The notes under the pieces: model-generated
What the model was told of the DNA's origin: nothing
Database searches by the model: none
Seen by the model: only the letters and a program-made list of their open reading frames with translations
Translations under genes and position numbers: made by a program
Source of the DNA: Elusimicrobia bacterium RIFOXYA2_FULL_47_53
Lineage (GTDB): Bacteria > Elusimicrobiota > Endomicrobiia > Endomicrobiales > XYA2-FULL-47-53
DNA: 64,000 nucleotides
Reading direction: 5' to 3'
Assembly: GCA_001800315.1 (NCBI GenBank)
Contig: MGVE01000001.1
Span: 62,001-126,000 of the forward strand
Part shown: in pieces, positions 1-64,000 of the stretch
How the letters are laid out: each line of letters begins with the position of its first letter
Numbering within the stretch: the first letter of the stretch is position 1

Positions 1-191
1 ATTTTCCAGGCTATCAGCCAGGAATAGCTCTGGATAGTAGCGCCGGTTCCGATAGACATATATTTTGCGCCGTTTAATCGCAAAGGTTTTATTATATTTG
101 CCTTAAAAGCCAAATGTTTGAATTTCCAGCAATTGGATATATAAAACAATGCGGCTTTTATCGTAAAAATCAGGTATTTGATTTTATTCAT
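1..191 (-). CDS. Partial hexapeptide-repeat acetyltransferase (N-terminus only)
   Basis: Reading the minus strand from an ATG at 191 gives an open frame of 63 codons that runs off the window edge, starting MNKIKYLIF and containing [19 protein letters not shown] near residues 36-54. That last stretch looks like the entry into a left-handed beta-helix of the maltose/galactoside O-acetyltransferase type, whose members acetylate sugars with acetyl-CoA. The ATG overlaps the stop codon of the upstream acetyltransferase gene in a four-base ATGA, a typical translational coupling, which supports this start. The catalytic histidine and most of the fold lie outside the window, so the sugar acceptor cannot be judged. 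It would be the third acetyltransferase at this end of the locus. Confidence 0.72.
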
Positions 192-871
192 CTTGTTTTC
201 CCACAAAGCTCAATCAGGCGCTCCGGTTTGTCAAAAAATTCATAATTTTTTTCAAGGAAATCTTCAGGAAAATCCCACCATTTGAGAGCTAACAGTTCCT
301 TTATTATATTTTCGCTAAATCTTAATTTAATAACCTTTGCCGGAACGCCGGCAGCAACAGCGTAGTCAGGCACATCTTTAGTCACAATAGCGCCCGCAGC
401 AATTATCGCCCCGTTCCCGATCTTTATGCCGTCTTTAATCATGGCGTTTTCGCCTATCCAAACATCATGGCCTATTGTTGTTTCATCAAAGTATGAAAAT
501 TTATTAGTTTTTGAATAAGTTTTGGCCAACGGCTGGCTTGCCGAATAAAAAGCCGGGTGTGTGCTCACTGAATCAATGGCATGTTTTCCAAGGCCGATTC
601 TTACGCCCCCAGCTATTGAGCAGTATTTGCCTATCTTTGCCAAAATAACAGTTGAGTTCTTCTGGATGTATGTGTGGTCACCTATAGTTGAACTGATGAT
701 TCTGGTGTTTTGAAAGATAACATTATACTTCCCGAGCTTTGAATTGTCATCCACATCAGCTCCTTTATAAAAATGGCAGGAAGGACATTTCCGTTTTAAG
801 TTTACGAATTTAACGGTGTCTCTATAATATGACAGGCAGTCCGCTGCAAGCTGTTTTAAAAGTGAGATCAT
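188..871 (-). CDS. CatB/Xat-like hexapeptide O-acetyltransferase
   Basis: The 227-residue protein has the features of the xenobiotic/chloramphenicol acetyltransferase (CatB) type of left-handed beta-helix acetyltransferases: repeated [ILV]-G-X4 hexapeptides from about residue 45 to 175, the block [11 protein letters not shown] near residue 104 and [13 protein letters not shown] near 133, and a helical C-terminal tail. In surface-glycan loci such proteins O- or N-acetylate sugars using acetyl-CoA in the cytoplasm. A CxxC pair (CPSC) near residue 29 precedes the helix. The start ATG overlaps the stop of the upstream 607-residue gene (ATGA), and the stop overlaps the next gene's ATG, so it lies inside a tightly coupled string. 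The sugar modified is not readable from sequence. Confidence 0.85.
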
Positions 872-2691
872 GCTTTGTTACCATCCTCTACCAGGGAATA
901 TATAAAGTTCATATTTCTTTCCAGATTTTTTCCGTCTGTGGGGCCGACATATTTCTTCATTATTTCCCTATCTCTGAATAAATTGTAAATGGGGTCATTC
1001 TCATAGAAAAGTAATATCTTATTTTTCAGCTCATTTATATCGGAAGCTGTTACGAGTTCGGATTTATTATCAAAAGGCGGAAAATTAACTTCAGTGTCTT
1101 TTCTGTAATATAGAACGGACGAACCAAGGCATGATGCCTCAAACAATGTTTGAGAATAGATGGAAATGTATAGATCCGCCCTGCCCAATATTTGTTTAAT
1201 GGGAATGGTATCGTAGATCTCAATATTCAGATTGGGATAATATTCCTTCATGAAGTCGCGATACTGGCTGATATAACCGTTAGCGCGGACTTTTAAGACT
1301 ATATTCATTTTATATCCTTCGCTCTTCAACTGGCTCAGGACATGCATAATGTCGTTAAAGAAATCAAATTCAACGGCTACATAGGAGTTCAGGTCGCAAT
1401 TATTAAAACCACTGGCTCCAATTATTATGGTGGGTTCAGTCAGGTTAAGATTTTGCTTTGATAATTCCTTTTTATAGTAATCCATTCGCGGGTCGCCAAT
1501 ACAAAAAACATTCCCCATGCCTCTGTAATGGTCCCTCTTTATTGACTCACTGTAAGCATTTATAAATGTCGCGGCTTTTGCTTCATTCAAATAAGCGGTG
1601 GTAAGCAGGCCGTTAATTATTAAATATGTTGGGATATCCATTATTTTGCAGTAATTCATCATGAGCTTATTAATTATGCCTATATCCGAGATAGTTACTA
1701 ATAGTCTGAGGTCCTTATTCTTGAAAAAGGCGAATATTGAATCTACTATGGCGAAGTAATATGGAAGCGAGCCTGAAATCTTTTCCAAAGTAATGCCGTA
1801 CAGGAACTCTCCGATGTCAAAACCTTCAATTATGTATTTTGCATGTTTTCTTTTATTAAAAAGTGCCAGCATCTCATTAGCTGCGGCTTTGTGCTTATTT
1901 TTAATAGGGCCAATAGGCAGATTTCTCTGCTTTGTCAGGCGTCTCGTCCATGAATAGTTGGTCGTTACGACTTTTACACGACTATCCTCCTTTAAAAGCT
2001 CCAGAATGGATGCAGTAGGGTAGTACTGCCAGAGAAATACATATTTTTGCTTTCGGTCAAAAAATGGCGTCATCTCCCATATGAAGTAAGCCATGTCATA
2101 AAATCCTGATATAAATAATTTAATGCGCTGCTTCAAATTCGCGTTGATAAGATAAACTTTCTCATTCATCCAGCGAAATATTGGGAAATAGTATTCAGGG
2201 AGGTTTGATCTGTTTTTGCAATCCCAGGATCTGGCAGGAATGGACAGCATGTTTATCAATTTAATAACGCTGTTGTCGGTGAGGCCGTAATAAATATTTC
2301 GAAAAGACAATCTTTTTAATGCTATCAGGCTTATTAGAATTCTGGGGTAATAAGTCATTTCATTCCAAAGCTCTATCCGGGCCGCGCTGGCAGTATCCAC
2401 TCCCCTGTATTCAAAAATATCTTTTCCGTCAGCGTCATAGTGCCAGTTCTCAAAAAATTTATAGGTTTCAAAATTATAATACTGCATTATTGCCTGCGGC
2501 ACAATATGGTCAAAATAAGCGGCGGCTCCTCCGTTTGACTGGATCTCATTGACAAGTCCGAAATCAAAAGATAAAACCAGGTCTTTCTGAATATTGTATT
2601 CATAGGGAAGATCCTTCCAAAAAGAACGGTTTTGTACGATGAAGATGTTGTTGTATTCTTTTTTTAACGAGCTTAAAATATCAATTTGCAC
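868..2691 (-). CDS. Large GT-B-like surface-polysaccharide protein, function unknown
   Basis: The 607-residue soluble-looking protein starts at GTG 2691, which has GGAG seven bases upstream; this start lies inside the end of the flippase gene (11-base overlap). I do not recognise a named family over its whole length. The C-terminal half (about residues 400-590) has the pattern of a GT-B glycosyltransferase or CDP-glycerol phosphotransferase-like domain: a beta-strand and loop [11 protein letters not shown], a segment on membrane-distant reading of conditions ([29 protein letters not shown] in short blocks), and a closing helix. The region [15 protein letters not shown] is typical of a nucleotide-sugar-binding acceptor loop. 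The N-terminal 350 residues are unlike anything I can name. Position next to wzx and acetyltransferases suggests a late glycosyl or phospho-glycosyl transfer step; this is inference. Confidence 0.6.
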
Positions 2692-4210
2692 GGTTGAACT
2701 CCAATTTGGATTTTATCAATCCTATCATGTTATCCAGATCCTGGCGGTTTACCGAAAACAGCTCGGGTTTGTAAAGTAAAAGAATAAGTGAAACGGAAGA
2801 GTAAATGATACCTGAGACTCCGAATAACAGAACAAAACTCCAACCTGGAAAGAAATAATGAAGTGGGAACGAGCTCAGAAACGCCGAAGTAATGAAAATA
2901 GCAACAACGGAAATCTGATGGAACAAAAATTCATTAAAAGCAAGGCCGAGATATTTCGTGTTATACCATAACTGCACATTAGTGCTTATAATCTGAAGGG
3001 CAAGCATTTTAATCGCAAGCCCGGAGGCTCCCATCTGAAGGGCCCCATAACTGGAAGGGCCCAAAATAATAAATGTAAACGGAATGCCGATAAAAACAAA
3101 TAGCATGCCTATATTCTTGTATGTGTTTACCCGTTCAGTGGCAAAAAACATATTCCCATTAATTTGGCCGTAAGTCTGATGTATCGGATAAAGGCTCATA
3201 AGAATCAAAGGCACAAGCGCGCCTTCGTAAGCTTTCCCGCCAAAAAATTTAAGCACATCTCTCGCTTCCACCGCGATAAAACAGCAGAAAAAAGCTGTTA
3301 TAACATACAAAAGCAGGGCGTACTTTTTAAATATTCTTTTAGACTCTTCAATATCATTCTTCCCATGGCTGATTGATTGTTCCCTGAGCAAAAGCGGGAT
3401 CAGCGCAGATGTGAATAAAAAACATATTGCTCCCACCTGATACGATAGGGCATAAAATCCCTGGTTAACGCTTCCGGAAAACTTTTGTAGAAGCCACCTG
3501 TCGGCAATCTGTGCCACCATGCTGGCCGCGGTAAACCAGAAGAGTGGAAGGCAAAACTCTTTAAATTCTCTAACATAGGGTTTAAATGAGGTCCCAGGAT
3601 CAGGCGGTAAGAAAATACCGCGTCCTGACCTGGAAAGCATCATAAGCATGAAAATAATCGGGATAGCAAGAATAACAAGCTGGTAAATAAAGAAATTTCC
3701 AAGAGAGAAAAGCCCTTTCCAGAACATGAAAAGAATTATTGCCAGCCCTCCGAGTTTTACCGCAATTTTAATGCTCTCAGCTTTCACCGTCAGGCCGTAG
3801 GCATCGGACATATCGTTTAACACCATTGAATAAAATGATAGTACGGCCCATATTGATCCCAATAAAATGAAAATAAACCGCTGAGAAGGCCACAGGAAGC
3901 TCTTAAACCCCAGTAAAACCGGCACTATTGAGGAAAGTACTAAAATGGCCGAAATAACCAGAGATAAGCGCATATAAAAACCCACAAGCGCCTTATCGTC
4001 CTGTCTTTTGGACAATTTCGTATAAAAGGCGGTTGACGAATTCAGGTTGAGAAAGCCCGCTATCTGCCAGAAAAAACCCGTCAAAAACGAAAAATTTCCA
4101 TAGGAAGCCGGCCCCAAAGATCTCGGAACTATAGTCTGAGTAATAAGCCCTATAGCGAAACCCGTTAAATTCGTGATTAGTTTGAAAAAGTATCTCTTTT
4201 TTAGTGACAT
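2681..4210 (-). CDS. wzx: Wzx-like oligosaccharide flippase
   Basis: The 509-residue, very hydrophobic protein has about 12-14 predicted membrane segments and the N-terminal pattern of polysaccharide-biosynthesis (MATE/MOP superfamily) exporters, with TNLTGFAIGLITQTIVPRSLG at residues 14-34. Wzx proteins move undecaprenyl-linked oligosaccharide repeat units across the inner membrane. Charged loops between segments, for example KYALLLYVI preceded by a basic ISHGKNDIEESKRIFKKY stretch, match the family topology. The gene abuts an acetyltransferase gene by zero bases upstream and overlaps the following gene by 11 bases. Together with wzz at 50.8-51.5 kb it argues for a Wzx/Wzy-dependent glycan rather than an ABC-transporter route; no ABC transporter genes are seen. 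Confidence 0.88.
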   Translation of the reverse strand: MSLKKRYFFKLITNLTGFAIGLITQTIVPRSLGPASYGNFSFLTGFFWQIAGFLNLNSSTAFYTKLSKRQDDKALVGFYMRLSLVISAILVLSSIVPVLLGFKSFLWPSQRFIFILLGSIWAVLSFYSMVLNDMSDAYGLTVKAESIKIAVKLGGLAIILFMFWKGLFSLGNFFIYQLVILAIPIIFMLMMLSRSGRGIFLPPDPGTSFKPYVREFKEFCLPLFWFTAASMVAQIADRWLLQKFSGSVNQGFYALSYQVGAICFLFTSALIPLLLREQSISHGKNDIEESKRIFKKYALLLYVITAFFCCFIAVEARDVLKFFGGKAYEGALVPLILMSLYPIHQTYGQINGNMFFATERVNTYKNIGMLFVFIGIPFTFIILGPSSYGALQMGASGLAIKMLALQIISTNVQLWYNTKYLGLAFNEFLFHQISVVAIFITSAFLSSFPLHYFFPGWSFVLLFGVSGIIYSSVSLILLLYKPELFSVNRQDLDNMIGLIKSKLEFNRAN

Positions 4211-4765
4211 TTAAATATTTTTATGAAGCGCACGGATAACCTTCGCCGGATTGCCGGCGGCCAATACCTTTGACGGCACATCTTTTGTTACAATACTGCC
4301 GGCTCCAACAACGGAATTCTCCCCGACCGTAACACCTGGCAAAATAATGCAGTTTGCGCCAAGCCAGCATCCTTTTTTTAGAACCACAGGTTTTGAAGGG
4401 TAAAAACCCTGGTTGATAATTGGTGCATCGGGGTTATTAAAGCAATGAGTTGTGCAATAAATGTGAACTCCTGATCCCATCATTACATCATCTTCTATAA
4501 TAATTCCTGCATTTTCCTCATCGCCGGCAAACAGCATAGTCTCCGGGCGGATGATTACATTCTTTCCAAGGCTGATATTTGAACAGGGGGTGGCATAAGC
4601 TCCGGGCCTGAACTCAGCGGATTCGTCAAAATGCTTGAATCTTTTCTTGCAGAGTTTCAGCATGGTTGATTTAAAAAACAATCTCCAGTGGGTGGTTGGA
4701 ATGTCCGGACCTATTCTGTCTGCTGAATTCCAAAAATGGATTCTTCGGAACAGTTCCCGTAGCAT
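4211..4765 (-). CDS. WcaF/CysE-type hexapeptide acyltransferase
   Basis: The 184-residue protein ends in a classic left-handed beta-helix acyltransferase core: YCTTHCFNNPD near residue 103 (the catalytic His region), KKGCWLGANCIILPGVTVGENSVVGAGSIVTKDV in successive hexads at about 128-163, and the closing AGNPAKVIR. This is the arrangement of colanic-acid WcaF-like and maltose-acetyltransferase-like sugar acetyltransferases that use acetyl-CoA. The ATG at 4765 is preceded by GGGGAG with a seven-base spacer, supporting the start. It follows the WbpG-like gene by 27 bases and directly precedes wzx, so it probably decorates the lipid-linked repeat unit or a precursor sugar. The acceptor is not predictable. 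Confidence 0.87.
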   Translation of the reverse strand: MLRELFRRIHFWNSADRIGPDIPTTHWRLFFKSTMLKLCKKRFKHFDESAEFRPGAYATPCSNISLGKNVIIRPETMLFAGDEENAGIIIEDDVMMGSGVHIYCTTHCFNNPDAPIINQGFYPSKPVVLKKGCWLGANCIILPGVTVGENSVVGAGSIVTKDVPSKVLAAGNPAKVIRALHKNI

Positions 4766-4792
4766 TTATGGTCTCCCCTTATGAATGTTTGT

Positions 4793-6019
4793 CTATTTAT
4801 CGTCTGTTCCATCTTCATTTACTGTGTGTCGTAATTTCCATTCTCCGTTAACTTTTCCCCAAAGATGGGGCGATCTGAACTTATCGCAGAGTTCCATGAA
4901 AATTTCCGGCTTTATGTCAAGGTATTCCATTATCTCTTTAAAATACTTGTCCGGAAATTCGCCGTCAAATCTTTTGACGAGTGCTTTGCCGTCGTCCCTG
5001 GTTAAATGCTTATTCCGGATCTCCTGAGAGGCATCGTAGGTTGTTCTTCCTATCCCGAACTTAATAAATGTTGTGTAGTAGTGCAGATCGTCTATTTTAT
5101 CGTCTATGCTGTTGTATTTGCTGTAAGTGCCCTGCGTCCTGAAAGGACGGGCTTTAAAACCGGTGTTTTCAACAGCATAATAATACACCTCCTGGGGGAT
5201 CCATTTAAGGTAATAGCCCAGATAATGTACTTCTATATTTGTTTTCTCCAGTTCATTAGACTCTGCCGGCAAAAAAGCCCTGAGATCGGAAAGGTCAATG
5301 TTATATTTTGACCTTAATTCAGCTATTGATACACCACCGAGAAATATCTCGTCAATGTTGTTCATGCTATAATAGGATTTATCCCTGAGAGACTTTGTGT
5401 TATCCGCAACGGGATTTCCGTACTCGGCTTCATTTTCACCGTAAAAGATGAGTGGAATGCCGTATTTCGCCGCTATTTTCGGGGCAAGATTCTTTTGACC
5501 CAGGATAAATGTCTGGAACGGATGCAGAAGATTCTCAATAGAGAGCTTGGTAAGAAGTTTCATTACGCGGCCGTTTTGTTTAAAAGTTATGTTGTCAAAT
5601 CCGCCGATCTCTATCCAGTTTTTGAAATTCTGGTAACCGTAATCAGTATATAGTATTGGCGGCCATGTTATTGTAAGAGGATGCATTCCATATTTATATT
5701 TAAGTATGTGGGACTGGAAGGCGCTGTCTTTTCCTCCGCTGCCGGGAACAATGCAGTCATAATGTCCGTCATTCCTGCGGTATTTGTCCAAAAGCTTTAT
5801 AAGCTCGCTTTCTCTTGATTTCCAGTCAATATTTTCCTTTGCTTCCGCGTGGCGGCAGGCGTCGCAGACTCCTTCCTCGTCAATCCTGAGGGTAACTTTC
5901 TTGCTTTGGCTCGTGTGTTTGAATTCAGCGGTTGAAGCAGGGCGCTGGTTGGACATAACGCACCGTTTGCAAAACACAACTTTTTCCGGCAGGCCATACT
6001 TTACTTCCGGCTTCTCCAT
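4793..6019 (-). CDS. N-acetyl sugar amidotransferase (WbpG/PseA/PtmG family)
   Basis: This 408-residue protein contains the ATP-pyrophosphatase loop SGGKDS near residue 115 and two CxxC pairs (CKRC near residue 18, CDAC near 54), as in the WbpG/PseA family of N-acetyl sugar amidotransferases. These enzymes convert an acetamido group of a sugar into acetamidino using ammonia from a HisH-like glutaminase partner. I place the start at ATG 6019 because GGGAG lies nine bases upstream; a longer reading from 6055 would run into hisH. The gene follows hisH by two bases. In Campylobacter the PtmG homologue acts on legionaminic acid; since the Leg genes lie just upstream here, an acetamidino-legionaminic product is the likeliest outcome. 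Which nitrogen is amidinated is inference. Confidence 0.86.
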   Translation of the reverse strand: MEKPEVKYGLPEKVVFCKRCVMSNQRPASTAEFKHTSQSKKVTLRIDEEGVCDACRHAEAKENIDWKSRESELIKLLDKYRRNDGHYDCIVPGSGGKDSAFQSHILKYKYGMHPLTITWPPILYTDYGYQNFKNWIEIGGFDNITFKQNGRVMKLLTKLSIENLLHPFQTFILGQKNLAPKIAAKYGIPLIFYGENEAEYGNPVADNTKSLRDKSYYSMNNIDEIFLGGVSIAELRSKYNIDLSDLRAFLPAESNELEKTNIEVHYLGYYLKWIPQEVYYYAVENTGFKARPFRTQGTYSKYNSIDDKIDDLHYYTTFIKFGIGRTTYDASQEIRNKHLTRDDGKALVKRFDGEFPDKYFKEIMEYLDIKPEIFMELCDKFRSPHLWGKVNGEWKLRHTVNEDGTDDK

Positions 6020-6021
6020 GA

Positions 6022-6687
6022 TCAGATGCTCCCTTTTTTTACGGAATTTCCCCAATTTTGGTATATTTTAATACCCTCTTTCGCGCTTTTTTCCGGGTGA
6101 TATTGAGCCGCGAACACATTCCCCCTGATAAGGCTTGAGCAGTATTTAGTGTCCTCATAAACGGTCGCGGTCAGATAGTTCTCCGCTTTGTCGGGAATGC
6201 AGTAAAATGAATGCACGAAGTACATTGCTTCGCCATCCGCAGTCTCCTCCAGCGGGGTATTTTTCCATGAAACCGAAGCCGGTAAAATGCTATTCCAGCC
6301 TACCTGAGGCACTTTAACGGTATTGCCGACAGCGTTCAGCCGCGGGAATTTAACTACCTTGCCGCTTATTATGTCCAGGCCTTTATGGGCGCCAAACTCC
6401 TCGCTTTCACTGAGCATAAGCTGCATGCCAAGGCAAATACCCATAAACGGTTTTCCAGTTTGAATATAGTCTTTTATCGGAGAAACCAGGTCATATTTTA
6501 TCAGGTTACTCATGGCGTCGCCGAATGCTCCCACCCCGGGAAGTATTACACCGGAGGAGTTCATTATCTTGTCGCTCGCATGCGTAATGACAGCGTTTAA
6601 GCCCACATGTTCGCAGGCCCTTTTCACGCTGAAAAGATTTCCCATGCCGTAATCAATAATCGCCACATCATATTTAATATTGGTCAT
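6022..6687 (-). CDS. hisH: HisH-type glutamine amidotransferase (glycan paralogue)
   Basis: The 221-residue class I glutaminase has the nucleophile motif GICLGMQL (Cys near residue 84) and the His/Glu pair in QYHPEKS near residue 196. In histidine synthesis HisH hydrolyses glutamine and feeds ammonia to HisF. Here no other his gene is nearby, and the gene sits between a hisF paralogue and a WbpG-type amidotransferase, an arrangement known from Pseudomonas wbpG-hisH2-hisF2 and the Campylobacter flagellin-glycan locus. Its likely job is therefore to supply ammonia for sugar amidation. Overlap with hisF is four bases. A dual role in histidine synthesis cannot be excluded without the rest of the genome. 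Confidence 0.9.
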   Translation of the reverse strand: MTNIKYDVAIIDYGMGNLFSVKRACEHVGLNAVITHASDKIMNSSGVILPGVGAFGDAMSNLIKYDLVSPIKDYIQTGKPFMGICLGMQLMLSESEEFGAHKGLDIISGKVVKFPRLNAVGNTVKVPQVGWNSILPASVSWKNTPLEETADGEAMYFVHSFYCIPDKAENYLTATVYEDTKYCSSLIRGNVFAAQYHPEKSAKEGIKIYQNWGNSVKKGSI

Positions 6688-7553
6688 GATTTAATTCTCT
6701 GGTTCGTTTCACGGCAGTTGACGCCGTTGGAGTGAAGATATTTCTTAATTTCACTAAGGCCAACCGGTTTAATTTTTGAAAATACTTTCCCGCTTTTTAG
6801 AAACTCTATGTTCCCCTCAACGCTGTTGTCAACAAATCTGCTGCGGTTGTTTATGCATTCGTAATGCAGAATTGAAGCCATGGACACGGCGTCGGCTTTT
6901 CCGTTGAAAATAACATCCTTAATATCTTCCGAGGAACCGGCCCCTCCGCACGCAATCACAGGGATAGAAAGACTCTCGGAAACCATTTTTGTCAGTTCAA
7001 TGTCATAACCGGCTCCCGTACCCTCCATGTCAACGGAAGTAAGCATGATTTCACCGGCGCCGAGTTCTTCTGCCCTCCTGGCCCACGCAAGCACCTCTTT
7101 CCCCGTGTATTCGCGCCCGTTGTCAGTATAAGCAAGATATCTTCCGTCCGGTTGTCTGATAGCCTCAATTGACACAAGAATCGTAGACGAGCCGAATTTT
7201 CTGGATGCCTCTGTTATAATATTCTCATTGTTAAGCGCGGCGGTGTTTAAGGCAACCTTATCGGCGCCTGCCCTGAGTACATCTTTAATGTCGTCTATGG
7301 TTCTTATGCCGCCTCCCACAGTTAGCGGTATAAATATTTCTCTCGCGGTTTTCGTTATTATATCATGAAGGCTGTTCCTGTTATAAAGGCTTGCGACTAC
7401 ATCAAAATATACAAGCTCATCGGCTCCATTCTCATAGTAATGCCTGGCAAAGCCTTCCGGGGTTCCGAGCACCCTTAAGCCCTCAAGATGGATGCCCTTG
7501 ACGAGATTTGGCCCCTTAATGTCCAGTCTCGGAATTATTCTGATATTTTTCAT
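6684..7553 (-). CDS. hisF: HisF-like cyclase paralogue (glycan-type)
   Basis: The 289-residue (beta/alpha)8 protein aligns along its length with HisF: RLDIKG with Asp11, VGGGIRT near residue 80, ILTTSVD-like block, and CGGAG near 199. Two departures from histidine-pathway HisF stand out. The conserved Cys before Leu-Asp is Arg, and the second catalytic Asp (Asp130 in Thermotoga, in the AIDAK motif) is Glu here (SIEAIR). There is also a C-terminal extension of roughly 35 residues ending in NQRIKS. From memory these are shared with HisF paralogues of polysaccharide loci, which pass ammonia from HisH to WbpG-like enzymes rather than cyclise imidazole phosphate. It overlaps hisH by four bases and follows legF by three. 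Confidence 0.9.
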   Translation of the reverse strand: MKNIRIIPRLDIKGPNLVKGIHLEGLRVLGTPEGFARHYYENGADELVYFDVVASLYNRNSLHDIITKTAREIFIPLTVGGGIRTIDDIKDVLRAGADKVALNTAALNNENIITEASRKFGSSTILVSIEAIRQPDGRYLAYTDNGREYTGKEVLAWARRAEELGAGEIMLTSVDMEGTGAGYDIELTKMVSESLSIPVIACGGAGSSEDIKDVIFNGKADAVSMASILHYECINNRSRFVDNSVEGNIEFLKSGKVFSKIKPVGLSEIKKYLHSNGVNCRETNQRIKS

Positions 7554-7556
7554 GCC

Positions 7557-8258
7557 TTATTGTTTATCTCCAGCGATAGCGCTTGCCACCTTAAAGTCAT
7601 ACTCATCGTCAATATCTACTGATCTTTCCTTGGGCATGACATAAACAAGAGATTTCCTTAAAAAAATCTTTTTATTCTTAAGCAATATGTCTTTCCACCA
7701 GACATAAATAGATGAATTCATGTCGTACACAAGCGGCGCGGCCTGACGGGTCACGAATTTCCCTTTTTTTGATAGTGAGGCATAGCCTTTCTTATCCAGC
7801 TCCACCATGTTGAAATACGGGTTCCTGTGGGCATCGGCAACTGAGAATACATTTTGTGCCTTTTTGTCAACCAGCAGTTTTATTGAACTGTCCACATCCT
7901 TTGAGGTTCTGAACGGAGTCGTCGCATGCAAAAGCACTATTATATCAAAATCATAGTTCAGTTCATCCTGCATAAAGTTAATGGCATGCACCAGCACATC
8001 AATGGTACTGCTTTTATCAGCGGCCAGATAGGCCGGTCTGATAAAAGGCAGTTCGGCTCCGAAATTTTTCGCTACCTTTGCTATTTCAGGAGAATCAGTG
8101 GAAACGATAGTGCGGTCAATGAGCTTTGAGCGTCTCGCGTGATCCAGGGTATAGGCAATTAATGGCTTGCCGTTGAGTTTTTTAATATTTTTTCCCGGCA
8201 GGCCCTTGGAGCCGCCTCTAACCGGGATAACGCATAGTATCTTGTGCCCTTTATACAT
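7557..8258 (-). CDS. legF: CMP-nonulosonate cytidylyltransferase (LegF/NeuA family)
   Basis: The 233-residue protein starts ILCVIPVRGGSKGLPGKNIK, the signature of CMP-sialic-acid-type cytidylyltransferases, and keeps the family order: YTLDHA, TDS near residue 56, LLHATTPFR near 104 and NSSIYVW near 182. It transfers CMP from CTP to the anomeric hydroxyl of a nonulosonic acid. With legI, legG, legH, legC and ptmE next door it is best read as the CMP-legionaminate synthetase (LegF/PtmB). I start it at ATG 8258: GGAG six bases upstream is the ribosome site, and the in-frame TTG at 8270 is part of that site. It overlaps the upstream oxidoreductase by eight bases. It is the only CMP-ulosonate synthetase in the window. 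Confidence 0.9.
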   Translation of the reverse strand: MYKGHKILCVIPVRGGSKGLPGKNIKKLNGKPLIAYTLDHARRSKLIDRTIVSTDSPEIAKVAKNFGAELPFIRPAYLAADKSSTIDVLVHAINFMQDELNYDFDIIVLLHATTPFRTSKDVDSSIKLLVDKKAQNVFSVADAHRNPYFNMVELDKKGYASLSKKGKFVTRQAAPLVYDMNSSIYVWWKDILLKNKKIFLRKSLVYVMPKERSVDIDDEYDFKVASAIAGDKQ

Positions 8259-9189
8259 TTTTTGCTCCAATAAGTTTTAGCGCCGCTATGCCGTCATCCA
8301 GGGTAGTTAAAAGTTTCCCGTTGGATTTCACGGCTTTGATAAAATGATTGAGTTCTTTTTCGTAGGTCAATGGCATATCAAATAGAGTTCTGTTCTTATA
8401 TACTTTACCTTTGATCTTTATAGTTTTTGCAATAAAATCGCATTCAATAGCGCCTTTTTCTCCGGTTATTAAAAGTTTCCTGTTTGGCCTGACGGCCAGG
8501 TAGTCAAGATGAACCGATGTTACAGGCCCATTATTGTATGTGTATATCCCTTCAAATATGTCGTTTGAGCTTATCTCAAGCTTAGATACCTTTGCCTTAA
8601 CAACCTGCCAATTCCGCGGTTCGCCGAAAATGTACCTCATGTAGTCAATCTCGTGCGAGAGGTCCAGATCCACGCCGCCGCCAAGCGAGCTTGAGGCGCT
8701 GTAGCTCTTGCGGTAATCTGTCCCAGGCCGCCAGGAAGGAAGGTATTGGCCCGCTTCTATTCTTGAAAAGAAAAGCCTGCCTATGGCGCCTGATTTAACA
8801 GTTTTCTTTACAAGCTCAATGGCGCCCAAAAACCGCATATTGTATGCCAGAAAGGTTTTTATTTTGTTTTTCCTGGCTAAAGTCCTGAGCTTATCTATGT
8901 TTTTCAGATTGTGCGAAAGCGGTTTTTCTATAAATAAATCAATGCCCTGTCCGGCAAGAACAAGCGCGGACTCTATATGCCTGCTGGTGTTGTTGCAAAT
9001 GAGGGCAATATCGGCGTCAGTATTGTCTATTGAACTGACCTGTTCAACGGTTTTGCCGGCGCCTGTAAACTCTTTGGCGCAGTTTTTTATTGAGCTAAAG
9101 ACATAAATATAATCTATCTCCCTAACTTTGCAGAGATTTCTAATATGCCTTTTGCCTATGGAACCGCATCCCACAACTAATGCTTTCAC
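8251..9189 (-). CDS. Gfo/Idh/MocA sugar oxidoreductase (PtmF-like position)
   Basis: The 312-residue protein opens with the dinucleotide-binding GCGSIGKRH and has EKPLSHN near residue 92 (the family's EKP motif), then a mixed alpha/beta domain with LGGGVDLDLSHEIDY near 170. Members oxidise or reduce sugars with NAD(P). In the Campylobacter legionaminic cluster a Gfo/Idh protein (PtmF) lies between ptmE and legF-like genes, together with the SDR PtmA; the same pair occurs here. The precise reaction of PtmF is not certain to me, so I leave the symbol empty. It lies 28 bases downstream of the SDR gene and overlaps legF by eight bases. Confidence 0.85.
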   Translation of the reverse strand: MKALVVGCGSIGKRHIRNLCKVREIDYIYVFSSIKNCAKEFTGAGKTVEQVSSIDNTDADIALICNNTSRHIESALVLAGQGIDLFIEKPLSHNLKNIDKLRTLARKNKIKTFLAYNMRFLGAIELVKKTVKSGAIGRLFFSRIEAGQYLPSWRPGTDYRKSYSASSSLGGGVDLDLSHEIDYMRYIFGEPRNWQVVKAKVSKLEISSNDIFEGIYTYNNGPVTSVHLDYLAVRPNRKLLITGEKGAIECDFIAKTIKIKGKVYKNRTLFDMPLTYEKELNHFIKAVKSNGKLLTTLDDGIAALKLIGAKNV

Positions 9190-9217
9190 AATAACTCCAA
9201 ATTAATTAATCGGCCAT

Positions 9218-9973
9218 CTATACAGCTGTCCAGCCGCCGTCTATAATCAGGTTCTGTCCCGTTATGTACGAAGAAGCGTCAGAAGACAAAAACAATACCG
9301 CCGAAGCGATATCGGCGGGTTTGCCCATTCTACCCAGAGGCGTTTTTGCGCAATAATTTCTTACAAAAGTCTTATGCTGGTTGTTAAAAATCCCTCCGGG
9401 AGAGACAACATTGGCCCTGATATTATATTTCGCGAAATATGCCGCCATATATTTTGTAAATCCAATTATCCCGGCTTTTATAGCAGAATAAGCGGCCGGC
9501 ATAGTCATGTCCGTGCCGCTGTAAACCGAAAAATCCGGAGCTACGACTCCGTAAATAGAAGCCAGGTTAATTATTGTCCCGCCTCTTTTCTTCATCTTTT
9601 CGGCAGCAGCCCTGCTGGACAGGAAATATCCGCCCATATGGCCGTTGGAGTTTGATTTCCATGATTCAAAAGGGATATCCTCAAGTTTTACTCCCCAGTC
9701 ACCGGTTCTGGGGTACGCGGAATTAATAAATATGTCAATTTTTCCGGCTTTTTTAATAACTGTATTTAGCGCGGAGTTAATTGAATTTTCATCAGTAATA
9801 TCCATAGTGACCAGCTTTATGCCGCTGTATTTCAATTTTGCTGAGCGTAAAATGTCGGCAATGTACACCTTCGCGCCGTTGTCAGCAAGAACCTTTGCTA
9901 TCTCCAGGCCGATAAGCCCAAGACCGCCCGACACAACCGCAACTTTGCCTTTCACGCTTATAGTGTTTTTCAT
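9218..9973 (-). CDS. Short-chain dehydrogenase/reductase (PtmA-like)
   Basis: This 251-residue classical SDR has the cofactor motif SGGLGLIG near residue 15, NLASIYG (catalytic Ser) near 136, and YSAIKAGI (Tyr-x3-Lys) near 161, and ends in the common GQNLIIDGGW block. It should reduce a keto-sugar or oxidise a sugar alcohol with NAD(P)H. Position between legG and a Gfo/Idh oxidoreductase mirrors ptmA in the Campylobacter flagellin-legionaminate cluster. It overlaps legG by four bases. The family assignment is firm; the substrate is inferred from context only. Confidence 0.85.
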   Translation of the reverse strand: MKNTISVKGKVAVVSGGLGLIGLEIAKVLADNGAKVYIADILRSAKLKYSGIKLVTMDITDENSINSALNTVIKKAGKIDIFINSAYPRTGDWGVKLEDIPFESWKSNSNGHMGGYFLSSRAAAEKMKKRGGTIINLASIYGVVAPDFSVYSGTDMTMPAAYSAIKAGIIGFTKYMAAYFAKYNIRANVVSPGGIFNNQHKTFVRNYCAKTPLGRMGKPADIASAVLFLSSDASSYITGQNLIIDGGWTAV

Positions 9974-11133
9974 TTAGGCCTCATGTCGTAAAATATTTTT
10001 GAAGTCTTCAAACTATTTATGTTGGTTTTTATCAGTGAATATATTTTACGGGAGGCCGAACCTTTGGCTTCATATGGGTTACCGTATTTTTTGCATGATT
10101 CCTTAAATTTGGATGAAAGAGCTTTTTGTAACGCTTTTTTAATGGAACTGAAATCGTTTGCGCAGTCAATGACGCTTTTAGCTCTTTCTCTTCCCGCCTG
10201 CCGTGAACCGATATTTAATGTGGGAATGCCAAATGACGGAGCTTCAATTATGCCGCTTGAGGAGTTGCCTGCGACCGCGTCGGCATATTTCAAAGCCGAC
10301 AGGTAGCGAAGCTGTCCTAAGGACTTAAACGCCCCGGCTTTCCCAGCGCTGTTTTTGACAAAATCATCTATCTGTTTAATAATTATCCTGTTGTTTGGGT
10401 CGGAGTTGGGATATGTAAATATTATTCTTGTATCCTTAAGCTCTGAAATAGCTTTTAAAAGCGCGCTGAAAGTCTTTTTCTCTGTGTTTAGCTCGGCGGT
10501 AACCGGATGAAAAGTAATCACGATATTTTTATTGCCAAACTTAAAGTTAAGTTCTTTTTCCAGCTCGTGTTTTGAAAGCAGTTTCATGTCCCTGATATTA
10601 TCTATACCCACGGCTCCCACATTAAATACTCTTTGCGGGTTCTCGCCCATTTGTATTACTCTTCTGCGGTATACTTCGGTGGATGTAAAGTGAAGATAAC
10701 TCATTTTAGTAATAGCGTGCCTTATCGCGTCATCAACGGCGCCAAAAGTCAGTTCGCCGCCATGCAGATGGGCCAGCGGTACGCCGTAAATCAGCGCCGC
10801 CTGCGCGGCCGCAAGTATCTCATAACGGTCGCCTAAGACGACCATCAGGTCAGGTTTCAGGCTTTTCAATGCATCAGCAAAACCTTCCAATGCTTTACCC
10901 ATAGCTTTAGTAATGCCTGACGCCGAATCATCTTCAAGCGGCATGTAGACCTTGCGGTCCACATGAAAATCCTGCTCTACAACTTTATAGGTGGATCCGT
11001 AAAGACCTGACAAGTGCATACCGGTCACAATTACCTGAAGTTTAAATGACTTGTCATTCTTAAACAAGCTCATCAGTGGTTTCAGCAGTCCGTATTCGGC
11101 TCTTGATCCGGTGACAAAACATATCTTTTTCAT
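9970..11133 (-). CDS. legG: Hydrolysing NDP-N,N'-diacetylbacillosamine 2-epimerase (LegG/NeuC)
   Basis: The 387-residue GT-B-fold protein starts ICFVTGSRAEYGLL and has HLHGGELTFGAVDDAIRHA near residue 122 and GNSSSGIIEAPSFG near 290, the signatures of hydrolysing UDP-GlcNAc 2-epimerases (NeuC/LegG/PseG-like). In legionaminate synthesis it inverts C2 and releases the nucleotide, giving 2,4-diacetamido-2,4,6-trideoxymannose for LegI. The gene overlaps legI by four bases and follows the order legH-legI-legG. Because ptmE is present, the natural donor is probably the GDP-linked sugar rather than UDP-linked; that is inferred from the Campylobacter pathway. Confidence 0.91.
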   Translation of the reverse strand: MKKICFVTGSRAEYGLLKPLMSLFKNDKSFKLQVIVTGMHLSGLYGSTYKVVEQDFHVDRKVYMPLEDDSASGITKAMGKALEGFADALKSLKPDLMVVLGDRYEILAAAQAALIYGVPLAHLHGGELTFGAVDDAIRHAITKMSYLHFTSTEVYRRRVIQMGENPQRVFNVGAVGIDNIRDMKLLSKHELEKELNFKFGNKNIVITFHPVTAELNTEKKTFSALLKAISELKDTRIIFTYPNSDPNNRIIIKQIDDFVKNSAGKAGAFKSLGQLRYLSALKYADAVAGNSSSGIIEAPSFGIPTLNIGSRQAGRERAKSVIDCANDFSSIKKALQKALSSKFKESCKKYGNPYEAKGSASRKIYSLIKTNINSLKTSKIFYDMRPK

Positions 11134-12134
11134 AGTGTGATCAGCTCGTCTTTCCCGAAATTCTTGTTAGCGCGTTTTCCCAAAATTTTATGCCACAACA
11201 TCGGCGAAATCCCGGTCCCCGGGCGTTTGACCGCTATGTTCTGTTCGGTGAATAATTCATTTTTCATGACAGGCACGGCCGCCACTATGCTTTTCCTCGC
11301 CGCTTTGATGTTTCTTAACTCAGACTTTGTGGGTTTCTTTATTCCGCTGCCCAGAGCCGCTTCAATGTTTCTAACGGACTTCACAAGCAACTTCAATTCC
11401 GCGGGTTCAATACTGGCTTTGTGGTCCGGCCCTGGCATAGCTCTGTCAAGAGTAAAATGTTTTTCAATTACCGTAGCGCCGAGAGCCGCGGCGGCGATTG
11501 AGGCTTCAATGCCTACCGTATGATCGGAGTATCCAACGGGCAGTTTGAATCTCTGCGCCAGGGTGTTTAAAACCCGCAGATTGGCATCCTCAAACGGAGC
11601 AGGGTAGTCCGTGTTGCACTGCAGTAATGTGATATTTGAGCGCTTTGTGCCGTTTTTAACGAGCACTTCAACGGCGTCCGCTATCTCGACAAGCTCCGAC
11701 ATACCTGTTGAAAGCAAAACTTTCCCGTTTAATCCGCCTACGGCTTCCAGATAAGGAAGATTTGTTATTTCGCCGGAAGGCACTTTTATAAATTTAAGTT
11801 TAAGCCTTTTTAAAAATTTAACGCCGTCTATGTCAAACGCGGAAGAAAGAAAGTCAATTTTCATCTTTTGACAGTGTTTTTTAAGCTCCAGATGATTATC
11901 ATAACTGAGTTCCAGCTTTTTTAACATCTGATACTGGCTCTCATTTAACCCGGTTAGTTTCTTCTGATAATCGGCTTTTGGAGCGTGTATTGAAACTATG
12001 GTATCGGCTCTGAAAGTCTGAAATTTAACGGCATCGGCGCCGGCAAAAGCAGCCTTATTTATAAGTTCTTTAGCTGTCTTTAAAGAACCATTATGATTTA
12101 CACCGGCCTCGGCGATAATATATATTTTATTCAT
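11130..12134 (-). CDS. legI: Legionaminic acid synthase (NeuB family, with SAF domain)
   Basis: The 334-residue protein has the NeuB catalytic barrel (IIAEAGVNHNGS at the N-terminus, AVKFQTF near residue 36, TLLQCNTDYPAP near 158, YSDHT near 197, EKHFTLDRAMPGPDHKAS near 222) followed from about residue 275 by the antifreeze-like SAF domain (RKSIVAA, KRPGTGISP). NeuB enzymes condense phosphoenolpyruvate with a hexosamine to form a nine-carbon acid. Flanked by legG and legH, it is the legionaminate synthase. It overlaps legG by four bases and legH by eight. Compare with the second, SAF-less NeuB-like protein at 27.2-28.1 kb. Confidence 0.92.
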   Translation of the reverse strand: MNKIYIIAEAGVNHNGSLKTAKELINKAAFAGADAVKFQTFRADTIVSIHAPKADYQKKLTGLNESQYQMLKKLELSYDNHLELKKHCQKMKIDFLSSAFDIDGVKFLKRLKLKFIKVPSGEITNLPYLEAVGGLNGKVLLSTGMSELVEIADAVEVLVKNGTKRSNITLLQCNTDYPAPFEDANLRVLNTLAQRFKLPVGYSDHTVGIEASIAAAALGATVIEKHFTLDRAMPGPDHKASIEPAELKLLVKSVRNIEAALGSGIKKPTKSELRNIKAARKSIVAAVPVMKNELFTEQNIAVKRPGTGISPMLWHKILGKRANKNFGKDELITL

Positions 12135-12771
12135 TTTCTTTTCTGACTTCCGTTAAACGGTTGTAGTAAGTTGTGTTGGAGCCGATATTTTTTGTAACGA
12201 TACAGCCCGTGCCTATAATTGAATTGTTGCCAATCGTGGTGTACTGCTTAACGCTTGCCCCGTTTCCTATATGAGCAAAATTCCCAATTTTATCGCCGCC
12301 GCTAAGTATCGCACCCGGAGCTATGTGTGCAAAATCACCTATAACGCAGTCATGCTCAACAATCGCTCCTGTGTTAATTATACAGTTATTTCCGATAACA
12401 GAGCCGGCGTTAACTATTGCTCCGGGGGCTATGAAATTACCACAGCCCATGGAAGCATGTTTTGAAACGATGGAGTTTTTGCTGATGATATTAGGGAAAG
12501 CAAATCCTATCTCAGAGGCCTTTCTGTAAAGCTTTTGCCTTAAAGATGAGTCCCCGACACTGCCAACAGATATAAAGCAGTTTTTGACTCCTTTTTTGTA
12601 TATAGCGGCGAGGTCGGCGTCGGTTCCTATGACAGGAATGCTTAAAACCTTTTCGCCGATTTTATCTTTTGTATCAATTATGCCAGCGATTCTAAACTTC
12701 TTTCCGCGGCTAATGGCGTCAATAATTACTTTGCAGTGCCCTCCGGCGCCAATCAAGATAATATTTTTCAT
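12127..12771 (-). CDS. legH: PglD/NeuD-type acetyltransferase (LegH)
   Basis: The 214-residue protein combines an N-terminal Rossmann-like nucleotide-sugar-binding domain (LIGAGGHCKV at residue 5) with a left-handed beta-helix from about residue 88 to 200. The catalytic histidine is probably in EHDCVIGDFAHIAPG near residue 138. This is the layout of PglD/NeuD, which acetylate the C4 amine of a 4-amino-4,6-dideoxy nucleotide sugar. Between ptmE and legI it is expected to acetylate the LegC product. It overlaps ptmE by four bases and legI by eight. Confidence 0.88.
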   Translation of the reverse strand: MKNIILIGAGGHCKVIIDAISRGKKFRIAGIIDTKDKIGEKVLSIPVIGTDADLAAIYKKGVKNCFISVGSVGDSSLRQKLYRKASEIGFAFPNIISKNSIVSKHASMGCGNFIAPGAIVNAGSVIGNNCIINTGAIVEHDCVIGDFAHIAPGAILSGGDKIGNFAHIGNGASVKQYTTIGNNSIIGTGCIVTKNIGSNTTYYNRLTEVRKENE

Positions 12772-13829
12772 TGAACACCGTACCTTTTGAGCATATCTTT
12801 AAGTTCTTCAAACTGCCCCATGTCCAGCCAGGATTTTTCAGATATCGGATAAATGCCCACGGTTTCTCCGTTTGCCATAAGTTTATTGATTAGATCAGTC
12901 ATATGGTAAGGTTTGTCTTTCGGAATAAGTTTAATAACCTCAGGCTCCAGAATATACATGCCCGTATTTACCAGAAAATCGTATTCCGGTTTCTCGTCAA
13001 TTTTTGAAAGCATTCCGTTTGGGCCTACGCCGCAGACACCGTAGGGTATCGTGTAATGCTTCATGGACCCAACAAGCGTTATTTTGCTTTTAGATTTTTT
13101 GTGATATTCAAGTATATCGGCGAGGTCTGCCTCTATGAGTATGTCGCAGTTGCTGACGCAAAAAGTCTTTTTTATGCTCCCCTTCAAAAGGTGGAGGCTG
13201 CCGGCCGTGCCCAACGGCTTATGTTCTTCTATATAATGAATATTATACGGCAGGTTGACATCGTGGAAATATGCCTTAATTATGCTGGATTTATAATTCA
13301 CGGATAGATAGAAGTCTTTGCTTCCGTAATCGGAAAACTTTTCCATGATCCGCTCAATAATAGGTTTGTCGCCAATCAGCATCAGCGGTTTTGGCAGAAC
13401 CTTTGTTAAAGGCGAAAGCCTTGTTCCCTCGCCTCCGGCCATAAGAACAACCGGCAGGTTCAGCTTTTTATTCAATTTCGTTCTTTCCTGAAATAAATCC
13501 ACCCACCAGATAGCCGAGACTATCTTGCTATCGCTGTTAATTATGGGAATGCACTCAATGGATTTTCTGACCATCAGGTCGCGGGCTTCGGATTTAGCAT
13601 ATCCCTCAGACAAAGTTATCGGCTTGGTGCGCATCGCGCTGGAAATAGGTTTGCCGAGTTTCCCGCCTTTAAGTATCCACCTTCTGATATCGCCGTCTGT
13701 CACGGCTCCGAGCAGAGTGTTATCCGAGTCAACGACAAAAAGTATCTTCTCACCGGCTGAATCTATCTGCTTGAGCGCGTGCCTGATTGACTGCTTGGGA
13801 GAAATCAGTATTTTATTAAGTTTGTCCAT
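12768..13829 (-). CDS. ptmE: CBS-domain nucleotidyltransferase (PtmE, GDP-GlcNAc route)
   Basis: The 353-residue protein carries a pair of CBS domains in residues 1-118, then a sugar-phosphate nucleotidyltransferase domain from about 124 with MAGGEGTRLSPLTKVLPKP and NCDILIEADL near 225. PtmE of Campylobacter has this same fusion and makes GDP-GlcNAc for legionaminate synthesis, so its presence suggests that the GDP-linked route is used here. CBS domains may sense adenine nucleotides. It is followed by legH with a four-base overlap; the 49 bases separating it from legC upstream contain a tandem repeat. The exact sugar phosphate and nucleotide are inferred from the Campylobacter enzyme. Confidence 0.88.
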   Translation of the reverse strand: MDKLNKILISPKQSIRHALKQIDSAGEKILFVVDSDNTLLGAVTDGDIRRWILKGGKLGKPISSAMRTKPITLSEGYAKSEARDLMVRKSIECIPIINSDSKIVSAIWWVDLFQERTKLNKKLNLPVVLMAGGEGTRLSPLTKVLPKPLMLIGDKPIIERIMEKFSDYGSKDFYLSVNYKSSIIKAYFHDVNLPYNIHYIEEHKPLGTAGSLHLLKGSIKKTFCVSNCDILIEADLADILEYHKKSKSKITLVGSMKHYTIPYGVCGVGPNGMLSKIDEKPEYDFLVNTGMYILEPEVIKLIPKDKPYHMTDLINKLMANGETVGIYPISEKSWLDMGQFEELKDMLKRYGVQ

Positions 13830-13852
13830 AGGTACTGCCTCACTTTGTTGGG

Positions 13853-13896
13853 CTGATTACGGTCGTTATTTAACCTGATTACAGTGATTTTAAAAT
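13853..13896. repeat. Two-copy imperfect 22-bp tandem repeat overlapping legC 3' end
   Basis: Two units beginning CTGATTAC start at 13853 and 13875, a 22-base period: CTGATTACGGTCGTTATT and CTGATTACAGTGATTTTA. The 18 bases at 13875-13892 are identical to 29860-29877 next to the GxxExxY cassette. The second unit reaches into legC and provides that gene's last codons (Lys-Ser-Leu) and stop. The rest fills most of the legC-ptmE gap. Confidence 0.8.
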
Positions 13897-14985
13897 CGTC
13901 TTTAGCGTTTTACAGATATATTTAATATCGCTTAATGAATTCTTTGTTGACCCAGGGAAACAGAGGCTGTGATTGTATATATGCTCGGCTGTTTTAATGG
14001 TTCCCCTCTTTGCGTTTTTGTAAGGCGGAAACCAGGGTATTGGCATAAACAGGCGCCTTGTTGGTATGCCGCGCTCTTTTAACGCTTCCTGAAGTTTTGA
14101 TATGTCAATAGAATTTTCAAAGCTCATGCAAGTCAGCCAGTAAGAGCTTACGGCGTCCTTATAGCATTCCTGAAAAGATATTTTACTTATTCCTGAAAGA
14201 TCATTTCTGTAGATTTTATTAAAATCGCGCTTCAGTTTTAAAAAGCCGTTTAATCGGCTTATCTGGGCAAGCCCCAGCGAAGCTTCTATATTGGTCATCC
14301 TGTAATTAAATCCGACTTCAGGGTGAAAATAGCCCTTTGACTCGTCGCGCGCCTGATTGACAAGAAATTTCAAATGCGCCAGTGTGCCGGCATCTCTGCC
14401 TACTATCATACCGCCGCCGCCGGTAGTCATAATTTTGTTGCCGTTAAAACTGTAACAGCCCAGGTCGCCAAAAGTGCCTGTAAGCTTCCCGCAGTAGGCC
14501 GCGCCAAGGCTTTCGGTCGCGTCTTCTATAACTTTCAATTTATGCTTTTTGGCTAATTTTAAAATAGAGCCCATATCGCAGGGGTTGCCATAAAGGTGTA
14601 CCGGAACTATGGCTTTGGTTTTTTTAGTAATTAGTTTCTCAATTTCTTTCGGGTCTATATTCCATGTTTTTGAATCAATATCGGCAAATACCGGCCTTGC
14701 GCCAAGCTGTATTATCGGGTTTACGGTAGCTATAAAAGTAATAGCAGGGACAATAACTTCGTCGCCTCTGCCGATACCAAGCTCATAAAGCGATACATGA
14801 AGCGCGGCCGTGCCGCTTTGAGTAGAAACCGCCTTTTTAGCGGATATGTACCGCGCGAATTTCTCTTCAAACTCGCCGACAAACGGCCCCGCGGTAGAAA
14901 CAAAACCAGCAGTTATCGCCTTGTAAAGATACTGCTTCTCAAGTTTACCGACATTGGGGGCGTCAAGAAATATCTGACTTTTCAT
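13879..14985 (-). CDS. legC: LegC-type PLP aminotransferase (DegT/DnrJ/EryC1 family)
   Basis: The 368-residue fold-type I aminotransferase has the family blocks VSTQSGTAALHVSL near residue 55, DATESLGAAYCGK near 157 and the PLP-lysine segment FNGNKIMTTGGGG near 181. In legionaminate synthesis LegC transfers an amino group from glutamate to C4 of the 4-keto-6-deoxy sugar made by LegB. LegB itself lies 16 kb upstream at 30.4-31.4 kb. The ATG overlaps the preceding membrane-protein stop (ATGA). The stop codon and final three codons lie in a repeat shared with the GxxExxY cassette, so the native C-terminus may have been remodelled by repeat insertion. Confidence 0.9.
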   Translation of the reverse strand: MKSQIFLDAPNVGKLEKQYLYKAITAGFVSTAGPFVGEFEEKFARYISAKKAVSTQSGTAALHVSLYELGIGRGDEVIVPAITFIATVNPIIQLGARPVFADIDSKTWNIDPKEIEKLITKKTKAIVPVHLYGNPCDMGSILKLAKKHKLKVIEDATESLGAAYCGKLTGTFGDLGCYSFNGNKIMTTGGGGMIVGRDAGTLAHLKFLVNQARDESKGYFHPEVGFNYRMTNIEASLGLAQISRLNGFLKLKRDFNKIYRNDLSGISKISFQECYKDAVSSYWLTCMSFENSIDISKLQEALKERGIPTRRLFMPIPWFPPYKNAKRGTIKTAEHIYNHSLCFPGSTKNSLSDIKYICKTLKTILKSL

Positions 14986-16649
14986 AAACTCTCACATTTA
15001 ACTTTAGTAAGTTTTCGCAGTTCTTCCGCGAAAAGCGTTTTATCGGTATATTCATGCAGAAGCATCTTTAAGGCTCGCAAATTGCTGATATTGTGAAGTG
15101 CCGGGTATTCCGGACCTGACTTTACGAGCCCAAGCCTGAAAAGATAGTTTAGAACAGTATCTTTCAATGCCATAGGCCTTACAAATATAGTATCAACTAA
15201 GCCATGGTCAATGGTTATTATGGATTCAGCTCCGGAGCTTACGGCATAGTCAGCCAGGCCGAAGTGTTTCCGCTCAGACTCCGAGGCGGTATTTGTAATC
15301 TCGGCGTTAAACCTGCTCTGTTCGCTCGCAAACCTTGATTCGTCGCCATATACAGCCTTAAATATGCCGCTGAACTCATAGAAGCGGTAAGACCTGTTAT
15401 TGACATTCATGCCCTGCGTGTTGTCCCGGACCACAAAGGTATGGGCGTTTTTTAACTGAGGAGCCTGGCTGAGATTCATGATATTTACCCTCAGCGAAGA
15501 CTGCTTGTACCAGTCTTTTAGAAAAGCCATTTGATAGTTGAAGTTAGCGCTCATAAAAAGCACGGCAAAGCTTACGAACAAGATATCCCTGACAATAGTG
15601 AGCCTGGAGAAAAACAATGAAATCGTTCCATACAACATTAAAGCCGAGCCAAGCGGGACCAAGAGCTGGTGTCTGCCCTGCCAGTCATCGTTTAGAGGTA
15701 TCAAGCCAACCGCGTTGTACGGGAATACAGCGGCCATGAAAGCTATTAAGCCGAGCCCGATGAATAGCAAGTTCATTTTAAATGAAAGCTTTGATGAACT
15801 GTCTTTTCTCACAGTGAAATATATTACAGCTATCAGCAGTATTCCTATTAATGATACCGACTTCGTTGACAAATTGATTATGTCCAAAAATGAGCGACTA
15901 AACGATGATGTCATAAATTGCATTATCATCAAGGGTTTTACATTTCCGAGCTCATTATAACCCGTGTAATTGCCAAAGGGCTTAAAATACGCGGTTTTTA
16001 TTATCCAGAAAATAATGGGCGCGGCTAAAAAATCCAAGTATTTTACGCACGATTTAATGAAGTCGTTTGGTGAAGTTATTTTATATCCCAGTGAATAAAC
16101 GATGTATATGGGTACCAGTAAATAAAACACCAGAAGCGACGATGTGGCAAAAGACAGCATGAAGGCAGCCAGCGAAAATACTCGTAAAATAACTTTCTTT
16201 TCTGACAAATATTTCATCAAAAGCCATAAGCCCAGGAAGAAGAGCATGTAGCTTACTGAATATTGGGCGACGCTTTGTATCAATCTTGAGCTGTTAACCG
16301 GGAATAGCGCAAAAAATAGAGTTATAAAAAGCCTGGAATTATCGTCAATCTCTTTAATGGATTTTAACAGAGAGTTTAAAAACATCGCGGCCGCGAAAAA
16401 GCTCAGAAACACGGTTAATCTAAATGCCCAAACGCCGTCTGTAAGGGAATGCAGCAGCGCGTGCAAATAGCCAAACCACATTGTCCCCATCTGCCTTGAG
16501 GATTCAATAAAAACCATCGGCCTGGCATTGTAAAATACCCAGTCGTCCCAATAAAGGCCTTTATTAAGCAGGGATATGCCAAACCCCGCTGTATACAGCG
16601 CCGCAAGGAGAATAATTGTTTTATCTTTAAGTTTGTTTATTATATTCAT
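14982..16649 (-). CDS. Polytopic membrane protein, GT39/GT-C-like glycosyltransferase or polymerase
   Basis: This 555-residue protein has about 11-12 hydrophobic segments in residues 10-375 and a C-terminal soluble region of roughly 170 residues. An early loop after the first segment contains WDDWVFYNARP near residue 35, an acidic DD pair of the kind seen in the first periplasmic loop of GT-C transferases (PMT, ArnT-like). Such enzymes use lipid-linked sugars on the outer face of the inner membrane. It overlaps legC by four bases and follows a GtrB-like transferase by ten bases; that pairing resembles gtrB plus a serotype-specific GT-C enzyme. A Wzy polymerase role is an alternative. Confidence 0.65.
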   Translation of the reverse strand: MNIINKLKDKTIILLAALYTAGFGISLLNKGLYWDDWVFYNARPMVFIESSRQMGTMWFGYLHALLHSLTDGVWAFRLTVFLSFFAAAMFLNSLLKSIKEIDDNSRLFITLFFALFPVNSSRLIQSVAQYSVSYMLFFLGLWLLMKYLSEKKVILRVFSLAAFMLSFATSSLLVFYLLVPIYIVYSLGYKITSPNDFIKSCVKYLDFLAAPIIFWIIKTAYFKPFGNYTGYNELGNVKPLMIMQFMTSSFSRSFLDIINLSTKSVSLIGILLIAVIYFTVRKDSSSKLSFKMNLLFIGLGLIAFMAAVFPYNAVGLIPLNDDWQGRHQLLVPLGSALMLYGTISLFFSRLTIVRDILFVSFAVLFMSANFNYQMAFLKDWYKQSSLRVNIMNLSQAPQLKNAHTFVVRDNTQGMNVNNRSYRFYEFSGIFKAVYGDESRFASEQSRFNAEITNTASESERKHFGLADYAVSSGAESIITIDHGLVDTIFVRPMALKDTVLNYLFRLGLVKSGPEYPALHNISNLRALKMLLHEYTDKTLFAEELRKLTKVKCESL

Positions 16650-16659
16650 TTGGAATTAA

Positions 16660-17589
16660 TTAAAAGTTTATTCTTTCCTTTTCCACTACAAGGGGTTTTT
16701 TCTTTACATGAGTAAATATGGTGCCGATATACTCACCAATTATACCAATAAAAAACAGCTGAACGGCTGAAAAAAAGAAAAGGCCGATAACAATCGGCGC
16801 CATGCCGACCTGAAAGTTCTTCCAATAAATGATTTTATACACAAAATAGGCGATAGCCACGCTAAGGCTGACAAAGCCCAAAATAAAACCTACAAAAGCC
16901 GACATCCTCAGTGGAATCTTGGAATAACTTACTATGCCAAGCATAGCCATGTCGTAAAGCACATAAAGATTATTCTTTGTCTTACCCTTTTCCCTTTTTG
17001 GCTGAACATATTCTACTGTCGTAACGGCAAAGCCGAGTTCGGAAACAAGGCCCCTGAAATAGGGGTACGGTTCGTCCAGGCTCCTCAATATATCAACAAA
17101 CTTTTTGTCGTAAAGCCCAAAACCCGTAAAGTTCTTTATCTGCTCTGTTTCGGAAAGCCTCTCCATTATATTGTAATACAGCTTTCTAATGGCGAACATA
17201 ACGGGGTTTTCACGGCTCTGCTTTTTTACGCCTATTACTATCTTGTTCCCAGCCTCCCATTTGGATATAAATTCCTTTAAGAGTTCGGGCGGGTCCTGGA
17301 AATCGCATGCCAGCATCGCCGCGGCGTCGCCTTTTGACTGCAGGAAGGCGTAATAGGGCGATCTGATATGGCCGAAGTTTTTAATGTTGAGTATTACCTT
17401 TACATTCTTATCGGCGGCGGCTATTTTTTTAAGAATCCCGGAGCTTGAGTCCTTTGAGTCATTGTCAATAAAGATGTGCTCGTAGGCATATCCGGGCATT
17501 TCACTAAAAACCTGTTTTACTTTTTTGTAAAGGTTTTCAATATTGTCTTCTTCGTTATAACAAGGTGTTATTATGCTGATTAATTTCAT
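16660..17589 (-). CDS. GtrB/DPM1-like GT2 polyprenyl-phosphate glycosyltransferase
   Basis: The 309-residue protein has a GT-A domain (SIITPCYNEEDNI at residue 4, DNDSKDSS near 44, DFQDPPELL near 96 as the acidic metal-binding region) followed by two membrane helices at about 228-255 and 265-290. This is the build of GtrB/dolichol-phosphate-mannose synthase-like enzymes that load a sugar onto undecaprenyl phosphate. The usual DxDLQDPPE motif reads CDFQDPPE here, so one Asp is displaced. It is separated by one base from rfbH and by ten from the GT-C-like protein, which may use its product. Confidence 0.88.
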   Translation of the reverse strand: MKLISIITPCYNEEDNIENLYKKVKQVFSEMPGYAYEHIFIDNDSKDSSSGILKKIAAADKNVKVILNIKNFGHIRSPYYAFLQSKGDAAAMLACDFQDPPELLKEFISKWEAGNKIVIGVKKQSRENPVMFAIRKLYYNIMERLSETEQIKNFTGFGLYDKKFVDILRSLDEPYPYFRGLVSELGFAVTTVEYVQPKREKGKTKNNLYVLYDMAMLGIVSYSKIPLRMSAFVGFILGFVSLSVAIAYFVYKIIYWKNFQVGMAPIVIGLFFFSAVQLFFIGIIGEYIGTIFTHVKKKPLVVEKERINF

Positions 17590-17590
17590 G

Positions 17591-18907
17591 TCAGTTTAAC
17601 CTCTTAAAAAAATTCTCAAAGACGCTTAAAATATACACAAGTTTCTCTTTCGTTATTCCGGGGTATACGCCTATCCAGAACAAATTATTCATCACTAAGT
17701 CGGTGTTGTGCAGGTTGCCCACGATCCTGTAGTTAGCGTCTTTATAGGCCGGCTGTTTAATAAGGTTTCCGCCAAAAAGCATTCTTGTGGCTATCTTGTT
17801 GGTTTCCAGAAAGTCAACGAGATCCGCTCTTGAGAACGGAGCGTTTTCTTTTACCAAAACAGTAAAACCAAACCAGCTTGGATCCGATTTAGTAAGGCTT
17901 TCAGGGAGCACAAGATAGCCGGAATATTTTTTAAGCCCATTATATAGATATTCAAAGTTCTTTCTGCGGGCATGAACAAATTTATCAAGCTTTTTTAACT
18001 GCGCGCAGCCTATAGCGGCCTGCATATCGGTCACTTTGAGGTTATAACCGATATGTGAGTACACATATTTATGGTCATAACCCTTCGGCAGCTGCCCGAA
18101 AGTTTGGGAAAAGCGGTGGAGGCAGGTGTTATCATGCCCGGGTTCGCACCAGCAGTCTCTTCCCCAGTCGCGGAACGACATAATAATGCGTTTCAAAAGC
18201 GGATCGCTCGTTAAAAGCGCGCCGCCCTCGCCCATGGTTATATGGTGCGCGGGGTAGAAACTGCAGGTCGCTATATGGCCGTAGGTGCCGGTAAATTTAC
18301 CTGAATACTTTGAACCCAACGCGTCGCAGTTATCTTCAAGAAACCAAAGCTTGTATCGTTTTGCCAGGTGCGCGATTTTTTCAATCTCTACGGGGTTTCC
18401 AAGGGTATGCGGGACAAATATAGCCTTGGTTTTTCTTGTAATTGCTTTCTCAATCTTATCAACCTGAATATTGTAGCTCCCGAGCTCTACATCAATTAGC
18501 ACCGGTACAAGGCCATTCTGTATTATCGGGTTTAAAGTTGTAGGAAACCCACAGGCGGTTGTTATTACTTCATCCCCCGGTTTAAGCCTGCGTTCGTTTA
18601 AAAGCGGAGATGTCAGCGCTGTCACGGCAAGCAGGTTGGCCGAAGATCCCGAATTAGTCAATAGACAGAACTTTGTTCCAAGATAATCGGCGAATTCCTC
18701 CTCAAATCTCTGCGCGTAACGGCCCGTGGTAAGCCAGAAATCAAGCGAAGAGTCCACAAGGTTAACAAGTTCTTTATCATCATAAACCCTTCCGGCGTAG
18801 TTGACATACGATTCCCCCGGAACGAATTTAACGGAATCCTGTTTGGCTTTCCAGAATTTTTCCACAAGGTTCAGTATCTGTTTTCTGATTAATTGCTCTT
18901 TGTTCAA
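17591..18907 (-). CDS. rfbH: CDP-4-keto-6-deoxyglucose 3-dehydrase (RfbH/E1)
   Basis: The 438-residue protein is a clear RfbH: the PLP segment FYPAHHITMGEGGA near residue 218 has His in place of the Schiff-base Lys of aminotransferases, and the Cys run RDCWCEPGHDNTC near 250 fits the iron-sulfur ligands of E1. It removes the C3 hydroxyl of CDP-4-keto-6-deoxyglucose using pyridoxamine phosphate, and needs electrons from a reductase (E3/RfbI). No such reductase is in the window. Start is TTG 18907, with GGAGGG seven bases upstream. RfbF and RfbG, which make its substrate, are at 28-30 kb. Confidence 0.94.
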   Translation of the reverse strand: MNKEQLIRKQILNLVEKFWKAKQDSVKFVPGESYVNYAGRVYDDKELVNLVDSSLDFWLTTGRYAQRFEEEFADYLGTKFCLLTNSGSSANLLAVTALTSPLLNERRLKPGDEVITTACGFPTTLNPIIQNGLVPVLIDVELGSYNIQVDKIEKAITRKTKAIFVPHTLGNPVEIEKIAHLAKRYKLWFLEDNCDALGSKYSGKFTGTYGHIATCSFYPAHHITMGEGGALLTSDPLLKRIIMSFRDWGRDCWCEPGHDNTCLHRFSQTFGQLPKGYDHKYVYSHIGYNLKVTDMQAAIGCAQLKKLDKFVHARRKNFEYLYNGLKKYSGYLVLPESLTKSDPSWFGFTVLVKENAPFSRADLVDFLETNKIATRMLFGGNLIKQPAYKDANYRIVGNLHNTDLVMNNLFWIGVYPGITKEKLVYILSVFENFFKRLN

Positions 18908-18927
18908 GTGAAGACCCTCCGCATAAG

Positions 18928-19995
18928 CTATTTGTCCAGCATATCCTCTTTTTTGAACACTTCATTATAAGGTACGGGGAGCGGCTTGCCGTCAATTCTA
19001 TTAACCTCGTACTTTTCTATAAATTCCCTGTCTTCGGCTATAAGGCATGTGTCAATATGTTTGGCAAACATCCTAACTTTCATACCTCTCTGCAGTATGT
19101 CTTTAAGCGGTTCTTCAAAAAAGTTACCCAGAGAAACATGAATATAGGGGCAGGGCATAATATCGCCGTACATAGTTATAGAGACCATTCTTTTTACCGC
19201 TATACAACCCAGATTAAGCCCGTAAGACGGCGTTAAATGGGTAAAAACATTGTGTTTTTTCTCCAGGCCTCTCATATAATCCATATCGTCTTTTGAAATA
19301 AGCACCGAGTTGTTGCCTTCCCATTCGCCTACGGGTTTCGCGTAAGATACAAACACGCCCACCCCTTTATTGTTAAGGAATGTAATAAAATCCACAAACT
19401 CCTGAGAACGAACCCTTTGTTTAGTGACTACGGTCTGAACGATGATGTTGAGTCCCGCCTTCTGTGCGGCGTCTATGGCTTTCATACAGCGTTCGTGGGA
19501 ACCGCTTTTGCGCCTGAAGTCATCGTGGTCCGGAGCCGAAAGGCTGTCAATGCTGAGCTGAATCTTGTCCACTCCGATATCTTTTAAGTGTTTAGCGCGC
19601 GCCTCATCAAGGAACCAGCCGTTTGTATCGGAGGTTATGTAGAATTTCTGAGGATCAATGGCTTTAATAATATCGTCAAACTCGGGGAAGATTAAAGGCT
19701 CGCCGCCCGTGAGTACTATATGGGCAAGGCCCATCTCATCGGCCTGGCGCGAGAGTTCTTTAACATCGTTAACCGTAAAATTGCGATTTTTTTTCTCCAT
19801 TTTAGATATACAGCAGTGCTCACAACGAAAGTTGCACCTGTAGTCGTATTGAAACTGGAGTATCGCGATACTCTCGCCCTTCTTCACTTTTTCGTCATAT
19901 TTCATTATTTTTTCGTAAACATAGGGCTTCTCATTTTTCAGTTTATTTCTTTTATCTATCTCGCTTTGGGTCAGCTTCTTATCTGCTGCTTGCAT
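18928..19995 (-). CDS. Radical SAM/SPASM-type protein
   Basis: The 355-residue protein has the radical SAM cluster motif CNFRCEHC near residue 58 and the following GGEPL near 96, and a C-terminal Cys-containing region (C-P near residue 288, others downstream) resembling a SPASM or twitch domain. I choose ATG 19995, preceded by AAAGGAG nine bases upstream, over an ATG at 20043 that would overlap the NUDIX gene by 65 bases; even so it overlaps by 17 bases. SPASM proteins include peptide modifiers and sugar dehydratases or epimerases. Lying between rfbH and a NUDIX gene in a sugar cluster, a role in deoxysugar or sugar-alcohol chemistry is plausible but unproven. Confidence 0.88.
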   Translation of the reverse strand: MQAADKKLTQSEIDKRNKLKNEKPYVYEKIMKYDEKVKKGESIAILQFQYDYRCNFRCEHCCISKMEKKNRNFTVNDVKELSRQADEMGLAHIVLTGGEPLIFPEFDDIIKAIDPQKFYITSDTNGWFLDEARAKHLKDIGVDKIQLSIDSLSAPDHDDFRRKSGSHERCMKAIDAAQKAGLNIIVQTVVTKQRVRSQEFVDFITFLNNKGVGVFVSYAKPVGEWEGNNSVLISKDDMDYMRGLEKKHNVFTHLTPSYGLNLGCIAVKRMVSITMYGDIMPCPYIHVSLGNFFEEPLKDILQRGMKVRMFAKHIDTCLIAEDREFIEKYEVNRIDGKPLPVPYNEVFKKEDMLDK

Positions 19996-20506
19996 TCTTT
20001 TTATCTCCTTTGAAATACTTTCTATACATTCCGTGAAAAGCAATTATGTTTTCAGGGCACTCGGCAAACCAAGCCCACTCGCCCGGTTTTGGAGCCGCGC
20101 CCGCGTACTTAAGTCCATTGTCAGGAGCTTTGGTCAGCCTGCATTCATACAAAAGCGATATAAAATGTCCGCGGTTCTTTCTTTTTGGAACTATTATCTG
20201 GTTAACCGCGATCGGTTCCCTGCCGTGCTTCACCTTTGCGCCGAGTTCCACCGCCGCAACCGCTTTAATCCTGTCCCGGATGGTTTCTTTGTAGCGGATA
20301 ATGCCGCCGGGAATATGCCAGGCCGCGGGGCTGTAGCCATCGTCGCGCCAGGCCAGAATAATCTCGCCTTTTTCATTCCGTATTAAAAGATCAACATTTA
20401 CCGATGGGACTATCCTTGTTGAAAACAGGAATATATCATCAGGCAGGCCCTTATTCGGGTCCTTAATTGCTGACTCCAGCTTCTGTATGTGCTCGCTTAT
20501 TTTCAT
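19979..20506 (-). CDS. GDP-mannose mannosyl hydrolase-like NUDIX protein
   Basis: The 175-residue protein has a NUDIX fold with LLIRNEKGEIILAWR near residue 40 and a degenerate Nudix box GGIIRYKETIRDRIKAVAA then ELGA around residues 66-90. The usual REUxEE core is AVAAVE, retaining one Glu; this pattern is characteristic of GDP-mannose mannosyl hydrolases (Gmm/NudD), which cleave GDP-hexose to GDP and sugar. In a locus with PtmE-made GDP-sugars it might trim GDP-linked intermediates or the pool. It precedes the radical SAM gene with a 17-base overlap. Confidence 0.82.
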   Translation of the reverse strand: MKISEHIQKLESAIKDPNKGLPDDIFLFSTRIVPSVNVDLLIRNEKGEIILAWRDDGYSPAAWHIPGGIIRYKETIRDRIKAVAAVELGAKVKHGREPIAVNQIIVPKRKNRGHFISLLYECRLTKAPDNGLKYAGAAPKPGEWAWFAECPENIIAFHGMYRKYFKGDKKNASSR

Positions 20507-20532
20507 GCTATTTCTAACCCTGATATAAGCAA

Positions 20533-21708
20533 CTAAATAATGGGTTCCGGGCCTGAGTCGCGAAGTATCGCAAGGCTCATTTTGCCCGAATACCGATTTT
20601 TCACTATTTTTGCGACCTCTTCAGAATAGCCGCCCGCCATAATTATAAGCGAATCAACGGGCTGTGACAAAAGCTGTTCCGGAGCCACTATCGGTATATG
20701 GGTCGCCGGCGAATACCTACCTTGTTTGAAGGGCGCCGAGTCAACTATGTATTCAATTTGCGAAGCCATGCCTGTAAGCGATATTAATGCCAGCGCCTGA
20801 TGGCCGGCGCCCCAGACAGCTACTTTTTTGCCCTTAAGGCCGGCCAAGTACTTTGAAATATTTGATTTCAAAAGTTTTTCCTGCTCATAAAATGAGCTGA
20901 GGTTGATACTGGACTTAACCTGAGACATTACAGCGGTATTAATAACCGGGTTTTTTCTGACCCGGGCCGAAATTATATAGTCATGCCAGATATCAACGCA
21001 TTCAATAACATCAAACCCCGCCAGGCTCAAAGTGTTTAAGAGTGTATCCCTTGTGAAATAGAACAAATGGTCCGGAATAAACTCCGCGAACATTTTATTC
21101 CTTATTATCATGTCAAAGTTCGGAACTTCAACGAGCCCCACTGCTTTATCCGCAAGGTTTGCCCATATCCCCTTCAAAACATCCACGGCATTCGGCATAT
21201 GCTCCAGAAAATTTAAGATATAAAATGAATCAAAGGGAGCGTTTTTGAGCCTGACCAGTGAGCTGTCAATATATGCCTTTTCAACTTTAAGCCCGAGTTT
21301 GCGGCAGTCCTCAACCGATTCATCGGAGTACTCAATCCCATAGGCATCAACGCCAAGGCCGTTCATTATTGAAAGGTATTCGCCTTTTCCGCAGCCCAAC
21401 TCTAAAATCTTTTTTGACGCAAGCGAATACTTTGAAATAAATTCCGAAAACTGGCCGGCTCTGAAGGATTTCATCGCGTCGGAAATACCCGCGGAGCGAA
21501 TTACTTCTCTGTAATATGGCACCGGCTCAATAGAGAGCTGAACAAGGCCGCAGGCAGAACACTGAAAAATGTCAAGATCTACGCCTTTCTCGCTCTTGAT
21601 TTCATCCGGTCCCGGAAAAAACTGCGCGCCCTTCGGCATATTCTTGTAGCTTAGAAGAGGCTCCTGAAACAATTCGCCGCGGCATGTCCTGCATTTACGC
21701 TGGTTCAT
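20533..21708 (-). CDS. Zinc-domain class I SAM methyltransferase (sugar C-methyltransferase type)
   Basis: The 391-residue protein has three recognisable parts: an N-terminal zinc-ribbon-like domain (CRTC at residues 6-9, CSAC near 53), a SAM-binding Rossmann domain (LELGCGKGEYL near 98, LNFLEHMPNAVD near 167) and a C-terminal domain with VAVWGAGHQALAL near 296. This three-part layout is that of the Methyltransf_13/11/14 family, which includes TylC3-type NDP-hexose C3-methyltransferases. It would be a natural tailoring enzyme for a 4-keto-deoxysugar. It lies six bases before an SDR gene and 26 bases ahead of the NUDIX gene. Substrate unknown. Confidence 0.85.
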   Translation of the reverse strand: MNQRKCRTCRGELFQEPLLSYKNMPKGAQFFPGPDEIKSEKGVDLDIFQCSACGLVQLSIEPVPYYREVIRSAGISDAMKSFRAGQFSEFISKYSLASKKILELGCGKGEYLSIMNGLGVDAYGIEYSDESVEDCRKLGLKVEKAYIDSSLVRLKNAPFDSFYILNFLEHMPNAVDVLKGIWANLADKAVGLVEVPNFDMIIRNKMFAEFIPDHLFYFTRDTLLNTLSLAGFDVIECVDIWHDYIISARVRKNPVINTAVMSQVKSSINLSSFYEQEKLLKSNISKYLAGLKGKKVAVWGAGHQALALISLTGMASQIEYIVDSAPFKQGRYSPATHIPIVAPEQLLSQPVDSLIIMAGGYSEEVAKIVKNRYSGKMSLAILRDSGPEPII

Positions 21709-21714
21709 TAGATC

Positions 21715-22596
21715 CTATAATTCGTTAGTATCTATGATATTCTTATTTGACTCGTAATACACATAGAGGTTCTTTATTGATTCTTTTAAAGGCATAAATG
21801 TAAAGCCGGGCAGCTCGCCAAGCAGAAGCGAATTGTCTCCGCTGTATTCTTTTCTAAGGCCGCTTTCCCTGGTAACCAGTTTTAAGGGTTTACCGGAAAT
21901 GCCTGAAATAGCGTTAACAATCTCCGTGTAATCACAGGTTGTGCCCGAACAGACATTGTAAACACTGTGCTTCGGAGTGTTTTCTATAAACCAGGACAGC
22001 ACCCTGATAAAATCATCTATATACAAATAATCAAACACCACATTCTGGCTGACATTTACATCTTTGCCCGCAAGTGAACAGCAACAGGCCCTGGATATAA
22101 AGCGGTATTTCCAATCTTCATATTTGCCGAATACCGAGAATACTCTCAGGTTATATATATTCTTATTTGACAGCGCGTACTTTGTCATCAGGTATTTGGA
22201 ATAACCGTACTGGTCTTTCGGGACATGCGTGTCAAAATAGCTTTCCTTCATTTTAGGGGCCCAGTTTTCCCTGCAAAACTCAGCGCCCGAACCGAAATAT
22301 ATCAATTTCCTGAAAAATCCGCTGCATCTGGTAATATTGAAATACATGCGCAGGTTGTTTTCAAGCACTTTGGCCGGGTCCTTGGGCGAATACTTTGGAG
22401 CCGGGTCGTAGGTCGCGGAATGCAAGACAATATCAAACTTGCCGTCTTTGAGGCAGTCAGAAACCGCGTCCGGGTCCAGTAAATTAAGCTCGGAGCTATT
22501 TTTGGAAACAATAGCGTATTCAGAGCCTAACTGCTCTTTTATGTTTCTGGCGATAAACCCGTTGCCGCCGGTAAGAAGAATTTTCACTTTACCCAT
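21715..22596 (-). CDS. Extended SDR, candidate CDP-4-keto-dideoxysugar reductase
   Basis: The 293-residue NAD(P)-dependent epimerase/dehydratase-type SDR has GGNGFIA at residue 10 (the last Gly of the usual GxxGxxG is Ala), GSGAEF near 103 and YGYSK near 132 as the Tyr-x3-Lys pair. It is not a clear member of any named enzyme group. Its location between a C-methyltransferase and a radical SAM gene in the rfbFGH region suggests it could reduce the C4 keto group of the 3,6-dideoxysugar, as paratose, abequose or yersiniose reductases do. That role is inferred only from position. It is six bases upstream of the methyltransferase gene. Confidence 0.78.
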   Translation of the reverse strand: MGKVKILLTGGNGFIARNIKEQLGSEYAIVSKNSSELNLLDPDAVSDCLKDGKFDIVLHSATYDPAPKYSPKDPAKVLENNLRMYFNITRCSGFFRKLIYFGSGAEFCRENWAPKMKESYFDTHVPKDQYGYSKYLMTKYALSNKNIYNLRVFSVFGKYEDWKYRFISRACCCSLAGKDVNVSQNVVFDYLYIDDFIRVLSWFIENTPKHSVYNVCSGTTCDYTEIVNAISGISGKPLKLVTRESGLRKEYSGDNSLLLGELPGFTFMPLKESIKNLYVYYESNKNIIDTNEL

Positions 22597-22610
22597 ATCC
22601 CTGTAACCCG

Positions 22611-23687
22611 TTATTTTGTAACGGCAGCCGAATCCAGGTACTCACCGACCAGATGCATATCGCACTCTTCATTGCATTTAAATCCTTTAGCGACATTGAA
22701 GTGGTCTTTCCTGAACTGCTCGTATTTTTTACCGTTCCATATCTCGGACAGCCTGTTTTCTCTGACATTGCCGAGAATAATCTCGTTATTATAATCTTCC
22801 ATACACATCGTGGCTTCCGCGTTTGACTTGATCGTCATTGACATCCAGGGGTGCTTGCATATCTCGGACCAATGGACCGATTTGGTTCCGTGGAAATCTT
22901 TCCTGTACCATTGCTGGTCTTCGCTTTTGAGGTAGACATATACATCCAGTCCCTTGAACGCGTCCTCAAGCTTTTTGAACTCTTCTTCCTGCCAAGTGTT
23001 GTTTAAATCCAGCATGGTTATGATAATATTGGTCTTGTAGTTCTTTTTTGCTTTAAGGTCAAGCAGTTGGTTGATTCTTTTGTAGCTCTCCGTGAAGTTA
23101 GAAGCTTCGCCCCTGATTTCCTTGTGTTTCTGGTCATCAACGCTTTCAATGGAGTATTTTATATAGCTCAGGCCGTTGTCAAACATATTTTCAGTGGCTT
23201 TTATGTCAATATTCGCCGGATTACAGCTGAAATACGAGAAAAACCCTTTATCCGAGAGCAGTTTGACATACTCGGGCATATTTTTGTCCAATAAGGGATC
23301 GCCGTAGCCGTGCAGCTGAATAACTTTCGGGATAATGTATAAGAAAAAATTGTTTTCGCTCTGAACATCCCTTCCGATTCCGTATTTTTCCTGTATAAAC
23401 TTTTCCCAGGTTTCCCACTCAGTTTTGTTCCAGGGGCGCAGCTGGCTTATCACATCCAGAAATGTTGCCCTGTCAATAGTCTCAACTTTCCTTGTCATTC
23501 TGGTGGTGCGCGGACACATTTTGCAAAGCATGTTGCAGGCGTTTGTTGTCTCAATATTGTAGACAACCGGTTCCTTGCTCCTGAAAGATTCAAATTTTTC
23601 TATGATGAAATTCCTGTCAAAGCGTTCGCCTTTCATCATTTTCTGGGCGAAATCATGGGCCTTCATGTAAAAATTAATATCAAACAT
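22611..23687 (-). CDS. Radical SAM/SPASM protein
   Basis: The 358-residue protein has CNMLCKMC near residue 50 (CxxxCxxC) with TTRMTRKVETID after it, YGDPLLDK near 129 and a C-terminal SPASM-like region: CKHPWMSM near 279, CMED near 296 and CNEECD near 341. It would carry at least two iron-sulfur clusters and use SAM to start radical chemistry. It is only distantly similar to the other SPASM protein at 18.9-20.0 kb. Its neighbours are an SDR and a Gfo/Idh dehydrogenase. A possible function is dehydration, epimerisation or oxidation of a sugar, but peptide modification cannot be ruled out. The N-terminal 45 residues are helical and family-specific. Confidence 0.87.
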   Translation of the reverse strand: MFDINFYMKAHDFAQKMMKGERFDRNFIIEKFESFRSKEPVVYNIETTNACNMLCKMCPRTTRMTRKVETIDRATFLDVISQLRPWNKTEWETWEKFIQEKYGIGRDVQSENNFFLYIIPKVIQLHGYGDPLLDKNMPEYVKLLSDKGFFSYFSCNPANIDIKATENMFDNGLSYIKYSIESVDDQKHKEIRGEASNFTESYKRINQLLDLKAKKNYKTNIIITMLDLNNTWQEEEFKKLEDAFKGLDVYVYLKSEDQQWYRKDFHGTKSVHWSEICKHPWMSMTIKSNAEATMCMEDYNNEIILGNVRENRLSEIWNGKKYEQFRKDHFNVAKGFKCNEECDMHLVGEYLDSAAVTK

Positions 23688-23715
23688 ATACCCTCTGTGA
23701 AAATATATTTTGCCT

Positions 23716-24678
23716 TTATGATCGTTTTAGTACTTTCAATGCCAAATCAAGCGATGCCACACCGTCATTAAGCCCGCATACCGGAGCCTGGGCGCCTTTT
23801 GCAACCTCTACAAAGTGGCGCATAAGATCAACGAACATACTGTTTCTTTCAAAACCCTCGGCCGGCATAATATCGTTACGGGAAGCCGTGCCTGCTGAGA
23901 AGCACGACAGCCTGCCGTCCGCGTTGTTCCAGTTAATCGTTCCCTCGGAGCCGGTTATCTGGAGTGAATGCGAGGGCGGCCTCTGAATATAGTCAAGGTG
24001 CATTGAGCCGATAGCATCGTTTGGAAACTTTAGCGCTATCTCGGCGTTGTCTTCTACATCTAAACCCCAGCCGCTCAGCGTGTCGGTGCGGGACCACAAG
24101 AGTTCTGGTTTGCCGAACAGCCAGATTAAATAGTCAAACGGGTGGCATAGCGTTAAAACAACACCGCCGCCAAGGTCCTTCTTCGCGGCATAGCTTTCCC
24201 TGAAATTTTCCCAGGGATGCCAGTCCGGCAGGTATTCTCCCCAGTGCGACTTAACCGAGACAACCTTCCCTATTCTGCCTTCCTTTAACAACGCCGGAAT
24301 TTTTGAAAGGGTTGGGTGGAACCTGTACTGGTAGCCGACCAGAACTTTTGCGGAATTATTGCTGACAGCCCGTTGCAGTTCCGAGAGGCGTTCCATTGAA
24401 TCTGATACCGGTTTTTCCAAAAATATGGCGCAGCCGGCTTCAGCCGCGGGCAAAGCCACATCAAGATGCATTGAAGTGGGATTTGATACTATAACAGCAT
24501 CGGGCTTATGCTTGAGAGCTGTTTTGATGTCCGACTCAACCGGGAATCCGGCAAGTTCATCGTCGGGCAAAGTGCTCTTTTTGCTCCTTAGAAGCACAAT
24601 ATCCTTCTCACCCAGCGAAACAAGGTTTTTTAAATGCCTTCTACCGATAGAACCCAACCCTGCTATAAGAAATTTCAT
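23716..24678 (-). CDS. Gfo/Idh/MocA sugar dehydrogenase (second copy)
   Basis: The 320-residue protein has the dinucleotide-binding IAGLGSIGRRH at residue 4, EKPVSDSM near 94, and LGGGVVLTLCHPFDY near 171. It is a paralogue of the protein at 8.25-9.19 kb, sharing blocks such as GxIGxxxxxR, YLPxWxP and SYxAxxxLGGGV. It should interconvert hydroxyl and keto groups of a sugar or ulosonic acid using NAD(P). It lies between the TPP enzyme and a radical SAM gene, 28 bases after the former. Each NeuB-like gene in the window thus has a Gfo/Idh partner within a few genes. Confidence 0.86.
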   Translation of the reverse strand: MKFLIAGLGSIGRRHLKNLVSLGEKDIVLLRSKKSTLPDDELAGFPVESDIKTALKHKPDAVIVSNPTSMHLDVALPAAEAGCAIFLEKPVSDSMERLSELQRAVSNNSAKVLVGYQYRFHPTLSKIPALLKEGRIGKVVSVKSHWGEYLPDWHPWENFRESYAAKKDLGGGVVLTLCHPFDYLIWLFGKPELLWSRTDTLSGWGLDVEDNAEIALKFPNDAIGSMHLDYIQRPPSHSLQITGSEGTINWNNADGRLSCFSAGTASRNDIMPAEGFERNSMFVDLMRHFVEVAKGAQAPVCGLNDGVASLDLALKVLKRS

Positions 24679-24706
24679 ACCCCGACTGCTCTGTTCATTA
24701 AATTAT

Positions 24707-26509
24707 TTATTCCTCAAGCGGCGGAATTATCATGTTTGACAGGAACTCTTCGCGTTCCAGAAAGGGCCAAAGGTCTTCCAGCGGTTTTGAAATCATTGTA
24801 CCGTCAGGCTTCTGCATTGACATCATGCTTGGCGCTCTCGGTTCGTCAAAGGGAGTCATAATCTCGCAAAGCACCGTGCCGGGTGTCTCAAGGACAGTCG
24901 CAATATCTTTCTTCAGGTTTGACTGATCGCTGATTTTTGTTACCTTGAGTCCGTACGCGGACGCTATGTTTGAGATATTTGGAAGGCTCAAGCCGCTGGT
25001 GGAATCGGCTCCCGAGAGCCTGTTGAAATATCTTGACTGTGAAGTCCTGATTGAGGCATAGCCTCCGTTATTTAATATGAATAGCTTAATGGGAAGCTTG
25101 AGTCTGACCATGGTATCAAGTTCCTGAATATTAAACTGCATGCCGCCGTCGCCATCAACGCAAATGGTGCGTTTGCGCCCGCTTGCAAGGCACCCCCCTA
25201 TAGCCGCCGGCAGGCCGTTGCCCATTGAGCCGAGAGCAGTGGTATTCACGACTCGCTGTCCTTTTTTCGCTTTATAGGCCAGAAGAAATGTCTCTATGCC
25301 GGCGCCGGAACTGCAGGGAATAATAACATCATCTCCCGTAAGAAGATCCGAGAGGGTATCAGTAAAAGTATAGGTGCTGACCGTCTTTGCTTCTTTGTAT
25401 TCCGGCAGTACCACGGGATATTTTTTCTTCCACTCTTTGCACCTGTTTATCCAGGGCGACCTGTCAACATTAGATATCCTGGCGGCAAGTTTAATGAGTT
25501 CTCTTATGAATGCCCCGGCATCGGCGCAGACAGGAATATCAACTGTGGTTTTCATCTTTTTAAGCTCTGTTTTGTCAATATCAACCATAACTTTTTTCGC
25601 GGCTCTGGCGAACTTATCGTGGGCGTAGCCTGTTACGACAATATCAAGCCTGGCGCCGATACTTATCAGAAGGTCTGAATTCTGCAGGGCAAAATTTGCC
25701 CCTCTGGGAGCCACCGGGCCGGGGCGCCCGACAAGCAGTTCATAATCGTCCGGGAGCATATCCATGGCTGGCCAGGTAAGCAAAACCGGTATTTTAAGTT
25801 TTTCTAAAAGCGTTAACGCGTCTTTTATGGAGTTTGAAAGCCGCACGCCGTTGCCGAGGAAAATGACAGGCCTGGACGATTCATTAAGCAGTTTAATTGT
25901 CTGCTCCGCTTTAATGGAAAGATCATTGGAGTTGGCGGTCACGGGAATCTCTGACTTGCTGAAACTGATTAGCTTATCAGTTTCAATCATGGATGCCTGC
26001 ACATCAAGCGGGATGTCCAGCCAGACCGGGCCCGGCCTTCCGTTGCGGGCAAGATAGGCGGCTTTCTCAAGATGATAGCGGATTAAGTTCGGGTCCATAA
26101 CAACTACGGCGTATTTGGTTATGGGTTTTACGATAGAAACGATGTCAACTTCCTGGACTCCGTTTTGCCTGACTCCGAGATCGCCTATTAAGTCAGCGCG
26201 CTTAACCTGTCCGGAAATAAAAATGCACGGGGTTGAATCCAGCCACGCGCCGGCAACGCCGGTAACCGCGTTTGTGCCGCCCGGGCCCGTCGTAACGAGC
26301 GCGGCGCCGATATTGTTTGAGATTCTGGCGTAAGTCTCAGCGGCCATGGCGCTTGCCTGCTCGTGGTGGTTGCAGACAAACTCAAAATCTCTATTGTGTC
26401 CAAAAGAGTCGTTTAGATGCATTGCCCCGCCGCCGGGCACCATGAAAACATGCTTAACACCCTGAGCAGCTATAAATTGCGCGACATAATCGGATAATTT
26501 AATTTTCAT
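24707..26509 (-). CDS. Thiamine-diphosphate enzyme, acetolactate-synthase-like
   Basis: The 600-residue protein has the three-domain plan of the ALS/PDC group: N-terminal Pyr domain with the catalytic Glu in HHEQASAMAAE near residue 49 and TGPGGTN near 74, a central domain around 200-330, and a C-terminal PP domain with the TPP/Mg motif GDGGMQFN near 451 ending in LNNGG near 478. True acetolactate synthases act in valine/isoleucine synthesis; no ilv genes are nearby. In a cluster with rfbF, rfbG and rfbH it may instead resemble YerE, a TPP enzyme that adds a two-carbon acetyl unit to CDP-4-keto-3,6-dideoxyhexose to form a branched sugar. That match is by context, not proven homology. Confidence 0.85.
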   Translation of the reverse strand: MKIKLSDYVAQFIAAQGVKHVFMVPGGGAMHLNDSFGHNRDFEFVCNHHEQASAMAAETYARISNNIGAALVTTGPGGTNAVTGVAGAWLDSTPCIFISGQVKRADLIGDLGVRQNGVQEVDIVSIVKPITKYAVVVMDPNLIRYHLEKAAYLARNGRPGPVWLDIPLDVQASMIETDKLISFSKSEIPVTANSNDLSIKAEQTIKLLNESSRPVIFLGNGVRLSNSIKDALTLLEKLKIPVLLTWPAMDMLPDDYELLVGRPGPVAPRGANFALQNSDLLISIGARLDIVVTGYAHDKFARAAKKVMVDIDKTELKKMKTTVDIPVCADAGAFIRELIKLAARISNVDRSPWINRCKEWKKKYPVVLPEYKEAKTVSTYTFTDTLSDLLTGDDVIIPCSSGAGIETFLLAYKAKKGQRVVNTTALGSMGNGLPAAIGGCLASGRKRTICVDGDGGMQFNIQELDTMVRLKLPIKLFILNNGGYASIRTSQSRYFNRLSGADSTSGLSLPNISNIASAYGLKVTKISDQSNLKKDIATVLETPGTVLCEIMTPFDEPRAPSMMSMQKPDGTMISKPLEDLWPFLEREEFLSNMIIPPLEE

Positions 26510-26544
26510 TTCACACCTGTTATTTTATTTAATTGAAAAACCCT

Positions 26545-26661
26545 AAAAATGTTCTGTCATTGCGATCTCCCGAAGGGAGAGAAGCAATCTCGCTTTTAAG
26601 TCGCAAACTACGAGATTGCCGCGTCGCTACACTCCTCGCAAAGACGGACTAAAACATTTTT
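26545..26661. repeat. 117-bp palindromic intergenic element (REP/MITE-like)
   Basis: The gap between the KdsC-like and TPP genes is filled by a nested inverted repeat. Outer arms are AAAAATGTT (26545-26553) and AACATTTTT (26653-26661). Next come GTCATTGCGA and a matching TCGCAAAGAC, then an internal hairpin TCTCCCGAAGGGAGA at 26566-26580, and GCAATCTCG paired with CGAGATTGC at about 26584-26619. The sequence looks like the dispersed, non-coding repeats that many uncultured bacteria carry between genes. It could act as a transcript stabiliser or weak terminator. No coding frame is evident. Confidence 0.8.
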
Positions 26662-26670
26662 CAACCAACT

Positions 26671-27198
26671 CTATTTAGAATTTCTTGAGCTCAAAATAAA
26701 CCCTATAACTTCCCGTATAACGCCCTGGCCGCCATCTTTGCTTGAAATAATATCAACAAACTCAAGCACCGAATCATTGGCGTTTTTTGGCGCGACTGAG
26801 AGGCCGGTAACCATCATGGCGGGCAGATCATTTATATCGTCACCAACAAAGCATATATCGGATAACTCTAAACCATACTTCTTAGCAAATTCTTTAACGG
26901 CCCTCTGCTTATCGTGACAGCCTTTGTAGACATCCTCAATCCTTAATTTCTTTGAGTACCTGTCAACGATAGCCATTCCGGAATGGCTGCTCTCTCCCGA
27001 CATGAGGGCGATCTTTATGCCCGCTCTCTGGGCAAGGGGTATGCCGGTAATATCGGCGAAATGAAAGCGTTTAAGTTCAAGCTCGTCTTTATCCCACCAA
27101 AATGTGCCGTCAGTAAGGACGCCGTCCACATCGGTGACTATAGCTTTAATTTTCGCGAGCTTTGAGCGGAGAGTTTTGCTTATTTTCAGCTTAGACAT
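26671..27198 (-). CDS. KdsC-like HAD phosphatase
   Basis: The 175-residue protein is a C0-type HAD phosphatase: catalytic loop DVDGVLTDG near residue 22, MSGESS near 64, and GDDINDLPAM near 118. Such small tetrameric phosphatases dephosphorylate KDO-8-phosphate (KdsC) or N-acylneuraminate-9-phosphate. Because it overlaps the start of a NeuB-type synthase gene by eight bases, it probably removes phosphate from that enzyme's product. It could equally be the cell's only KdsC. The downstream gap holds a 117-base palindromic element. Confidence 0.88.
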   Translation of the reverse strand: MSKLKISKTLRSKLAKIKAIVTDVDGVLTDGTFWWDKDELELKRFHFADITGIPLAQRAGIKIALMSGESSHSGMAIVDRYSKKLRIEDVYKGCHDKQRAVKEFAKKYGLELSDICFVGDDINDLPAMMVTGLSVAPKNANDSVLEFVDIISSKDGGQGVIREVIGFILSSRNSK

Positions 27199-28060
27199 TG
27201 CGCAGCCTCTTGATAATGGGTTCTTCGCTGGGAAGAATTCTTTTTACGGGTTCGCCCATGGATCTTTCAACCAGGCGGATGTCCCTCATAAGCCTGTTCA
27301 GGCCGTTTGGCTCAAGCGACGCGGCATGGTCCGATCCCCACATGGCCCTGTCCAAAGTAATATGTCTTTCAATTACGCAGGCTCCGAGCACCATGGCGGC
27401 AAGTGAAGTAGGAAGGCCTGTCTCGTGGCCGGAATATCCCACCGGAACCTGGTACCGTTCTTTAAGATAGGGAATGAGGCTGAGATTTAAATCCTCGTAT
27501 TTCGCGGGATACGCGCTGCAGCAATGAAGCAGTATCAGGTTGTCTTTACCAAGCACCTCTACTGCATGGTCAAGCTGTTCCAGCGACGACATTCCGGTTG
27601 AAAGTATCATGGGCCGGCCCTGTTTGCGTTTGTATTTCAACAGTTCATCGTCAGTCAGTTTTGATGCCGGAATCTTATAGCAGGGGGTATTGTATTTCTC
27701 CATGAAATCAACAGAGTCTTTATCCCAGGCCGAGGCAAGCCAGGTAATGCCGACTTCTTTACAATACCTGTCAATCTCGTCAAATTCCTTTTCGCCGAAC
27801 TCCACCCTCTGGCGGTACTCAAAGTATGTCATGTTTCCCCAGGGAGTTTCGCGCATAAGGTTGCGCTGGCTCATGGGAACGCAGAGTTCAGGGTTGCGCT
27901 TCTGGAACTTGACCGCGTTACAGCCCGCGGCTGCCGCCACAGTAATAAGTTTTTTTGCGATATTTACATCGCCATTATGATTTATGCCTATCTCGGCAAT
28001 AAAATATGCCGGCTGGCCGTCGCCCACTTTTGTGCCGGCGATATCAATTACTTTACCCAT
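27191..28060 (-). CDS. Short NeuB-family ulosonate synthase without SAF domain
   Basis: The 289-residue protein has the NeuB barrel motifs: FIAEIGINHNGD near residue 20, CNAVKFQKR near 47, LILLHCCSAYPA near 175, YSGHE near 208 and ERHITLDRAMWGSDHAAS near 233. It stops at about the point where LegI continues into its antifreeze-like SAF domain. NeuB enzymes condense PEP with an aldose (or aldose phosphate) to give a 3-deoxy-ulosonic acid. The SAF domain normally helps close the active site, so its absence plus the adjoining KdsC-like phosphatase suggests a phosphorylated substrate and a distinct product. ATG 28060 is preceded by GGAGG. There is no second CMP-transferase nearby. Confidence 0.9.
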   Translation of the reverse strand: MGKVIDIAGTKVGDGQPAYFIAEIGINHNGDVNIAKKLITVAAAAGCNAVKFQKRNPELCVPMSQRNLMRETPWGNMTYFEYRQRVEFGEKEFDEIDRYCKEVGITWLASAWDKDSVDFMEKYNTPCYKIPASKLTDDELLKYKRKQGRPMILSTGMSSLEQLDHAVEVLGKDNLILLHCCSAYPAKYEDLNLSLIPYLKERYQVPVGYSGHETGLPTSLAAMVLGACVIERHITLDRAMWGSDHAASLEPNGLNRLMRDIRLVERSMGEPVKRILPSEEPIIKRLRNV

Positions 28061-28085
28061 TTGTGGCCTCCAATTAGAATTTTGA

Positions 28086-29060
28086 TTATTTGACGCGGTG
28101 ATTCTTATACCACTCTACGGTCCGTCTTATGCCCTGTTTCAGCGAGTAAGCCGGTTTCCAGCCAAGGATTTTTCTGGCTTTCTTTGAAGAAAGATATTGG
28201 TGCATAATTTCATATTTAGCGTTATTTAAAATTTTGTAGTCAGGTTTCATTAAAAGGGCATCATAAATCATTTTCGTAAACTGTATAACATTTATCGGGT
28301 TTTCGTCGCTGAAATTAAATGCCTCGCCCGCCAGCTTTTTGCTAACAAGCTGTTCGGCAAGCATAATGTAGCCGTTGACTATATCGTCCACATAAACATA
28401 ATCACGGGTAAACTTTCCATCGGAGCGTATCTCCAGAGTTTTGCCGCTTAAGGCGCACCTTACGGCATCCGGTACTATCCTGGAGTAGTTAAAATCTCCG
28501 GGGCCGTAGATATTGCCGCACCGCGTCACACAGACCGGAAGAGAGTAGGTGTTGAAATATGTGTAGCACAGCAAATCGGCACAGCTTTTGGACGCGTCGT
28601 AGGGATGATCTCCTTTTAGCGCGGCGCTTTCGGTATAGGGCAGTACTTTATGGCTGCCGTAGGCTTTGTCGCTGGAAGCAACCACAATAGCCTTAACATT
28701 ACTTAAGTTGCGGCAGGCTTCAAGCAGGTTCCAGGTGCCTTCAATGTTGGATTTAAAGGCCCGGACAGGATTTTTATTGGAGCGGCTGACAATTGCTTCA
28801 GCGGCAAGATGAAATATGTATTCCGGTTTAAAACTCTTGATTACACGGTTAATTAACGCAACATCGGCTATGTCGCCCTTTATTGTTCTAAATTTTTTGT
28901 ATTCCTCTTTACTGAAGAGCGTGAGTTTTCTTTTTGTAAGTATATCTATGCCTCTAATGTCTGCTCCGCCGTCAAGCAATGTCCTCGTCAAGTTACTTCC
29001 GAGAAAACCCTCGTGGCCTGTAATCAGTACTTTTTTATTTTTCCAGAATGAACGGTTCAT
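28086..29060 (-). CDS. rfbG: CDP-glucose 4,6-dehydratase
   Basis: The 324-residue extended SDR has GHEGFLGSNL near residue 14 (the NAD loop in which CDP-glucose dehydratases have GHxGF), SSDKAYG near 129 and YDASKSCADLL near 153 with Tyr-x3-Lys. It makes CDP-4-keto-6-deoxyglucose from CDP-glucose. It follows rfbF by nine bases, the standard pairing. Its length is slightly below the usual 350-360 residues. Product use by RfbH at 17.6-18.9 kb is expected although 9 kb and eight genes separate them. Confidence 0.92.
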   Translation of the reverse strand: MNRSFWKNKKVLITGHEGFLGSNLTRTLLDGGADIRGIDILTKRKLTLFSKEEYKKFRTIKGDIADVALINRVIKSFKPEYIFHLAAEAIVSRSNKNPVRAFKSNIEGTWNLLEACRNLSNVKAIVVASSDKAYGSHKVLPYTESAALKGDHPYDASKSCADLLCYTYFNTYSLPVCVTRCGNIYGPGDFNYSRIVPDAVRCALSGKTLEIRSDGKFTRDYVYVDDIVNGYIMLAEQLVSKKLAGEAFNFSDENPINVIQFTKMIYDALLMKPDYKILNNAKYEIMHQYLSSKKARKILGWKPAYSLKQGIRRTVEWYKNHRVK

Positions 29061-29069
29061 TTACTTTCC

Positions 29070-29843
29070 TTATTTCCAGATTTGCCATGGGGCAGAGCCG
29101 CTCTGCCACAACTTTTCCAGCTCAATTTTATCGCGGAGCGTGTCCATGGGTTTCCAGAACCCGTGGTGCTTGTAAGCAACAAGCTGGTTATCTTTTCCCA
29201 GGTTTTCAAGCGGCTCTCTTTCCCAGGTAGTTGAATCCTCTTTAATGTAATCAAATATCTTAGGTTCAAGCACAAAGAATCCGCCGTTCACCCAGGTCCC
29301 GTCGCCGACCGGTTTTTCAAAAAACGACCTTACCGCATTTTCTTTCTGTATCTCAAGCGCGCCGAACCTGCCTGTGGGCTGAACAGCTGTTATGGTAGCG
29401 GCCTTGCCGTGTGTTTTGTGAAATTTAAGTAGTTCATTAATATTGACATTTCCGACACCGTCGCCGTATGTGAGCATAAAGGGTTCATTATTCACATATC
29501 TCTGTATTTTCTTTATTCTTCCGCCCGTCATGGTGCTTTGGCCGGTATCAATAAGAGTTATTTTCCATGGATCGGAAAATGTATTATGTATCTCGGTTTT
29601 ATTGTTGGCGATATCTATTGTAATATCGCTCGTGTGCATTAAATAGTGCGAAAAATATTCCTTTAACAAATAACCTTTGTACCCGAGACAGATAATAAAC
29701 TCGTTAAAACCATAATGTGAATATGTTTTCATTATGTGCCATAAGATCGGTTTTCCCCCAATCTCTATCATGGGTTTTGGCACTATATTTGTTTCTTCGC
29801 TGATCCTCGTTCCCATCCCGCCGGCAAGAATAACAACTTTCAT
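29070..29843 (-). CDS. rfbF: Glucose-1-phosphate cytidylyltransferase
   Basis: The 257-residue protein starts VVILAGGMGTRISEET and has PKPMIEIGGKPILWHIM near residue 23, LTYGDGVGNVNI near 123 and VNGGFFVLEP near 181, diagnostic for RfbF. It makes CDP-glucose from CTP and glucose-1-phosphate and so commits carbon to CDP-deoxysugars. The length fits the family. The gene ahead of it is the GxxExxY cassette, 20 bases away, whose repeat lies directly at its 5' side; a TCCGGAGG ribosome site lies just before the ATG, next to the repeat unit. Confidence 0.95.
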   Translation of the reverse strand: MKVVILAGGMGTRISEETNIVPKPMIEIGGKPILWHIMKTYSHYGFNEFIICLGYKGYLLKEYFSHYLMHTSDITIDIANNKTEIHNTFSDPWKITLIDTGQSTMTGGRIKKIQRYVNNEPFMLTYGDGVGNVNINELLKFHKTHGKAATITAVQPTGRFGALEIQKENAVRSFFEKPVGDGTWVNGGFFVLEPKIFDYIKEDSTTWEREPLENLGKDNQLVAYKHHGFWKPMDTLRDKIELEKLWQSGSAPWQIWK

Positions 29844-29859
29844 GATTTCCTCCGGAAAT

Positions 29860-29903
29860 CTGATTACAGTGATTTTATGTCCTGATTGCGGTGATTATTT
29901 AAA
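29860..29903. repeat. Two-copy 22-bp tandem repeat, left flank of GxxExxY cassette
   Basis: Units start at 29860 (CTGATTACAGTGATTTTA) and 29882 (CTGATTGCGGTGATTATT), again 22 bases apart. The first unit is identical over 18 bases to 13875-13892 and contains the stop codon of the GxxExxY gene in the same register in which the other copy ends legC. Confidence 0.8.
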
Positions 29904-30265
29904 ATTCTTCTGAGCTGACAACTTTTGGCGCCAAAATTAACTAACAAACCCGTATTCAGTTTTGCAGCTTTTAAATATGATGCAAGCTGATTTTCAAAAA
30001 GTCCTGGGATATTGCCTTCCAAAGATTTCAGCTCCAGAATAACTTTGCCCTCAACCAACAAGTCAACACGGAGTTTACCAACTTCCATATTGCTGTATGT
30101 GACATTATAAGTTTTCTCTCGTTCGTAACCGATGATGCTGTTATCCAATTCAATTATGAGCGCATTTTGATAAATCTTCTCAATAAACCCCGGACCTAAA
30201 TCCCTATGCACCTTGAAACAACAACCGATTATTCTCTCGGTCAGTTCATCATTGATCTCGTGCAT
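29864..30265 (-). CDS. GxxExxY protein (PD-(D/E)XK-nuclease-like fold)
   Basis: I start this 133-residue protein at ATG 30265 (beginning MHEINDELTERI), because the family is about 120-130 residues; a longer reading from 30334 crosses the flanking repeat. It has the name motif in LGPGFIEKIYQNAL near residue 24 and a nuclease-like VDLLV then VILELKSL near residue 68-82 (Asp ... Glu-x-Lys). The biochemical role of this family is not established. It has no evident link to glycan synthesis and is bounded by inverted copies of a 22-base-period repeat, which suggests that it was inserted as a small mobile or selfish cassette between legB and rfbF. Confidence 0.82.
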   Translation of the reverse strand: MHEINDELTERIIGCCFKVHRDLGPGFIEKIYQNALIIELDNSIIGYEREKTYNVTYSNMEVGKLRVDLLVEGKVILELKSLEGNIPGLFENQLASYLKAAKLNTGLLVNFGAKSCQLRRILNNHRNQDIKSL

Positions 30266-30296
30266 CCCGCCCCCAAACCACAGCCTGCCCTTACCC

Positions 30297-30334
30297 AAAA
30301 TCACCGTAATCCGATCATAAATAGCGGTAATCAA
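30297..30334. repeat. Inverted copy of the 22-bp-type repeat, right flank of GxxExxY cassette
   Basis: Here the motif appears in reverse orientation: AAAATCACCGTAATC at about 30297-30311 and AGCGGTAATCA at about 30323-30333, 21 bases apart. On the minus strand these read GATTACC and GATTACGGTGATTTT, matching the left-flank units at 29860-29903 head to head. Confidence 0.72.
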
Positions 30335-30356
30335 GGCATCTCATCTGCGAGATGCC
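30335..30356 (-). other. Perfect 8-bp-stem hairpin just after legB
   Basis: GGCATCTC (30335-30342), loop ATCTGC, GAGATGCC (30349-30356) form a perfect stem that begins at the last base of the legB stop codon. No T-run follows on the minus strand, so a classical intrinsic terminator is unlikely. It could stabilise the legB mRNA 3' end or mark the edge of the inserted cassette. Confidence 0.7.
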
Positions 30357-31357
30357 TAAATGTTGTAGATATGAGATTTGTACAACTTCAGATTTTCTTT
30401 GTCAGAAAACCAACCAATAGTTTCCGCCAAGCCTTTATCAAGCGTAGTTTCAGGAATCCATTTTGTTGTCTTTTTTAGTTTGGTGTTATCGCCAAGCAGT
30501 CTTTCAACTTCGCTTTTGCCGGGGCGCTCTCTTTTTCCGTCAAACGCAATTTTGGCGTCTGATCCGCAAAGCTTGATTATCTTTTTGGCGAGGCCGCCGA
30601 CGCTTATTTCTCTTTTGGTTGATATGTTAATTACTTCGCCTTCGGTTTTGTTTGATTCAAGAATCTTAACGAAACCCGCGGCGGTATCCTTAACATAAAC
30701 CAGGTCTCTTGTAGGGTGCAAAGAGCCTAGTTTAATTTGTTTGGCTCCCGAGAGAGCCTGGCTGATAATTGTTGGTATTACTGCGCGAGCCGACTGACGG
30801 GGGCCATAAGTGTTAAAGGGGCGCACTATAGTAACGGGAAGATTAAAACTTCTATAAAAGCTGAACGCAATCTGGTCCGCGCCTATTTTAGTGGCAGAAT
30901 ACGGTGACTGGCCCTGCAAGGGATGTTCTTCATCAATAGGAACATACTTTGCCGTTCCGTAAACCTCACTCGTAGAAGTGACAAGCAGTTTTTTTACTCC
31001 GAAATCGCGGCAGGCGTTAAGAATATTCAGGGTACCTTTTACATTTGTGTCCACATAGCTGTCCGGCGAATGGTAAGAGAAAGGGATAGCTATCAGGGCG
31101 GCAAGGTGAAGCACGGCGTCACAGCCATTTACCGCGTTTCTCACTCCGTTAGGGTCGCGGACATCGCCGGTAAAAATTTCTAATTTGGAAAGCGTTTTCT
31201 CAGGTATGCTGTCCAGCCAGCCGTAGCTGTTGAATGAGTTGTAGTATACAAAAGCTCTAACCTTGTAGCCTTTTTCAACGAGATATTCGGTAAGATGGCT
31301 GCCAATGAAGCCGTCCGCTCCCGTCACAAGAACCTTTTTGAATTTTTTAGCCATCAT
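30356..31357 (-). CDS. legB: NAD-dependent 4,6-dehydratase (LegB)
   Basis: The 333-residue extended SDR has TGADGFIGSHLTEYL near residue 12, RAFVYYNSFNSYGWLD near 34, TSTSEVYGT near 127 and YSATKIGAD near 153. The FVYYNSFNS block is typical of LegB, the GDP-GlcNAc 4,6-dehydratase that begins legionaminate synthesis. I start at ATG 31357 (or the adjacent ATG 31354), after GAGAGAGG; a longer reading from 31462 would overlap the regulator gene and lacks support. LegB is the only Leg gene outside the block at 7.5-15 kb, separated from legC by the CDP-sugar/second-NeuB module. Confidence 0.9.
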   Translation of the reverse strand: MMAKKFKKVLVTGADGFIGSHLTEYLVEKGYKVRAFVYYNSFNSYGWLDSIPEKTLSKLEIFTGDVRDPNGVRNAVNGCDAVLHLAALIAIPFSYHSPDSYVDTNVKGTLNILNACRDFGVKKLLVTSTSEVYGTAKYVPIDEEHPLQGQSPYSATKIGADQIAFSFYRSFNLPVTIVRPFNTYGPRQSARAVIPTIISQALSGAKQIKLGSLHPTRDLVYVKDTAAGFVKILESNKTEGEVINISTKREISVGGLAKKIIKLCGSDAKIAFDGKRERPGKSEVERLLGDNTKLKKTTKWIPETTLDKGLAETIGWFSDKENLKLYKSHIYNI

Positions 31358-31388
31358 TGCCTCTCTCTCATATAAGTAAGTCCTGCCG

Positions 31389-31407
31389 TTCCTGCCCGAA
31401 ACAGGAA
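31389..31407 (-). other. Small hairpin in the regulator-legB gap
   Basis: TTCCTG (31389-31394), loop of seven bases, CAGGAA (31402-31407) sits in the 61-base gap between the winged-helix regulator and legB. No T-tract follows. It may affect readthrough into legB. Confidence 0.5.
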
Positions 31408-31418
31408 TCCGGTTAAAT

Positions 31419-31949
31419 TTAATAAAACAATTTTGATGCTGAAAGATACTCCAGAACATCAATTTTTTTGCTTACCATATTGTTTCCAGATGAAATAACT
31501 TCTATTACAGCGGGGTTGGATGAGCTGTCATTACCGGTATTTCGGGAGTACTTTATAGTGCTGTTGTTTAAGCTCCTGATGGCCAATTCAACTATATCAG
31601 TAATCTCACTGTTGCCGCTAATAATAAACTCAACTTCAGAATTCATATTTTCTTTTAGAATGAGTTCCTGCAGTTTTTGTTTCATTATTTTGAAATTATC
31701 AACAGCCTTAAGAGCAAAATTGTAAGACTTGCTTGCCTTCTCGGAAAAACCTTTCGGGGTTAAGATGTATTGTATCTTTTTACGGTTTAATAGTTTTGAT
31801 TTGACATAACCGCGCGTAATGAGCCGTTTGATAATAAGGTTAGTCAGGCCAAGCGAAATACCGGCTTTCCCGGCAAGCGAGCGCTGGTCGTGAATCTGAT
31901 TATTGGATATTTCTCTGATGATAGCGAATTCTTTCTCTGATATTTGCAT
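31419..31949 (-). CDS. Winged helix-turn-helix regulator (MarR-like)
   Basis: The 176-residue protein has an N-terminal winged helix: a recognition region SLAGKAGISLGLTNLIIKRL near residue 24-43 and a beta-wing with KKIQYILTPKGF near 58. A helical segment follows (residues 75-105) and then a compact C-terminal region (residues 105-176) with VEFIISGNSEITDIVELAI that looks like a small ligand or oligomerisation domain. Related wHTH genes often sit at the head of exopolysaccharide clusters. It lies three bases after the FkbM gene and 61 bases before legB, so it may control the leg/CDP-sugar genes downstream. Confidence 0.75.
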   Translation of the reverse strand: MQISEKEFAIIREISNNQIHDQRSLAGKAGISLGLTNLIIKRLITRGYVKSKLLNRKKIQYILTPKGFSEKASKSYNFALKAVDNFKIMKQKLQELILKENMNSEVEFIISGNSEITDIVELAIRSLNNSTIKYSRNTGNDSSSNPAVIEVISSGNNMVSKKIDVLEYLSASKLFY

Positions 31950-31952
31950 AAT

Positions 31953-32759
31953 TTATGCCATGAAAAGAATATTTGTAGTATCTTGAATGTCTTCAATGTT
32001 CATTAAATTATTAGAGCTAATGGAATATGCTTTATATCCACAATTTGTCATATATTCTTTAAGGTCTTTTAGGGTGTACCCCAGGAGCGAATATGCATTT
32101 GGAACTATTTCACAAATTATTTTAGGTCTTTCTTTATATTTCGAAAAATATTCTAACAATCCCAATAAAACAGGGAATTCATAACCTTCAGTGTCAATTT
32201 TAATTAGCGTTATATTGTTTATGCTGTTTTTAAAAATGTATTCATCTAACCTTATTGTATTAATATCAAAAGTTTCTTTGATGGTTTCTTGTTTCATTAA
32301 TCCTGGAACCATAGTGTTCCAGCCAATATTTGGGTGATGCGATATGGAAATTGTAGAATCAGTTTTCTTATCACCTAAAGCTAATTGATTAGGAAAAAAA
32401 TTTAAGTTTAAATTATCTTGTTTTAAGGAAACGAGTCTGTCAAAAAACCGTGGTACAGGTTCAAAGCTATAAACTTTTCCGGTATTACCCACCAATCCAA
32501 GTGCAAGAGCAGAAATGTATCCAATGTTTGCGCCAATGTCAATAAATGTGTCCCCATTCTTTAAAATGGATTTGATTAAGCTAACTGTTTCTTGCTCGTA
32601 GGTTCCGCAATACATTTCCTTGAGTGCGGCATCAAGAGTGAAATCAAAATTAAATATAACACCGTTAATATTGCTTTTAAAAGGTTTTTTTTTGATTTTA
32701 GTAAATATTTTCTTAAAAAGAAGATTAGGTTGTGAGATTAACTTAAAATTGTTATTCAT
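31953..32759 (-). CDS. FkbM-family methyltransferase
   Basis: The 268-residue protein has the FkbM SAM-binding core: GDTFIDIGANIGYISALAL near residue 68, VYSFEPVPRFFDRL near 94 and LIKIDTEGYEFPVLLGL near 185. FkbM proteins O-methylate sugars or other small molecules. The ATG is at 32759 and the gene is followed by the regulator after three bases; base use here (32-34 kb) appears AT-richer than in the flanking sugar genes, which may indicate separate acquisition. The methyl acceptor is probably a glycan sugar but is unknown. Confidence 0.85.
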   Translation of the reverse strand: MNNNFKLISQPNLLFKKIFTKIKKKPFKSNINGVIFNFDFTLDAALKEMYCGTYEQETVSLIKSILKNGDTFIDIGANIGYISALALGLVGNTGKVYSFEPVPRFFDRLVSLKQDNLNLNFFPNQLALGDKKTDSTISISHHPNIGWNTMVPGLMKQETIKETFDINTIRLDEYIFKNSINNITLIKIDTEGYEFPVLLGLLEYFSKYKERPKIICEIVPNAYSLLGYTLKDLKEYMTNCGYKAYSISSNNLMNIEDIQDTTNILFMA

Positions 32760-32806
32760 TTAAACCATCCCTTAATTGTAATGCTAACTGATAAATTTGC
32801 ATAAAG

Positions 32807-33811
32807 CTATTTCTCAACAGTAATGTATAAGCAAGCGCCTAAATAGGGTTCAAGAAATCTAAAGTATCTGTTGGAGATGTTAGACAATAATTTTGTTGAG
32901 ACATACTTGTGAATTAAAAAGAAATGAGTTAAATTAAAGCTACCTTTCCTTATTGATACTGTCCTAAAGTTAACGAATAGATTCTTGCTCATGCCCTTAG
33001 TGAAAGTTTCGGTGTAAGGGTTTTTCTGGCCAGAAGTAAGCCATGCGCACTCACTATTATCACTTAAGAATTTTTGGTATTTTTTGCTATTAAATTTGAA
33101 TGATAACAAACCCTTTAATCGGTATGTTATAAATAATAATGAATTTCTTGAGTAAAGCATAACAAAGGCTTTTGCTCCGGGTTTTAAAACTCTGTATATT
33201 TCACTTATTGATTTCTTAATATCAGGAGAATGATGCAGTACCCCACTTGAATAGACCACATCAACTGAATCAGATTTTATCGGAAGAAACCTGCTGTCTG
33301 CTTGAACTCCAAATCCAGCATCATCTCCTTTCAGTTTTTTGATTAAAGTGTCAGCGGCAGCTGCTGCTGGGTTTGTGATATCCATACCAATACATTTTGC
33401 TCCCAAATAAGCTAACATAAGACTTTCCCCACCCGCGCCACAACCAATATTTAAAGCTACCTTGTCAGTTATTGTCCCTTCGCCCAGTTCATTGCCAATA
33501 ATTGCCGGCATATTTTTATGAATTTTTACTTGCTCGGACGCGTAATTTGAAAGATCCGTTTTATCTAAATCAAATATAAACTTGTGATCAGGTTCAGATA
33601 GGCGTTTAATCCAGCCATTTCCCCAAAAGTCTAATATTTTTTGGGCTTCAGAATAATCTGCTTCATCTTTGTACATGTTCCTGCATATAAATGAAAACAC
33701 ATTGCCTAATTTTGTGAAATATGTGTTGCATTTTACACAAAACAACATGTTGTTGTTTTCGCGAAGTTCATTGTGGCATATTGGACAGGCTAATATAGAA
33801 AGCATTTTCAT
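32807..33811 (-). CDS. Class I SAM methyltransferase with N-terminal zinc ribbon
   Basis: The 334-residue protein begins with a Trm112-like zinc ribbon (CPICHN near residue 9, CVKCNTYF near 25), followed by a SAM-binding domain: ALNIGCGAGGESLM near residue 119, VDVVYSSGVLHHSPD near 179 and a C-terminal helical region. It is of the UbiE/Methyltransf_11 type. Such proteins occur in glycan loci as methyltransferases of sugars, but others act on lipids. It lies between a secreted-protein gene and the FkbM gene with short gaps (27 and 47 bases). Confidence 0.84.
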   Translation of the reverse strand: MKMLSILACPICHNELRENNNMLFCVKCNTYFTKLGNVFSFICRNMYKDEADYSEAQKILDFWGNGWIKRLSEPDHKFIFDLDKTDLSNYASEQVKIHKNMPAIIGNELGEGTITDKVALNIGCGAGGESLMLAYLGAKCIGMDITNPAAAAADTLIKKLKGDDAGFGVQADSRFLPIKSDSVDVVYSSGVLHHSPDIKKSISEIYRVLKPGAKAFVMLYSRNSLLFITYRLKGLLSFKFNSKKYQKFLSDNSECAWLTSGQKNPYTETFTKGMSKNLFVNFRTVSIRKGSFNLTHFFLIHKYVSTKLLSNISNRYFRFLEPYLGACLYITVEK

Positions 33812-33838
33812 TATCGTGTTCTCCCATTTGTAATATGG

Positions 33839-34708
33839 TTATTTCCACCAACCCTTTATACATATTGAGATGCCTGAAATGTCGTGAGGTGTCATATATT
33901 CAACTACTCTATTTGCATCGCACGGAACTGTCAAATCTCCCATAATCGCTTGTGCACCAAAATACATCCCGGCCTTATTGAAGATATTGGAATTGCCATT
34001 CTTCCTCCAATATAGAGCATAGCCTGATGTCATTGGGGCTGCAAGAATAAATATAGAAACTGCTTTTGTACCCACAGGAACAATTCCACTTAAATCCAGA
34101 TCGTGCCAATTTCCATCTTTTGTAAGATTTGCATCTGTATAATCATACGCAGAAGGATCACCCCTATCATGATAAAATCCATAAGAGCTTTCAAATTCAG
34201 TCGCAACAACTTTAGTTGATATTTCAACCGTATTGTTTGTTTCTTTTATCGTCGCATTCCCGCCGACACTTAAACCGTTGGCCGAGACAGATGCATAAGT
34301 GCTGCTGCCGATGGCAAAATGAATCGTACCGGCGGACTTCTCAATATCTTCCGAAGTTTTGGAATGAAGCGCGAAGCCCTGTGCCGTTATTTTTTCTCTT
34401 GGCGAGAGGATCTTGCTTGAAACTACGGTTTCAATCCAAAGGTTTTTGGTACGCCAGTCAAGGTTAGGTGTCAAAACATAGCTGAATACGCCGTTTTGAA
34501 CGCTGATATTTATGTCTCCGGAGGACCATAGCTGGTTTCCTCCGCTTGCCGCGTCATATATTTTAAAAGACATTACCCTGTTGGCCGTAACGGGCTGGTT
34601 GTACTCGTGCAGGCGGCCCTGGTAAGTAATCTCAGTCGGAACTTCAGCGGAAACAACCGAAATAAAGGCAATAAACAGGCATAAAACTTCAAAGAACAGC
34701 TTTTTCAT
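33839..34708 (-). CDS. Secreted protein with ITYQGRL N-terminal domain
   Basis: The 289-residue protein starts with a signal peptide (MKKLFFEVLCLFIAF, cleavage probably after VVSA). Residues about 20-125 form a domain with EITYQGRL, MSFKIYDA, GVFSYVLTP, WIETV and SPREKITAQGF that also opens the frameshifted protein at 43.3-44.2 kb. A linker and a different C-terminal domain of about 110 residues follow. I start at ATG 34708, with GGGGGA just upstream; both paralogues share this GGGGGATAT leader. The function is unknown; a surface or fibre-like role is inferred. It has its own promoter. Confidence 0.8.
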   Translation of the reverse strand: MKKLFFEVLCLFIAFISVVSAEVPTEITYQGRLHEYNQPVTANRVMSFKIYDAASGGNQLWSSGDINISVQNGVFSYVLTPNLDWRTKNLWIETVVSSKILSPREKITAQGFALHSKTSEDIEKSAGTIHFAIGSSTYASVSANGLSVGGNATIKETNNTVEISTKVVATEFESSYGFYHDRGDPSAYDYTDANLTKDGNWHDLDLSGIVPVGTKAVSIFILAAPMTSGYALYWRKNGNSNIFNKAGMYFGAQAIMGDLTVPCDANRVVEYMTPHDISGISICIKGWWK

Positions 34709-34735
34709 AATATCCCCCAATATCTATGTGCTTTA

Positions 34736-34751
34736 GATGGAGTAAACCATC
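34736..34751 (-). other. Short hairpin in the 5' leader of the secreted-protein gene
   Basis: GATGG (34736-34740), loop AGTAAA, CCATC (34747-34751) lies between the predicted promoter and the ribosome site. It is too short for a riboswitch, but may influence translation or stability. Confidence 0.5.
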
Positions 34752-34767
34752 CGTTCAATATTTGAAC

Positions 34768-34796
34768 ATGATACTTTAAATGTATTTATTTGTCAA
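34768..34796 (-). promoter_or_regulatory. Sigma-70-like promoter for the secreted protein and downstream genes
   Basis: On the minus strand TTGACA (34796-34791) is followed after exactly 17 bases by TATCAT (34773-34768), a perfect -35 and a five-of-six -10. Transcription would begin near 34761 and give a leader of about 50 bases before ATG 34708. It lies in the 105-base gap after the GT2 gene and would serve 33839-34708 and genes beyond. Confidence 0.78.
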
Positions 34797-34813
34797 GATG
34801 AATAAATATTTAA

Positions 34814-35806
34814 TCAGGAGGGCAGTCGGTTGGTAAAAGGCTTAAACTTCAGTATTCCCGCCAGGCTTCCAAGAGCCCAGGCAAAACCGCGCAGGTACAG
34901 CATCCAAATAAGGATGTAAAGCCTTCTATTTCCGGTACTTTTTACCGCGTAAGAGGCCACCGTAACCTGCAGGTATAAGGCGACCGCATTAAGAATAACC
35001 CAAACAATCAAGACAGATTCTATGAATATCAGCGGTGTCAGAGCCAGGATTAAGGCAAAAAGCGGGGGCTGAATAGAATCGCGTGTTTTGCTGTAATCGT
35101 CTTTTCCGAGTTTCGCTGGATGTTTAGCAAGAAGCTTCATTATCCAGTATCCGCGCCAGAACTGTTGTCTGACAAAACCAAAAAGCCTTGTGGGAAAATA
35201 ATGGCCCACAACGCAGTCTCTGGAAAACCGCATTTTGTAACCCAGGTTGACTATCCTGTAAGTAAGGTCAGCGTCTTCGCCGCAGGCAATCCTGAACGAC
35301 TCGTCAAATCCGCCAAGTTCTTCAAGAATATTTTTTTTTATTCCTAAACTGAATGATCCGAGGTATCGCACATATTCAGGCAGGGAGGAGTGCCGGTATT
35401 GTATTTCGCTGTGAATCGCAAGGGCAACAAGGCTGTTGGGATTCTCTATGCCGTATGTTCCGCCGGCCGCGCCGATTTCCGGAGAATCAAATAAAAAAAT
35501 CAGTTTTTCAAGCCAGTCGGCCCTTGGCACGCAGTCAGAGTCGGTGAAAACCACAATTTCCCCCGCCGCGGCTTTCCACCCGGTATTTCTCGCCTTCGCG
35601 GGCCCGGCATTATCCTGTCTTATTAACTTCACAGGATACCCGGAAACGATCTCCTGAGTTTTATCAGACGAACCGTCGTCTACAACAATAATTTCGCGTT
35701 TGCTGTAGGACTGAGACAGGCAAGCCTCAATGGTTTTTGAAATTGTTCCGGAGGCATTGTAAGCGGGTATAATGATTGAAACAAAGGGAACGGATAGAGA
35801 GTTCAT
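34814..35806 (-). CDS. GT2 glycosyltransferase with C-terminal membrane helices
   Basis: The 330-residue protein is a GT-A enzyme: VSIIIPAYNAS near residue 9, VVDDGSSDK near 43, NAGPAKARNTGW near 66 and the metal-binding TDSDC near 88. CGEDADLTYR near 177 carries a conserved ED-like pair, and hydrophobic segments at about 245-300 suggest membrane anchoring. I start at ATG 35806; the in-frame TTG at 35815 overlaps the previous stop and lacks a better ribosome site. It follows the GT4 gene. It likely adds one sugar to the repeat unit or another surface glycan; donor not predictable. Confidence 0.87.
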   Translation of the reverse strand: MNSLSVPFVSIIIPAYNASGTISKTIEACLSQSYSKREIIVVDDGSSDKTQEIVSGYPVKLIRQDNAGPAKARNTGWKAAAGEIVVFTDSDCVPRADWLEKLIFLFDSPEIGAAGGTYGIENPNSLVALAIHSEIQYRHSSLPEYVRYLGSFSLGIKKNILEELGGFDESFRIACGEDADLTYRIVNLGYKMRFSRDCVVGHYFPTRLFGFVRQQFWRGYWIMKLLAKHPAKLGKDDYSKTRDSIQPPLFALILALTPLIFIESVLIVWVILNAVALYLQVTVASYAVKSTGNRRLYILIWMLYLRGFAWALGSLAGILKFKPFTNRLPS

Positions 35807-35811
35807 TATTT

Positions 35812-36966
35812 TCAATTATTTATAAGGTTACGAAGTATCTCTGATTCTTTTGTAATTCTATTGTGCCAGTTGAAAGATTTTGCGGTTTCCTTAGCATTTA
35901 CACCTATTGCTTTTCGTTTATCTGGTTTTGCAACAAGTTCCTCAACCGCATGATGTAAAGCATTAACATCGTTTGGTCTTATAAGCACACAATCAAAATC
36001 ATTTTTAACATATCTTGAAAAAGTATGGAGTTCAGATATTATAGTTGCTTTGCCTGCAGCCATAGACTCCATTTGTTTCAGTTGACAAGTTGTATTAGTG
36101 TAGAGAGATTCTCTAAAAGGCGCTACGCACATATCTGCAATAGATATAAAGTCAGGCATATCGCTGTAAGCGATCCATCCCGTAAAGAGCACATTGGCTC
36201 CAGCCAATTTTCTAATGTAGTTCATATATATTCCATCGCCGTCCCCCGCAATAACCACTTTTACAGGTAGAGTATTGCAGGCCATAATCAGATTATCAAC
36301 ACCGTCATCTATTCCAATGTCACCTTCAAAAACAACAACTACATCGTCATGTTTTATTCCATATTTCTTGCGTAATACGCTATTTTGAGGCAAATTAAAT
36401 TTATCCGTTTCAACACCATAAGGAATAGATGATGTTCTAGAATAGTTAACTCCGCGGCTACACCATATACCCCTTGAAATATCAGATTGAGTTACGACCA
36501 TTTCGGAAGATCTCGCTACCATCGTTTGGAACACTTTGAGTATTGGTCCCATAAGCCAAGATGCCGGTTTTGAATAGCTTTTATACATTACATCAATAAA
36601 CTCAGGCATATCAGCTGCAATTTTCATGAACGCAAAATATTTAGCAAAAAACATTATAGGCCACCAACCGTACACCAGATCAATATGTTTAGTGTAACAT
36701 ATCTTCAGTGAATAGTAACAAAGCGCTAAGTTGGCTTTTATTCTTTCCTTAAGTTTAAATAAACTCCAGTCAGGCATGTTTATTGCAATATGCTCAACGC
36801 CTTCGCAGTGGAATTCCCCTTTGCCTTTCAAGCTGATTAAGTATACATTACAATCTTTATTGGCCAAATCAATGGCAAGTTTTTCAGTTAGTGAAAAACG
36901 CTGCACATTTGGTATCATTTCTTCGGTAACGAGAATAATGGATTTTTTTGCCTTGGGAGATATCAT
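35812..36966 (-). CDS. GT4-family glycosyltransferase (GT-B fold)
   Basis: The 384-residue protein has the GT-B layout with IPYGVETDKF near residue 187, VVVFEGDIGIDDGVDNLI near 213, VVIAGDGDG near 240 and a C-terminal acceptor loop CQLKQMESMAAGKATI near 296, the E-x7-E-like region of retaining GT4 enzymes. It would use a nucleotide sugar in the cytoplasm. It overlaps the radical SAM gene ahead of it by four bases and precedes a GT2 gene by five. Several features are typical of capsule or O-antigen GT4 enzymes; the donor sugar cannot be read. Confidence 0.88.
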   Translation of the reverse strand: MISPKAKKSIILVTEEMIPNVQRFSLTEKLAIDLANKDCNVYLISLKGKGEFHCEGVEHIAINMPDWSLFKLKERIKANLALCYYSLKICYTKHIDLVYGWWPIMFFAKYFAFMKIAADMPEFIDVMYKSYSKPASWLMGPILKVFQTMVARSSEMVVTQSDISRGIWCSRGVNYSRTSSIPYGVETDKFNLPQNSVLRKKYGIKHDDVVVVFEGDIGIDDGVDNLIMACNTLPVKVVIAGDGDGIYMNYIRKLAGANVLFTGWIAYSDMPDFISIADMCVAPFRESLYTNTTCQLKQMESMAAGKATIISELHTFSRYVKNDFDCVLIRPNDVNALHHAVEELVAKPDKRKAIGVNAKETAKSFNWHNRITKESEILRNLINN

Positions 36967-38393
36967 TTTGACCTTTCAAAAAAATATCGCATCATCATAG
37001 TTGAGGCGTTTCTGATGTTTCCCAGTAACTCATTTGCGGACCGCAGGCGGGTAATCTTCCTTAATATATAGCCAGGGTTAAAATAATATCTGCGATAGGC
37101 GGATCTGGTAAAAGCGTGGAGCTCCTTAGGGTCTAATTCAGGGTATTTAAATGAAGGCAAGGCGTTCGGATCCAGCCACTCAAGGTTCTTATTTATTAAT
37201 TGCCCATTTTTAGAGAGCTTTTTATAAAATGCTGTTCCCGGTGCAGGAACCACAATGCCAAAAGTCACAAAATCGGGATACATCCTGATTGCAAAATCGT
37301 ATGTCTCACGCATTGTTTCTTTTGTTTCGCCTTCTAAACCGAAAGTCAGATACATTAGTACTCGTAAACCGTGTTTTTTGACAAGCTTGACGCCCCTTTC
37401 AATGTCTTCCGGGGTTTCATTTTTCCCCATATTTTTCAATAAATCAGCGTTTGCGCTCTCACAGCCTATCGCTATGGTATGGCAGCCGGCTTTTTTCATA
37501 GTGATTATAATATCATCATCCAACATTTCGGCCCTGGCGTTGCAGTTCCAGGAAAAGTTAAATGAGTTCTCTATCATTGCGTTACAAAGATTTTTAGTAA
37601 ATTCCCTATCGGTTGGCAGCGAACAATCATAAAACTTTATTTCTTTGATTCCCAGAGCTTTGATCTGGTGTAGTTCTTCTAAAACATTATCGATTGACCT
37701 ATATCTTACCGGAGATTGAAAATTTCCGGCCTGGCAGTGAACACATGCATTGATACAACCTCTGGAGCAATTAACTATAGTCATTGGTTTTTTAATAGAA
37801 AGCGGGCATTTGTATAAACTAGTATTTAGTTTAGAATGCTGCGGCACACCCAAAGCATCCAGGTTTGCGACTTTTGGTGCAATGCCGGTAAATTCAATTG
37901 AGCCGTTTTCACCCCTGAAATACAGGCCTTTGACCTCTGATGGCTTAACTCCGTTAATAAGTTGCATCAGTGGCAGTTCTGGTTCTCCCCAAATAATATA
38001 GTCAAGATCAGTTAGTTTGCCAAGCTTTTCAGCAGGATCCAAAACACTCAGCATTGAAAGCGAAATACAGGCAGTTTTAATACTTCTGTTTACTTTTTTT
38101 GCAGTTAAAGCAACCTTGGCATCTATCACAAAATTGGGGAAGCAGGTCATGTAAATTACCCAGTCTGGGTCATATTTCCTAATCTCAGCTTCTATTTGAG
38201 AATCCGATAATTTAAGATTGTTTGCATCTAAAATAGTATAGTCAAGCCCGTTTATAACGCTATAACCAGCAAATACCTGAAGGTCATACGGAGGCCAAGC
38301 CTGGTCAGCCTTATTGCTACCGAAGCTGCCTAGAATTCTACCTACAGCATTGCCCATGAAACCTGGAGGATCTACTAGCATTATTTTTTTCAT
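36963..38393 (-). CDS. B12-binding-type radical SAM protein (BchE-like), copy 2
   Basis: The 476-residue protein has an N-terminal cobalamin-binding-like domain (residues 1-150: MLVDPPGF near 4, WVIYMTCFPNF near 76, YIIWGEPELPL near 135) and a radical SAM domain with CSRGCINACVHC near residue 206, followed by a helical C-terminus of about 70 residues. This layout is that of class B radical SAM methyltransferases and BchE-like enzymes. It is adjacent to a homologue with a four-base overlap. Substrate unknown; a lipid, sugar or aromatic methylation or rearrangement are all possible. Confidence 0.87.
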   Translation of the reverse strand: MKKIMLVDPPGFMGNAVGRILGSFGSNKADQAWPPYDLQVFAGYSVINGLDYTILDANNLKLSDSQIEAEIRKYDPDWVIYMTCFPNFVIDAKVALTAKKVNRSIKTACISLSMLSVLDPAEKLGKLTDLDYIIWGEPELPLMQLINGVKPSEVKGLYFRGENGSIEFTGIAPKVANLDALGVPQHSKLNTSLYKCPLSIKKPMTIVNCSRGCINACVHCQAGNFQSPVRYRSIDNVLEELHQIKALGIKEIKFYDCSLPTDREFTKNLCNAMIENSFNFSWNCNARAEMLDDDIIITMKKAGCHTIAIGCESANADLLKNMGKNETPEDIERGVKLVKKHGLRVLMYLTFGLEGETKETMRETYDFAIRMYPDFVTFGIVVPAPGTAFYKKLSKNGQLINKNLEWLDPNALPSFKYPELDPKELHAFTRSAYRRYYFNPGYILRKITRLRSANELLGNIRNASTMMMRYFFERSK

Positions 38394-39814
38394 TTATCTG
38401 ATTTCCGTAATATGTAATCTAAAAAGCTTTGCAAGCCAAATACCTTTCGTTTTATGTCAGACATGGTTTTAATATTAAACAACATTTTAATAATTTGCTT
38501 CGGCCTGAAATAAAACTGTTTCAGTCCTTTGTCAATAAAGAGATCAATCTCAGCTTTTGTCATGTCCGGATAATTCAACAGCGTGATCTGTTCCCTGTCA
38601 GGGCTTATCCATTCGCGCCAGTCTTTCGGTATCAGGTATTTATTAGTTTTGGCCCAGTCGTATAATTCCGTTCCGGGATAAACGCAAATGCCGGAAACCT
38701 GGATGGTGTCAAGCGGGAGGCTTTTTGCAAAATCTATAGTCTTTTGTGCCGAGGTTTTGTTCTCGTTTGGCGCCCCTATCATAAAACAACCGTGCAGTGT
38801 AAAGCCAAGTTTATGCGCGGCTTCAGAAAACTTTTTTGACTGCTCAAGCTTAATGCCCTTTTTCACCGAATCAAGCGCTTCCTGTGTGCCGAACTCAAAA
38901 CCTACCATAAGCATCCGGCAGCCGGCTCTTTTCATTAACGGCAGGAGGCTTAAGTCCATATCAACCCTGGCGTTACAGCTCCAGGTTATATTGAGCTTCC
39001 TTTTTAAAATCTCGTCACAAACACCTTTAACATGTTCGGGCTTGGCGGTAAAAGTGTCGGTTTCAAACATTATCTCGCGAAGTTTCGGGAACAGTTTGTA
39101 GTCATATTCAATCTCGTCAACAACCAGCTTCGCGTCACGAAACCTAAGTTTTCTGCCGTACATAACCGGAACATCCCTGCAGAAAGTGCACTGTCCGAAA
39201 CACCCTCTTCCCGAGATTAGCGTCAGGAAAGGAAAGCGTTTTCCGGCGTCTCTATACCATTGTGGATCTATATGGCGCCAGGCAGGAAAGGGAAGTTCGT
39301 TTACATTAAGCGGCTCGCGTTCCGGCGTTGTTAAAACTGTCCCATTCTCAATATAGGCTATGCCTTTTATATCGCTATTGCGCATGCCACCGGCTATATC
39401 ACGAAGCGTGTAATCGTATTCCCCTTTCGCGATTATATCTACAGCCCCGTTTGCTATTCTGAAAGTATCCTGCGGTTCAACGGTAACATGGGGCCCGATA
39501 AGAACGGTTTTGGCTCCTGCCAGGTCTTTGGCAAGCTTGGCGTAAGATATGTCATTGTATATTGATGGGGTTGTAGTATGCGTAATGAATAGCTCAGGTT
39601 TGAATAAGGATATTTCCTCTTTGATTCCATCGGCTTCAATATTCAGCGCGGCCGCGTCAAGAAATTTTACCCTGTGCCCCGCTTCTTCAAGCACGGCTAC
39701 GGCAATCAGCATCCAGTCCGGATGGCGCTGAACTCTGCCGCGCGATTTGGCGGTCCATCTCGCTGAACGGCAAAAATCTTTTCCGAATGAAGGGTTTAAA
39801 AAGAAAACTTTCAT
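38390..39814 (-). CDS. B12-binding-type radical SAM protein (BchE-like), copy 1
   Basis: The 474-residue protein has a B12-binding-like N-terminal domain (LNPSFGKDF near residue 5, TKTVLIGPHVTVEP near 102, IIAKGEYDYTLRDIAGG near 126) and a radical SAM core with the motif GRGCFGQCTFCRD near 196. The C-terminal part runs to residue 474 and resembles the tail of its downstream neighbour (FRPKQIIKML versus FNPGYILRKI), so the two genes are likely old duplicates. It begins at 39814 just after the palindromic element at 39835-39917 and is the first gene of that stretch in the direction of transcription. Substrate unknown. Confidence 0.87.
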   Translation of the reverse strand: MKVFFLNPSFGKDFCRSARWTAKSRGRVQRHPDWMLIAVAVLEEAGHRVKFLDAAALNIEADGIKEEISLFKPELFITHTTTPSIYNDISYAKLAKDLAGAKTVLIGPHVTVEPQDTFRIANGAVDIIAKGEYDYTLRDIAGGMRNSDIKGIAYIENGTVLTTPEREPLNVNELPFPAWRHIDPQWYRDAGKRFPFLTLISGRGCFGQCTFCRDVPVMYGRKLRFRDAKLVVDEIEYDYKLFPKLREIMFETDTFTAKPEHVKGVCDEILKRKLNITWSCNARVDMDLSLLPLMKRAGCRMLMVGFEFGTQEALDSVKKGIKLEQSKKFSEAAHKLGFTLHGCFMIGAPNENKTSAQKTIDFAKSLPLDTIQVSGICVYPGTELYDWAKTNKYLIPKDWREWISPDREQITLLNYPDMTKAEIDLFIDKGLKQFYFRPKQIIKMLFNIKTMSDIKRKVFGLQSFLDYILRKSDK

Positions 39815-39834
39815 AGTTAAATATTAAAAAAATA

Positions 39835-39917
39835 TGCCATTCTGGATCCGCCTCACGGATGAAAAAAATATTTATCAATAATAAAAGCGAGAACCTTCGT
39901 TTTCGCTCAGGATGGCA
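39835..39917. repeat. 83-bp palindromic intergenic element
   Basis: Outer arms TGCCATTCTG (39835-39844) and CAGGATGGCA (39908-39917) pair with one mismatch. Inside are a small hairpin ATCCG-CCTCA-CGGAT at about 39846-39860 and an AGCGA...TCGCT stem at about 39886-39906. It fills most of the gap between the DUF2304 gene and the first radical SAM gene. It is non-coding and of REP-like design, a candidate terminator-like or mRNA-stabilising element. Confidence 0.7.
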
Positions 39918-39926
39918 GGAAATCTG

Positions 39927-40316
39927 CTATTTCTTATGCTCATTTTCTGATAACTGTTTTAGTTTCAGCTCAAGGATAGCGAGTTTTTGAGACAAGAGCC
40001 TTGTGTTATTGCTTAATTTTGAAATAATTGTAGAAAAGTGAAGCACTATTAAAAGCAGGAATATCAGGCCCGAAAAAAACAGTGTGGACATTGGAGCTAC
40101 AGCGCCGATAGAGTGCGTCAGCCAAAGCAAAAGTTTTGGAAATACAGACAAAACCAGCAGCGCGAAGGCCGTGAGCATCCAAAGCCAGGAGTATTCCTCA
40201 TTCAGTTTTTTGTTTCTAACAAGCTCAAAAATAAGAATCAATAAGCCCGCGCTCACAATTATTGAAAGCGCTACATTTTGCGGCCTGATGTTAGCGATAA
40301 CGATATCCGTATTCAT
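39927..40316 (-). CDS. DUF2304 small membrane protein
   Basis: The 129-residue protein has three to four hydrophobic segments (VALSIIVSAGLLILIF, WLWMLTAFALLVLSVF, FFSGLIFLLLIVLHF) and a charged helical, coiled-coil-like tail (residues 95-129), the profile of DUF2304 proteins. These are often encoded directly after a DPM1-like GT2, which is the case here. I start at ATG 40316 with GAGG ahead of it; the ATG overlaps the GT2 stop. A role as a partner of the glycosyltransferase, for example in flipping or anchoring of polyprenyl-linked sugar, is a guess from synteny. Confidence 0.82.
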   Translation of the reverse strand: MNTDIVIANIRPQNVALSIIVSAGLLILIFELVRNKKLNEEYSWLWMLTAFALLVLSVFPKLLLWLTHSIGAVAPMSTLFFSGLIFLLLIVLHFSTIISKLSNNTRLLSQKLAILELKLKQLSENEHKK

Positions 40317-41032
40317 CTTTTCCTCGGCATTGGTTTTTCTCTTAAAAGAGTGACGCAAATTGATAATAGCATTTTAAACGCGTAGTAAGCAATTCCCACC
40401 CCCCTGTGCATGGGAAGCCTGATGCTCTGGTTCATCCAGACGGGGACTTCTTTGATCCTTAAACCTACAAAATGAGATAAAATGATCAGGTCAGCGTCAG
40501 GGAAATGCGACGGGTAAAATTCCTCCATGCAGTAGAACTCTATCACTTTCTTGTTTACAGCCCTGAAACCGGAGGTTGAATCGGTAATCTTGATGCCGGT
40601 GGCCAAAGTGGCGATGATATTAAACAGTGACATTCCGAGAGTTTTAAGAAAAGTAGGTTTGTATCCGGTATCAAGGATAAAGCGCGAACCAATCGTAATA
40701 TCACACTCATTTTTGATAAGCGGCTCTAAAAGGTCAGTCAGGTGTTTTGGCGGGTGTTGGCCGTCCGCGTCAATCTGGACTACAAAGTCGTAATTTTCAT
40801 TAAACGCGTAGATATAGCCCGTGTGGCGCGCTGAGCCGTCGCCCATATTATAAGGGTGTCTTACTGTAAGGCAACCGCTCTTAACGGCGATATCATAAGT
40901 ATTGTCCGATGATCCGTCATCAATGACCAGAATATCGGCAGAAGGCAAAATATTTCTGATTTCAGGTATTATTGCGGGTAGATTCTCAGTTTCATTGAAA
41001 GCAGGTATTATGACAAGGAATTTATTGCTCAT
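40313..41032 (-). CDS. DPM1-like GT2 glycosyltransferase
   Basis: The 239-residue soluble GT-A enzyme has VIIPAFNETENL near residue 7, VIDDGSSDNT near 36, VQIDADGQHPP near 86 (DxD) and GSRFI near 113. It lacks the C-terminal membrane helices of GtrB, consistent with the DUF2304 partner that follows it in a four-base overlap. It probably moves a sugar to polyprenyl phosphate; the GT39-like gene upstream, overlapping by 11 bases, may use that donor. Confidence 0.88.
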   Translation of the reverse strand: MSNKFLVIIPAFNETENLPAIIPEIRNILPSADILVIDDGSSDNTYDIAVKSGCLTVRHPYNMGDGSARHTGYIYAFNENYDFVVQIDADGQHPPKHLTDLLEPLIKNECDITIGSRFILDTGYKPTFLKTLGMSLFNIIATLATGIKITDSTSGFRAVNKKVIEFYCMEEFYPSHFPDADLIILSHFVGLRIKEVPVWMNQSIRLPMHRGVGIAYYAFKMLLSICVTLLREKPMPRKR

Positions 41033-42281
41033 TTGGTTTTCTGCGCGAATCTAAAAGATAAAAGAAGGCGTAGGCGGCAAAGATTGAAATATAGGGTTGA
41101 ATGGGGTATCTGTACACTAGCCCCTCATCCAAAAGGCTGAACCCGTGCATTAAAGAGTAATAAATAATAAATATCAGAAGAAGCCCGCTCTTTTCACTCT
41201 TCCTTACCGATAAATACATTCCGTAGAACGCTATAGGGAAAAGCAACAGCCAGGTAATGGACTTGTAAACTTTGGCAAACGGTTTCATTATGGGGGTTAC
41301 GGGGCTCCAAAAAGCTATAAATCGTTTACCGGAGAGATAAAAAAATTCCTTTGAATTGTATTTAATAACGGATACTGCAACAGCAAAAATACTTTTTTTA
41401 GTATTTAAAGTTGTAATATTTCTCTCATACACTAACGAGCTGGAAGCCTCGTCCGAAAGCGGAGAAAACTTATCAAACAATACATAATTCCTGACCGCCC
41501 ACGGCAAAAGAGTGAGGCATATTATTCCGAGCATAATAGCAGAAACCAGGGGTTTCTTAATTTGATTTTCCTTATATACATAAAATACCCAAATAAAAAT
41601 AAAAGGAATAAAAGGCACCAGAGTCACTCTGGTCAAACAACCAAGGCCGTATATTATTGAGCCGAAATAAATTAAACTCCTCTTTGAGCTGTTTACCCCT
41701 TTGATAATCAGCAAAAATGAAAGAATAATAAAAAAAATGAATAGTGTCTCTGTCCGGATTTTGTTAGTCCAGAAAATCAGGTCAGGGTAGCAGGCTACGA
41801 TCAGTGACGACAATACCGCGATGTTTTTGGAGAATATTTCTTTTGCCAGGTAATATATTAGGACACTGGACAGGGAAGCGATAATAATCTGTGGTATCAG
41901 GTATGAGATAGTATTTATTTTAAACAGGAAAAAACATGCTGCCAGAAAGATGGGATATAAAGGAGGCACTAAATTAAAATAATAATACGAAGACTCTTTA
42001 TGCTTGAAAGAAAGATCCGGCCTGGCAAGCATTTCTTCCGGCAGCCTGTAAAAATTAATATCAATGGTGTGAAGGCCATGGCCCTCCAGAAGGGCGCGAG
42101 CCGGCCACGCGTACCAATGCTCGTCGTTTATCAGGTTTCTATAAACATCTTCGCCCCAGAACAAAAATGGCTTATGGAACGCGTATTTTTCCCGCGCAAA
42201 ATTTAGCCCAAAGCTTAGGGTACAAGCGAACAAAAAAAGCAATATTAAATATTTCTTCTCGGTTAGCTTCAATAAAGGCAT
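41022..42281 (-). CDS. GT39/ArnT-like membrane glycosyltransferase
   Basis: The 419-residue polytopic protein has about 11 hydrophobic segments. After the first, a loop with WGEDVYRNLINDEHWYAWPARALLEG near residues 40-66 holds acidic and aromatic residues typical of the first periplasmic loop of GT-C (PMT_2/GT39) enzymes, ARALLEGHG being a common hallmark. Such transferases use polyprenyl-phosphate sugars at the periplasmic face. It pairs with the GT2-DUF2304 genes directly downstream. The acceptor could be the surface glycan, lipid A or protein. Confidence 0.8.
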   Translation of the reverse strand: MPLLKLTEKKYLILLFLFACTLSFGLNFAREKYAFHKPFLFWGEDVYRNLINDEHWYAWPARALLEGHGLHTIDINFYRLPEEMLARPDLSFKHKESSYYYFNLVPPLYPIFLAACFFLFKINTISYLIPQIIIASLSSVLIYYLAKEIFSKNIAVLSSLIVACYPDLIFWTNKIRTETLFIFFIILSFLLIIKGVNSSKRSLIYFGSIIYGLGCLTRVTLVPFIPFIFIWVFYVYKENQIKKPLVSAIMLGIICLTLLPWAVRNYVLFDKFSPLSDEASSSLVYERNITTLNTKKSIFAVAVSVIKYNSKEFFYLSGKRFIAFWSPVTPIMKPFAKVYKSITWLLLFPIAFYGMYLSVRKSEKSGLLLIFIIYYSLMHGFSLLDEGLVYRYPIQPYISIFAAYAFFYLLDSRRKPNEQ

Positions 42282-42291
42282 CTATGACCCT

Positions 42292-43221
42292 CTATTTGAT
42301 GCCTTTGAAGTATTGAATCGTATTGGTAAGTCCCGTGACAAGAGGCACCTCCGGCTTCCATTTAAACAGCTTCTGCGCGCGGGATATGTCGGGGCGCCTG
42401 ACTTTCGGGTCGTCAACCGGGAGCGGTTTATAAACTATCTTTGATTTGGAACCGGTTATCTTTATGATTTCCTTCGCGAGCTCATTGAGAGTTATCTCAT
42501 GCGGGTTGCCGATATTTACCGGCTGATTGTATCCGGAGAGAAGCAGTTTGTAAAGGCCGTTCACAAGGTCTGAAACATAGCAAAAGGAGCGCGTCTGCTG
42601 TCCCTTGCCGAACACCGTAACTGGTTTGTTTTTCAGAGCCTGCCTTATAAACTCCGGCACGGCGCGTCCGTCATGGCCTCTCATTCTGGGCCCGTAAGTA
42701 TTGAATATCCTGACAATTCTTATGTCAACCTTGTGGTAGGTGTGATATGCCATAGTCATGGCTTCGGCGAAACGCTTTGCTTCGTCATAAACGCCGCGCG
42801 GGCCTATGGGATTGACATTGCCCCAGTAAGTTTCGGGCTGAGGATTAACGAGCGGGTCTCCGTAGACTTCGGAGGTTGAGGCAAGCATAAATATCGCCCC
42901 TTTTTCCTTAGCCAGGCCGAGAGCCTTGTGCGTTCCCAGAGCGCCGACTTTAAGAGTCGGTATCGGTATTTTCAGGTAATCAATCGGGCTTGCCGGAGAG
43001 GCAAAGTGCATTACAGCGTCAATCTTGCCAGGGACATGAATGAAATTTGTAACATCATGTTTAATAAACTGAAAGTTTTTGTTCCCAAAAAGATGTTCTA
43101 TGTTCTTAAGGCTGCCCGTGATAAGGTTATCCATCGCGATAACGCTGTGGCCTTTGGATATAAGAAAATCCGACAAGTGTGAACCTAAAAATCCCGCGCC
43201 GCCCGTAATAAGAATTCTCAC
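42292..43221 (-). CDS. UDP-glucuronate decarboxylase (UDP-xylose synthase) family SDR
   Basis: The 309-residue extended SDR has [10 protein letters not shown] at residue 7, [11 protein letters not shown] near 72, [12 protein letters not shown] near 111 and [10 protein letters not shown] near 142 (Tyr-x3-Lys), with R-x-F-N-T-Y-G-P near 166. The FASPASP and PVNPIG-type blocks are characteristic of UXS, which decarboxylates UDP-glucuronate to UDP-xylose. The substrate is made by the Ugd gene two genes away. The start is GTG 43221. ten bases separate the stop from the GT39-like gene. Assignment to UXS over related UDP-glucuronate 4-epimerases is likely but not certain. Confidence 0.87.
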
Positions 43222-43264
43222 AAAAGACTCCTCTAAAGTATAATTCTGACAGAATCGTTTTTAA

Positions 43265-44192
43265 TTAATACTTAATAATATAGTTAACAAATGCATTGAC
43301 CGGCCTGGTTTCACTGCCGCCCGAAGAAAAGGTTGAACCAGCATTAGTTGCAGGGTCAAATGTGTTATCAAATCTTCTACGGTTAGTTCCACCCAAGTCC
43401 GGAATATTCAGGTCATTGCGAGGTTCATTCATGACACCCAAATAGTGCCAATGAGATTTAATTTCATCGGCTTGTATTGATCCGATATTATCACCGCTAT
43501 TTCCACCCGCAGTCATAACAGGTCTTGATCCCCTATCGGGATCTCTTCCTGCCCCATTGTCCCAGCCTCGTAGGAACCTACCGCGCATATCAGGGACATT
43601 AAAAGTGGTTGCCCCGTCGCCAGAGCCAAAATTAGTCTCAATCGCGGCGAAAAGGTCAGAGTATGTTGTTCTTGAAACAGATTGTCCGTTGCAGAGAAGC
43701 CATCCTGCGGGGGCAGACACACCGCCATAGGGACGGAACAAAGTTCTTCATGTTTCCATCGGACTGTATTGAGGCTACTGTGCTTCCGCCTATTGAAAAA
43801 TGTATATTCTGTCCCGCGGATTTTTCTATATCCTCCGCTGTTTTGGAATGAAGGGAAAAAGCCTGGGATGTAATCTTCTCTCTCGGGGAGAGCTCCTTGC
43901 CGGAAATTACCGTCTCAATCCAAAGGTTTTTAGCGCGCCAATCAACGGTTGTCGGAGTTAATACATAACTGAACACACCGTTGCTAACCAAAATATTAAC
44001 ATTTCCGGAAGACCAAACTTGGTTTCCGCCTGTCAGGGCATCAAAGATCTTAAAAGACATTGTTCTGTTTGCTGAAACGGGCTGTCCATATTCGTGTAGC
44101 CTGCCTTGATAGGTTATCTCAACCGGCACTTCAGCAAAGATTACCGCGACGGCAGTAAAACATACTAAAACAGCTCCTAAAATATTTTTCAC
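43265..44192 (-). pseudogene. Frameshifted secreted protein: ITYQGRL domain plus phage-collar-like domain
   Basis: From GTG 44192 (after a GGGGGGATAT leader) the frame encodes a signal peptide, the same ITYQGRL domain as the protein at 33.8-34.7 kb, and a linker, then reads into junk at about 43733. In the neighbouring frame from there to 43265 is a domain of about 155 residues with APAGWLLCNGQSVSR, FNVPDMRGRFLRGWD and SHWH motifs, typical of phage tail-collar or fibre-tip domains. Reading the collar frame requires skipping one base near 43733 (FVP joins PYGG). Full length would be near 308 residues. It is either a pseudogene or a one-base assembly error. Confidence 0.8.
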
Positions 44193-44219
44193 GATATCCC
44201 CCCAACAGCTGAATATTTC

Positions 44220-45512
44220 TTATCTTCCCATACTTTTGTAAGTTATATCAAGTTTCTTCATTACCTGCGGCTCAAAAATATTTCTTCCGTCAATAATTAT
44301 TGGATGTTTCAGCAGGCGCCTGACTTTGGACAAGTCCAGCTCTTTGAATTCGTTCCACTCGGTAACGATAACAAGGCAATCCGCGCCTTTCGCAGCGTCG
44401 TAAGCATTCTTTTTGAAAGTGACGCCTTTTAAAATCATTTTCGCTTTTTTCATGGCCGCCGGGTCGTAAGCCTGAATCCTGGCTCCGTGCTCCTGAAGCA
44501 TGGCTATTATATCCACCGAAGGCGCGAAACGCATATCGTCGGTATCGGGCTTAAAGGCCAGCCCGAGGACGCCAATGGTTTTTCCTTTCAGGTTCCATAC
44601 CGCTTCCTCAATTTTCTTTACGAGCAGTTTTCTCTGATACTCGTTAATTTCCTTTACTTCTTTCAGCAGCTTAAAGTCAAAACCCATCTTTTTGGAAATC
44701 CAGTAGAAGGCTTCAAGGTCTTTTGGAAAACAAAAGCCTCCGAAACCTATGCCGGCATTCAGGAAAGAGCGTCCGATGCGCTTATCCATTCCCATGCCCT
44801 CCGCGACCTTGGCGACATCGGCTCCTGTCTTTTCGCAAAGATTGGCGACAGCGTTAATATAGGATATCTTCATAGCCAGATAAGAATTTGAGGCATGTTT
44901 TATTATCTCGGCGCTTTTGATGTCGGTCACAAGCACGGGAGCTTTTATCGGCGCGTAAATTTCCTTAAGCAGATTTTCCGCCCTTTTGCTTTTTACTCCT
45001 ATCACTATCCTGTCGGGGTTAAAGGTGTCATAGACAGCCGACCCTTCTCTTAAAAACTCCGGGTTTGACGCGACATCAAATTCAACATTCTTTTTTATGT
45101 TGCGTTTTATGGTCATCTCAACCCATTCGCCCGTCTCAACGGGAACCGTGGATTTATCAACGATAAGTTTATAGGAATTCATGTTAGCGGCTATCTGAGA
45201 GGCTACGGTTTCCACAAAAGAGAGGTCGGCCGAACCGTCGTCCCTTGGCGGCGTGCCAACCGCAATAAAAATAGTCTCCGATGATTTCACGCTCTCCCCA
45301 AGGTTAGTGGAAAAAGACAGCCGCCCGGACTTTATATTCTTTTTGACTATTTCCGCGAGGCCCGGCTCGTAGATTGGCATTACATTCTTTCTGAGCATGG
45401 CAATCTTGGATTTATCAACATCAACACAGATGACTTTATGCCCTAAATCTGATAAACAGGCGCCCGTCACAAGCCCCACATAGCCGGTTCCCACAACGCA
45501 AATCTTACGCAT
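44220..45512 (-). CDS. ugd: UDP-glucose 6-dehydrogenase
   Basis: The 430-residue protein has GTGYVGLVTGACLSDLGH near residue 8, the ASNPEFLREGSA block near 157, the catalytic-Cys region NAGIGFGGFCFPKDL near 252 and GLAFKPDTDD near 318. It oxidises UDP-glucose twice with NAD to UDP-glucuronate. The product can be used directly or passed to the UXS-type enzyme at 42.3-43.2 kb. It overlaps rfbD by eight bases. Length and motif order are standard for Ugd. Confidence 0.95.
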   Translation of the reverse strand: MRKICVVGTGYVGLVTGACLSDLGHKVICVDVDKSKIAMLRKNVMPIYEPGLAEIVKKNIKSGRLSFSTNLGESVKSSETIFIAVGTPPRDDGSADLSFVETVASQIAANMNSYKLIVDKSTVPVETGEWVEMTIKRNIKKNVEFDVASNPEFLREGSAVYDTFNPDRIVIGVKSKRAENLLKEIYAPIKAPVLVTDIKSAEIIKHASNSYLAMKISYINAVANLCEKTGADVAKVAEGMGMDKRIGRSFLNAGIGFGGFCFPKDLEAFYWISKKMGFDFKLLKEVKEINEYQRKLLVKKIEEAVWNLKGKTIGVLGLAFKPDTDDMRFAPSVDIIAMLQEHGARIQAYDPAAMKKAKMILKGVTFKKNAYDAAKGADCLVIVTEWNEFKELDLSKVRRLLKHPIIIDGRNIFEPQVMKKLDITYKSMGR

Positions 45513-46392
45513 TTAAATATCCTTTTTCTTTCAAAAATTCACCTACTGATTCCTGCCAGCTGCGAAGCGGCTCAAAGCCGTTAAGTTTCCATACATAGTT
45601 TCTCATTGCAGAAAAGCAGGGCCTTTTGGCCGGGAGGTTAAGGTTTTTTAATTCAATTTTTGAAATAGCTTCACTGCTGCCGTTTAGCATTTTAGCGATC
45701 TCAAGGCCTATTTCATAGCGGGAGGCATAACCGGAGTTTGAAATATGATAAGTTCCGTAGAGGTTTGTCTCAATAAGCCGGGCAAGAGCTTGGGAAAGGT
45801 CCCTGACATTGGTAGGTGAACTTACCATGTCAGAGGCTGTTTTAACGCTGCCGTCTGATGTAACGGCATCTGCTATCTGAGTGACAAAATTTGCTCTTAA
45901 ACTGCCGAACAGCCAGGAAGTCCTGACAATAAAATATTTGCTGAGCAGATCGCGCACGAACCGTTCACCGGCCAACTTTGAAGCTCCGTAAACGCTGACC
46001 GGGTTTACCTCGTGGAACTCGCTGTAGCCGCCCTCAGGTGTGTCATCTCCGGAAAACACATAGTCGGTGGATATATAAACCATTACCGCGTCAAATCTCT
46101 GGCAGGACAGAGCGACATTTCTTGTGGCCAAAGCGTTCATGCGGTAGGCTAAATCCGGGTCAGTTTCGCAGAGGTCAACATTAGTAACCGCCGCGGTATG
46201 AATTACAATATCGGGGTTTGCCTTAGTAATGGCTTCATAGGTTGATTGGGGGTCTGTTAAATCAACCTTAATAATATTGCGGCTGGATGAAGCCGCGTTA
46301 ATGTCAAGGCCGATAATTGTGTGTTTCGGTTCAAGAGTGCCGGTCAGTTCTGTGCCCAGCATTCCGTTTATGCCTGTTATCAGAATCTTCAT
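45505..46392 (-). CDS. rfbD: dTDP-4-dehydrorhamnose reductase
   Basis: The 295-residue extended SDR has ITGINGMLGTEL near residue 4, HTAAVTNVDLCE near 64, ISTDYVFSGD near 105 and YGASKLAGE near 132 (Tyr-x3-Lys). It performs the last step of dTDP-L-rhamnose synthesis, reducing the 4-keto group with NAD(P)H. It overlaps rfbB by four bases and ugd by eight bases. ITGxxGMLG is typical of RfbD/RmlD. Confidence 0.93.
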   Translation of the reverse strand: MKILITGINGMLGTELTGTLEPKHTIIGLDINAASSSRNIIKVDLTDPQSTYEAITKANPDIVIHTAAVTNVDLCETDPDLAYRMNALATRNVALSCQRFDAVMVYISTDYVFSGDDTPEGGYSEFHEVNPVSVYGASKLAGERFVRDLLSKYFIVRTSWLFGSLRANFVTQIADAVTSDGSVKTASDMVSSPTNVRDLSQALARLIETNLYGTYHISNSGYASRYEIGLEIAKMLNGSSEAISKIELKNLNLPAKRPCFSAMRNYVWKLNGFEPLRSWQESVGEFLKEKGYLNA

Positions 46393-47387
46393 ATTTTATA
46401 TTGTTTTTTGTAATAGCTTCCGAAATCTCTGTCTTTAAGTTTTTTCCACCACCAAAGGTTGGCGGCATACCAATCAACCGTGGATTTAAGCAGCTGCTTG
46501 AAGTTTGTGGAAGGAGCATAGCCAAGCTCTCTTTTTATTTTCGCGCAGTTGAGCGAATAACGCCTGTCGTGGCCGGGCCTGTCGGCAACTCTTTTAATGA
46601 GTTCCTTTCCTTTTCCGGTATACTCCAAAATAAGGCTTGTAAGTTCCAGGTTGGTAATCTCGTTTCCGCCGCCTATGTTGTATATTTCACCGTCTTTACC
46701 CTTATGGAGCACAAGGTCAACGCCCTTGCAGTGGTCGGTTACATAAAGCCAGTCGCGCACATTTTTGCCGTCGCCATAGAGCGGCAGCTGCTTGTCTTCA
46801 AGGGCGTTTGTCACAAACAGCGGTATTACTTTCTCCGGGTACTGAAACGGCCCGAAGTTATTGGACGCTCTGGTAATAAGCACCGGCACTTTGTGAGTTA
46901 CAAAGTAAGAGCGGGCCAGCAGGTCCCCCCCTGCTTTTGAAGAAGAGTAGGGGCTGTTGGGCGAAAGAGTGGATTTCTCGGTAAAAGAGCCCTTCTGAAT
47001 GCTTCCGTAAACTTCATCGGTTGAAATCTGAATATATCTTGCGGTTTTGTGCTTTTTAGCGGCTTCTAAAAGGGTATGGGTGCCGAAAACATCGGTCTTT
47101 ATAAAGGATCCTGATTCCATTATGGATCTGTCCACATGGGTTTCGGCCGCAAAGTTTATTATCGCGTCCACTTGTGGTACCAGTTTGTCCACGAGTTTCG
47201 CGTCGCAGATATCACCCTTTACAAATTTATAGCGCCTATTGGAGGCCACATCCAGCAGATTGTCCAGGTTGCCGGCGTATGTCAGTTTGTCCAGGTTTAT
47301 TATCTTATAGGTTTTGTATTTGTTTAAGATATGCCTTATAAAATTTGAACCAATGAATCCGGCTCCTCCGGTGACTAATAATTTCAT
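46389..47387 (-). CDS. rfbB: dTDP-glucose 4,6-dehydratase
   Basis: The 332-residue protein has GGAGFIGSNFIRH at residue 7, FAAETHVDRSI near 82, ISTDEVYG near 123 and YSSSKAGGD near 148, with the Asp-Glu active-site pair in TDEVYG as in RmlB. It converts dTDP-glucose to dTDP-4-keto-6-deoxyglucose, the branch point for dTDP-rhamnose. It is preceded five bases away by a 4-epimerase-like gene and is coupled to rfbD. Confidence 0.95.
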   Translation of the reverse strand: MKLLVTGGAGFIGSNFIRHILNKYKTYKIINLDKLTYAGNLDNLLDVASNRRYKFVKGDICDAKLVDKLVPQVDAIINFAAETHVDRSIMESGSFIKTDVFGTHTLLEAAKKHKTARYIQISTDEVYGSIQKGSFTEKSTLSPNSPYSSSKAGGDLLARSYFVTHKVPVLITRASNNFGPFQYPEKVIPLFVTNALEDKQLPLYGDGKNVRDWLYVTDHCKGVDLVLHKGKDGEIYNIGGGNEITNLELTSLILEYTGKGKELIKRVADRPGHDRRYSLNCAKIKRELGYAPSTNFKQLLKSTVDWYAANLWWWKKLKDRDFGSYYKKQYKI

Positions 47388-47391
47388 TGTA

Positions 47392-48324
47392 TTAATTGTT
47401 CTCCTTAAACCAGTTTATTGTTCTCTTCATGCCCTCTTCAAAAGAAACAAGGGGTTTATATTTGAGCAATTTTCCGGCTTTTGAAATATCGGCGCAGGTT
47501 CTGCGTACATCTCCCGCGCGGGGCTTTGTGTGCACTGCCTTAAGCTTTAGTCCGGTTATTTTCTCAACTGCTCTCGCGATATCGTTAACTGAATGCGTTT
47601 CATTGCAGGCTATATTAAATACTTCTCCCGAGACTCCCTTTGCCGTTGACGCGAGAATGTTGGCCGAGACGACATTGTCAATATATGTAAAATCGCGCGA
47701 CTGGTTGCCGTCTCCGTGAATTTCAACCGTGGTTCCGTCAAAAGCCGATTCTATGAACTTGGGTATTACGGCCGCGTACTTGGATTCCGGGTCCTGATTC
47801 GGACCAAAAACATTGAAGTAGCGAAGGCTCACGGTCTCAAATCCGAATGTCTTTGCAAAAACCCGGCAGTAATTCTCCGCGCCGAGTTTTGAAGTGGCGT
47901 AGGGCGAAATCGGGCCGGTCGGCTGTGATTCTCTCTGAGGTATAGTTTTAATATCGCCGTAAACCGATGAGGACGAAGCGTATACAAGCCTTTTTACTCC
48001 TGCCTGTCTCGCCGCGATAAGAAGCTTAAGGGATCCCGTAATGTTAACATCGTTTGAGCTTAACGGATCGTCAACAGACCTGGGAACGGAGCGCAGGGCC
48101 GCCTGGTGGAGAACAAAATCTATGCCCTTCAAGGCCTTTTGCAGGTCTTTTTCTTTTCTAATGTCGCCTTCAACGAAGTCAACTTTGCTCAAGACTCCGT
48201 TCAGATGAGAGAGCTTTCCGGTAGATAAGTTGTCAATAATCCTGACATAGTGCTTGCGTTTCAAGAGCTCTTTAGCGATGTTTGATCCGATAAAACCGGC
48301 CCCGCCGGTCACGAGGTATCTCAT
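47392..48324 (-). CDS. UDP-hexose/HexNAc 4-epimerase-like SDR (WbpP/GalE group)
   Basis: The 310-residue extended SDR has GGAGFIGSNI near residue 7, HQAALRSVPRSVDDP near 74, ASSSSVYGD near 117 and YATSKLGAE near 143. The ALRSVPRSVDDP block resembles that of WbpP/TviC/WbgU epimerases acting on UDP-GlcNAc or its acid, although GalE-like enzymes are also similar. It would supply UDP-galactose, UDP-GalNAc or an uronic derivative. It lies between the cupin and rfbB genes with short gaps. Confidence 0.87.
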   Translation of the reverse strand: MRYLVTGGAGFIGSNIAKELLKRKHYVRIIDNLSTGKLSHLNGVLSKVDFVEGDIRKEKDLQKALKGIDFVLHQAALRSVPRSVDDPLSSNDVNITGSLKLLIAARQAGVKRLVYASSSSVYGDIKTIPQRESQPTGPISPYATSKLGAENYCRVFAKTFGFETVSLRYFNVFGPNQDPESKYAAVIPKFIESAFDGTTVEIHGDGNQSRDFTYIDNVVSANILASTAKGVSGEVFNIACNETHSVNDIARAVEKITGLKLKAVHTKPRAGDVRRTCADISKAGKLLKYKPLVSFEEGMKRTINWFKENN

Positions 48325-48342
48325 AATTATCCTTTGTTAATT

Positions 48343-48798
48343 TTATTTATTTTTTCTTTCCCAGTTGTAAGGGATTTTCTTCGTATCCGCGGGAAGCCTG
48401 TATTCATCCGGCTCCTTGTAATTAAATGTCTCGGTGGGCGCGTTAATAATCATGGCTTCAGTCTCGCTTATGCACTTGAAACCGTGATAGACATTTTTTG
48501 GTATCTGTACGAGCATGGGATTGTGCTCGCCGATAAAAAACTCGTTGACCTCGCCTTTTGTTTTAGAGCCTTTTCTTGAATCGTAAAGCACCACTTTCAT
48601 CATGCCTTTCACGCAGATAAACGAATCGGTCTGTTTCTTGTGGTAGTGCCATCCTTTCACGACACCGGGATAGGCGGTGGTCATATAGACCTGGCCAAAA
48701 CGGATGAACTCAGGCCAGTCGGAGCGCATAAGTTCCATAACTCTGCCTCTCTCGTCACAATGCGGTTTTAACTGTTTAACTTTGACTCCGTCAATCAT
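48343..48798 (-). CDS. RmlC-like dTDP-sugar epimerase/isomerase (cupin)
   Basis: The 151-residue cupin protein has a conserved GWHYHKKQTDSF near residue 50 (the HxH area), IPKNVYHGFKC near 106 and YKEPDEYRL near 127. It belongs to the dTDP-4-dehydrorhamnose 3,5-epimerase family, but is about 30 residues shorter than standard RmlC. Next to rmlA and upstream of rmlB and rmlD, it likely does the epimerase step of rhamnose synthesis. A 3,4-ketoisomerase-type activity is an alternative because the sequence is divergent. Confidence 0.82.
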   Translation of the reverse strand: MIDGVKVKQLKPHCDERGRVMELMRSDWPEFIRFGQVYMTTAYPGVVKGWHYHKKQTDSFICVKGMMKVVLYDSRKGSKTKGEVNEFFIGEHNPMLVQIPKNVYHGFKCISETEAMIINAPTETFNYKEPDEYRLPADTKKIPYNWERKNK

Positions 48799-48808
48799 GG
48801 TGTCCCCT

Positions 48809-49870
48809 TTATATGATTTCCAGCTTTGAAGAATCGCCGACCATTATTCTATAGGCGGCGGGTTTTTTCTCGGTATGGCTGATCTGCACATTTTGCCCTA
48901 TCAAAGAATCTCCTATGCGTTTTATGTCCTTTATGGTTGAATTCTCAAGAACAATGGAATGCTCTATCTCGGAATTTTCAATTTTTACATTGAAATATAT
49001 GGAGGTAAAGGGCCCAATGTAGGAGTTAATAATCTCGGCGTTCTCGCCGATTATGGCCGGCCCGCGGATAGAACTGTTTACGACCTTGGCGCCTTTTTCA
49101 ATTACAACTTTCCCTTCAATATTTGAAGCGGAATCCACCGTGCCTCTTGTATCGGTCAGAATTGTGTCAAGTATCAGGCGGTTTGCTTCAAGCATGTCGT
49201 CAAGTTTGCCGGTATCTTTCCACCAGCCCTGTACTATATGAGGAGAAACCGTGTAATTGTTGTCAATGAGGTACTGAATGGCGTCGGTAATCTCCAGTTC
49301 GCCTCTGTCGGAGGGTTTAATGCTGTTTACCGCTGTGTGGATATTCTTGTCAAACATATAGACGCCGACAAGGGCCAGGTCGCTTTTTGGCTGTTTTGGT
49401 TTCTCTTCAAGATTTATAACTTTGGAGTCTTTTAAAACCGCCACTCCGAAATTTTCCGGGTGCGGCACCTTGGCGAGAAGAATCTGGGCGTTGGGTTTAT
49501 TTTTTACAAACTGGGCAATCTGTTCTTTTAAGCCGTCTTTAATAAGGTTGTCACCGAGATACATCACAAAATCGTCATCTTTGAGGAAATCCCGTGCTAT
49601 TTTAACGGCGTGAGCCAGGCCCAGAGGCGCCTCCTGCTGAATGTATGTGATATTGATTCCCCAGCGAGAGCCGTCCTTTAAGGCGGATCTGATTTCGTCG
49701 GCCGTGTCTCCCACTATAACGCCGACTTCCTTTATTCCGGCCTCGGCTATGGCCTCAAGCCCGTAAAATAAAATGGGCTTGTTGGCTATCGGGACAAGCT
49801 GTTTAGCCGAAGTATGAGTTATGGGGCGAAGCCGGGTGCCTTTGCCGCCGGAGAGAACGAGAGCTTTCAT
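48809..49870 (-). CDS. rfbA: Glucose-1-phosphate thymidylyltransferase, long form
   Basis: The 353-residue protein has the N-terminal nucleotidyltransferase signature LSGGKGTRLRPITHTSAKQLVP and YLGDNLI near 103, and a C-terminal left-handed beta-helix (IEGKVVIEKGAKVVNSSIRGPAIIGENAE in hexads, residues 250-330). The longer form with a beta-helix tail is found in many bacteria and archaea. It makes dTDP-glucose, the first step to dTDP-rhamnose. It directly follows the Gmd-like gene with a one-base overlap. Confidence 0.92.
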   Translation of the reverse strand: MKALVLSGGKGTRLRPITHTSAKQLVPIANKPILFYGLEAIAEAGIKEVGVIVGDTADEIRSALKDGSRWGINITYIQQEAPLGLAHAVKIARDFLKDDDFVMYLGDNLIKDGLKEQIAQFVKNKPNAQILLAKVPHPENFGVAVLKDSKVINLEEKPKQPKSDLALVGVYMFDKNIHTAVNSIKPSDRGELEITDAIQYLIDNNYTVSPHIVQGWWKDTGKLDDMLEANRLILDTILTDTRGTVDSASNIEGKVVIEKGAKVVNSSIRGPAIIGENAEIINSYIGPFTSIYFNVKIENSEIEHSIVLENSTIKDIKRIGDSLIGQNVQISHTEKKPAAYRIMVGDSSKLEII

Positions 49871-50823
49871 TATACTCTTTCCCTCCAGTAGTTAAGAAGG
49901 TCCAGTAAAGTGGTTTCAAAAGGAATCTCGGGTTTCCAGCCGGTTTGATTGTAGAACTTGGTGTTGTCGCCAAGCAGTATTTTAACATCGGAGGGCCGCA
50001 TGCGAGAGGGATCCTGCTTAACGGTAACTTTTATCTTTGAGTAGGAAAGAAGAATGTCCAAAACTTTCTGTATGGTCCAGTCTTTACCGCGGCAGATGTT
50101 ATAAACTTCACCTGGGATGCATTTCTCTGTGGCAAGCCAGTAGCCTTTAACCATGTCGCGGGCGTCGGTGTAATCGCGCCTCGCCGTCAGGTCGCCGACA
50201 TGAATAACCGGATCCTGTTTGCCTTTTTCTATCCTTGCAATCTGCTGGGCGAAATTGCTTTCAACAAACACTTCGCCGCGCCTCGGGCCGGTGTGGTTAA
50301 AGCCCCTGGTGCGGATGATATTCAATTTATAGGACATCGCGTACTGGTAACCGAGTAAGTCCTGGCCCACTTTTGAGACTCCGTAGGGAGAGAGAGGCCT
50401 TAAAGGGTTGGTTTCTTTTATCGGAGTTTCCTCAGGTTTTACCATGCCGTATTCCTCGGAGGAGCAGGCGATCTGGATAAACGGGTTTACACCGACTTTA
50501 AGGCACGCTTCAAAGATGTTAAGTTGTCCGATAATGTTTGTGGTTATGGTTTCAGCGGGAGCGTTCCAGGAAGTCGGCACGAAACTCTGCGCCGCGAGAT
50601 GGAAGATCTTCTCGGGTTTTATCTGCTGAATGGTTTTTTCAACCGAGGATGCGTCGCGCAGGTCGCATTCAAGCAGGTTAATTTTGTCCATAAGATGCTC
50701 AATATTATCCTTCTTTGAACGCCAACGGTCTATTCCCCAGACCTTGACATCCTTCATCTTGAGAAGATATTCAGCCATGTGGCTGCCAACAAAACCGGTG
50801 ATGCCCGTAATCAACACATTCAT
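49870..50823 (-). CDS. GDP-mannose 4,6-dehydratase/reductase-like SDR
   Basis: The 317-residue extended SDR has GITGFVGSHMAEYL near residue 7, CSSEEYGMV near 117, YGVSKVGQD near 145 and RARDMVKGYW-type block near 210. The NHTGPRRGE and RRDYTDARDM segments and the C-terminal RMRPSDVKILLGDNTK block are those of the GDP-mannose dehydratase (Gmd)/GDP-4-dehydro-6-deoxymannose reductase (Rmd) group. Which of the two it performs is not certain from sequence alone. It ends two bases upstream of rfbA and follows wzz. Confidence 0.83.
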   Translation of the reverse strand: MNVLITGITGFVGSHMAEYLLKMKDVKVWGIDRWRSKKDNIEHLMDKINLLECDLRDASSVEKTIQQIKPEKIFHLAAQSFVPTSWNAPAETITTNIIGQLNIFEACLKVGVNPFIQIACSSEEYGMVKPEETPIKETNPLRPLSPYGVSKVGQDLLGYQYAMSYKLNIIRTRGFNHTGPRRGEVFVESNFAQQIARIEKGKQDPVIHVGDLTARRDYTDARDMVKGYWLATEKCIPGEVYNICRGKDWTIQKVLDILLSYSKIKVTVKQDPSRMRPSDVKILLGDNTKFYNQTGWKPEIPFETTLLDLLNYWRERV

Positions 50824-50825
50824 GT

Positions 50826-51503
50826 TTATTTCCCTTCCGTTTTAATATTCTTTCTCTCAATATAAAACGCCAAAATAGTTGTGATCAAAAGCGCTATAAG
50901 AGACATGGTCATAACTATTGGTTTTCTTTTTATTTCAACCGGCTTGTCATTAATTATGGCCGGTACTTCAACCGTAGTGGGTACTACCCTCAGCTCGGAA
51001 ACTCCACTGGAAAGCGGAATAGGCCTCAAAAGCTCTTTAACATCTATAATCAGCGATTTCATGTTAGATTTCGCGTTAAGATACAAAACCTGATGCCTTC
51101 TATACAATACTTTTGTAAAAGCGTCAGCGATCATGAAAGCGTATTGGGGGTTATCGTCGGTGACAATGATTTCCACATACCCATTTAAATCTTTGAATTC
51201 AACAGAGGACGCGAGAGTTTTAAGTGTATCTGAATCCATGTTGATTTTTAACAATTTTGCCACCTCAATCAACTGTGGGGTGGAGTGCATGACCTTGTCC
51301 AGGGAATAAACAGGTTCCAGGTATCTGTTGCCGTCTAATCCAATCTTCAGCAGCGAGACGGACTTGTAAACTTTTGGAGGGTACATGTTGTAAACAAAGG
51401 CGGTAAACGCAACGAGAATAACCGGTAGAAATATCAATTTCCAGCGTTTCACAAAAACTCTGATTACATCTTCTATTGTTAATTCCTGCTCTTCACTGAA
51501 CAT
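50826..51503 (-). CDS. wzz: Wzz-like polysaccharide chain-length determinant
   Basis: The 225-residue protein begins with IEDVIRVFVKRWKLIF before a first membrane helix (about 22-40) and ends with a second helix (about 193-212), enclosing a periplasmic domain with KVYKSVSLLKIG and a P-rich stretch before helix two, the layout of the Wzz/PCP family. It sets O-antigen or capsule chain length. I start at ATG 51503, nine bases after GGGAGG, rather than at the ATG 51551. It is 51 bases from the GT2 gene upstream. Confidence 0.87.
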   Translation of the reverse strand: MFSEEQELTIEDVIRVFVKRWKLIFLPVILVAFTAFVYNMYPPKVYKSVSLLKIGLDGNRYLEPVYSLDKVMHSTPQLIEVAKLLKINMDSDTLKTLASSVEFKDLNGYVEIIVTDDNPQYAFMIADAFTKVLYRRHQVLYLNAKSNMKSLIIDVKELLRPIPLSSGVSELRVVPTTVEVPAIINDKPVEIKRKPIVMTMSLIALLITTILAFYIERKNIKTEGK

Positions 51504-51554
51504 AATGTATATCCTCCCACAATCGTTGTATTTTATAAAAAATAAAGGCAAAAA

Positions 51555-52250
51555 TCAACCGAAAATGCCAAATCGGAAAATCCACCACAGCGCGGCTATG
51601 CCGTCTTTTAATCCGATTTTCTTACCCTCGGCGTAAGTTCTTCCGTAGTACCTGACAGGAACCTCAAAGATCCTGACTTTAAGCCTTGCAACTTTAGCGG
51701 TAATCTCCGGCTCAAAGCCAAAACGGTTGGACTTCAGCTTTATTCTTTTCAGGACATCCCGCTTAAATACTTTGTAGCATACTTCCATATCGGTTAAATT
51801 AAGGTTATTGAGCATGTTTGACAATACCGTCAGAAAATTATTCCCAACCTGATGCCAGAAGTACAGAACACGGTGAGGCCCGCCGAGAAACCTGGACCCG
51901 AAGACCACATCGGCCTTGCCTGAAATAATGGGTTCAAGAAGCGCCGGATAATCTTCCGGGTCGTATTCAAGGTCTGCATCCTGAACAATTATTATATCCG
52001 AAGCTGCGTGTTCAAAAGCGATCCTCAAAGCCGCGCCTTTGCCCCTGTTTATTTCCTGGTAAATAACCCGGCACCTGGGGTCTTTTTCAATTTCTTTAAG
52101 TTTTTTCACTGTTTCGCCGGAGGAGCCGTCGTCTACCAGAATGATTTCGTCCACCATAGGTTGCGCTTTAACTTTATCAACAATGACTGAAATAGTGGCG
52201 GGTTCGTTGTAAACCGGAATAGCCACGCAGACGCTGAGTTTTCCGCTCAT
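51555..52250 (-). CDS. DPM1-like GT2 glycosyltransferase
   Basis: The 231-residue protein has [13 protein letters not shown] near residue 9, [11 protein letters not shown] near 38, [14 protein letters not shown] near 87 (DxD) and GSRFLGG near 116. It lacks membrane helices. The match is to DPM1-like enzymes that place a sugar on polyprenyl phosphate. It lies between lptD (21 bases) and wzz (about 50 bases), at the head of the glycan genes. Confidence 0.88.
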
Positions 52251-52271
52251 AATAGTTATCCTTTACCGGAA

Positions 52272-54344
52272 TTATTTTCCGTCTCTCCAGGGATAAAATT
52301 CTTTTTCTTTTTCTTTATCATAGACATTTTTTCTGTTTGTGGCAGAGGTCTTCAGATCCACCTGCAGGTATACTTCCTCAAAGGCCTGCCGCCTGCGGTA
52401 AATAACCTTAAACTCCCAGCAGTGTATATCACGGTAGATACGGATTTCTTCGTCGTTTGTTGTAAACTTTTTAAAGTTTTCCGCTGCCGTGGTCCTGAAA
52501 ATATAATTTATGCGCCATTTTGATGTCGGCCAGAACGACAGCCCCACATTCAGATCAAGCTCTTCCGGCCTTGAGCTATGGTAAAAGGCTCCCAGGCTTG
52601 AGCTCTCCGCGTCCATTCTTCCGAGCCGTAATTCCCCCTGCACCGAGTTTAAGTAGTGCGGGTAAATATTTGATTCTTCCCTCAGATAGGCGTAGAGCGC
52701 CGGATTGGGCAGCCAGGAGAGTTCGTTGACCAGAGGGCTGAATTTCAGCTTCCAGTCTTCCAGAATTTCGTTTCTGTTCAGATGGAAATTATAAATGGTG
52801 GAGTTTCTCAGCACAAGTTTGTTGGCGTAAATAGAATTCTGGAAATATACCTGCTTAAGTTCCTCGCCGTAGTCTGCCGCCTCGCTGTCCACCTGAGGCG
52901 AGTTGACTACTGAACGCAGTTTATAGCTGTACAGCAGGTCCCAGTCCATCCAATACACCGGGCGGTACCTCAACCCTAAATCAGCGTAGTACCTGGAAGT
53001 CAGCTGCTGGGAATAATCCAGAATAGAAGCGCGGTTTTGCCAGGTTTCATTCAATCCCAATTTAGGCGTGAAAATAAGATTTCTTGTTATCCTGTAGTCT
53101 TTGAAAATATTGGAATCGGCAAAGGCCGTGACAAGATAAAAGTCGTTTGTGTTAATATACTGGTTCTGAATATAACCCGAAAAGTTCGTGTAAAACGGAA
53201 TACCCTTCTTTCTGGTAAGCGGGAACAGGGTGTATTCAACTTTTGGGGCCGTTATGACGCTCGGCTGAAACACCCCGAGCGCCGGATTGAAAGTGTCCGT
53301 TCTCTCAACGGTGAACCTCAAGTTTGACCTTCCGTTCTGCCGGGTAAACGACAGGTTGGATCTCAGATCCTGGGTGGTTCTGTCCCAGTTTTCCTGAAAG
53401 TACTGGTTGTTGAATGTTTTGTCGCTGTTGAAATTCAATTCCGCCTGTCCGGTCCAGGCAAGGTCAAGCCTGTGCCAGTAATAGGAACGCATATTCCATC
53501 TTTCCTTCTGTGTTGAGGTCTCAAGGTTTGTCAGCGCGTCCTTCTGATAGGTTGTTTCCTTAATGTGGTATCCGTAAAAAGTGCCCTTGAGCTTATCGGG
53601 CACATCATAGTTGTACTCTATTCCTTTCCCGAGCCCTCTGCGGCTGAAATAATCTATGTAGAGCTTCGCGTAACTGAAATCAGTCAATTTATATCCGTAA
53701 ATAATTTTTAATATTATGCCATCCTCGTTATTAAAACCCGGCTGAATTTCAATGCTGTCGCGGTGCGGCCCTATACCCTGGGTGAAAACAGGGAAGTAAA
53801 ACATGGGGATGGAATTCCATAAAAATATGCAGTTGTAGAGAGTGATTCTTTTATTGGGTTTTATGTTGGCCTTAGTTGAATATATGTAATAGTGAGGTTT
53901 GTCCAGGTCGCAGTTAGTGAAAATACCGTTACTAAGAGAATTGCTTTCTTCGTTGTGCCGGACGAGCTTTTGGGAGCTGAACCTCCATGGCGGGAAGCTG
54001 CCTCTGGCTTTGGTGAATTCGCCCTTCTTTGATTTTAAATCATACGCCAGGGCTTCTCCGTAAAGCGCGCCGGTATTCTCGGAAACCGTGACGCTGCCGG
54101 TAGCCAGCATAAAATCCCTGTCTATGTAAAATTCAATTTTGTCAGCGGTGAGGAGTTTCCCGTCCCAGGTTACCGTTACGCTTCCGGTTGCTATTATGTA
54201 GCTTTCGGCATCGTGATAGACAAGCCTTTCAGCCTTAATGTCCAGGTCGGGAGCCTCCGCGCCGAAAACCGCGCCCGCGCAATAAAAAAAAAGCACCGGA
54301 GAAAATAAAGCAAGATTAAATAAATTTTTGATTTTCTTTCTCAC
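52272..54344 (-). CDS. lptD: LptD/OstA-like LPS-assembly outer-membrane protein
   Basis: The 690-residue protein has a signal peptide (cleavage probably after VFGA near residue 29), an N-terminal OstA-type beta-jellyroll domain (residues 30-130, with ATGSVTVTWDGK and LATGSVTVSENTG), and a C-terminal domain of about 500 residues rich in alternating aromatic strands with a C-terminal arginine-containing tail, the pattern of the LptD barrel. It inserts LPS in the outer leaflet. The start is GTG 54344. Its location at the boundary between housekeeping and O-antigen-like genes supports an LPS role of the locus. Confidence 0.83.
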   Translation of the reverse strand: MRKKIKNLFNLALFSPVLFFYCAGAVFGAEAPDLDIKAERLVYHDAESYIIATGSVTVTWDGKLLTADKIEFYIDRDFMLATGSVTVSENTGALYGEALAYDLKSKKGEFTKARGSFPPWRFSSQKLVRHNEESNSLSNGIFTNCDLDKPHYYIYSTKANIKPNKRITLYNCIFLWNSIPMFYFPVFTQGIGPHRDSIEIQPGFNNEDGIILKIIYGYKLTDFSYAKLYIDYFSRRGLGKGIEYNYDVPDKLKGTFYGYHIKETTYQKDALTNLETSTQKERWNMRSYYWHRLDLAWTGQAELNFNSDKTFNNQYFQENWDRTTQDLRSNLSFTRQNGRSNLRFTVERTDTFNPALGVFQPSVITAPKVEYTLFPLTRKKGIPFYTNFSGYIQNQYINTNDFYLVTAFADSNIFKDYRITRNLIFTPKLGLNETWQNRASILDYSQQLTSRYYADLGLRYRPVYWMDWDLLYSYKLRSVVNSPQVDSEAADYGEELKQVYFQNSIYANKLVLRNSTIYNFHLNRNEILEDWKLKFSPLVNELSWLPNPALYAYLREESNIYPHYLNSVQGELRLGRMDAESSSLGAFYHSSRPEELDLNVGLSFWPTSKWRINYIFRTTAAENFKKFTTNDEEIRIYRDIHCWEFKVIYRRRQAFEEVYLQVDLKTSATNRKNVYDKEKEKEFYPWRDGK

Positions 54345-54353
54345 GCGATGCTC

Positions 54354-55292
54354 TTATCTGGCCAAAAAAGCGGCGCCGACAACACCGAGTTTCTGGGTGT
54401 ATTTTGATATGACTATGTGACAGGCCCTGGCGGGCATCTTAAAAGCCCGTTTCTTTACGGTTTCAATAACCGGTTTAAGTATGAGGCCGTCCGCTTTGCT
54501 GACGCCTCCGGCAAGCACGACTTTCTCGGGGTTAATGATATTTACAAGGTCCGCTATTATTATTCCGAGTTTTTCGCCGGCAAACTGCCATATTTCATTG
54601 GCCAGTTTATCATTCTTATGAGCCGCGATATCAAGTATTCTGGGGGTTATTCTGTCAAGCCTTCCGCCGACAAGGCCAGGAAGAATGGATTTTCTGCCGT
54701 TCTTTATCGCGCTGACCGCGGCTTCGCTTAAATAAGCCGCCCCGATAAAACGCTCAACACAGCCGTGATTTCCGCAGTTGCACTTTGGGCCCAGAGGGTC
54801 AATTGTAATATGGCCGATCTCACCGGCTGAGCCGGTTGTTCCGTGATAAAGTTTGCCGTTGCAAATTATCCCGCCGCCGACACCGGTTCCTAAAGTTATG
54901 CAGACAAGGTTCTGCGCTTTGCCTCCGGCGTCAAGCCAGAAGGCTCCCCAGGCCGCGGCATTGGCGTCATTATCAATGACCACCCGGTGCTTAAGGCCGT
55001 TTTTAAGAATTTTGCCTATAGGAATTCCGCTCCATTTAGGCAGATTCGGAGAAAATCTTAAAACTCCTTTTTTCTGGTCAACATCACCGGCTACTCCGAC
55101 GCCCGTGCCCGATACCTTGTTTATATACTTCATATTATTGGCTCTTTTGATCAGTTGCGGCAGGATCTTTTTGGGATCTGATGTAAAAGAATTGGGCATA
55201 CTGCTCTGTTCAATAATATTGCCCTTCGCGTCAGCAATGGCAAGCTTGACTTCTGTTCCGCCCAGATCTATGCCGAGAAAAAAGTTGGTCAT
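54354..55292 (-). CDS. ROK-family glucokinase
   Basis: The 312-residue protein has the phosphate-binding GIDLGGTEVKLAIAD near residue 6, DNDANAAAWG near 106, LGTGVGGGI near 130 and the ROK zinc site CNCGNHGC near 170 (CxCGxxGC). ROK kinases phosphorylate glucose or other hexoses. It is encoded between lptD and folC with gaps of nine bases and one base. In this locus it would provide hexose-6-phosphate for nucleotide sugars. The sugar specificity is not certain; the zinc motif rules out the hexokinase family. Confidence 0.87.
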   Translation of the reverse strand: MTNFFLGIDLGGTEVKLAIADAKGNIIEQSSMPNSFTSDPKKILPQLIKRANNMKYINKVSGTGVGVAGDVDQKKGVLRFSPNLPKWSGIPIGKILKNGLKHRVVIDNDANAAAWGAFWLDAGGKAQNLVCITLGTGVGGGIICNGKLYHGTTGSAGEIGHITIDPLGPKCNCGNHGCVERFIGAAYLSEAAVSAIKNGRKSILPGLVGGRLDRITPRILDIAAHKNDKLANEIWQFAGEKLGIIIADLVNIINPEKVVLAGGVSKADGLILKPVIETVKKRAFKMPARACHIVISKYTQKLGVVGAAFLAR

Positions 55293-55293
55293 T

Positions 55294-56580
55294 TTATTTC
55301 CTTTTAAAATAGTTTAGCGCTTCCCCCACAAGGAAAAGCGAACCGGAAACCAGCGTTGAATAACCGCGCGGCACTTTGCCCGCGGCCTTTGAAAAAGACG
55401 GCGCTAAAGAGATATTGCTTTTATCCAGATACCTGCCCCATTCTGCTGCCGATATACTATGGTCCAGGTTCCTCGCGGATTTTACCGGGACGATAATAAC
55501 TTTATCGGCAGTTTTAGAAAATATCTTTATAACCGATTTGTAGTTCTTATCGCCAAGAATGCCGAAAATCATAGCGGCTTTAGACTCCGCCCAGGGGCTT
55601 TTCTTCCATGCTTTCGCGAAAATCTCAGCCGCCTGCGGGTTATGCGCCCCGTCTAAAACTGTTACATTTGAAGCAGAAGCTTTCTTTAAAATCTGGAAGC
55701 GGCCCGGCCAGGCAATATCTTTGAGAGCTTGCAGTGATGGTTCAAAATCAATTTCAAAGCTGGCATTGCGAATTAGTTGAAGCGCCGTTATAGCCATTAA
55801 GGCGTTCTTTATCTGATGGGGGCCGAGGAGCGATAATTCAGCCTTAAAAACTCTGCCCAGCCCGGAGTATTTAAAGAACTGCGTGCCATGCCGCCAGTTT
55901 GTATGTATGTTTCCGGCCTTAAAATCCCTTCCTGCAATGTACAACCTGGATTTATTTTGCCCGGCTGCTTTTTCTATTACGCCGAGGCTCGCGGAATCCG
56001 AACAGCCGCATATTACCGGAACACAACTCTTAATTATGCCGGCCTTCTCAAAAGCTATTTTTTCAATAGAATCTCCGAGAACAGCCGTGTGCTCAAGCCC
56101 TATGGCGGTAATTACGCTTACTACAACTCGCTTGACTGTGTTGGTGGCGTCAAACCTGCCGCCAAGGCCGGTTTCAAGTACAGCAAAATCAACTTTACGG
56201 CCGGCAAAATAAATAAAGGCTAAAGCGGTGATAAATTCAAAAAATGTCAGCGAATATTTTTTGGAAAGGCTGAGATATTTACCCGACAAACCCGCTAAAT
56301 CACCGTCGGAAATTTCCTTTCCGTTTATTTTTATGCGTTCGTTAATTCTAAGCAGATGCGGCGAAGTGTAAAGAGCGGCCTTGTAGCCCGAAGCCTCAAG
56401 CATCCGGGCAGTCATGGCGGCCGTTGAGCCTTTTCCGTTGGAACCGGCTATGTGAATTGAGCGGAATGAATCCTGGGGGTCTCCGGCTTCTTTCAAAAAA
56501 GCTCTTATGCGCGACAGGCCCGGCTTCATTGAGGTATATTCGCTGTTCTGCCAAAGAGCGAGAGCTTTTAAGCTGTTCAT
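55294..56580 (-). CDS. folC: Folylpolyglutamate/dihydrofolate synthase
   Basis: The 428-residue Mur-ligase-like protein has IHIAGSNGKGSTAAM near residue 43 (P-loop), LETGLGGRFDATN near 135, EHTAVLGDSIEKIAFEKAGI near 158 and LDGAHNPQAAEIF near 309. It adds glutamate to dihydropteroate or tetrahydrofolate. It is one base upstream of the ROK gene and follows accD by 12 bases, a frequent accD-folC pairing. Confidence 0.93.
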   Translation of the reverse strand: MNSLKALALWQNSEYTSMKPGLSRIRAFLKEAGDPQDSFRSIHIAGSNGKGSTAAMTARMLEASGYKAALYTSPHLLRINERIKINGKEISDGDLAGLSGKYLSLSKKYSLTFFEFITALAFIYFAGRKVDFAVLETGLGGRFDATNTVKRVVVSVITAIGLEHTAVLGDSIEKIAFEKAGIIKSCVPVICGCSDSASLGVIEKAAGQNKSRLYIAGRDFKAGNIHTNWRHGTQFFKYSGLGRVFKAELSLLGPHQIKNALMAITALQLIRNASFEIDFEPSLQALKDIAWPGRFQILKKASASNVTVLDGAHNPQAAEIFAKAWKKSPWAESKAAMIFGILGDKNYKSVIKIFSKTADKVIIVPVKSARNLDHSISAAEWGRYLDKSNISLAPSFSKAAGKVPRGYSTLVSGSLFLVGEALNYFKRK

Positions 56581-56592
56581 TAATATTCTGTT

Positions 56593-57405
56593 TTACTTCT
56601 TTTTCATTTTTTCAGTAAAAAACTTAAGCAGGTTAGCGATGGTGTTCTTCATGTCTTTTCTTTCTGAAATTACATCCACCATGCCGTGCTCCAGAACAAA
56701 CTCCGAAAGCTGGAAGCCTTCAGGAAGCTTCTGCCTTATAGTTTGTTCAATCACTCGCGGGCCGGCAAAACCTATAAGCGCTTTCGGTTCAGCCACAATT
56801 ACATCCCCGAGCATGGCGTAGGAAGCCGAAACGCCTCCGGTTGTCGGGTCGGTCAGAAGAGATATAAAGGCAAGGCCGTGGTCAGAAAGCCTCGCGAGAG
56901 CGGCGCTTGTCTTGGCCATCTGCATCAGAGAGTAAATACCCTCCTGCATCCTGGCGCCTCCTGAAGAAGAAACTATAATAAACGGCAGTTTGTTTTCTAT
57001 GGCGTGCTCGCAGGCTCTTGTGATCTTTTCCCCCACTACCGAGCCCATGCTGCCGCCCATGAAATCAAAATCCATTACCGCGATAGCTGTTTTACAGCCG
57101 TCTATTTCACAAACTCCAGATACGAGAGCCTCTTTAACTTTATATGACCTGGATCTTTTGGCGTAGTCAGGAAAGCCGAGAGGGTCGCCGGGAAGCATGT
57201 CGGCGTCAAGCTCGGTAAAGGTGCCGGCATCGCTGAGCATATTAATTCTTTCCCGCGCGTTGAGCCTGAAATAATAGCCGCACTTGGGGCAAACTTTCAG
57301 GTTGCCTTCAAGATCTTTGTTGAAAATGATCTGCTCGCACTTTTTGCACTTGGTCCAAAGGCCGTGCGGAATTTCTTTTTTGCTGGTTGATGATTTAACT
57401 GCCAT
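56593..57405 (-). CDS. accD: Acetyl-CoA carboxylase carboxyltransferase subunit beta
   Basis: The 270-residue protein begins with a Cys4 zinc ribbon (CKKC near residue 19, CPKC near 38) and a crotonase-fold carboxyltransferase domain with MGGSMGSVVGEKI near 115, SSGGARMQEG near 148 and ADPKALIGFAGPRVI-like block near 208. It transfers the carboxyl group from biotin to acetyl-CoA, the first step of fatty acid synthesis. A perfect AGGAGG lies four bases before ATG 57405. The accA subunit is not in the window. Confidence 0.95.
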   Translation of the reverse strand: MAVKSSTSKKEIPHGLWTKCKKCEQIIFNKDLEGNLKVCPKCGYYFRLNARERINMLSDAGTFTELDADMLPGDPLGFPDYAKRSRSYKVKEALVSGVCEIDGCKTAIAVMDFDFMGGSMGSVVGEKITRACEHAIENKLPFIIVSSSGGARMQEGIYSLMQMAKTSAALARLSDHGLAFISLLTDPTTGGVSASYAMLGDVIVAEPKALIGFAGPRVIEQTIRQKLPEGFQLSEFVLEHGMVDVISERKDMKNTIANLLKFFTEKMKKK

Positions 57406-57426
57406 ATTTCCTCCTGCGTTATTTAA

Positions 57427-57440
57427 GCCGCTCGCGCGGC
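57427..57440 (-). other. Small GC-rich hairpin between trpA and accD
   Basis: GCCGC (57427-57431), loop TCGC, GCGGC (57436-57440) forms a short stem between the trpA stop and the accD ribosome site. No T-run follows on the minus strand, so it is at most a weak terminator. Confidence 0.5.
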
Positions 57441-57449
57441 GGTTCTGTC

Positions 57450-58247
57450 TTAATCCAGGGCCTTCCTGAGCTGTTTTGAAAACGATGAGATCTTTTCAAG
57501 CATGGCGTTTCTGTTTTTTGCCGCGGAAATAATATCTATCAAAGCTGAGCCGACTATTACACCGTCAACATATTTCTTAACCGACAGCACCTGTTCCGGG
57601 CCCGATATCCCAAAGCCAAGAAACTTAGGTTTTCTGATATTGGCGCGCACTTTAAGAAGGAATTTTATTGTCGCGGGCCCGAACTGCCTGCGTTTACCGG
57701 TTACCCCCGTCAGGGAGACCACATACACAAACGCGGAACTTAATGAATCTATGAGTTTAAGCCTCTTTTCCGGAGTGTTCGGAGATACCAGGCGGATAAG
57801 TGAAAGCCCGTTTTCAGCGCAAATTTTTCTGAATTCCCCTGTTCCCTCCGGTATGGAGTCCGGCACGATGAAGCCGTCAACTCCGGCGGCGCGGCAGCGC
57901 GCGAGGGTAGGCTTAAGGCCGGGAGCCGCCAGCGGGTTTAAATAACTCATGAGCACGATAGGAATATCAATACGCTCTTTTCTGAGTTCGGAAACCATCC
58001 TTAATATTTTTGACAGGTCGGCGCCATTTTTCAGCGCTTTATCCGAAGATAACTGAATGGTTGGGCCGTCGGCGATAGGATCCGAGAAAGGAACTCCGAC
58101 CTCAATAATATCGGCGCCGCTTGAAGCGAGAGTTTTAATTATGGTTTTTGTAGCGCTGATATCCGGGTATCCTCCCGTCACAAAAAATACAAGCGCTTTT
58201 TTTCTGCTTTTAACGAGTTCGGCGGTTTTGGCTTCTAATCTGTTCAT
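57450..58247 (-). CDS. trpA: Tryptophan synthase alpha chain
   Basis: The 265-residue barrel has FVTGGYPDI near residue 22, [19 protein letters not shown] near 47 (catalytic Glu and Asp), MSYLNP near 104 and SLTGVTGKR near 178. It cleaves indole-3-glycerol phosphate and passes indole to TrpB. It is coupled to trpB by an ATGA overlap. All catalytic residues are present. Confidence 0.96.
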
Positions 58248-59389
58248 TTAATTAAGGACCTCACGGAATCGGCGTCTTTGTCGCCTCTTCCCGACAGGCA
58301 TACGATCACAATATCTTTCTTTGAAAGTTTTGGCGAGAGGGTTTTGAGATACGCCACCGCGTGCGACGACTCAAGAGCCGGTATTATCCCCTCATGTTCC
58401 GAGAGAAGTTTAAATCCGTAAAGCGCCTGCGCGTCGTTTACCGGATAATATTCCGCTCTGCCTGTTTCCTTGTAGAAACTGTGCTCGGGGCCCACTCCCG
58501 GATAGTCAAGCCCGGCTGAAATAGAGTGCGTGGATGAAATCTGGCCGTTTTTGTCCTGAAGCACATAAGTTTTCATGCCGTGCAGATAGCCGATCTTTCC
58601 CTTTGAAAGGGTTGCCGCGCCCGCGGCCTCAAGCCCAATGAATTTTACGCTTTTATCTTTATAAAATGGATGAAAAAGTCCTATGGAATTGCTTCCGCCT
58701 CCCACGCAGGCGAGCAGATAGTCGGGGAGCCTGCCTTCAAGGCGCAGGATCTGGCGCCTGGCCTCCTGTCCGATCACGGACTGGAAATATCTGACCATGA
58801 ACGGATATGGGTAGGGGCCCATAACCGAACCAATGCAGTAAAAAGTATCCGATACATTTGTGACCCAGTCGCGGAGCGCCTCGTTAATAGCGTCCTTTAG
58901 AGTTTTGGAGCCGGATTTGACGGGTATAACCTTTGCTCCGAGCAGCTTCATTCTGAAAACATTGAGTTCCTGTCTTTTTACATCCTCTTCGCCCATGTAT
59001 ACTTCGCACTTGATGCCGAAAAGGGCCGCTGCCGTCGCTGTTGCCACGCCATGCTGTCCGGCGCCGGTCTCCGCTATAACGCGTTTCTTTCCCAGCATTT
59101 TGGCCAGCAGCACCTGTCCGAGCGTGTTGTTGATTTTATGAGAGCCAGTGTGGCAGAGATCTTCTCTTTTGAGGTATATCCTTGGGCCTTTGAATATCTT
59201 GGTCAAATTTTCCGCGAAATATAGATTGGTAGGCCTACCCGCGTAGTTTTTCAGGTAATAGGAAAGTTTATCCTTAAAATCAGCGCTTTTAAGGGCTTTG
59301 TTGAGCTCATTTTCAAGTTCATTGAGAGGCTCAACGAGCGTCTCGGGTATGAAGCGTCCGCCGAAACTTCCGAAATATCCTTTTGTCAT
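58244..59389 (-). CDS. trpB: Tryptophan synthase beta chain
   Basis: The 381-residue PLP enzyme has the lysine motif [10 protein letters not shown] near residue 79, [11 protein letters not shown] near 105, GGGSNSIG near 226 and CLSGRGDKD near 370. It condenses indole with serine. It is of the standard TrpB1 length. It has an ATGA overlap with trpA and a one-base TAATG overlap with kdsD ahead of it. Confidence 0.97.
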
Positions 59390-60357
59390 TATACGATACC
59401 TTCCGCGAAGAGGTCTCTTTCGTCAACAATGCCGGCCGGCTTCTGATTTTTGCCGACAACCGGTATATTGTCAAAATTATGCTGTTTTATTATCTTGACC
59501 GCGTCTACGGCCAGCGTCTCGGGGCTTATAGTCAGCGGCTGGCGCGTCATAACTTCCTTAATTTTTCTATTCATGAGTGATTTGTCTTTCTGAAGCTTCC
59601 TTCTTAAATCTCCGTCGGTAAAAAAGCCTGTAAAGCGGCCGGCATTGTCAACGACATTTGTGGCCCCGAGCCTGGTCCTGGTCATGACAAGCAGAGCCTC
59701 GTTAACTGAGCGGTTTTCATTGATAACCGGGTTGTCCTTGCCTTTTCTCATAATATCTTTAACCCTGACTGTAAGTTTTTTTCCGAGTCCGCCGGCCGGA
59801 TGGAACTTAGCCAGAGTTTCTTTTTTAAAACCTTTCTTTTCTGAGGCGCAAAGCGCGATAGCGTCGCCTAAGGCCAGCATGGCTGATGTTGAAGCCGTGG
59901 GAGCCAGGTTATAGGGGCAGGCCTCTTTTTCTATGTGGGAGTTAATAATCAGGTCGGCGTATTTCCAGGGCTTTGCCGACGGGCGCCCGGTCATGACAAT
60001 GACCCGAATGCCCATATTCTTAATGACGGGCAGAACTTTTTTAATTTCGTCGGTTTCTCCCGTGTAGGAAAGCAGAAGGACAATGTCGTTAGGCATAAGC
60101 ATGCCGATGTCACCGTGCAGGCACTCGGCAGGGTGCAGAAAAACCGAAGGTATGCCCATAGAGGACATGGTAGCCGCTATCTTCCTTCCGATAAGCCCGG
60201 ATTTTCCCACGCCCATTATTACAATTCTTCCCGAACATTCCGCGATAATGCCGACGGCCTGAAAGAATTCGTCGTCTAAATGTTTCAGCTGGCTCTTTAC
60301 TGCATTTGCCTCAATAATAAGTGTCTGTCTGGCCCGTTCAATTAAGTTTGCGCTCAT
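59389..60357 (-). CDS. kdsD: Arabinose-5-phosphate isomerase (KpsF/GutQ/KdsD)
   Basis: The 322-residue protein has an N-terminal SIS domain ([20 protein letters not shown] near residue 45, [13 protein letters not shown] near 75) and two CBS domains in residues 200-322. It converts ribulose-5-phosphate to arabinose-5-phosphate, the precursor for KDO and related ulosonates. I start at ATG 60357, after AAGGA; an earlier GTG at 60375 overlaps trpF. Its place between trpF and trpB is unusual. The window's KdsC-like protein and NeuB-type enzyme could use its product. Confidence 0.92.
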
Positions 60358-60367
60358 ATTTTCCTTT

Positions 60368-61000
60368 CTAGGCACGCCTCGCCGCCGTAATAAAGTTTTT
60401 CATTTTATCGTAATCTTTTCTGCGCTGGAGCCGTTCCACTCCCGAGGCCGCGTCAACCCCGAAAGGCCTTACTTTTTCAACCGCGTCGGCGACATTTTCC
60501 GGAGCCAGTCCGCCCGCCAGAAAAAACGGCTTGTTCAAATCCCTGGCCTTCAGCGCGATATCCCAGTTAAAAACTTTTCCCGTGCCGCCTGCCGCGTCTT
60601 CGGAAAAAGCGTCAAGCAAAAAGAAGTCGGCGCAGTTTAAGTAATTTTTCATTTCCTCAACTACCGAGTCATCCTTCACCCTGAAAGCTTTTATTATCGG
60701 CAATGATGTCTTTGAAAATACGGTGGCGCAGTACTCGGGCGATTCTGAGCCGTGCAGCTGAATGTATTTTAGAGCGCATTTCTTCGCCGCCTTCACCAGG
60801 GCATCCAAATCCTCGTCGGCGAAAACTCCGACGCTGGCGACAAAGCCCGGCAAAGACGATATTACTTCAGAAGCGAGTTTTACCGAAACTTTTCTGGGGC
60901 TCTCTTTAACGAAATTAAAACCCACTAAATCGGCGCCGAGGTTGGCGGCAAGCATTGCGTCTTCCGCGTTTGTAATGCCGCAAATCTTTATTTTTATCAT
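60368..61000 (-). CDS. trpF: Phosphoribosylanthranilate isomerase
   Basis: The 210-residue barrel has IKICGITNAEDA near residue 3 (catalytic Cys), QLHGSESPEY near 81, LDAFSEDAAGGTGKVFNW near 128 and AGGLAPENV near 157. It isomerises phosphoribosylanthranilate to CdRP. It overlaps trpC by four bases and is followed 10 bases later by kdsD. Confidence 0.96.
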   Translation of the reverse strand: MIKIKICGITNAEDAMLAANLGADLVGFNFVKESPRKVSVKLASEVISSLPGFVASVGVFADEDLDALVKAAKKCALKYIQLHGSESPEYCATVFSKTSLPIIKAFRVKDDSVVEEMKNYLNCADFFLLDAFSEDAAGGTGKVFNWDIALKARDLNKPFFLAGGLAPENVADAVEKVRPFGVDAASGVERLQRRKDYDKMKNFITAARRA

Positions 61001-61779
61001 GTTCTTAACTCTCTTAATGTGGATTTTGGGTCAGCGCTTCTCATAAGCGTTTCGCCAATCAAAAAATTGCCGGCGCCTAACGCGGCAAAACGGTTGATAT
61101 CGCCTTTCCCGCTGATGCCGCTTTCAATTACAATCAGCTTATCTTTTGGCACTTTAGGGATAAGCCGCTCGGAGACTGAGAGGTCAACCTTAAAATCGTT
61201 GAGGTTGCGGTTGTTAATCCCGACTATGCGCGCGCCGCAGTCAATAACTGTTTTTAATTCCTCTTCGTCGTGAATCTCAAAAAGGCAGTCCATGTCAAGC
61301 GCCGAGGCAACTCTAAAAAGTTCTCTTAAGGCATCGGCCTTAAGAAGCGCGGCTATCAGCAGGACAGCGTCGGCGCCGGCATAATAAGATTCGTAGAGCT
61401 GATACACTTCAGTAATAAAGTCTTTGCGCAAAACAGGAATTGATACGCCTGTCTTTACGGCCGTCAGGTATTCCAGGCTTCCTAAAAAAAATGTTTCCTC
61501 TGTGAGCACCGATATGGCTGCCGCGCCGCCCGACTCATAGGTTTTAGCGATAGCTAAAGGGTCAAAACTTTCCGTCAGCAGGCCTTTTGAAGGGCTGGCG
61601 CGTTTTATTTCAGCGATAATGTTGGGCCCGGAGCTTTTAAGAGCGTCGTAGAGTCCGGCTCTTTTGACATTCTTTTTTACGGCGCAAAGTTCTTTGAGCC
61701 TGTCCGCGGGAAGAAGTTTTTTCTTTTCCTCAACCGCGGCGGTTTTTGAAGCTACGATTTCTTTTAATATTGAGTGCAT
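60997..61779 (-). CDS. trpC: Indole-3-glycerol-phosphate synthase
   Basis: The 260-residue barrel has IIAEIKRASPSKG near residue 54, LRKDFITEVYQLYES near 117, LFEIHDEEEL near 166, GINNRNL near 186 and ESGISGKGD near 218. It closes CdRP to indole-glycerol phosphate. It overlaps trpF by four bases and trpD by one base (TAATG). Confidence 0.97.
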   Translation of the reverse strand: MHSILKEIVASKTAAVEEKKKLLPADRLKELCAVKKNVKRAGLYDALKSSGPNIIAEIKRASPSKGLLTESFDPLAIAKTYESGGAAAISVLTEETFFLGSLEYLTAVKTGVSIPVLRKDFITEVYQLYESYYAGADAVLLIAALLKADALRELFRVASALDMDCLFEIHDEEELKTVIDCGARIVGINNRNLNDFKVDLSVSERLIPKVPKDKLIVIESGISGKGDINRFAALGAGNFLIGETLMRSADPKSTLRELRT

Positions 61780-62828
61780 TATGAGTTTGTGAGCCTGACT
61801 AATTCTTCCAGTTTATTTAGAGCAAGCCCCCGCTCAAGCGAGTCGGCGGCTAATCTGACGCCGTGAGCCATATCTGTTGCTTTTCCGCCCACCAAAAGCG
61901 CCGCGGCGGAATTAAGAATGACCACATCGGCCCTGGGGCCTTTCGCGCCTTTAAATATTTCCCTGAGTATCGCCGCGTTTTGAACGGCGTTTCCGCCTTT
62001 AATTTGATCAATGCCGGCGCGCTTAAGCCCGAAATCCTCAGGAGTAATCTTAAATGATATAACCTCACCGGCGTTAAGCTCCGCCACATGGGTTACTCCC
62101 GATATGGATATCTCGTCCATGCCGTCCTCGCCGTGAACAACCCAGGCTCGCTTTGAGCCGAGGTTGCTGAGCACCTGCGCGAGCATCTCAACGAGATTCC
62201 TGGAATATACTCCGAGAACCTGTGCCGTTGCTCCTGCGGGATTTGTCAAAGGGCCCAGCACGTTAAATATGGTCCTGATGCCAATTTGGCGCCTGGGGTT
62301 AATCGCGTGTTTCATGGCTCCGTGCAGTGAAGTCGCGAAAAGAAACCCTATGCCTATTTTGCTGATGCATTCCTCTACTTTTTCCGGGGCTATGTTAATG
62401 TTGACACCAAGAGCCTCAAGCACATCGGCGCTGCCGCAGGCGCTTGAAACGGAGCGGTTGCCGTGTTTGGCTACGGTCAGACCGCAGGAGGCGACCACAA
62501 AAGCCGTGGCCGTGGAGATGTTGAATGTTGAGGTGCCGTCACCGCCTGTGCCGCAGGTGTCCAGTATGGTTTCAGCGTCAATGTTAATGTCGTCTCTGTC
62601 AATGTCAAGCGCGGCTTTTACTCTTATTGGCGTCGCGAAACGGCGCATCACCCTGGCGCAGCCTGTAATCTCTGAAATTGTTTCGCCCTTCATTCTAAGC
62701 GCCGTAATAAATGCCGCTATCTGAGCGTCGGTAGCTTCACCGCCCATAATCTCGGCCATTACATCGGAGGCTTCTTTTTCCGTAAGGTCCTGCCCGTTTA
62801 CGGCCTTATTTATTGCCTCTTTTATCAT
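61779..62828 (-). CDS. trpD: Anthranilate phosphoribosyltransferase
   Basis: The 349-residue protein has an N-terminal helical domain and the PRPP-binding block [16 protein letters not shown] near residue 90, [15 protein letters not shown] near 119, [18 protein letters not shown] near 176 and [10 protein letters not shown] near 234. It adds the phosphoribosyl group to anthranilate. It overlaps trpG by four bases. Confidence 0.97.
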
Positions 62829-63406
62829 CTTTTCAGCCTTTTGCAGTTATTAAAGAAATTGCGCAGCAGCTTCTTGCCTTCATGGGTAAGAATAGATTCC
62901 GGATGGAACTGAACGCCTTCAACCATGAGAGTTTTGTGCCTCAGGCCCATTATCTCGCCGTCTTTTGTCACGGCGCTGACCTTAAGGCAGTCCGGAAGCG
63001 TTTTTTTATCCACCAGCAGCGAATGGTAACGCGTAGCCTCAAAGGGGTTTGGCAGATTTTTGAATATTGTTTTGCCGTCATGTTTTATCATGGAGGTTTT
63101 GCCGTGCATAAGCGTTTTGGCGCGCACTATTCTGCCTCCGAAAGCCTCTCCTATGCACTGAAGGCCCAGGCAGACGCCGAAAATAGGAATTTTACCGGCG
63201 AAACGCTTTATGAGATCCAGAGATATGCCGGCCTGTTTCGGGTTGCCGGGGCCCGGAGAAATCAATATCCAGTCCGGGTTCATGCGCTCAATTTCTTCAA
63301 GGGAAATCTCGCTGTTTCTGAAAACTCTAATATTTTTTTCCCATTCTCCGAGGTACTGGACAATGTTGTAAACGAAAGAATCGTAGTTGTCAATAACGAG
63401 TATCAT
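62825..63406 (-). CDS. trpG: Anthranilate synthase glutaminase subunit
   Basis: The 193-residue class I glutaminase has [11 protein letters not shown] near residue 5, [11 protein letters not shown] near 51, GVCLGLQCI near 78 (catalytic Cys) and VQFHPESI near 171. It supplies ammonia to TrpE. It is a stand-alone TrpG, overlapping trpE by one base and trpD by four. PabA function could be shared. Confidence 0.96.
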
Positions 63407-64000
63407 CAGATCAAACCTTTTTCGGCTTTTTCTATCGCAGAGAAAAGAGCCGCCGCTTTGTTTTTTGATTCCTGAAGCTCTTTTGAAGGCACGGAATCTG
63501 CGACTATTCCGGCTCCGGCCTGGGCATAAGCCACGCCTTTCTTAAGGACTAAGGTCCTTATCGTTATCGCCATGTCCATATTGCCTGAATAGGAAAAGTA
63601 TCCCACCGCGCCGGCGTAGGGCCCGCGAGCCTCGGGTTCCAGTTCGTCAATTATTTCCATGGCGCGAACCTTGGGAGCGCCTGAAACCGTTCCGGCCGGA
63701 AAGCAGGCCCTGAAAAGGTCAAAGCTGTCCATGCCGGGTTTAAGCGTTCCGGTTACGGAAGAAACTATATGTATTACATGTGAGTATTTCTCTATGGTCA
63801 TAAGCTGTGGGACCCTGACACTCGCGCTTTTGCATACCCGGCCCAGGTCATTTCTTCCGAGGTCCACAAGCATAATATGTTCCGCGCGCTCCTTCGGATC
63901 CGCCAGAAGTTCACGGGAAAGGCGCGTTTCTTCAGCCTCATCTTTTCCCCTGGGCCTTGTGCCGGCTATAGGCCTGGTCTCGGCGAAATCGTCTTCTTTG
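63406..64000 (-). CDS. trpE: Anthranilate synthase component I (C-terminal part)
   Basis: The frame is open from the stop at 63406 to the window edge (about 198 codons). It has the chorismate-binding-enzyme blocks [40 protein letters not shown] and the late [21 protein letters not shown] in order. TrpE forms anthranilate from chorismate with TrpG. An internal ATG at 63873 is not the true start, since conserved residues lie before it. The N-terminus, and any leader or attenuator, are outside the window. Confidence 0.95.

Follow-up and report, generated by a model that had tools for sequence, protein, structure and literature searches.

A GxxExxY gene between iterated inverted arms at the legB-rfbF junction: a candidate minimal mobile element

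Introduction

In the genome of the Elusimicrobia bacterium RIFOXYA2_FULL_47_53, the sugar-pathway genes legB and rfbF are separated by a small gene of the GxxExxY family, which is annotated in many phyla with no role stated. A preliminary description of this DNA regarded the gene and the repeats on its two sides as a mobile insertion unit. Is the cassette indeed a mobile element, and if so, is it moved by the protein it encodes? We analysed the locus in its window, i.e. the whole stretch of 64,000 nucleotides, and compared it with GxxExxY loci of other genomes.

The cassette between legB and rfbF

The GxxExxY gene (29864-30265, minus strand) encodes 133 aa from an ATG at 30265-30263; the open frame reaches further, to a TTG at 30334. 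It has the same direction as the host genes on both sides, legB upstream (30356-31462, minus strand; LegB-type NAD-dependent 4,6-dehydratase) and rfbF downstream (29070-29843, minus strand; glucose-1-phosphate cytidylyltransferase). A two-unit inverted repeat of about 40 nt is present on both sides of the gene. The left arm (29861-29900, plus strand) contains two GATTAC/GC-N-GTGATT units 22 bp apart, GATTACAGTGATT at 29862-29874 and GATTGCGGTGATT at 29884-29896 (both plus strand), and also codes for the final residues and the stop codon of the GxxExxY frame (..IKSL*). The right arm (30296-30333, minus strand) consists of two inverted units 21 bp apart, GATTACGGTGATT at 30299-30311 and GATTACCGCTATT at 30320-30332 (both minus strand). 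These positions agree with those claimed in the preliminary description.

Aligned with the reverse-complemented right arm, the left arm reached a score of 18.5 (shuffle mean 7.2), which was attained by none of 5000 shuffles. A generic repeat finder applied to the cassette region reported no inverted pair, because the match between the arms requires a gap. With two mismatches allowed, the window contains 11 matches to the single 13-mer unit, which is no over-representation relative to the 9.7 expected; the significance therefore rests on the paired, inverted arrangement.

Hairpins adjoin both arms. The left one (GATTTCC-TCC-GGAAATC, 29844-29860) is a fold immediately upstream of the rfbF start codon, and GGAGG on its minus strand is likely the ribosome-binding site of rfbF. 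The right one (AGGCATCTC-ATCTGC-GAGATGCCT, 30334-30357) has a 9-bp stem (z -4.5) and overlaps the legB stop codon. From left hairpin to right hairpin the cassette thus comprises about 514 bp (29844-30357), its outer limits being inferred from these hairpins and the gene ends (rfbF start 29841-29843, legB stop 30356-30358). Hence the compact unit between legB and rfbF that had been described as about 475 bases long is retained, slightly enlarged by the hairpins.

An inverse duplication of host flank at the junction was considered and dropped, because hairpins like those of the window adjoin the arms in several copies of the genomes G002, G111 and G113. Arm-tip hairpins were rejected as a general feature (stem of at least 7 in 6 of 156 tips vs 8 of 624 controls) and are kept as a feature only of the GATTAC-type relatives of the window copy. 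Several GATTAC-type cassettes (L015, L020, L033, L363-L365) exhibit conserved-stem hairpins, GACATCCT..AGGATGTC and GGTATAAT..ATTATACC, next to their arms; the latter contains a TATAAT promoter-like box.

According to a genome search, the GxxExxY gene is present in a single copy, and exact arm units are confined to the cassette arms and a lone two-unit arm (13852-13892, plus strand) with neither gene nor inverted partner. The lone arm aligns to both cassette arms (score 19.0, reached by 0 of 5000 shuffles) and is located where two genes of the minus strand (12768-13829 and 13879-14985) adjoin. The genome contains just this one cassette and one lone arm. The former resembles a single insertion that is possibly old, and the latter, at a distance of 16 kb, a leftover. 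The lone arm also provides the C-terminal KSL and the stop codon of the aminotransferase-like gene at 13879-14985, the end of which appears as if an inserted arm had been turned into coding sequence.

The GxxExxY protein is a predicted Cas4/RecB-fold nuclease

The window protein scores above the curated cut-offs of TIGR04256 (125 bits, cut-off 35) and PF13366 (PDDEXK_3; 120 bits, cut-off 22) and is by this measure a member of the GxxExxY family, bearing out the identity assigned to the gene earlier. It contains the GxxExxY motif and the catalytic D..ExK residues; among 44 sequences, the window protein included, none of the residues E30, Y33, D69, E79, K81, Q94, Y98 and F112 varies. When its AlphaFold2 model (mean pLDDT 91.5) was compared with the PDB by Foldseek, the top match was Cas4 SSO0001 (4ic1, E 4e-4, TM 0.58), followed by Cas4 Pcal_0546, LHK exonuclease, AdnAB and MGME1. 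Holliday-junction resolvases and the I-Bth0305I domain were matched weakly. As modelled, the protein is a PD-(D/E)XK nuclease of the Cas4/RecB fold.

Searched by sequence, the PDB contained no credible relative, and no match was obtained to the anti-phage defence profiles of PADLOC or the phage profiles of PHROGs; the cassette had no match in Rfam. A phage origin was rejected, as there are no GxxExxY relatives in viral contigs, phage records or PHROGs.

Inverted arms accompany GxxExxY genes in many phyla

The preliminary description had made its proposal depend on the presence of repeats around other GxxExxY genes. We collected 127 GxxExxY loci of many phyla from relatives, a genome-wide scan and Hymenobacter; several of the genomes compared are metagenome-assembled. 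For each locus the 150-bp left flank was aligned with the reverse-complemented right flank and the score compared with that of 100 dinucleotide shuffles. All shuffles were beaten by 96 of the 127 loci (76%; mean score 21.7), the remaining 31 failing in a test whose outcome depends on flank length and scoring, vs 5 of 112 neighbour ORFs of the same loci used as control (4%; mean score 10.1). The motifs of the arms are lineage-specific (GATTACACAGAT, CGCAGAGGACGCAG, ACACGGATTACACGGAT, CACAGAGTTCACAGAG and others), and the lags revealed by autocorrelation are 8-10 and 22 bp for diverse loci, compared with 10, 12 and 24 bp for Hymenobacter.

Mobility in Hymenobacter

Cassette matches were detected in 70 of 101 Hymenobacter species (1-7 each). 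At one junction, the host genes of cassette-free species overlap or have a few bases between them; in other species the cassette sits exactly between the stop and the start codon. Filled and empty versions exist at a second junction, too. At site A (L281, L294, L296), the same junction is occupied in some species by another inverted repeat (AACGTCATG... / ...CATGACGTT) and therefore seems open to several repeat families.

A tree of 52 proteins requires 14 changes of site label, 7 being the least possible, and for one site alone a minimum of 6 changes falls on well-supported branches. Between cassettes at different sites, arm similarity amounts to 0.51 at a protein identity of 75% or more and to 0.22 at 55-65%; the values for cassettes at the same site are 0.56 and 0.27, respectively. 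Arm similarity is correlated with protein identity (Mantel r 0.44, reached in 0 of 1000 permutations). The arms track the protein and not the place, and the travelling unit is therefore the gene plus its arms.

Gene-less and deleted derivatives

The pattern CCCGCAGAGGNCGCAG gave 8-22 matches per genome in eight Hymenobacter genomes, its reversed control 0-1. These matches include 27 gene-less inward-facing pairs, 32-85 bp apart; the remainder are 8 outward-facing pairs, 6 gene-bearing pairs and singles. Folding of the doublets is much stronger than that of shuffled sequences (z -6 to -19), and large ORFs contain fewer of them than of random positions (11 of 30 vs 246 of 300). Outward-facing pairs with tips about 20 bp apart recur across Hymenobacter genomes (L344, L348, L349, L360, L362), and in four of these five loci the spacer is GTCGTTGTTACG or its complement. 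Joints formed end to end are one possible explanation of such pairs, a second replicating form another.

Deleted derivatives of the cassette are present in G002, a genome of the window's own order. The terminal pattern had 69 matches (control 0) in G210, a Chlamydiae genome in which many copies are internally deleted to about 246 bp with only C-terminal codons remaining. The tips in G210 are flanked by 8-bp direct repeats, exact in 5 of 26 cases and at 7 or more of 8 positions in 10 of 26, compared to 0-1 direct repeats for all other offsets and widths. Examination of 79 loci outside G210 revealed no target duplication, for which reason it was rejected as a general feature of the cassettes; at the window copy none can be read. 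The earlier reading as a mobile insertion unit is supported via the relatives by filled and empty junctions, movement between sites and deleted copies.

What moves the cassette?

We consider the window cassette to be one copy of a compact mobile element whose nuclease acts with its own inverted arms in a REPIN-RAYT-like manner, albeit with a different enzyme, and assign this reading a probability of roughly 0.55. The GxxExxY nuclease itself is inferred to be the mover. It would recognise its cognate arms, in the form of either paired sites on DNA or a hairpin folded from a single strand, and might process the arm ends, whereby the cassette and its gene-less derivatives would spread into intergenic gaps as REPINs do with their RAYT. 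Insertion between a stop and a start codon, stop codons or a ribosome-binding site being provided by the arms, may render the element nearly harmless to the host operon. Since the arms and the protein are short, this model is directly testable.

The main rival explanation, which we judge less likely, makes GxxExxY mere cargo: the cassette would be an inverted-repeat element of the MITE or REPIN type that is non-autonomous and moved in trans by another enzyme, for instance a Y1/RAYT or DDE transposase. It draws on genes encoding a four-helix bundle (TIGR02436), which sit in the same kind of inverted-arm cassette: 22 of 28 such loci pass the inverted-flank test. As these genes share the architecture and have no nuclease fold, the cassette is not necessarily moved by the protein it encodes. 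Their arms show an autocorrelation of 0.50 at lag 7 (control 0.27), and a clear 7-bp period is visible in L096-L129, including the own-genome copies L126-L129. The window genome contains five Y1 transposase matches, and the terminal inverted repeats and 8-bp duplications in G210 are typical of DDE transposition, so that an ordinary DDE element could have captured the cassette there. Against a passenger role, the arms track the GxxExxY clade, the catalytic residues are invariant, and the Hymenobacter genomes G283 and G296 carry doublets and cassettes with no detectable Y1 transposase. ISL3, which we looked for among the possible transposases of G210, is absent from that genome and was rejected as the mover; another transposase may be present there.

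Movement by the nuclease also has to be weighed against an explanation at the RNA level, which appears improbable. Here the arms would pair in the transcript and RNase III would cut, the cassette being comparable to a 23S rRNA intervening sequence within an operon mRNA and DNA mobility being secondary. In such intervening sequences a small ORF (S23p/four-helix bundle) lies between complementary ends, and RNase III carries out the excision (PMC4990558). The cassettes share this anatomy, the doublets fold strongly, and some paired changes are found in L277/L289 and L181/L185. However, when related loci were compared in 16 pairs, of which 14 had a scorable core, 41 arm columns had changed on a single arm vs 8 on both; a conserved arm-arm pairing as RNA stem is thus unsupported, and the RNA-level role is disfavoured because related arms changed mostly one-sidedly. 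Moreover, the window arms match imperfectly, with about 395 nt between them.

Very improbable, finally, are arms that serve as autoregulation sites or as regulatory or terminator repeats of the ordinary kind, belonging to an immobile gene with vertical inheritance: two units 21-22 bp apart would face the same side of the DNA, as for a dimer site, and hairpins adjoin both window arms, but the relatives exhibit presence and absence, site switching, dispersed gene-less pairs and deleted copies.

Comparison with known systems

The layout of the cassette looks like that of a widespread, apparently undescribed minimal mobile element. Neither mobility of GxxExxY nor its association with arms was found described in the open-access literature searched; as the search covered open-access papers, the novelty is provisional.

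With the Cas4/RecB-type and homing PD-(D/E)XK nucleases the window protein shares fold and catalytic residues. It is smaller (133 aa), however, and is associated with neither an intron nor an intein and with no CRISPR context. Cas4 has a four-cysteine Fe-S cluster; the window protein has three cysteines, and no CRISPR genes were found in its neighbourhood. MITEs and IS elements resemble the cassette in their terminal inverted repeats and, for the Chlamydiae lineage, in internally deleted copies and 8-bp target duplications. The cassette differs from them in having no DDE transposase, GxxExxY being its sole ORF, and in the lack of target duplications in the 79 other loci.

Like the 23S rRNA intervening sequences, the cassette is about 430-500 bp long, has one small ORF and complementary inverted ends and is sporadically distributed. 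Unlike these, it lies between the protein genes legB and rfbF instead of within rRNA and codes for a nuclease instead of a four-helix bundle, and there is no indication of its arm pairing being conserved as an RNA stem.

The similarities to REPIN-RAYT (PMC3116915) concern the organisation. These comprise a gene between inverted short palindrome-forming repeats, gene-less inverted doublets dispersed in extragenic space (here in eight Hymenobacter genomes, the window genome having one lone arm), lone arms as remnants and a match between arm type and protein lineage. The differences concern, first, the enzyme, which is a Cas4/RecB-like PD-(D/E)XK protein in the cassette and an HUH Y1 transposase in the case of RAYT. 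Several GxxExxY cassettes per genome are common, which differs from REPIN-RAYT, too. REPs possess a GTAG foot beside the palindrome; neither GTAG nor CTAC occurs in either window arm, and the cassette arms consist of iterated units of 9-12 or 22 bp without such a foot. On account of the different enzyme and the lack of the foot, we do not class the cassette as a member of this system.

More tentatively than for the window copy, and at somewhat less than even odds, GxxExxY proteins in general may be the mobility enzymes of undescribed minimal selfish elements across many phyla. By acting on iterated inverted arms of its own, a Cas4/RecB-fold nuclease would disperse cassettes with the gene as well as hairpin doublets without it, in convergence with REPIN-RAYT, and the four-helix-bundle cassettes, including the rRNA intervening sequences, would form a sister class. 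If GxxExxY is the engine of such an element, a large family of unknown function would gain one, and there would be an explanation for a class of inverted repeats, short and periodic, that occurs in environmental genomes. A PD-(D/E)XK counterpart would then be added to REPIN-RAYT, and the rRNA intervening sequences would fall into a wider class.
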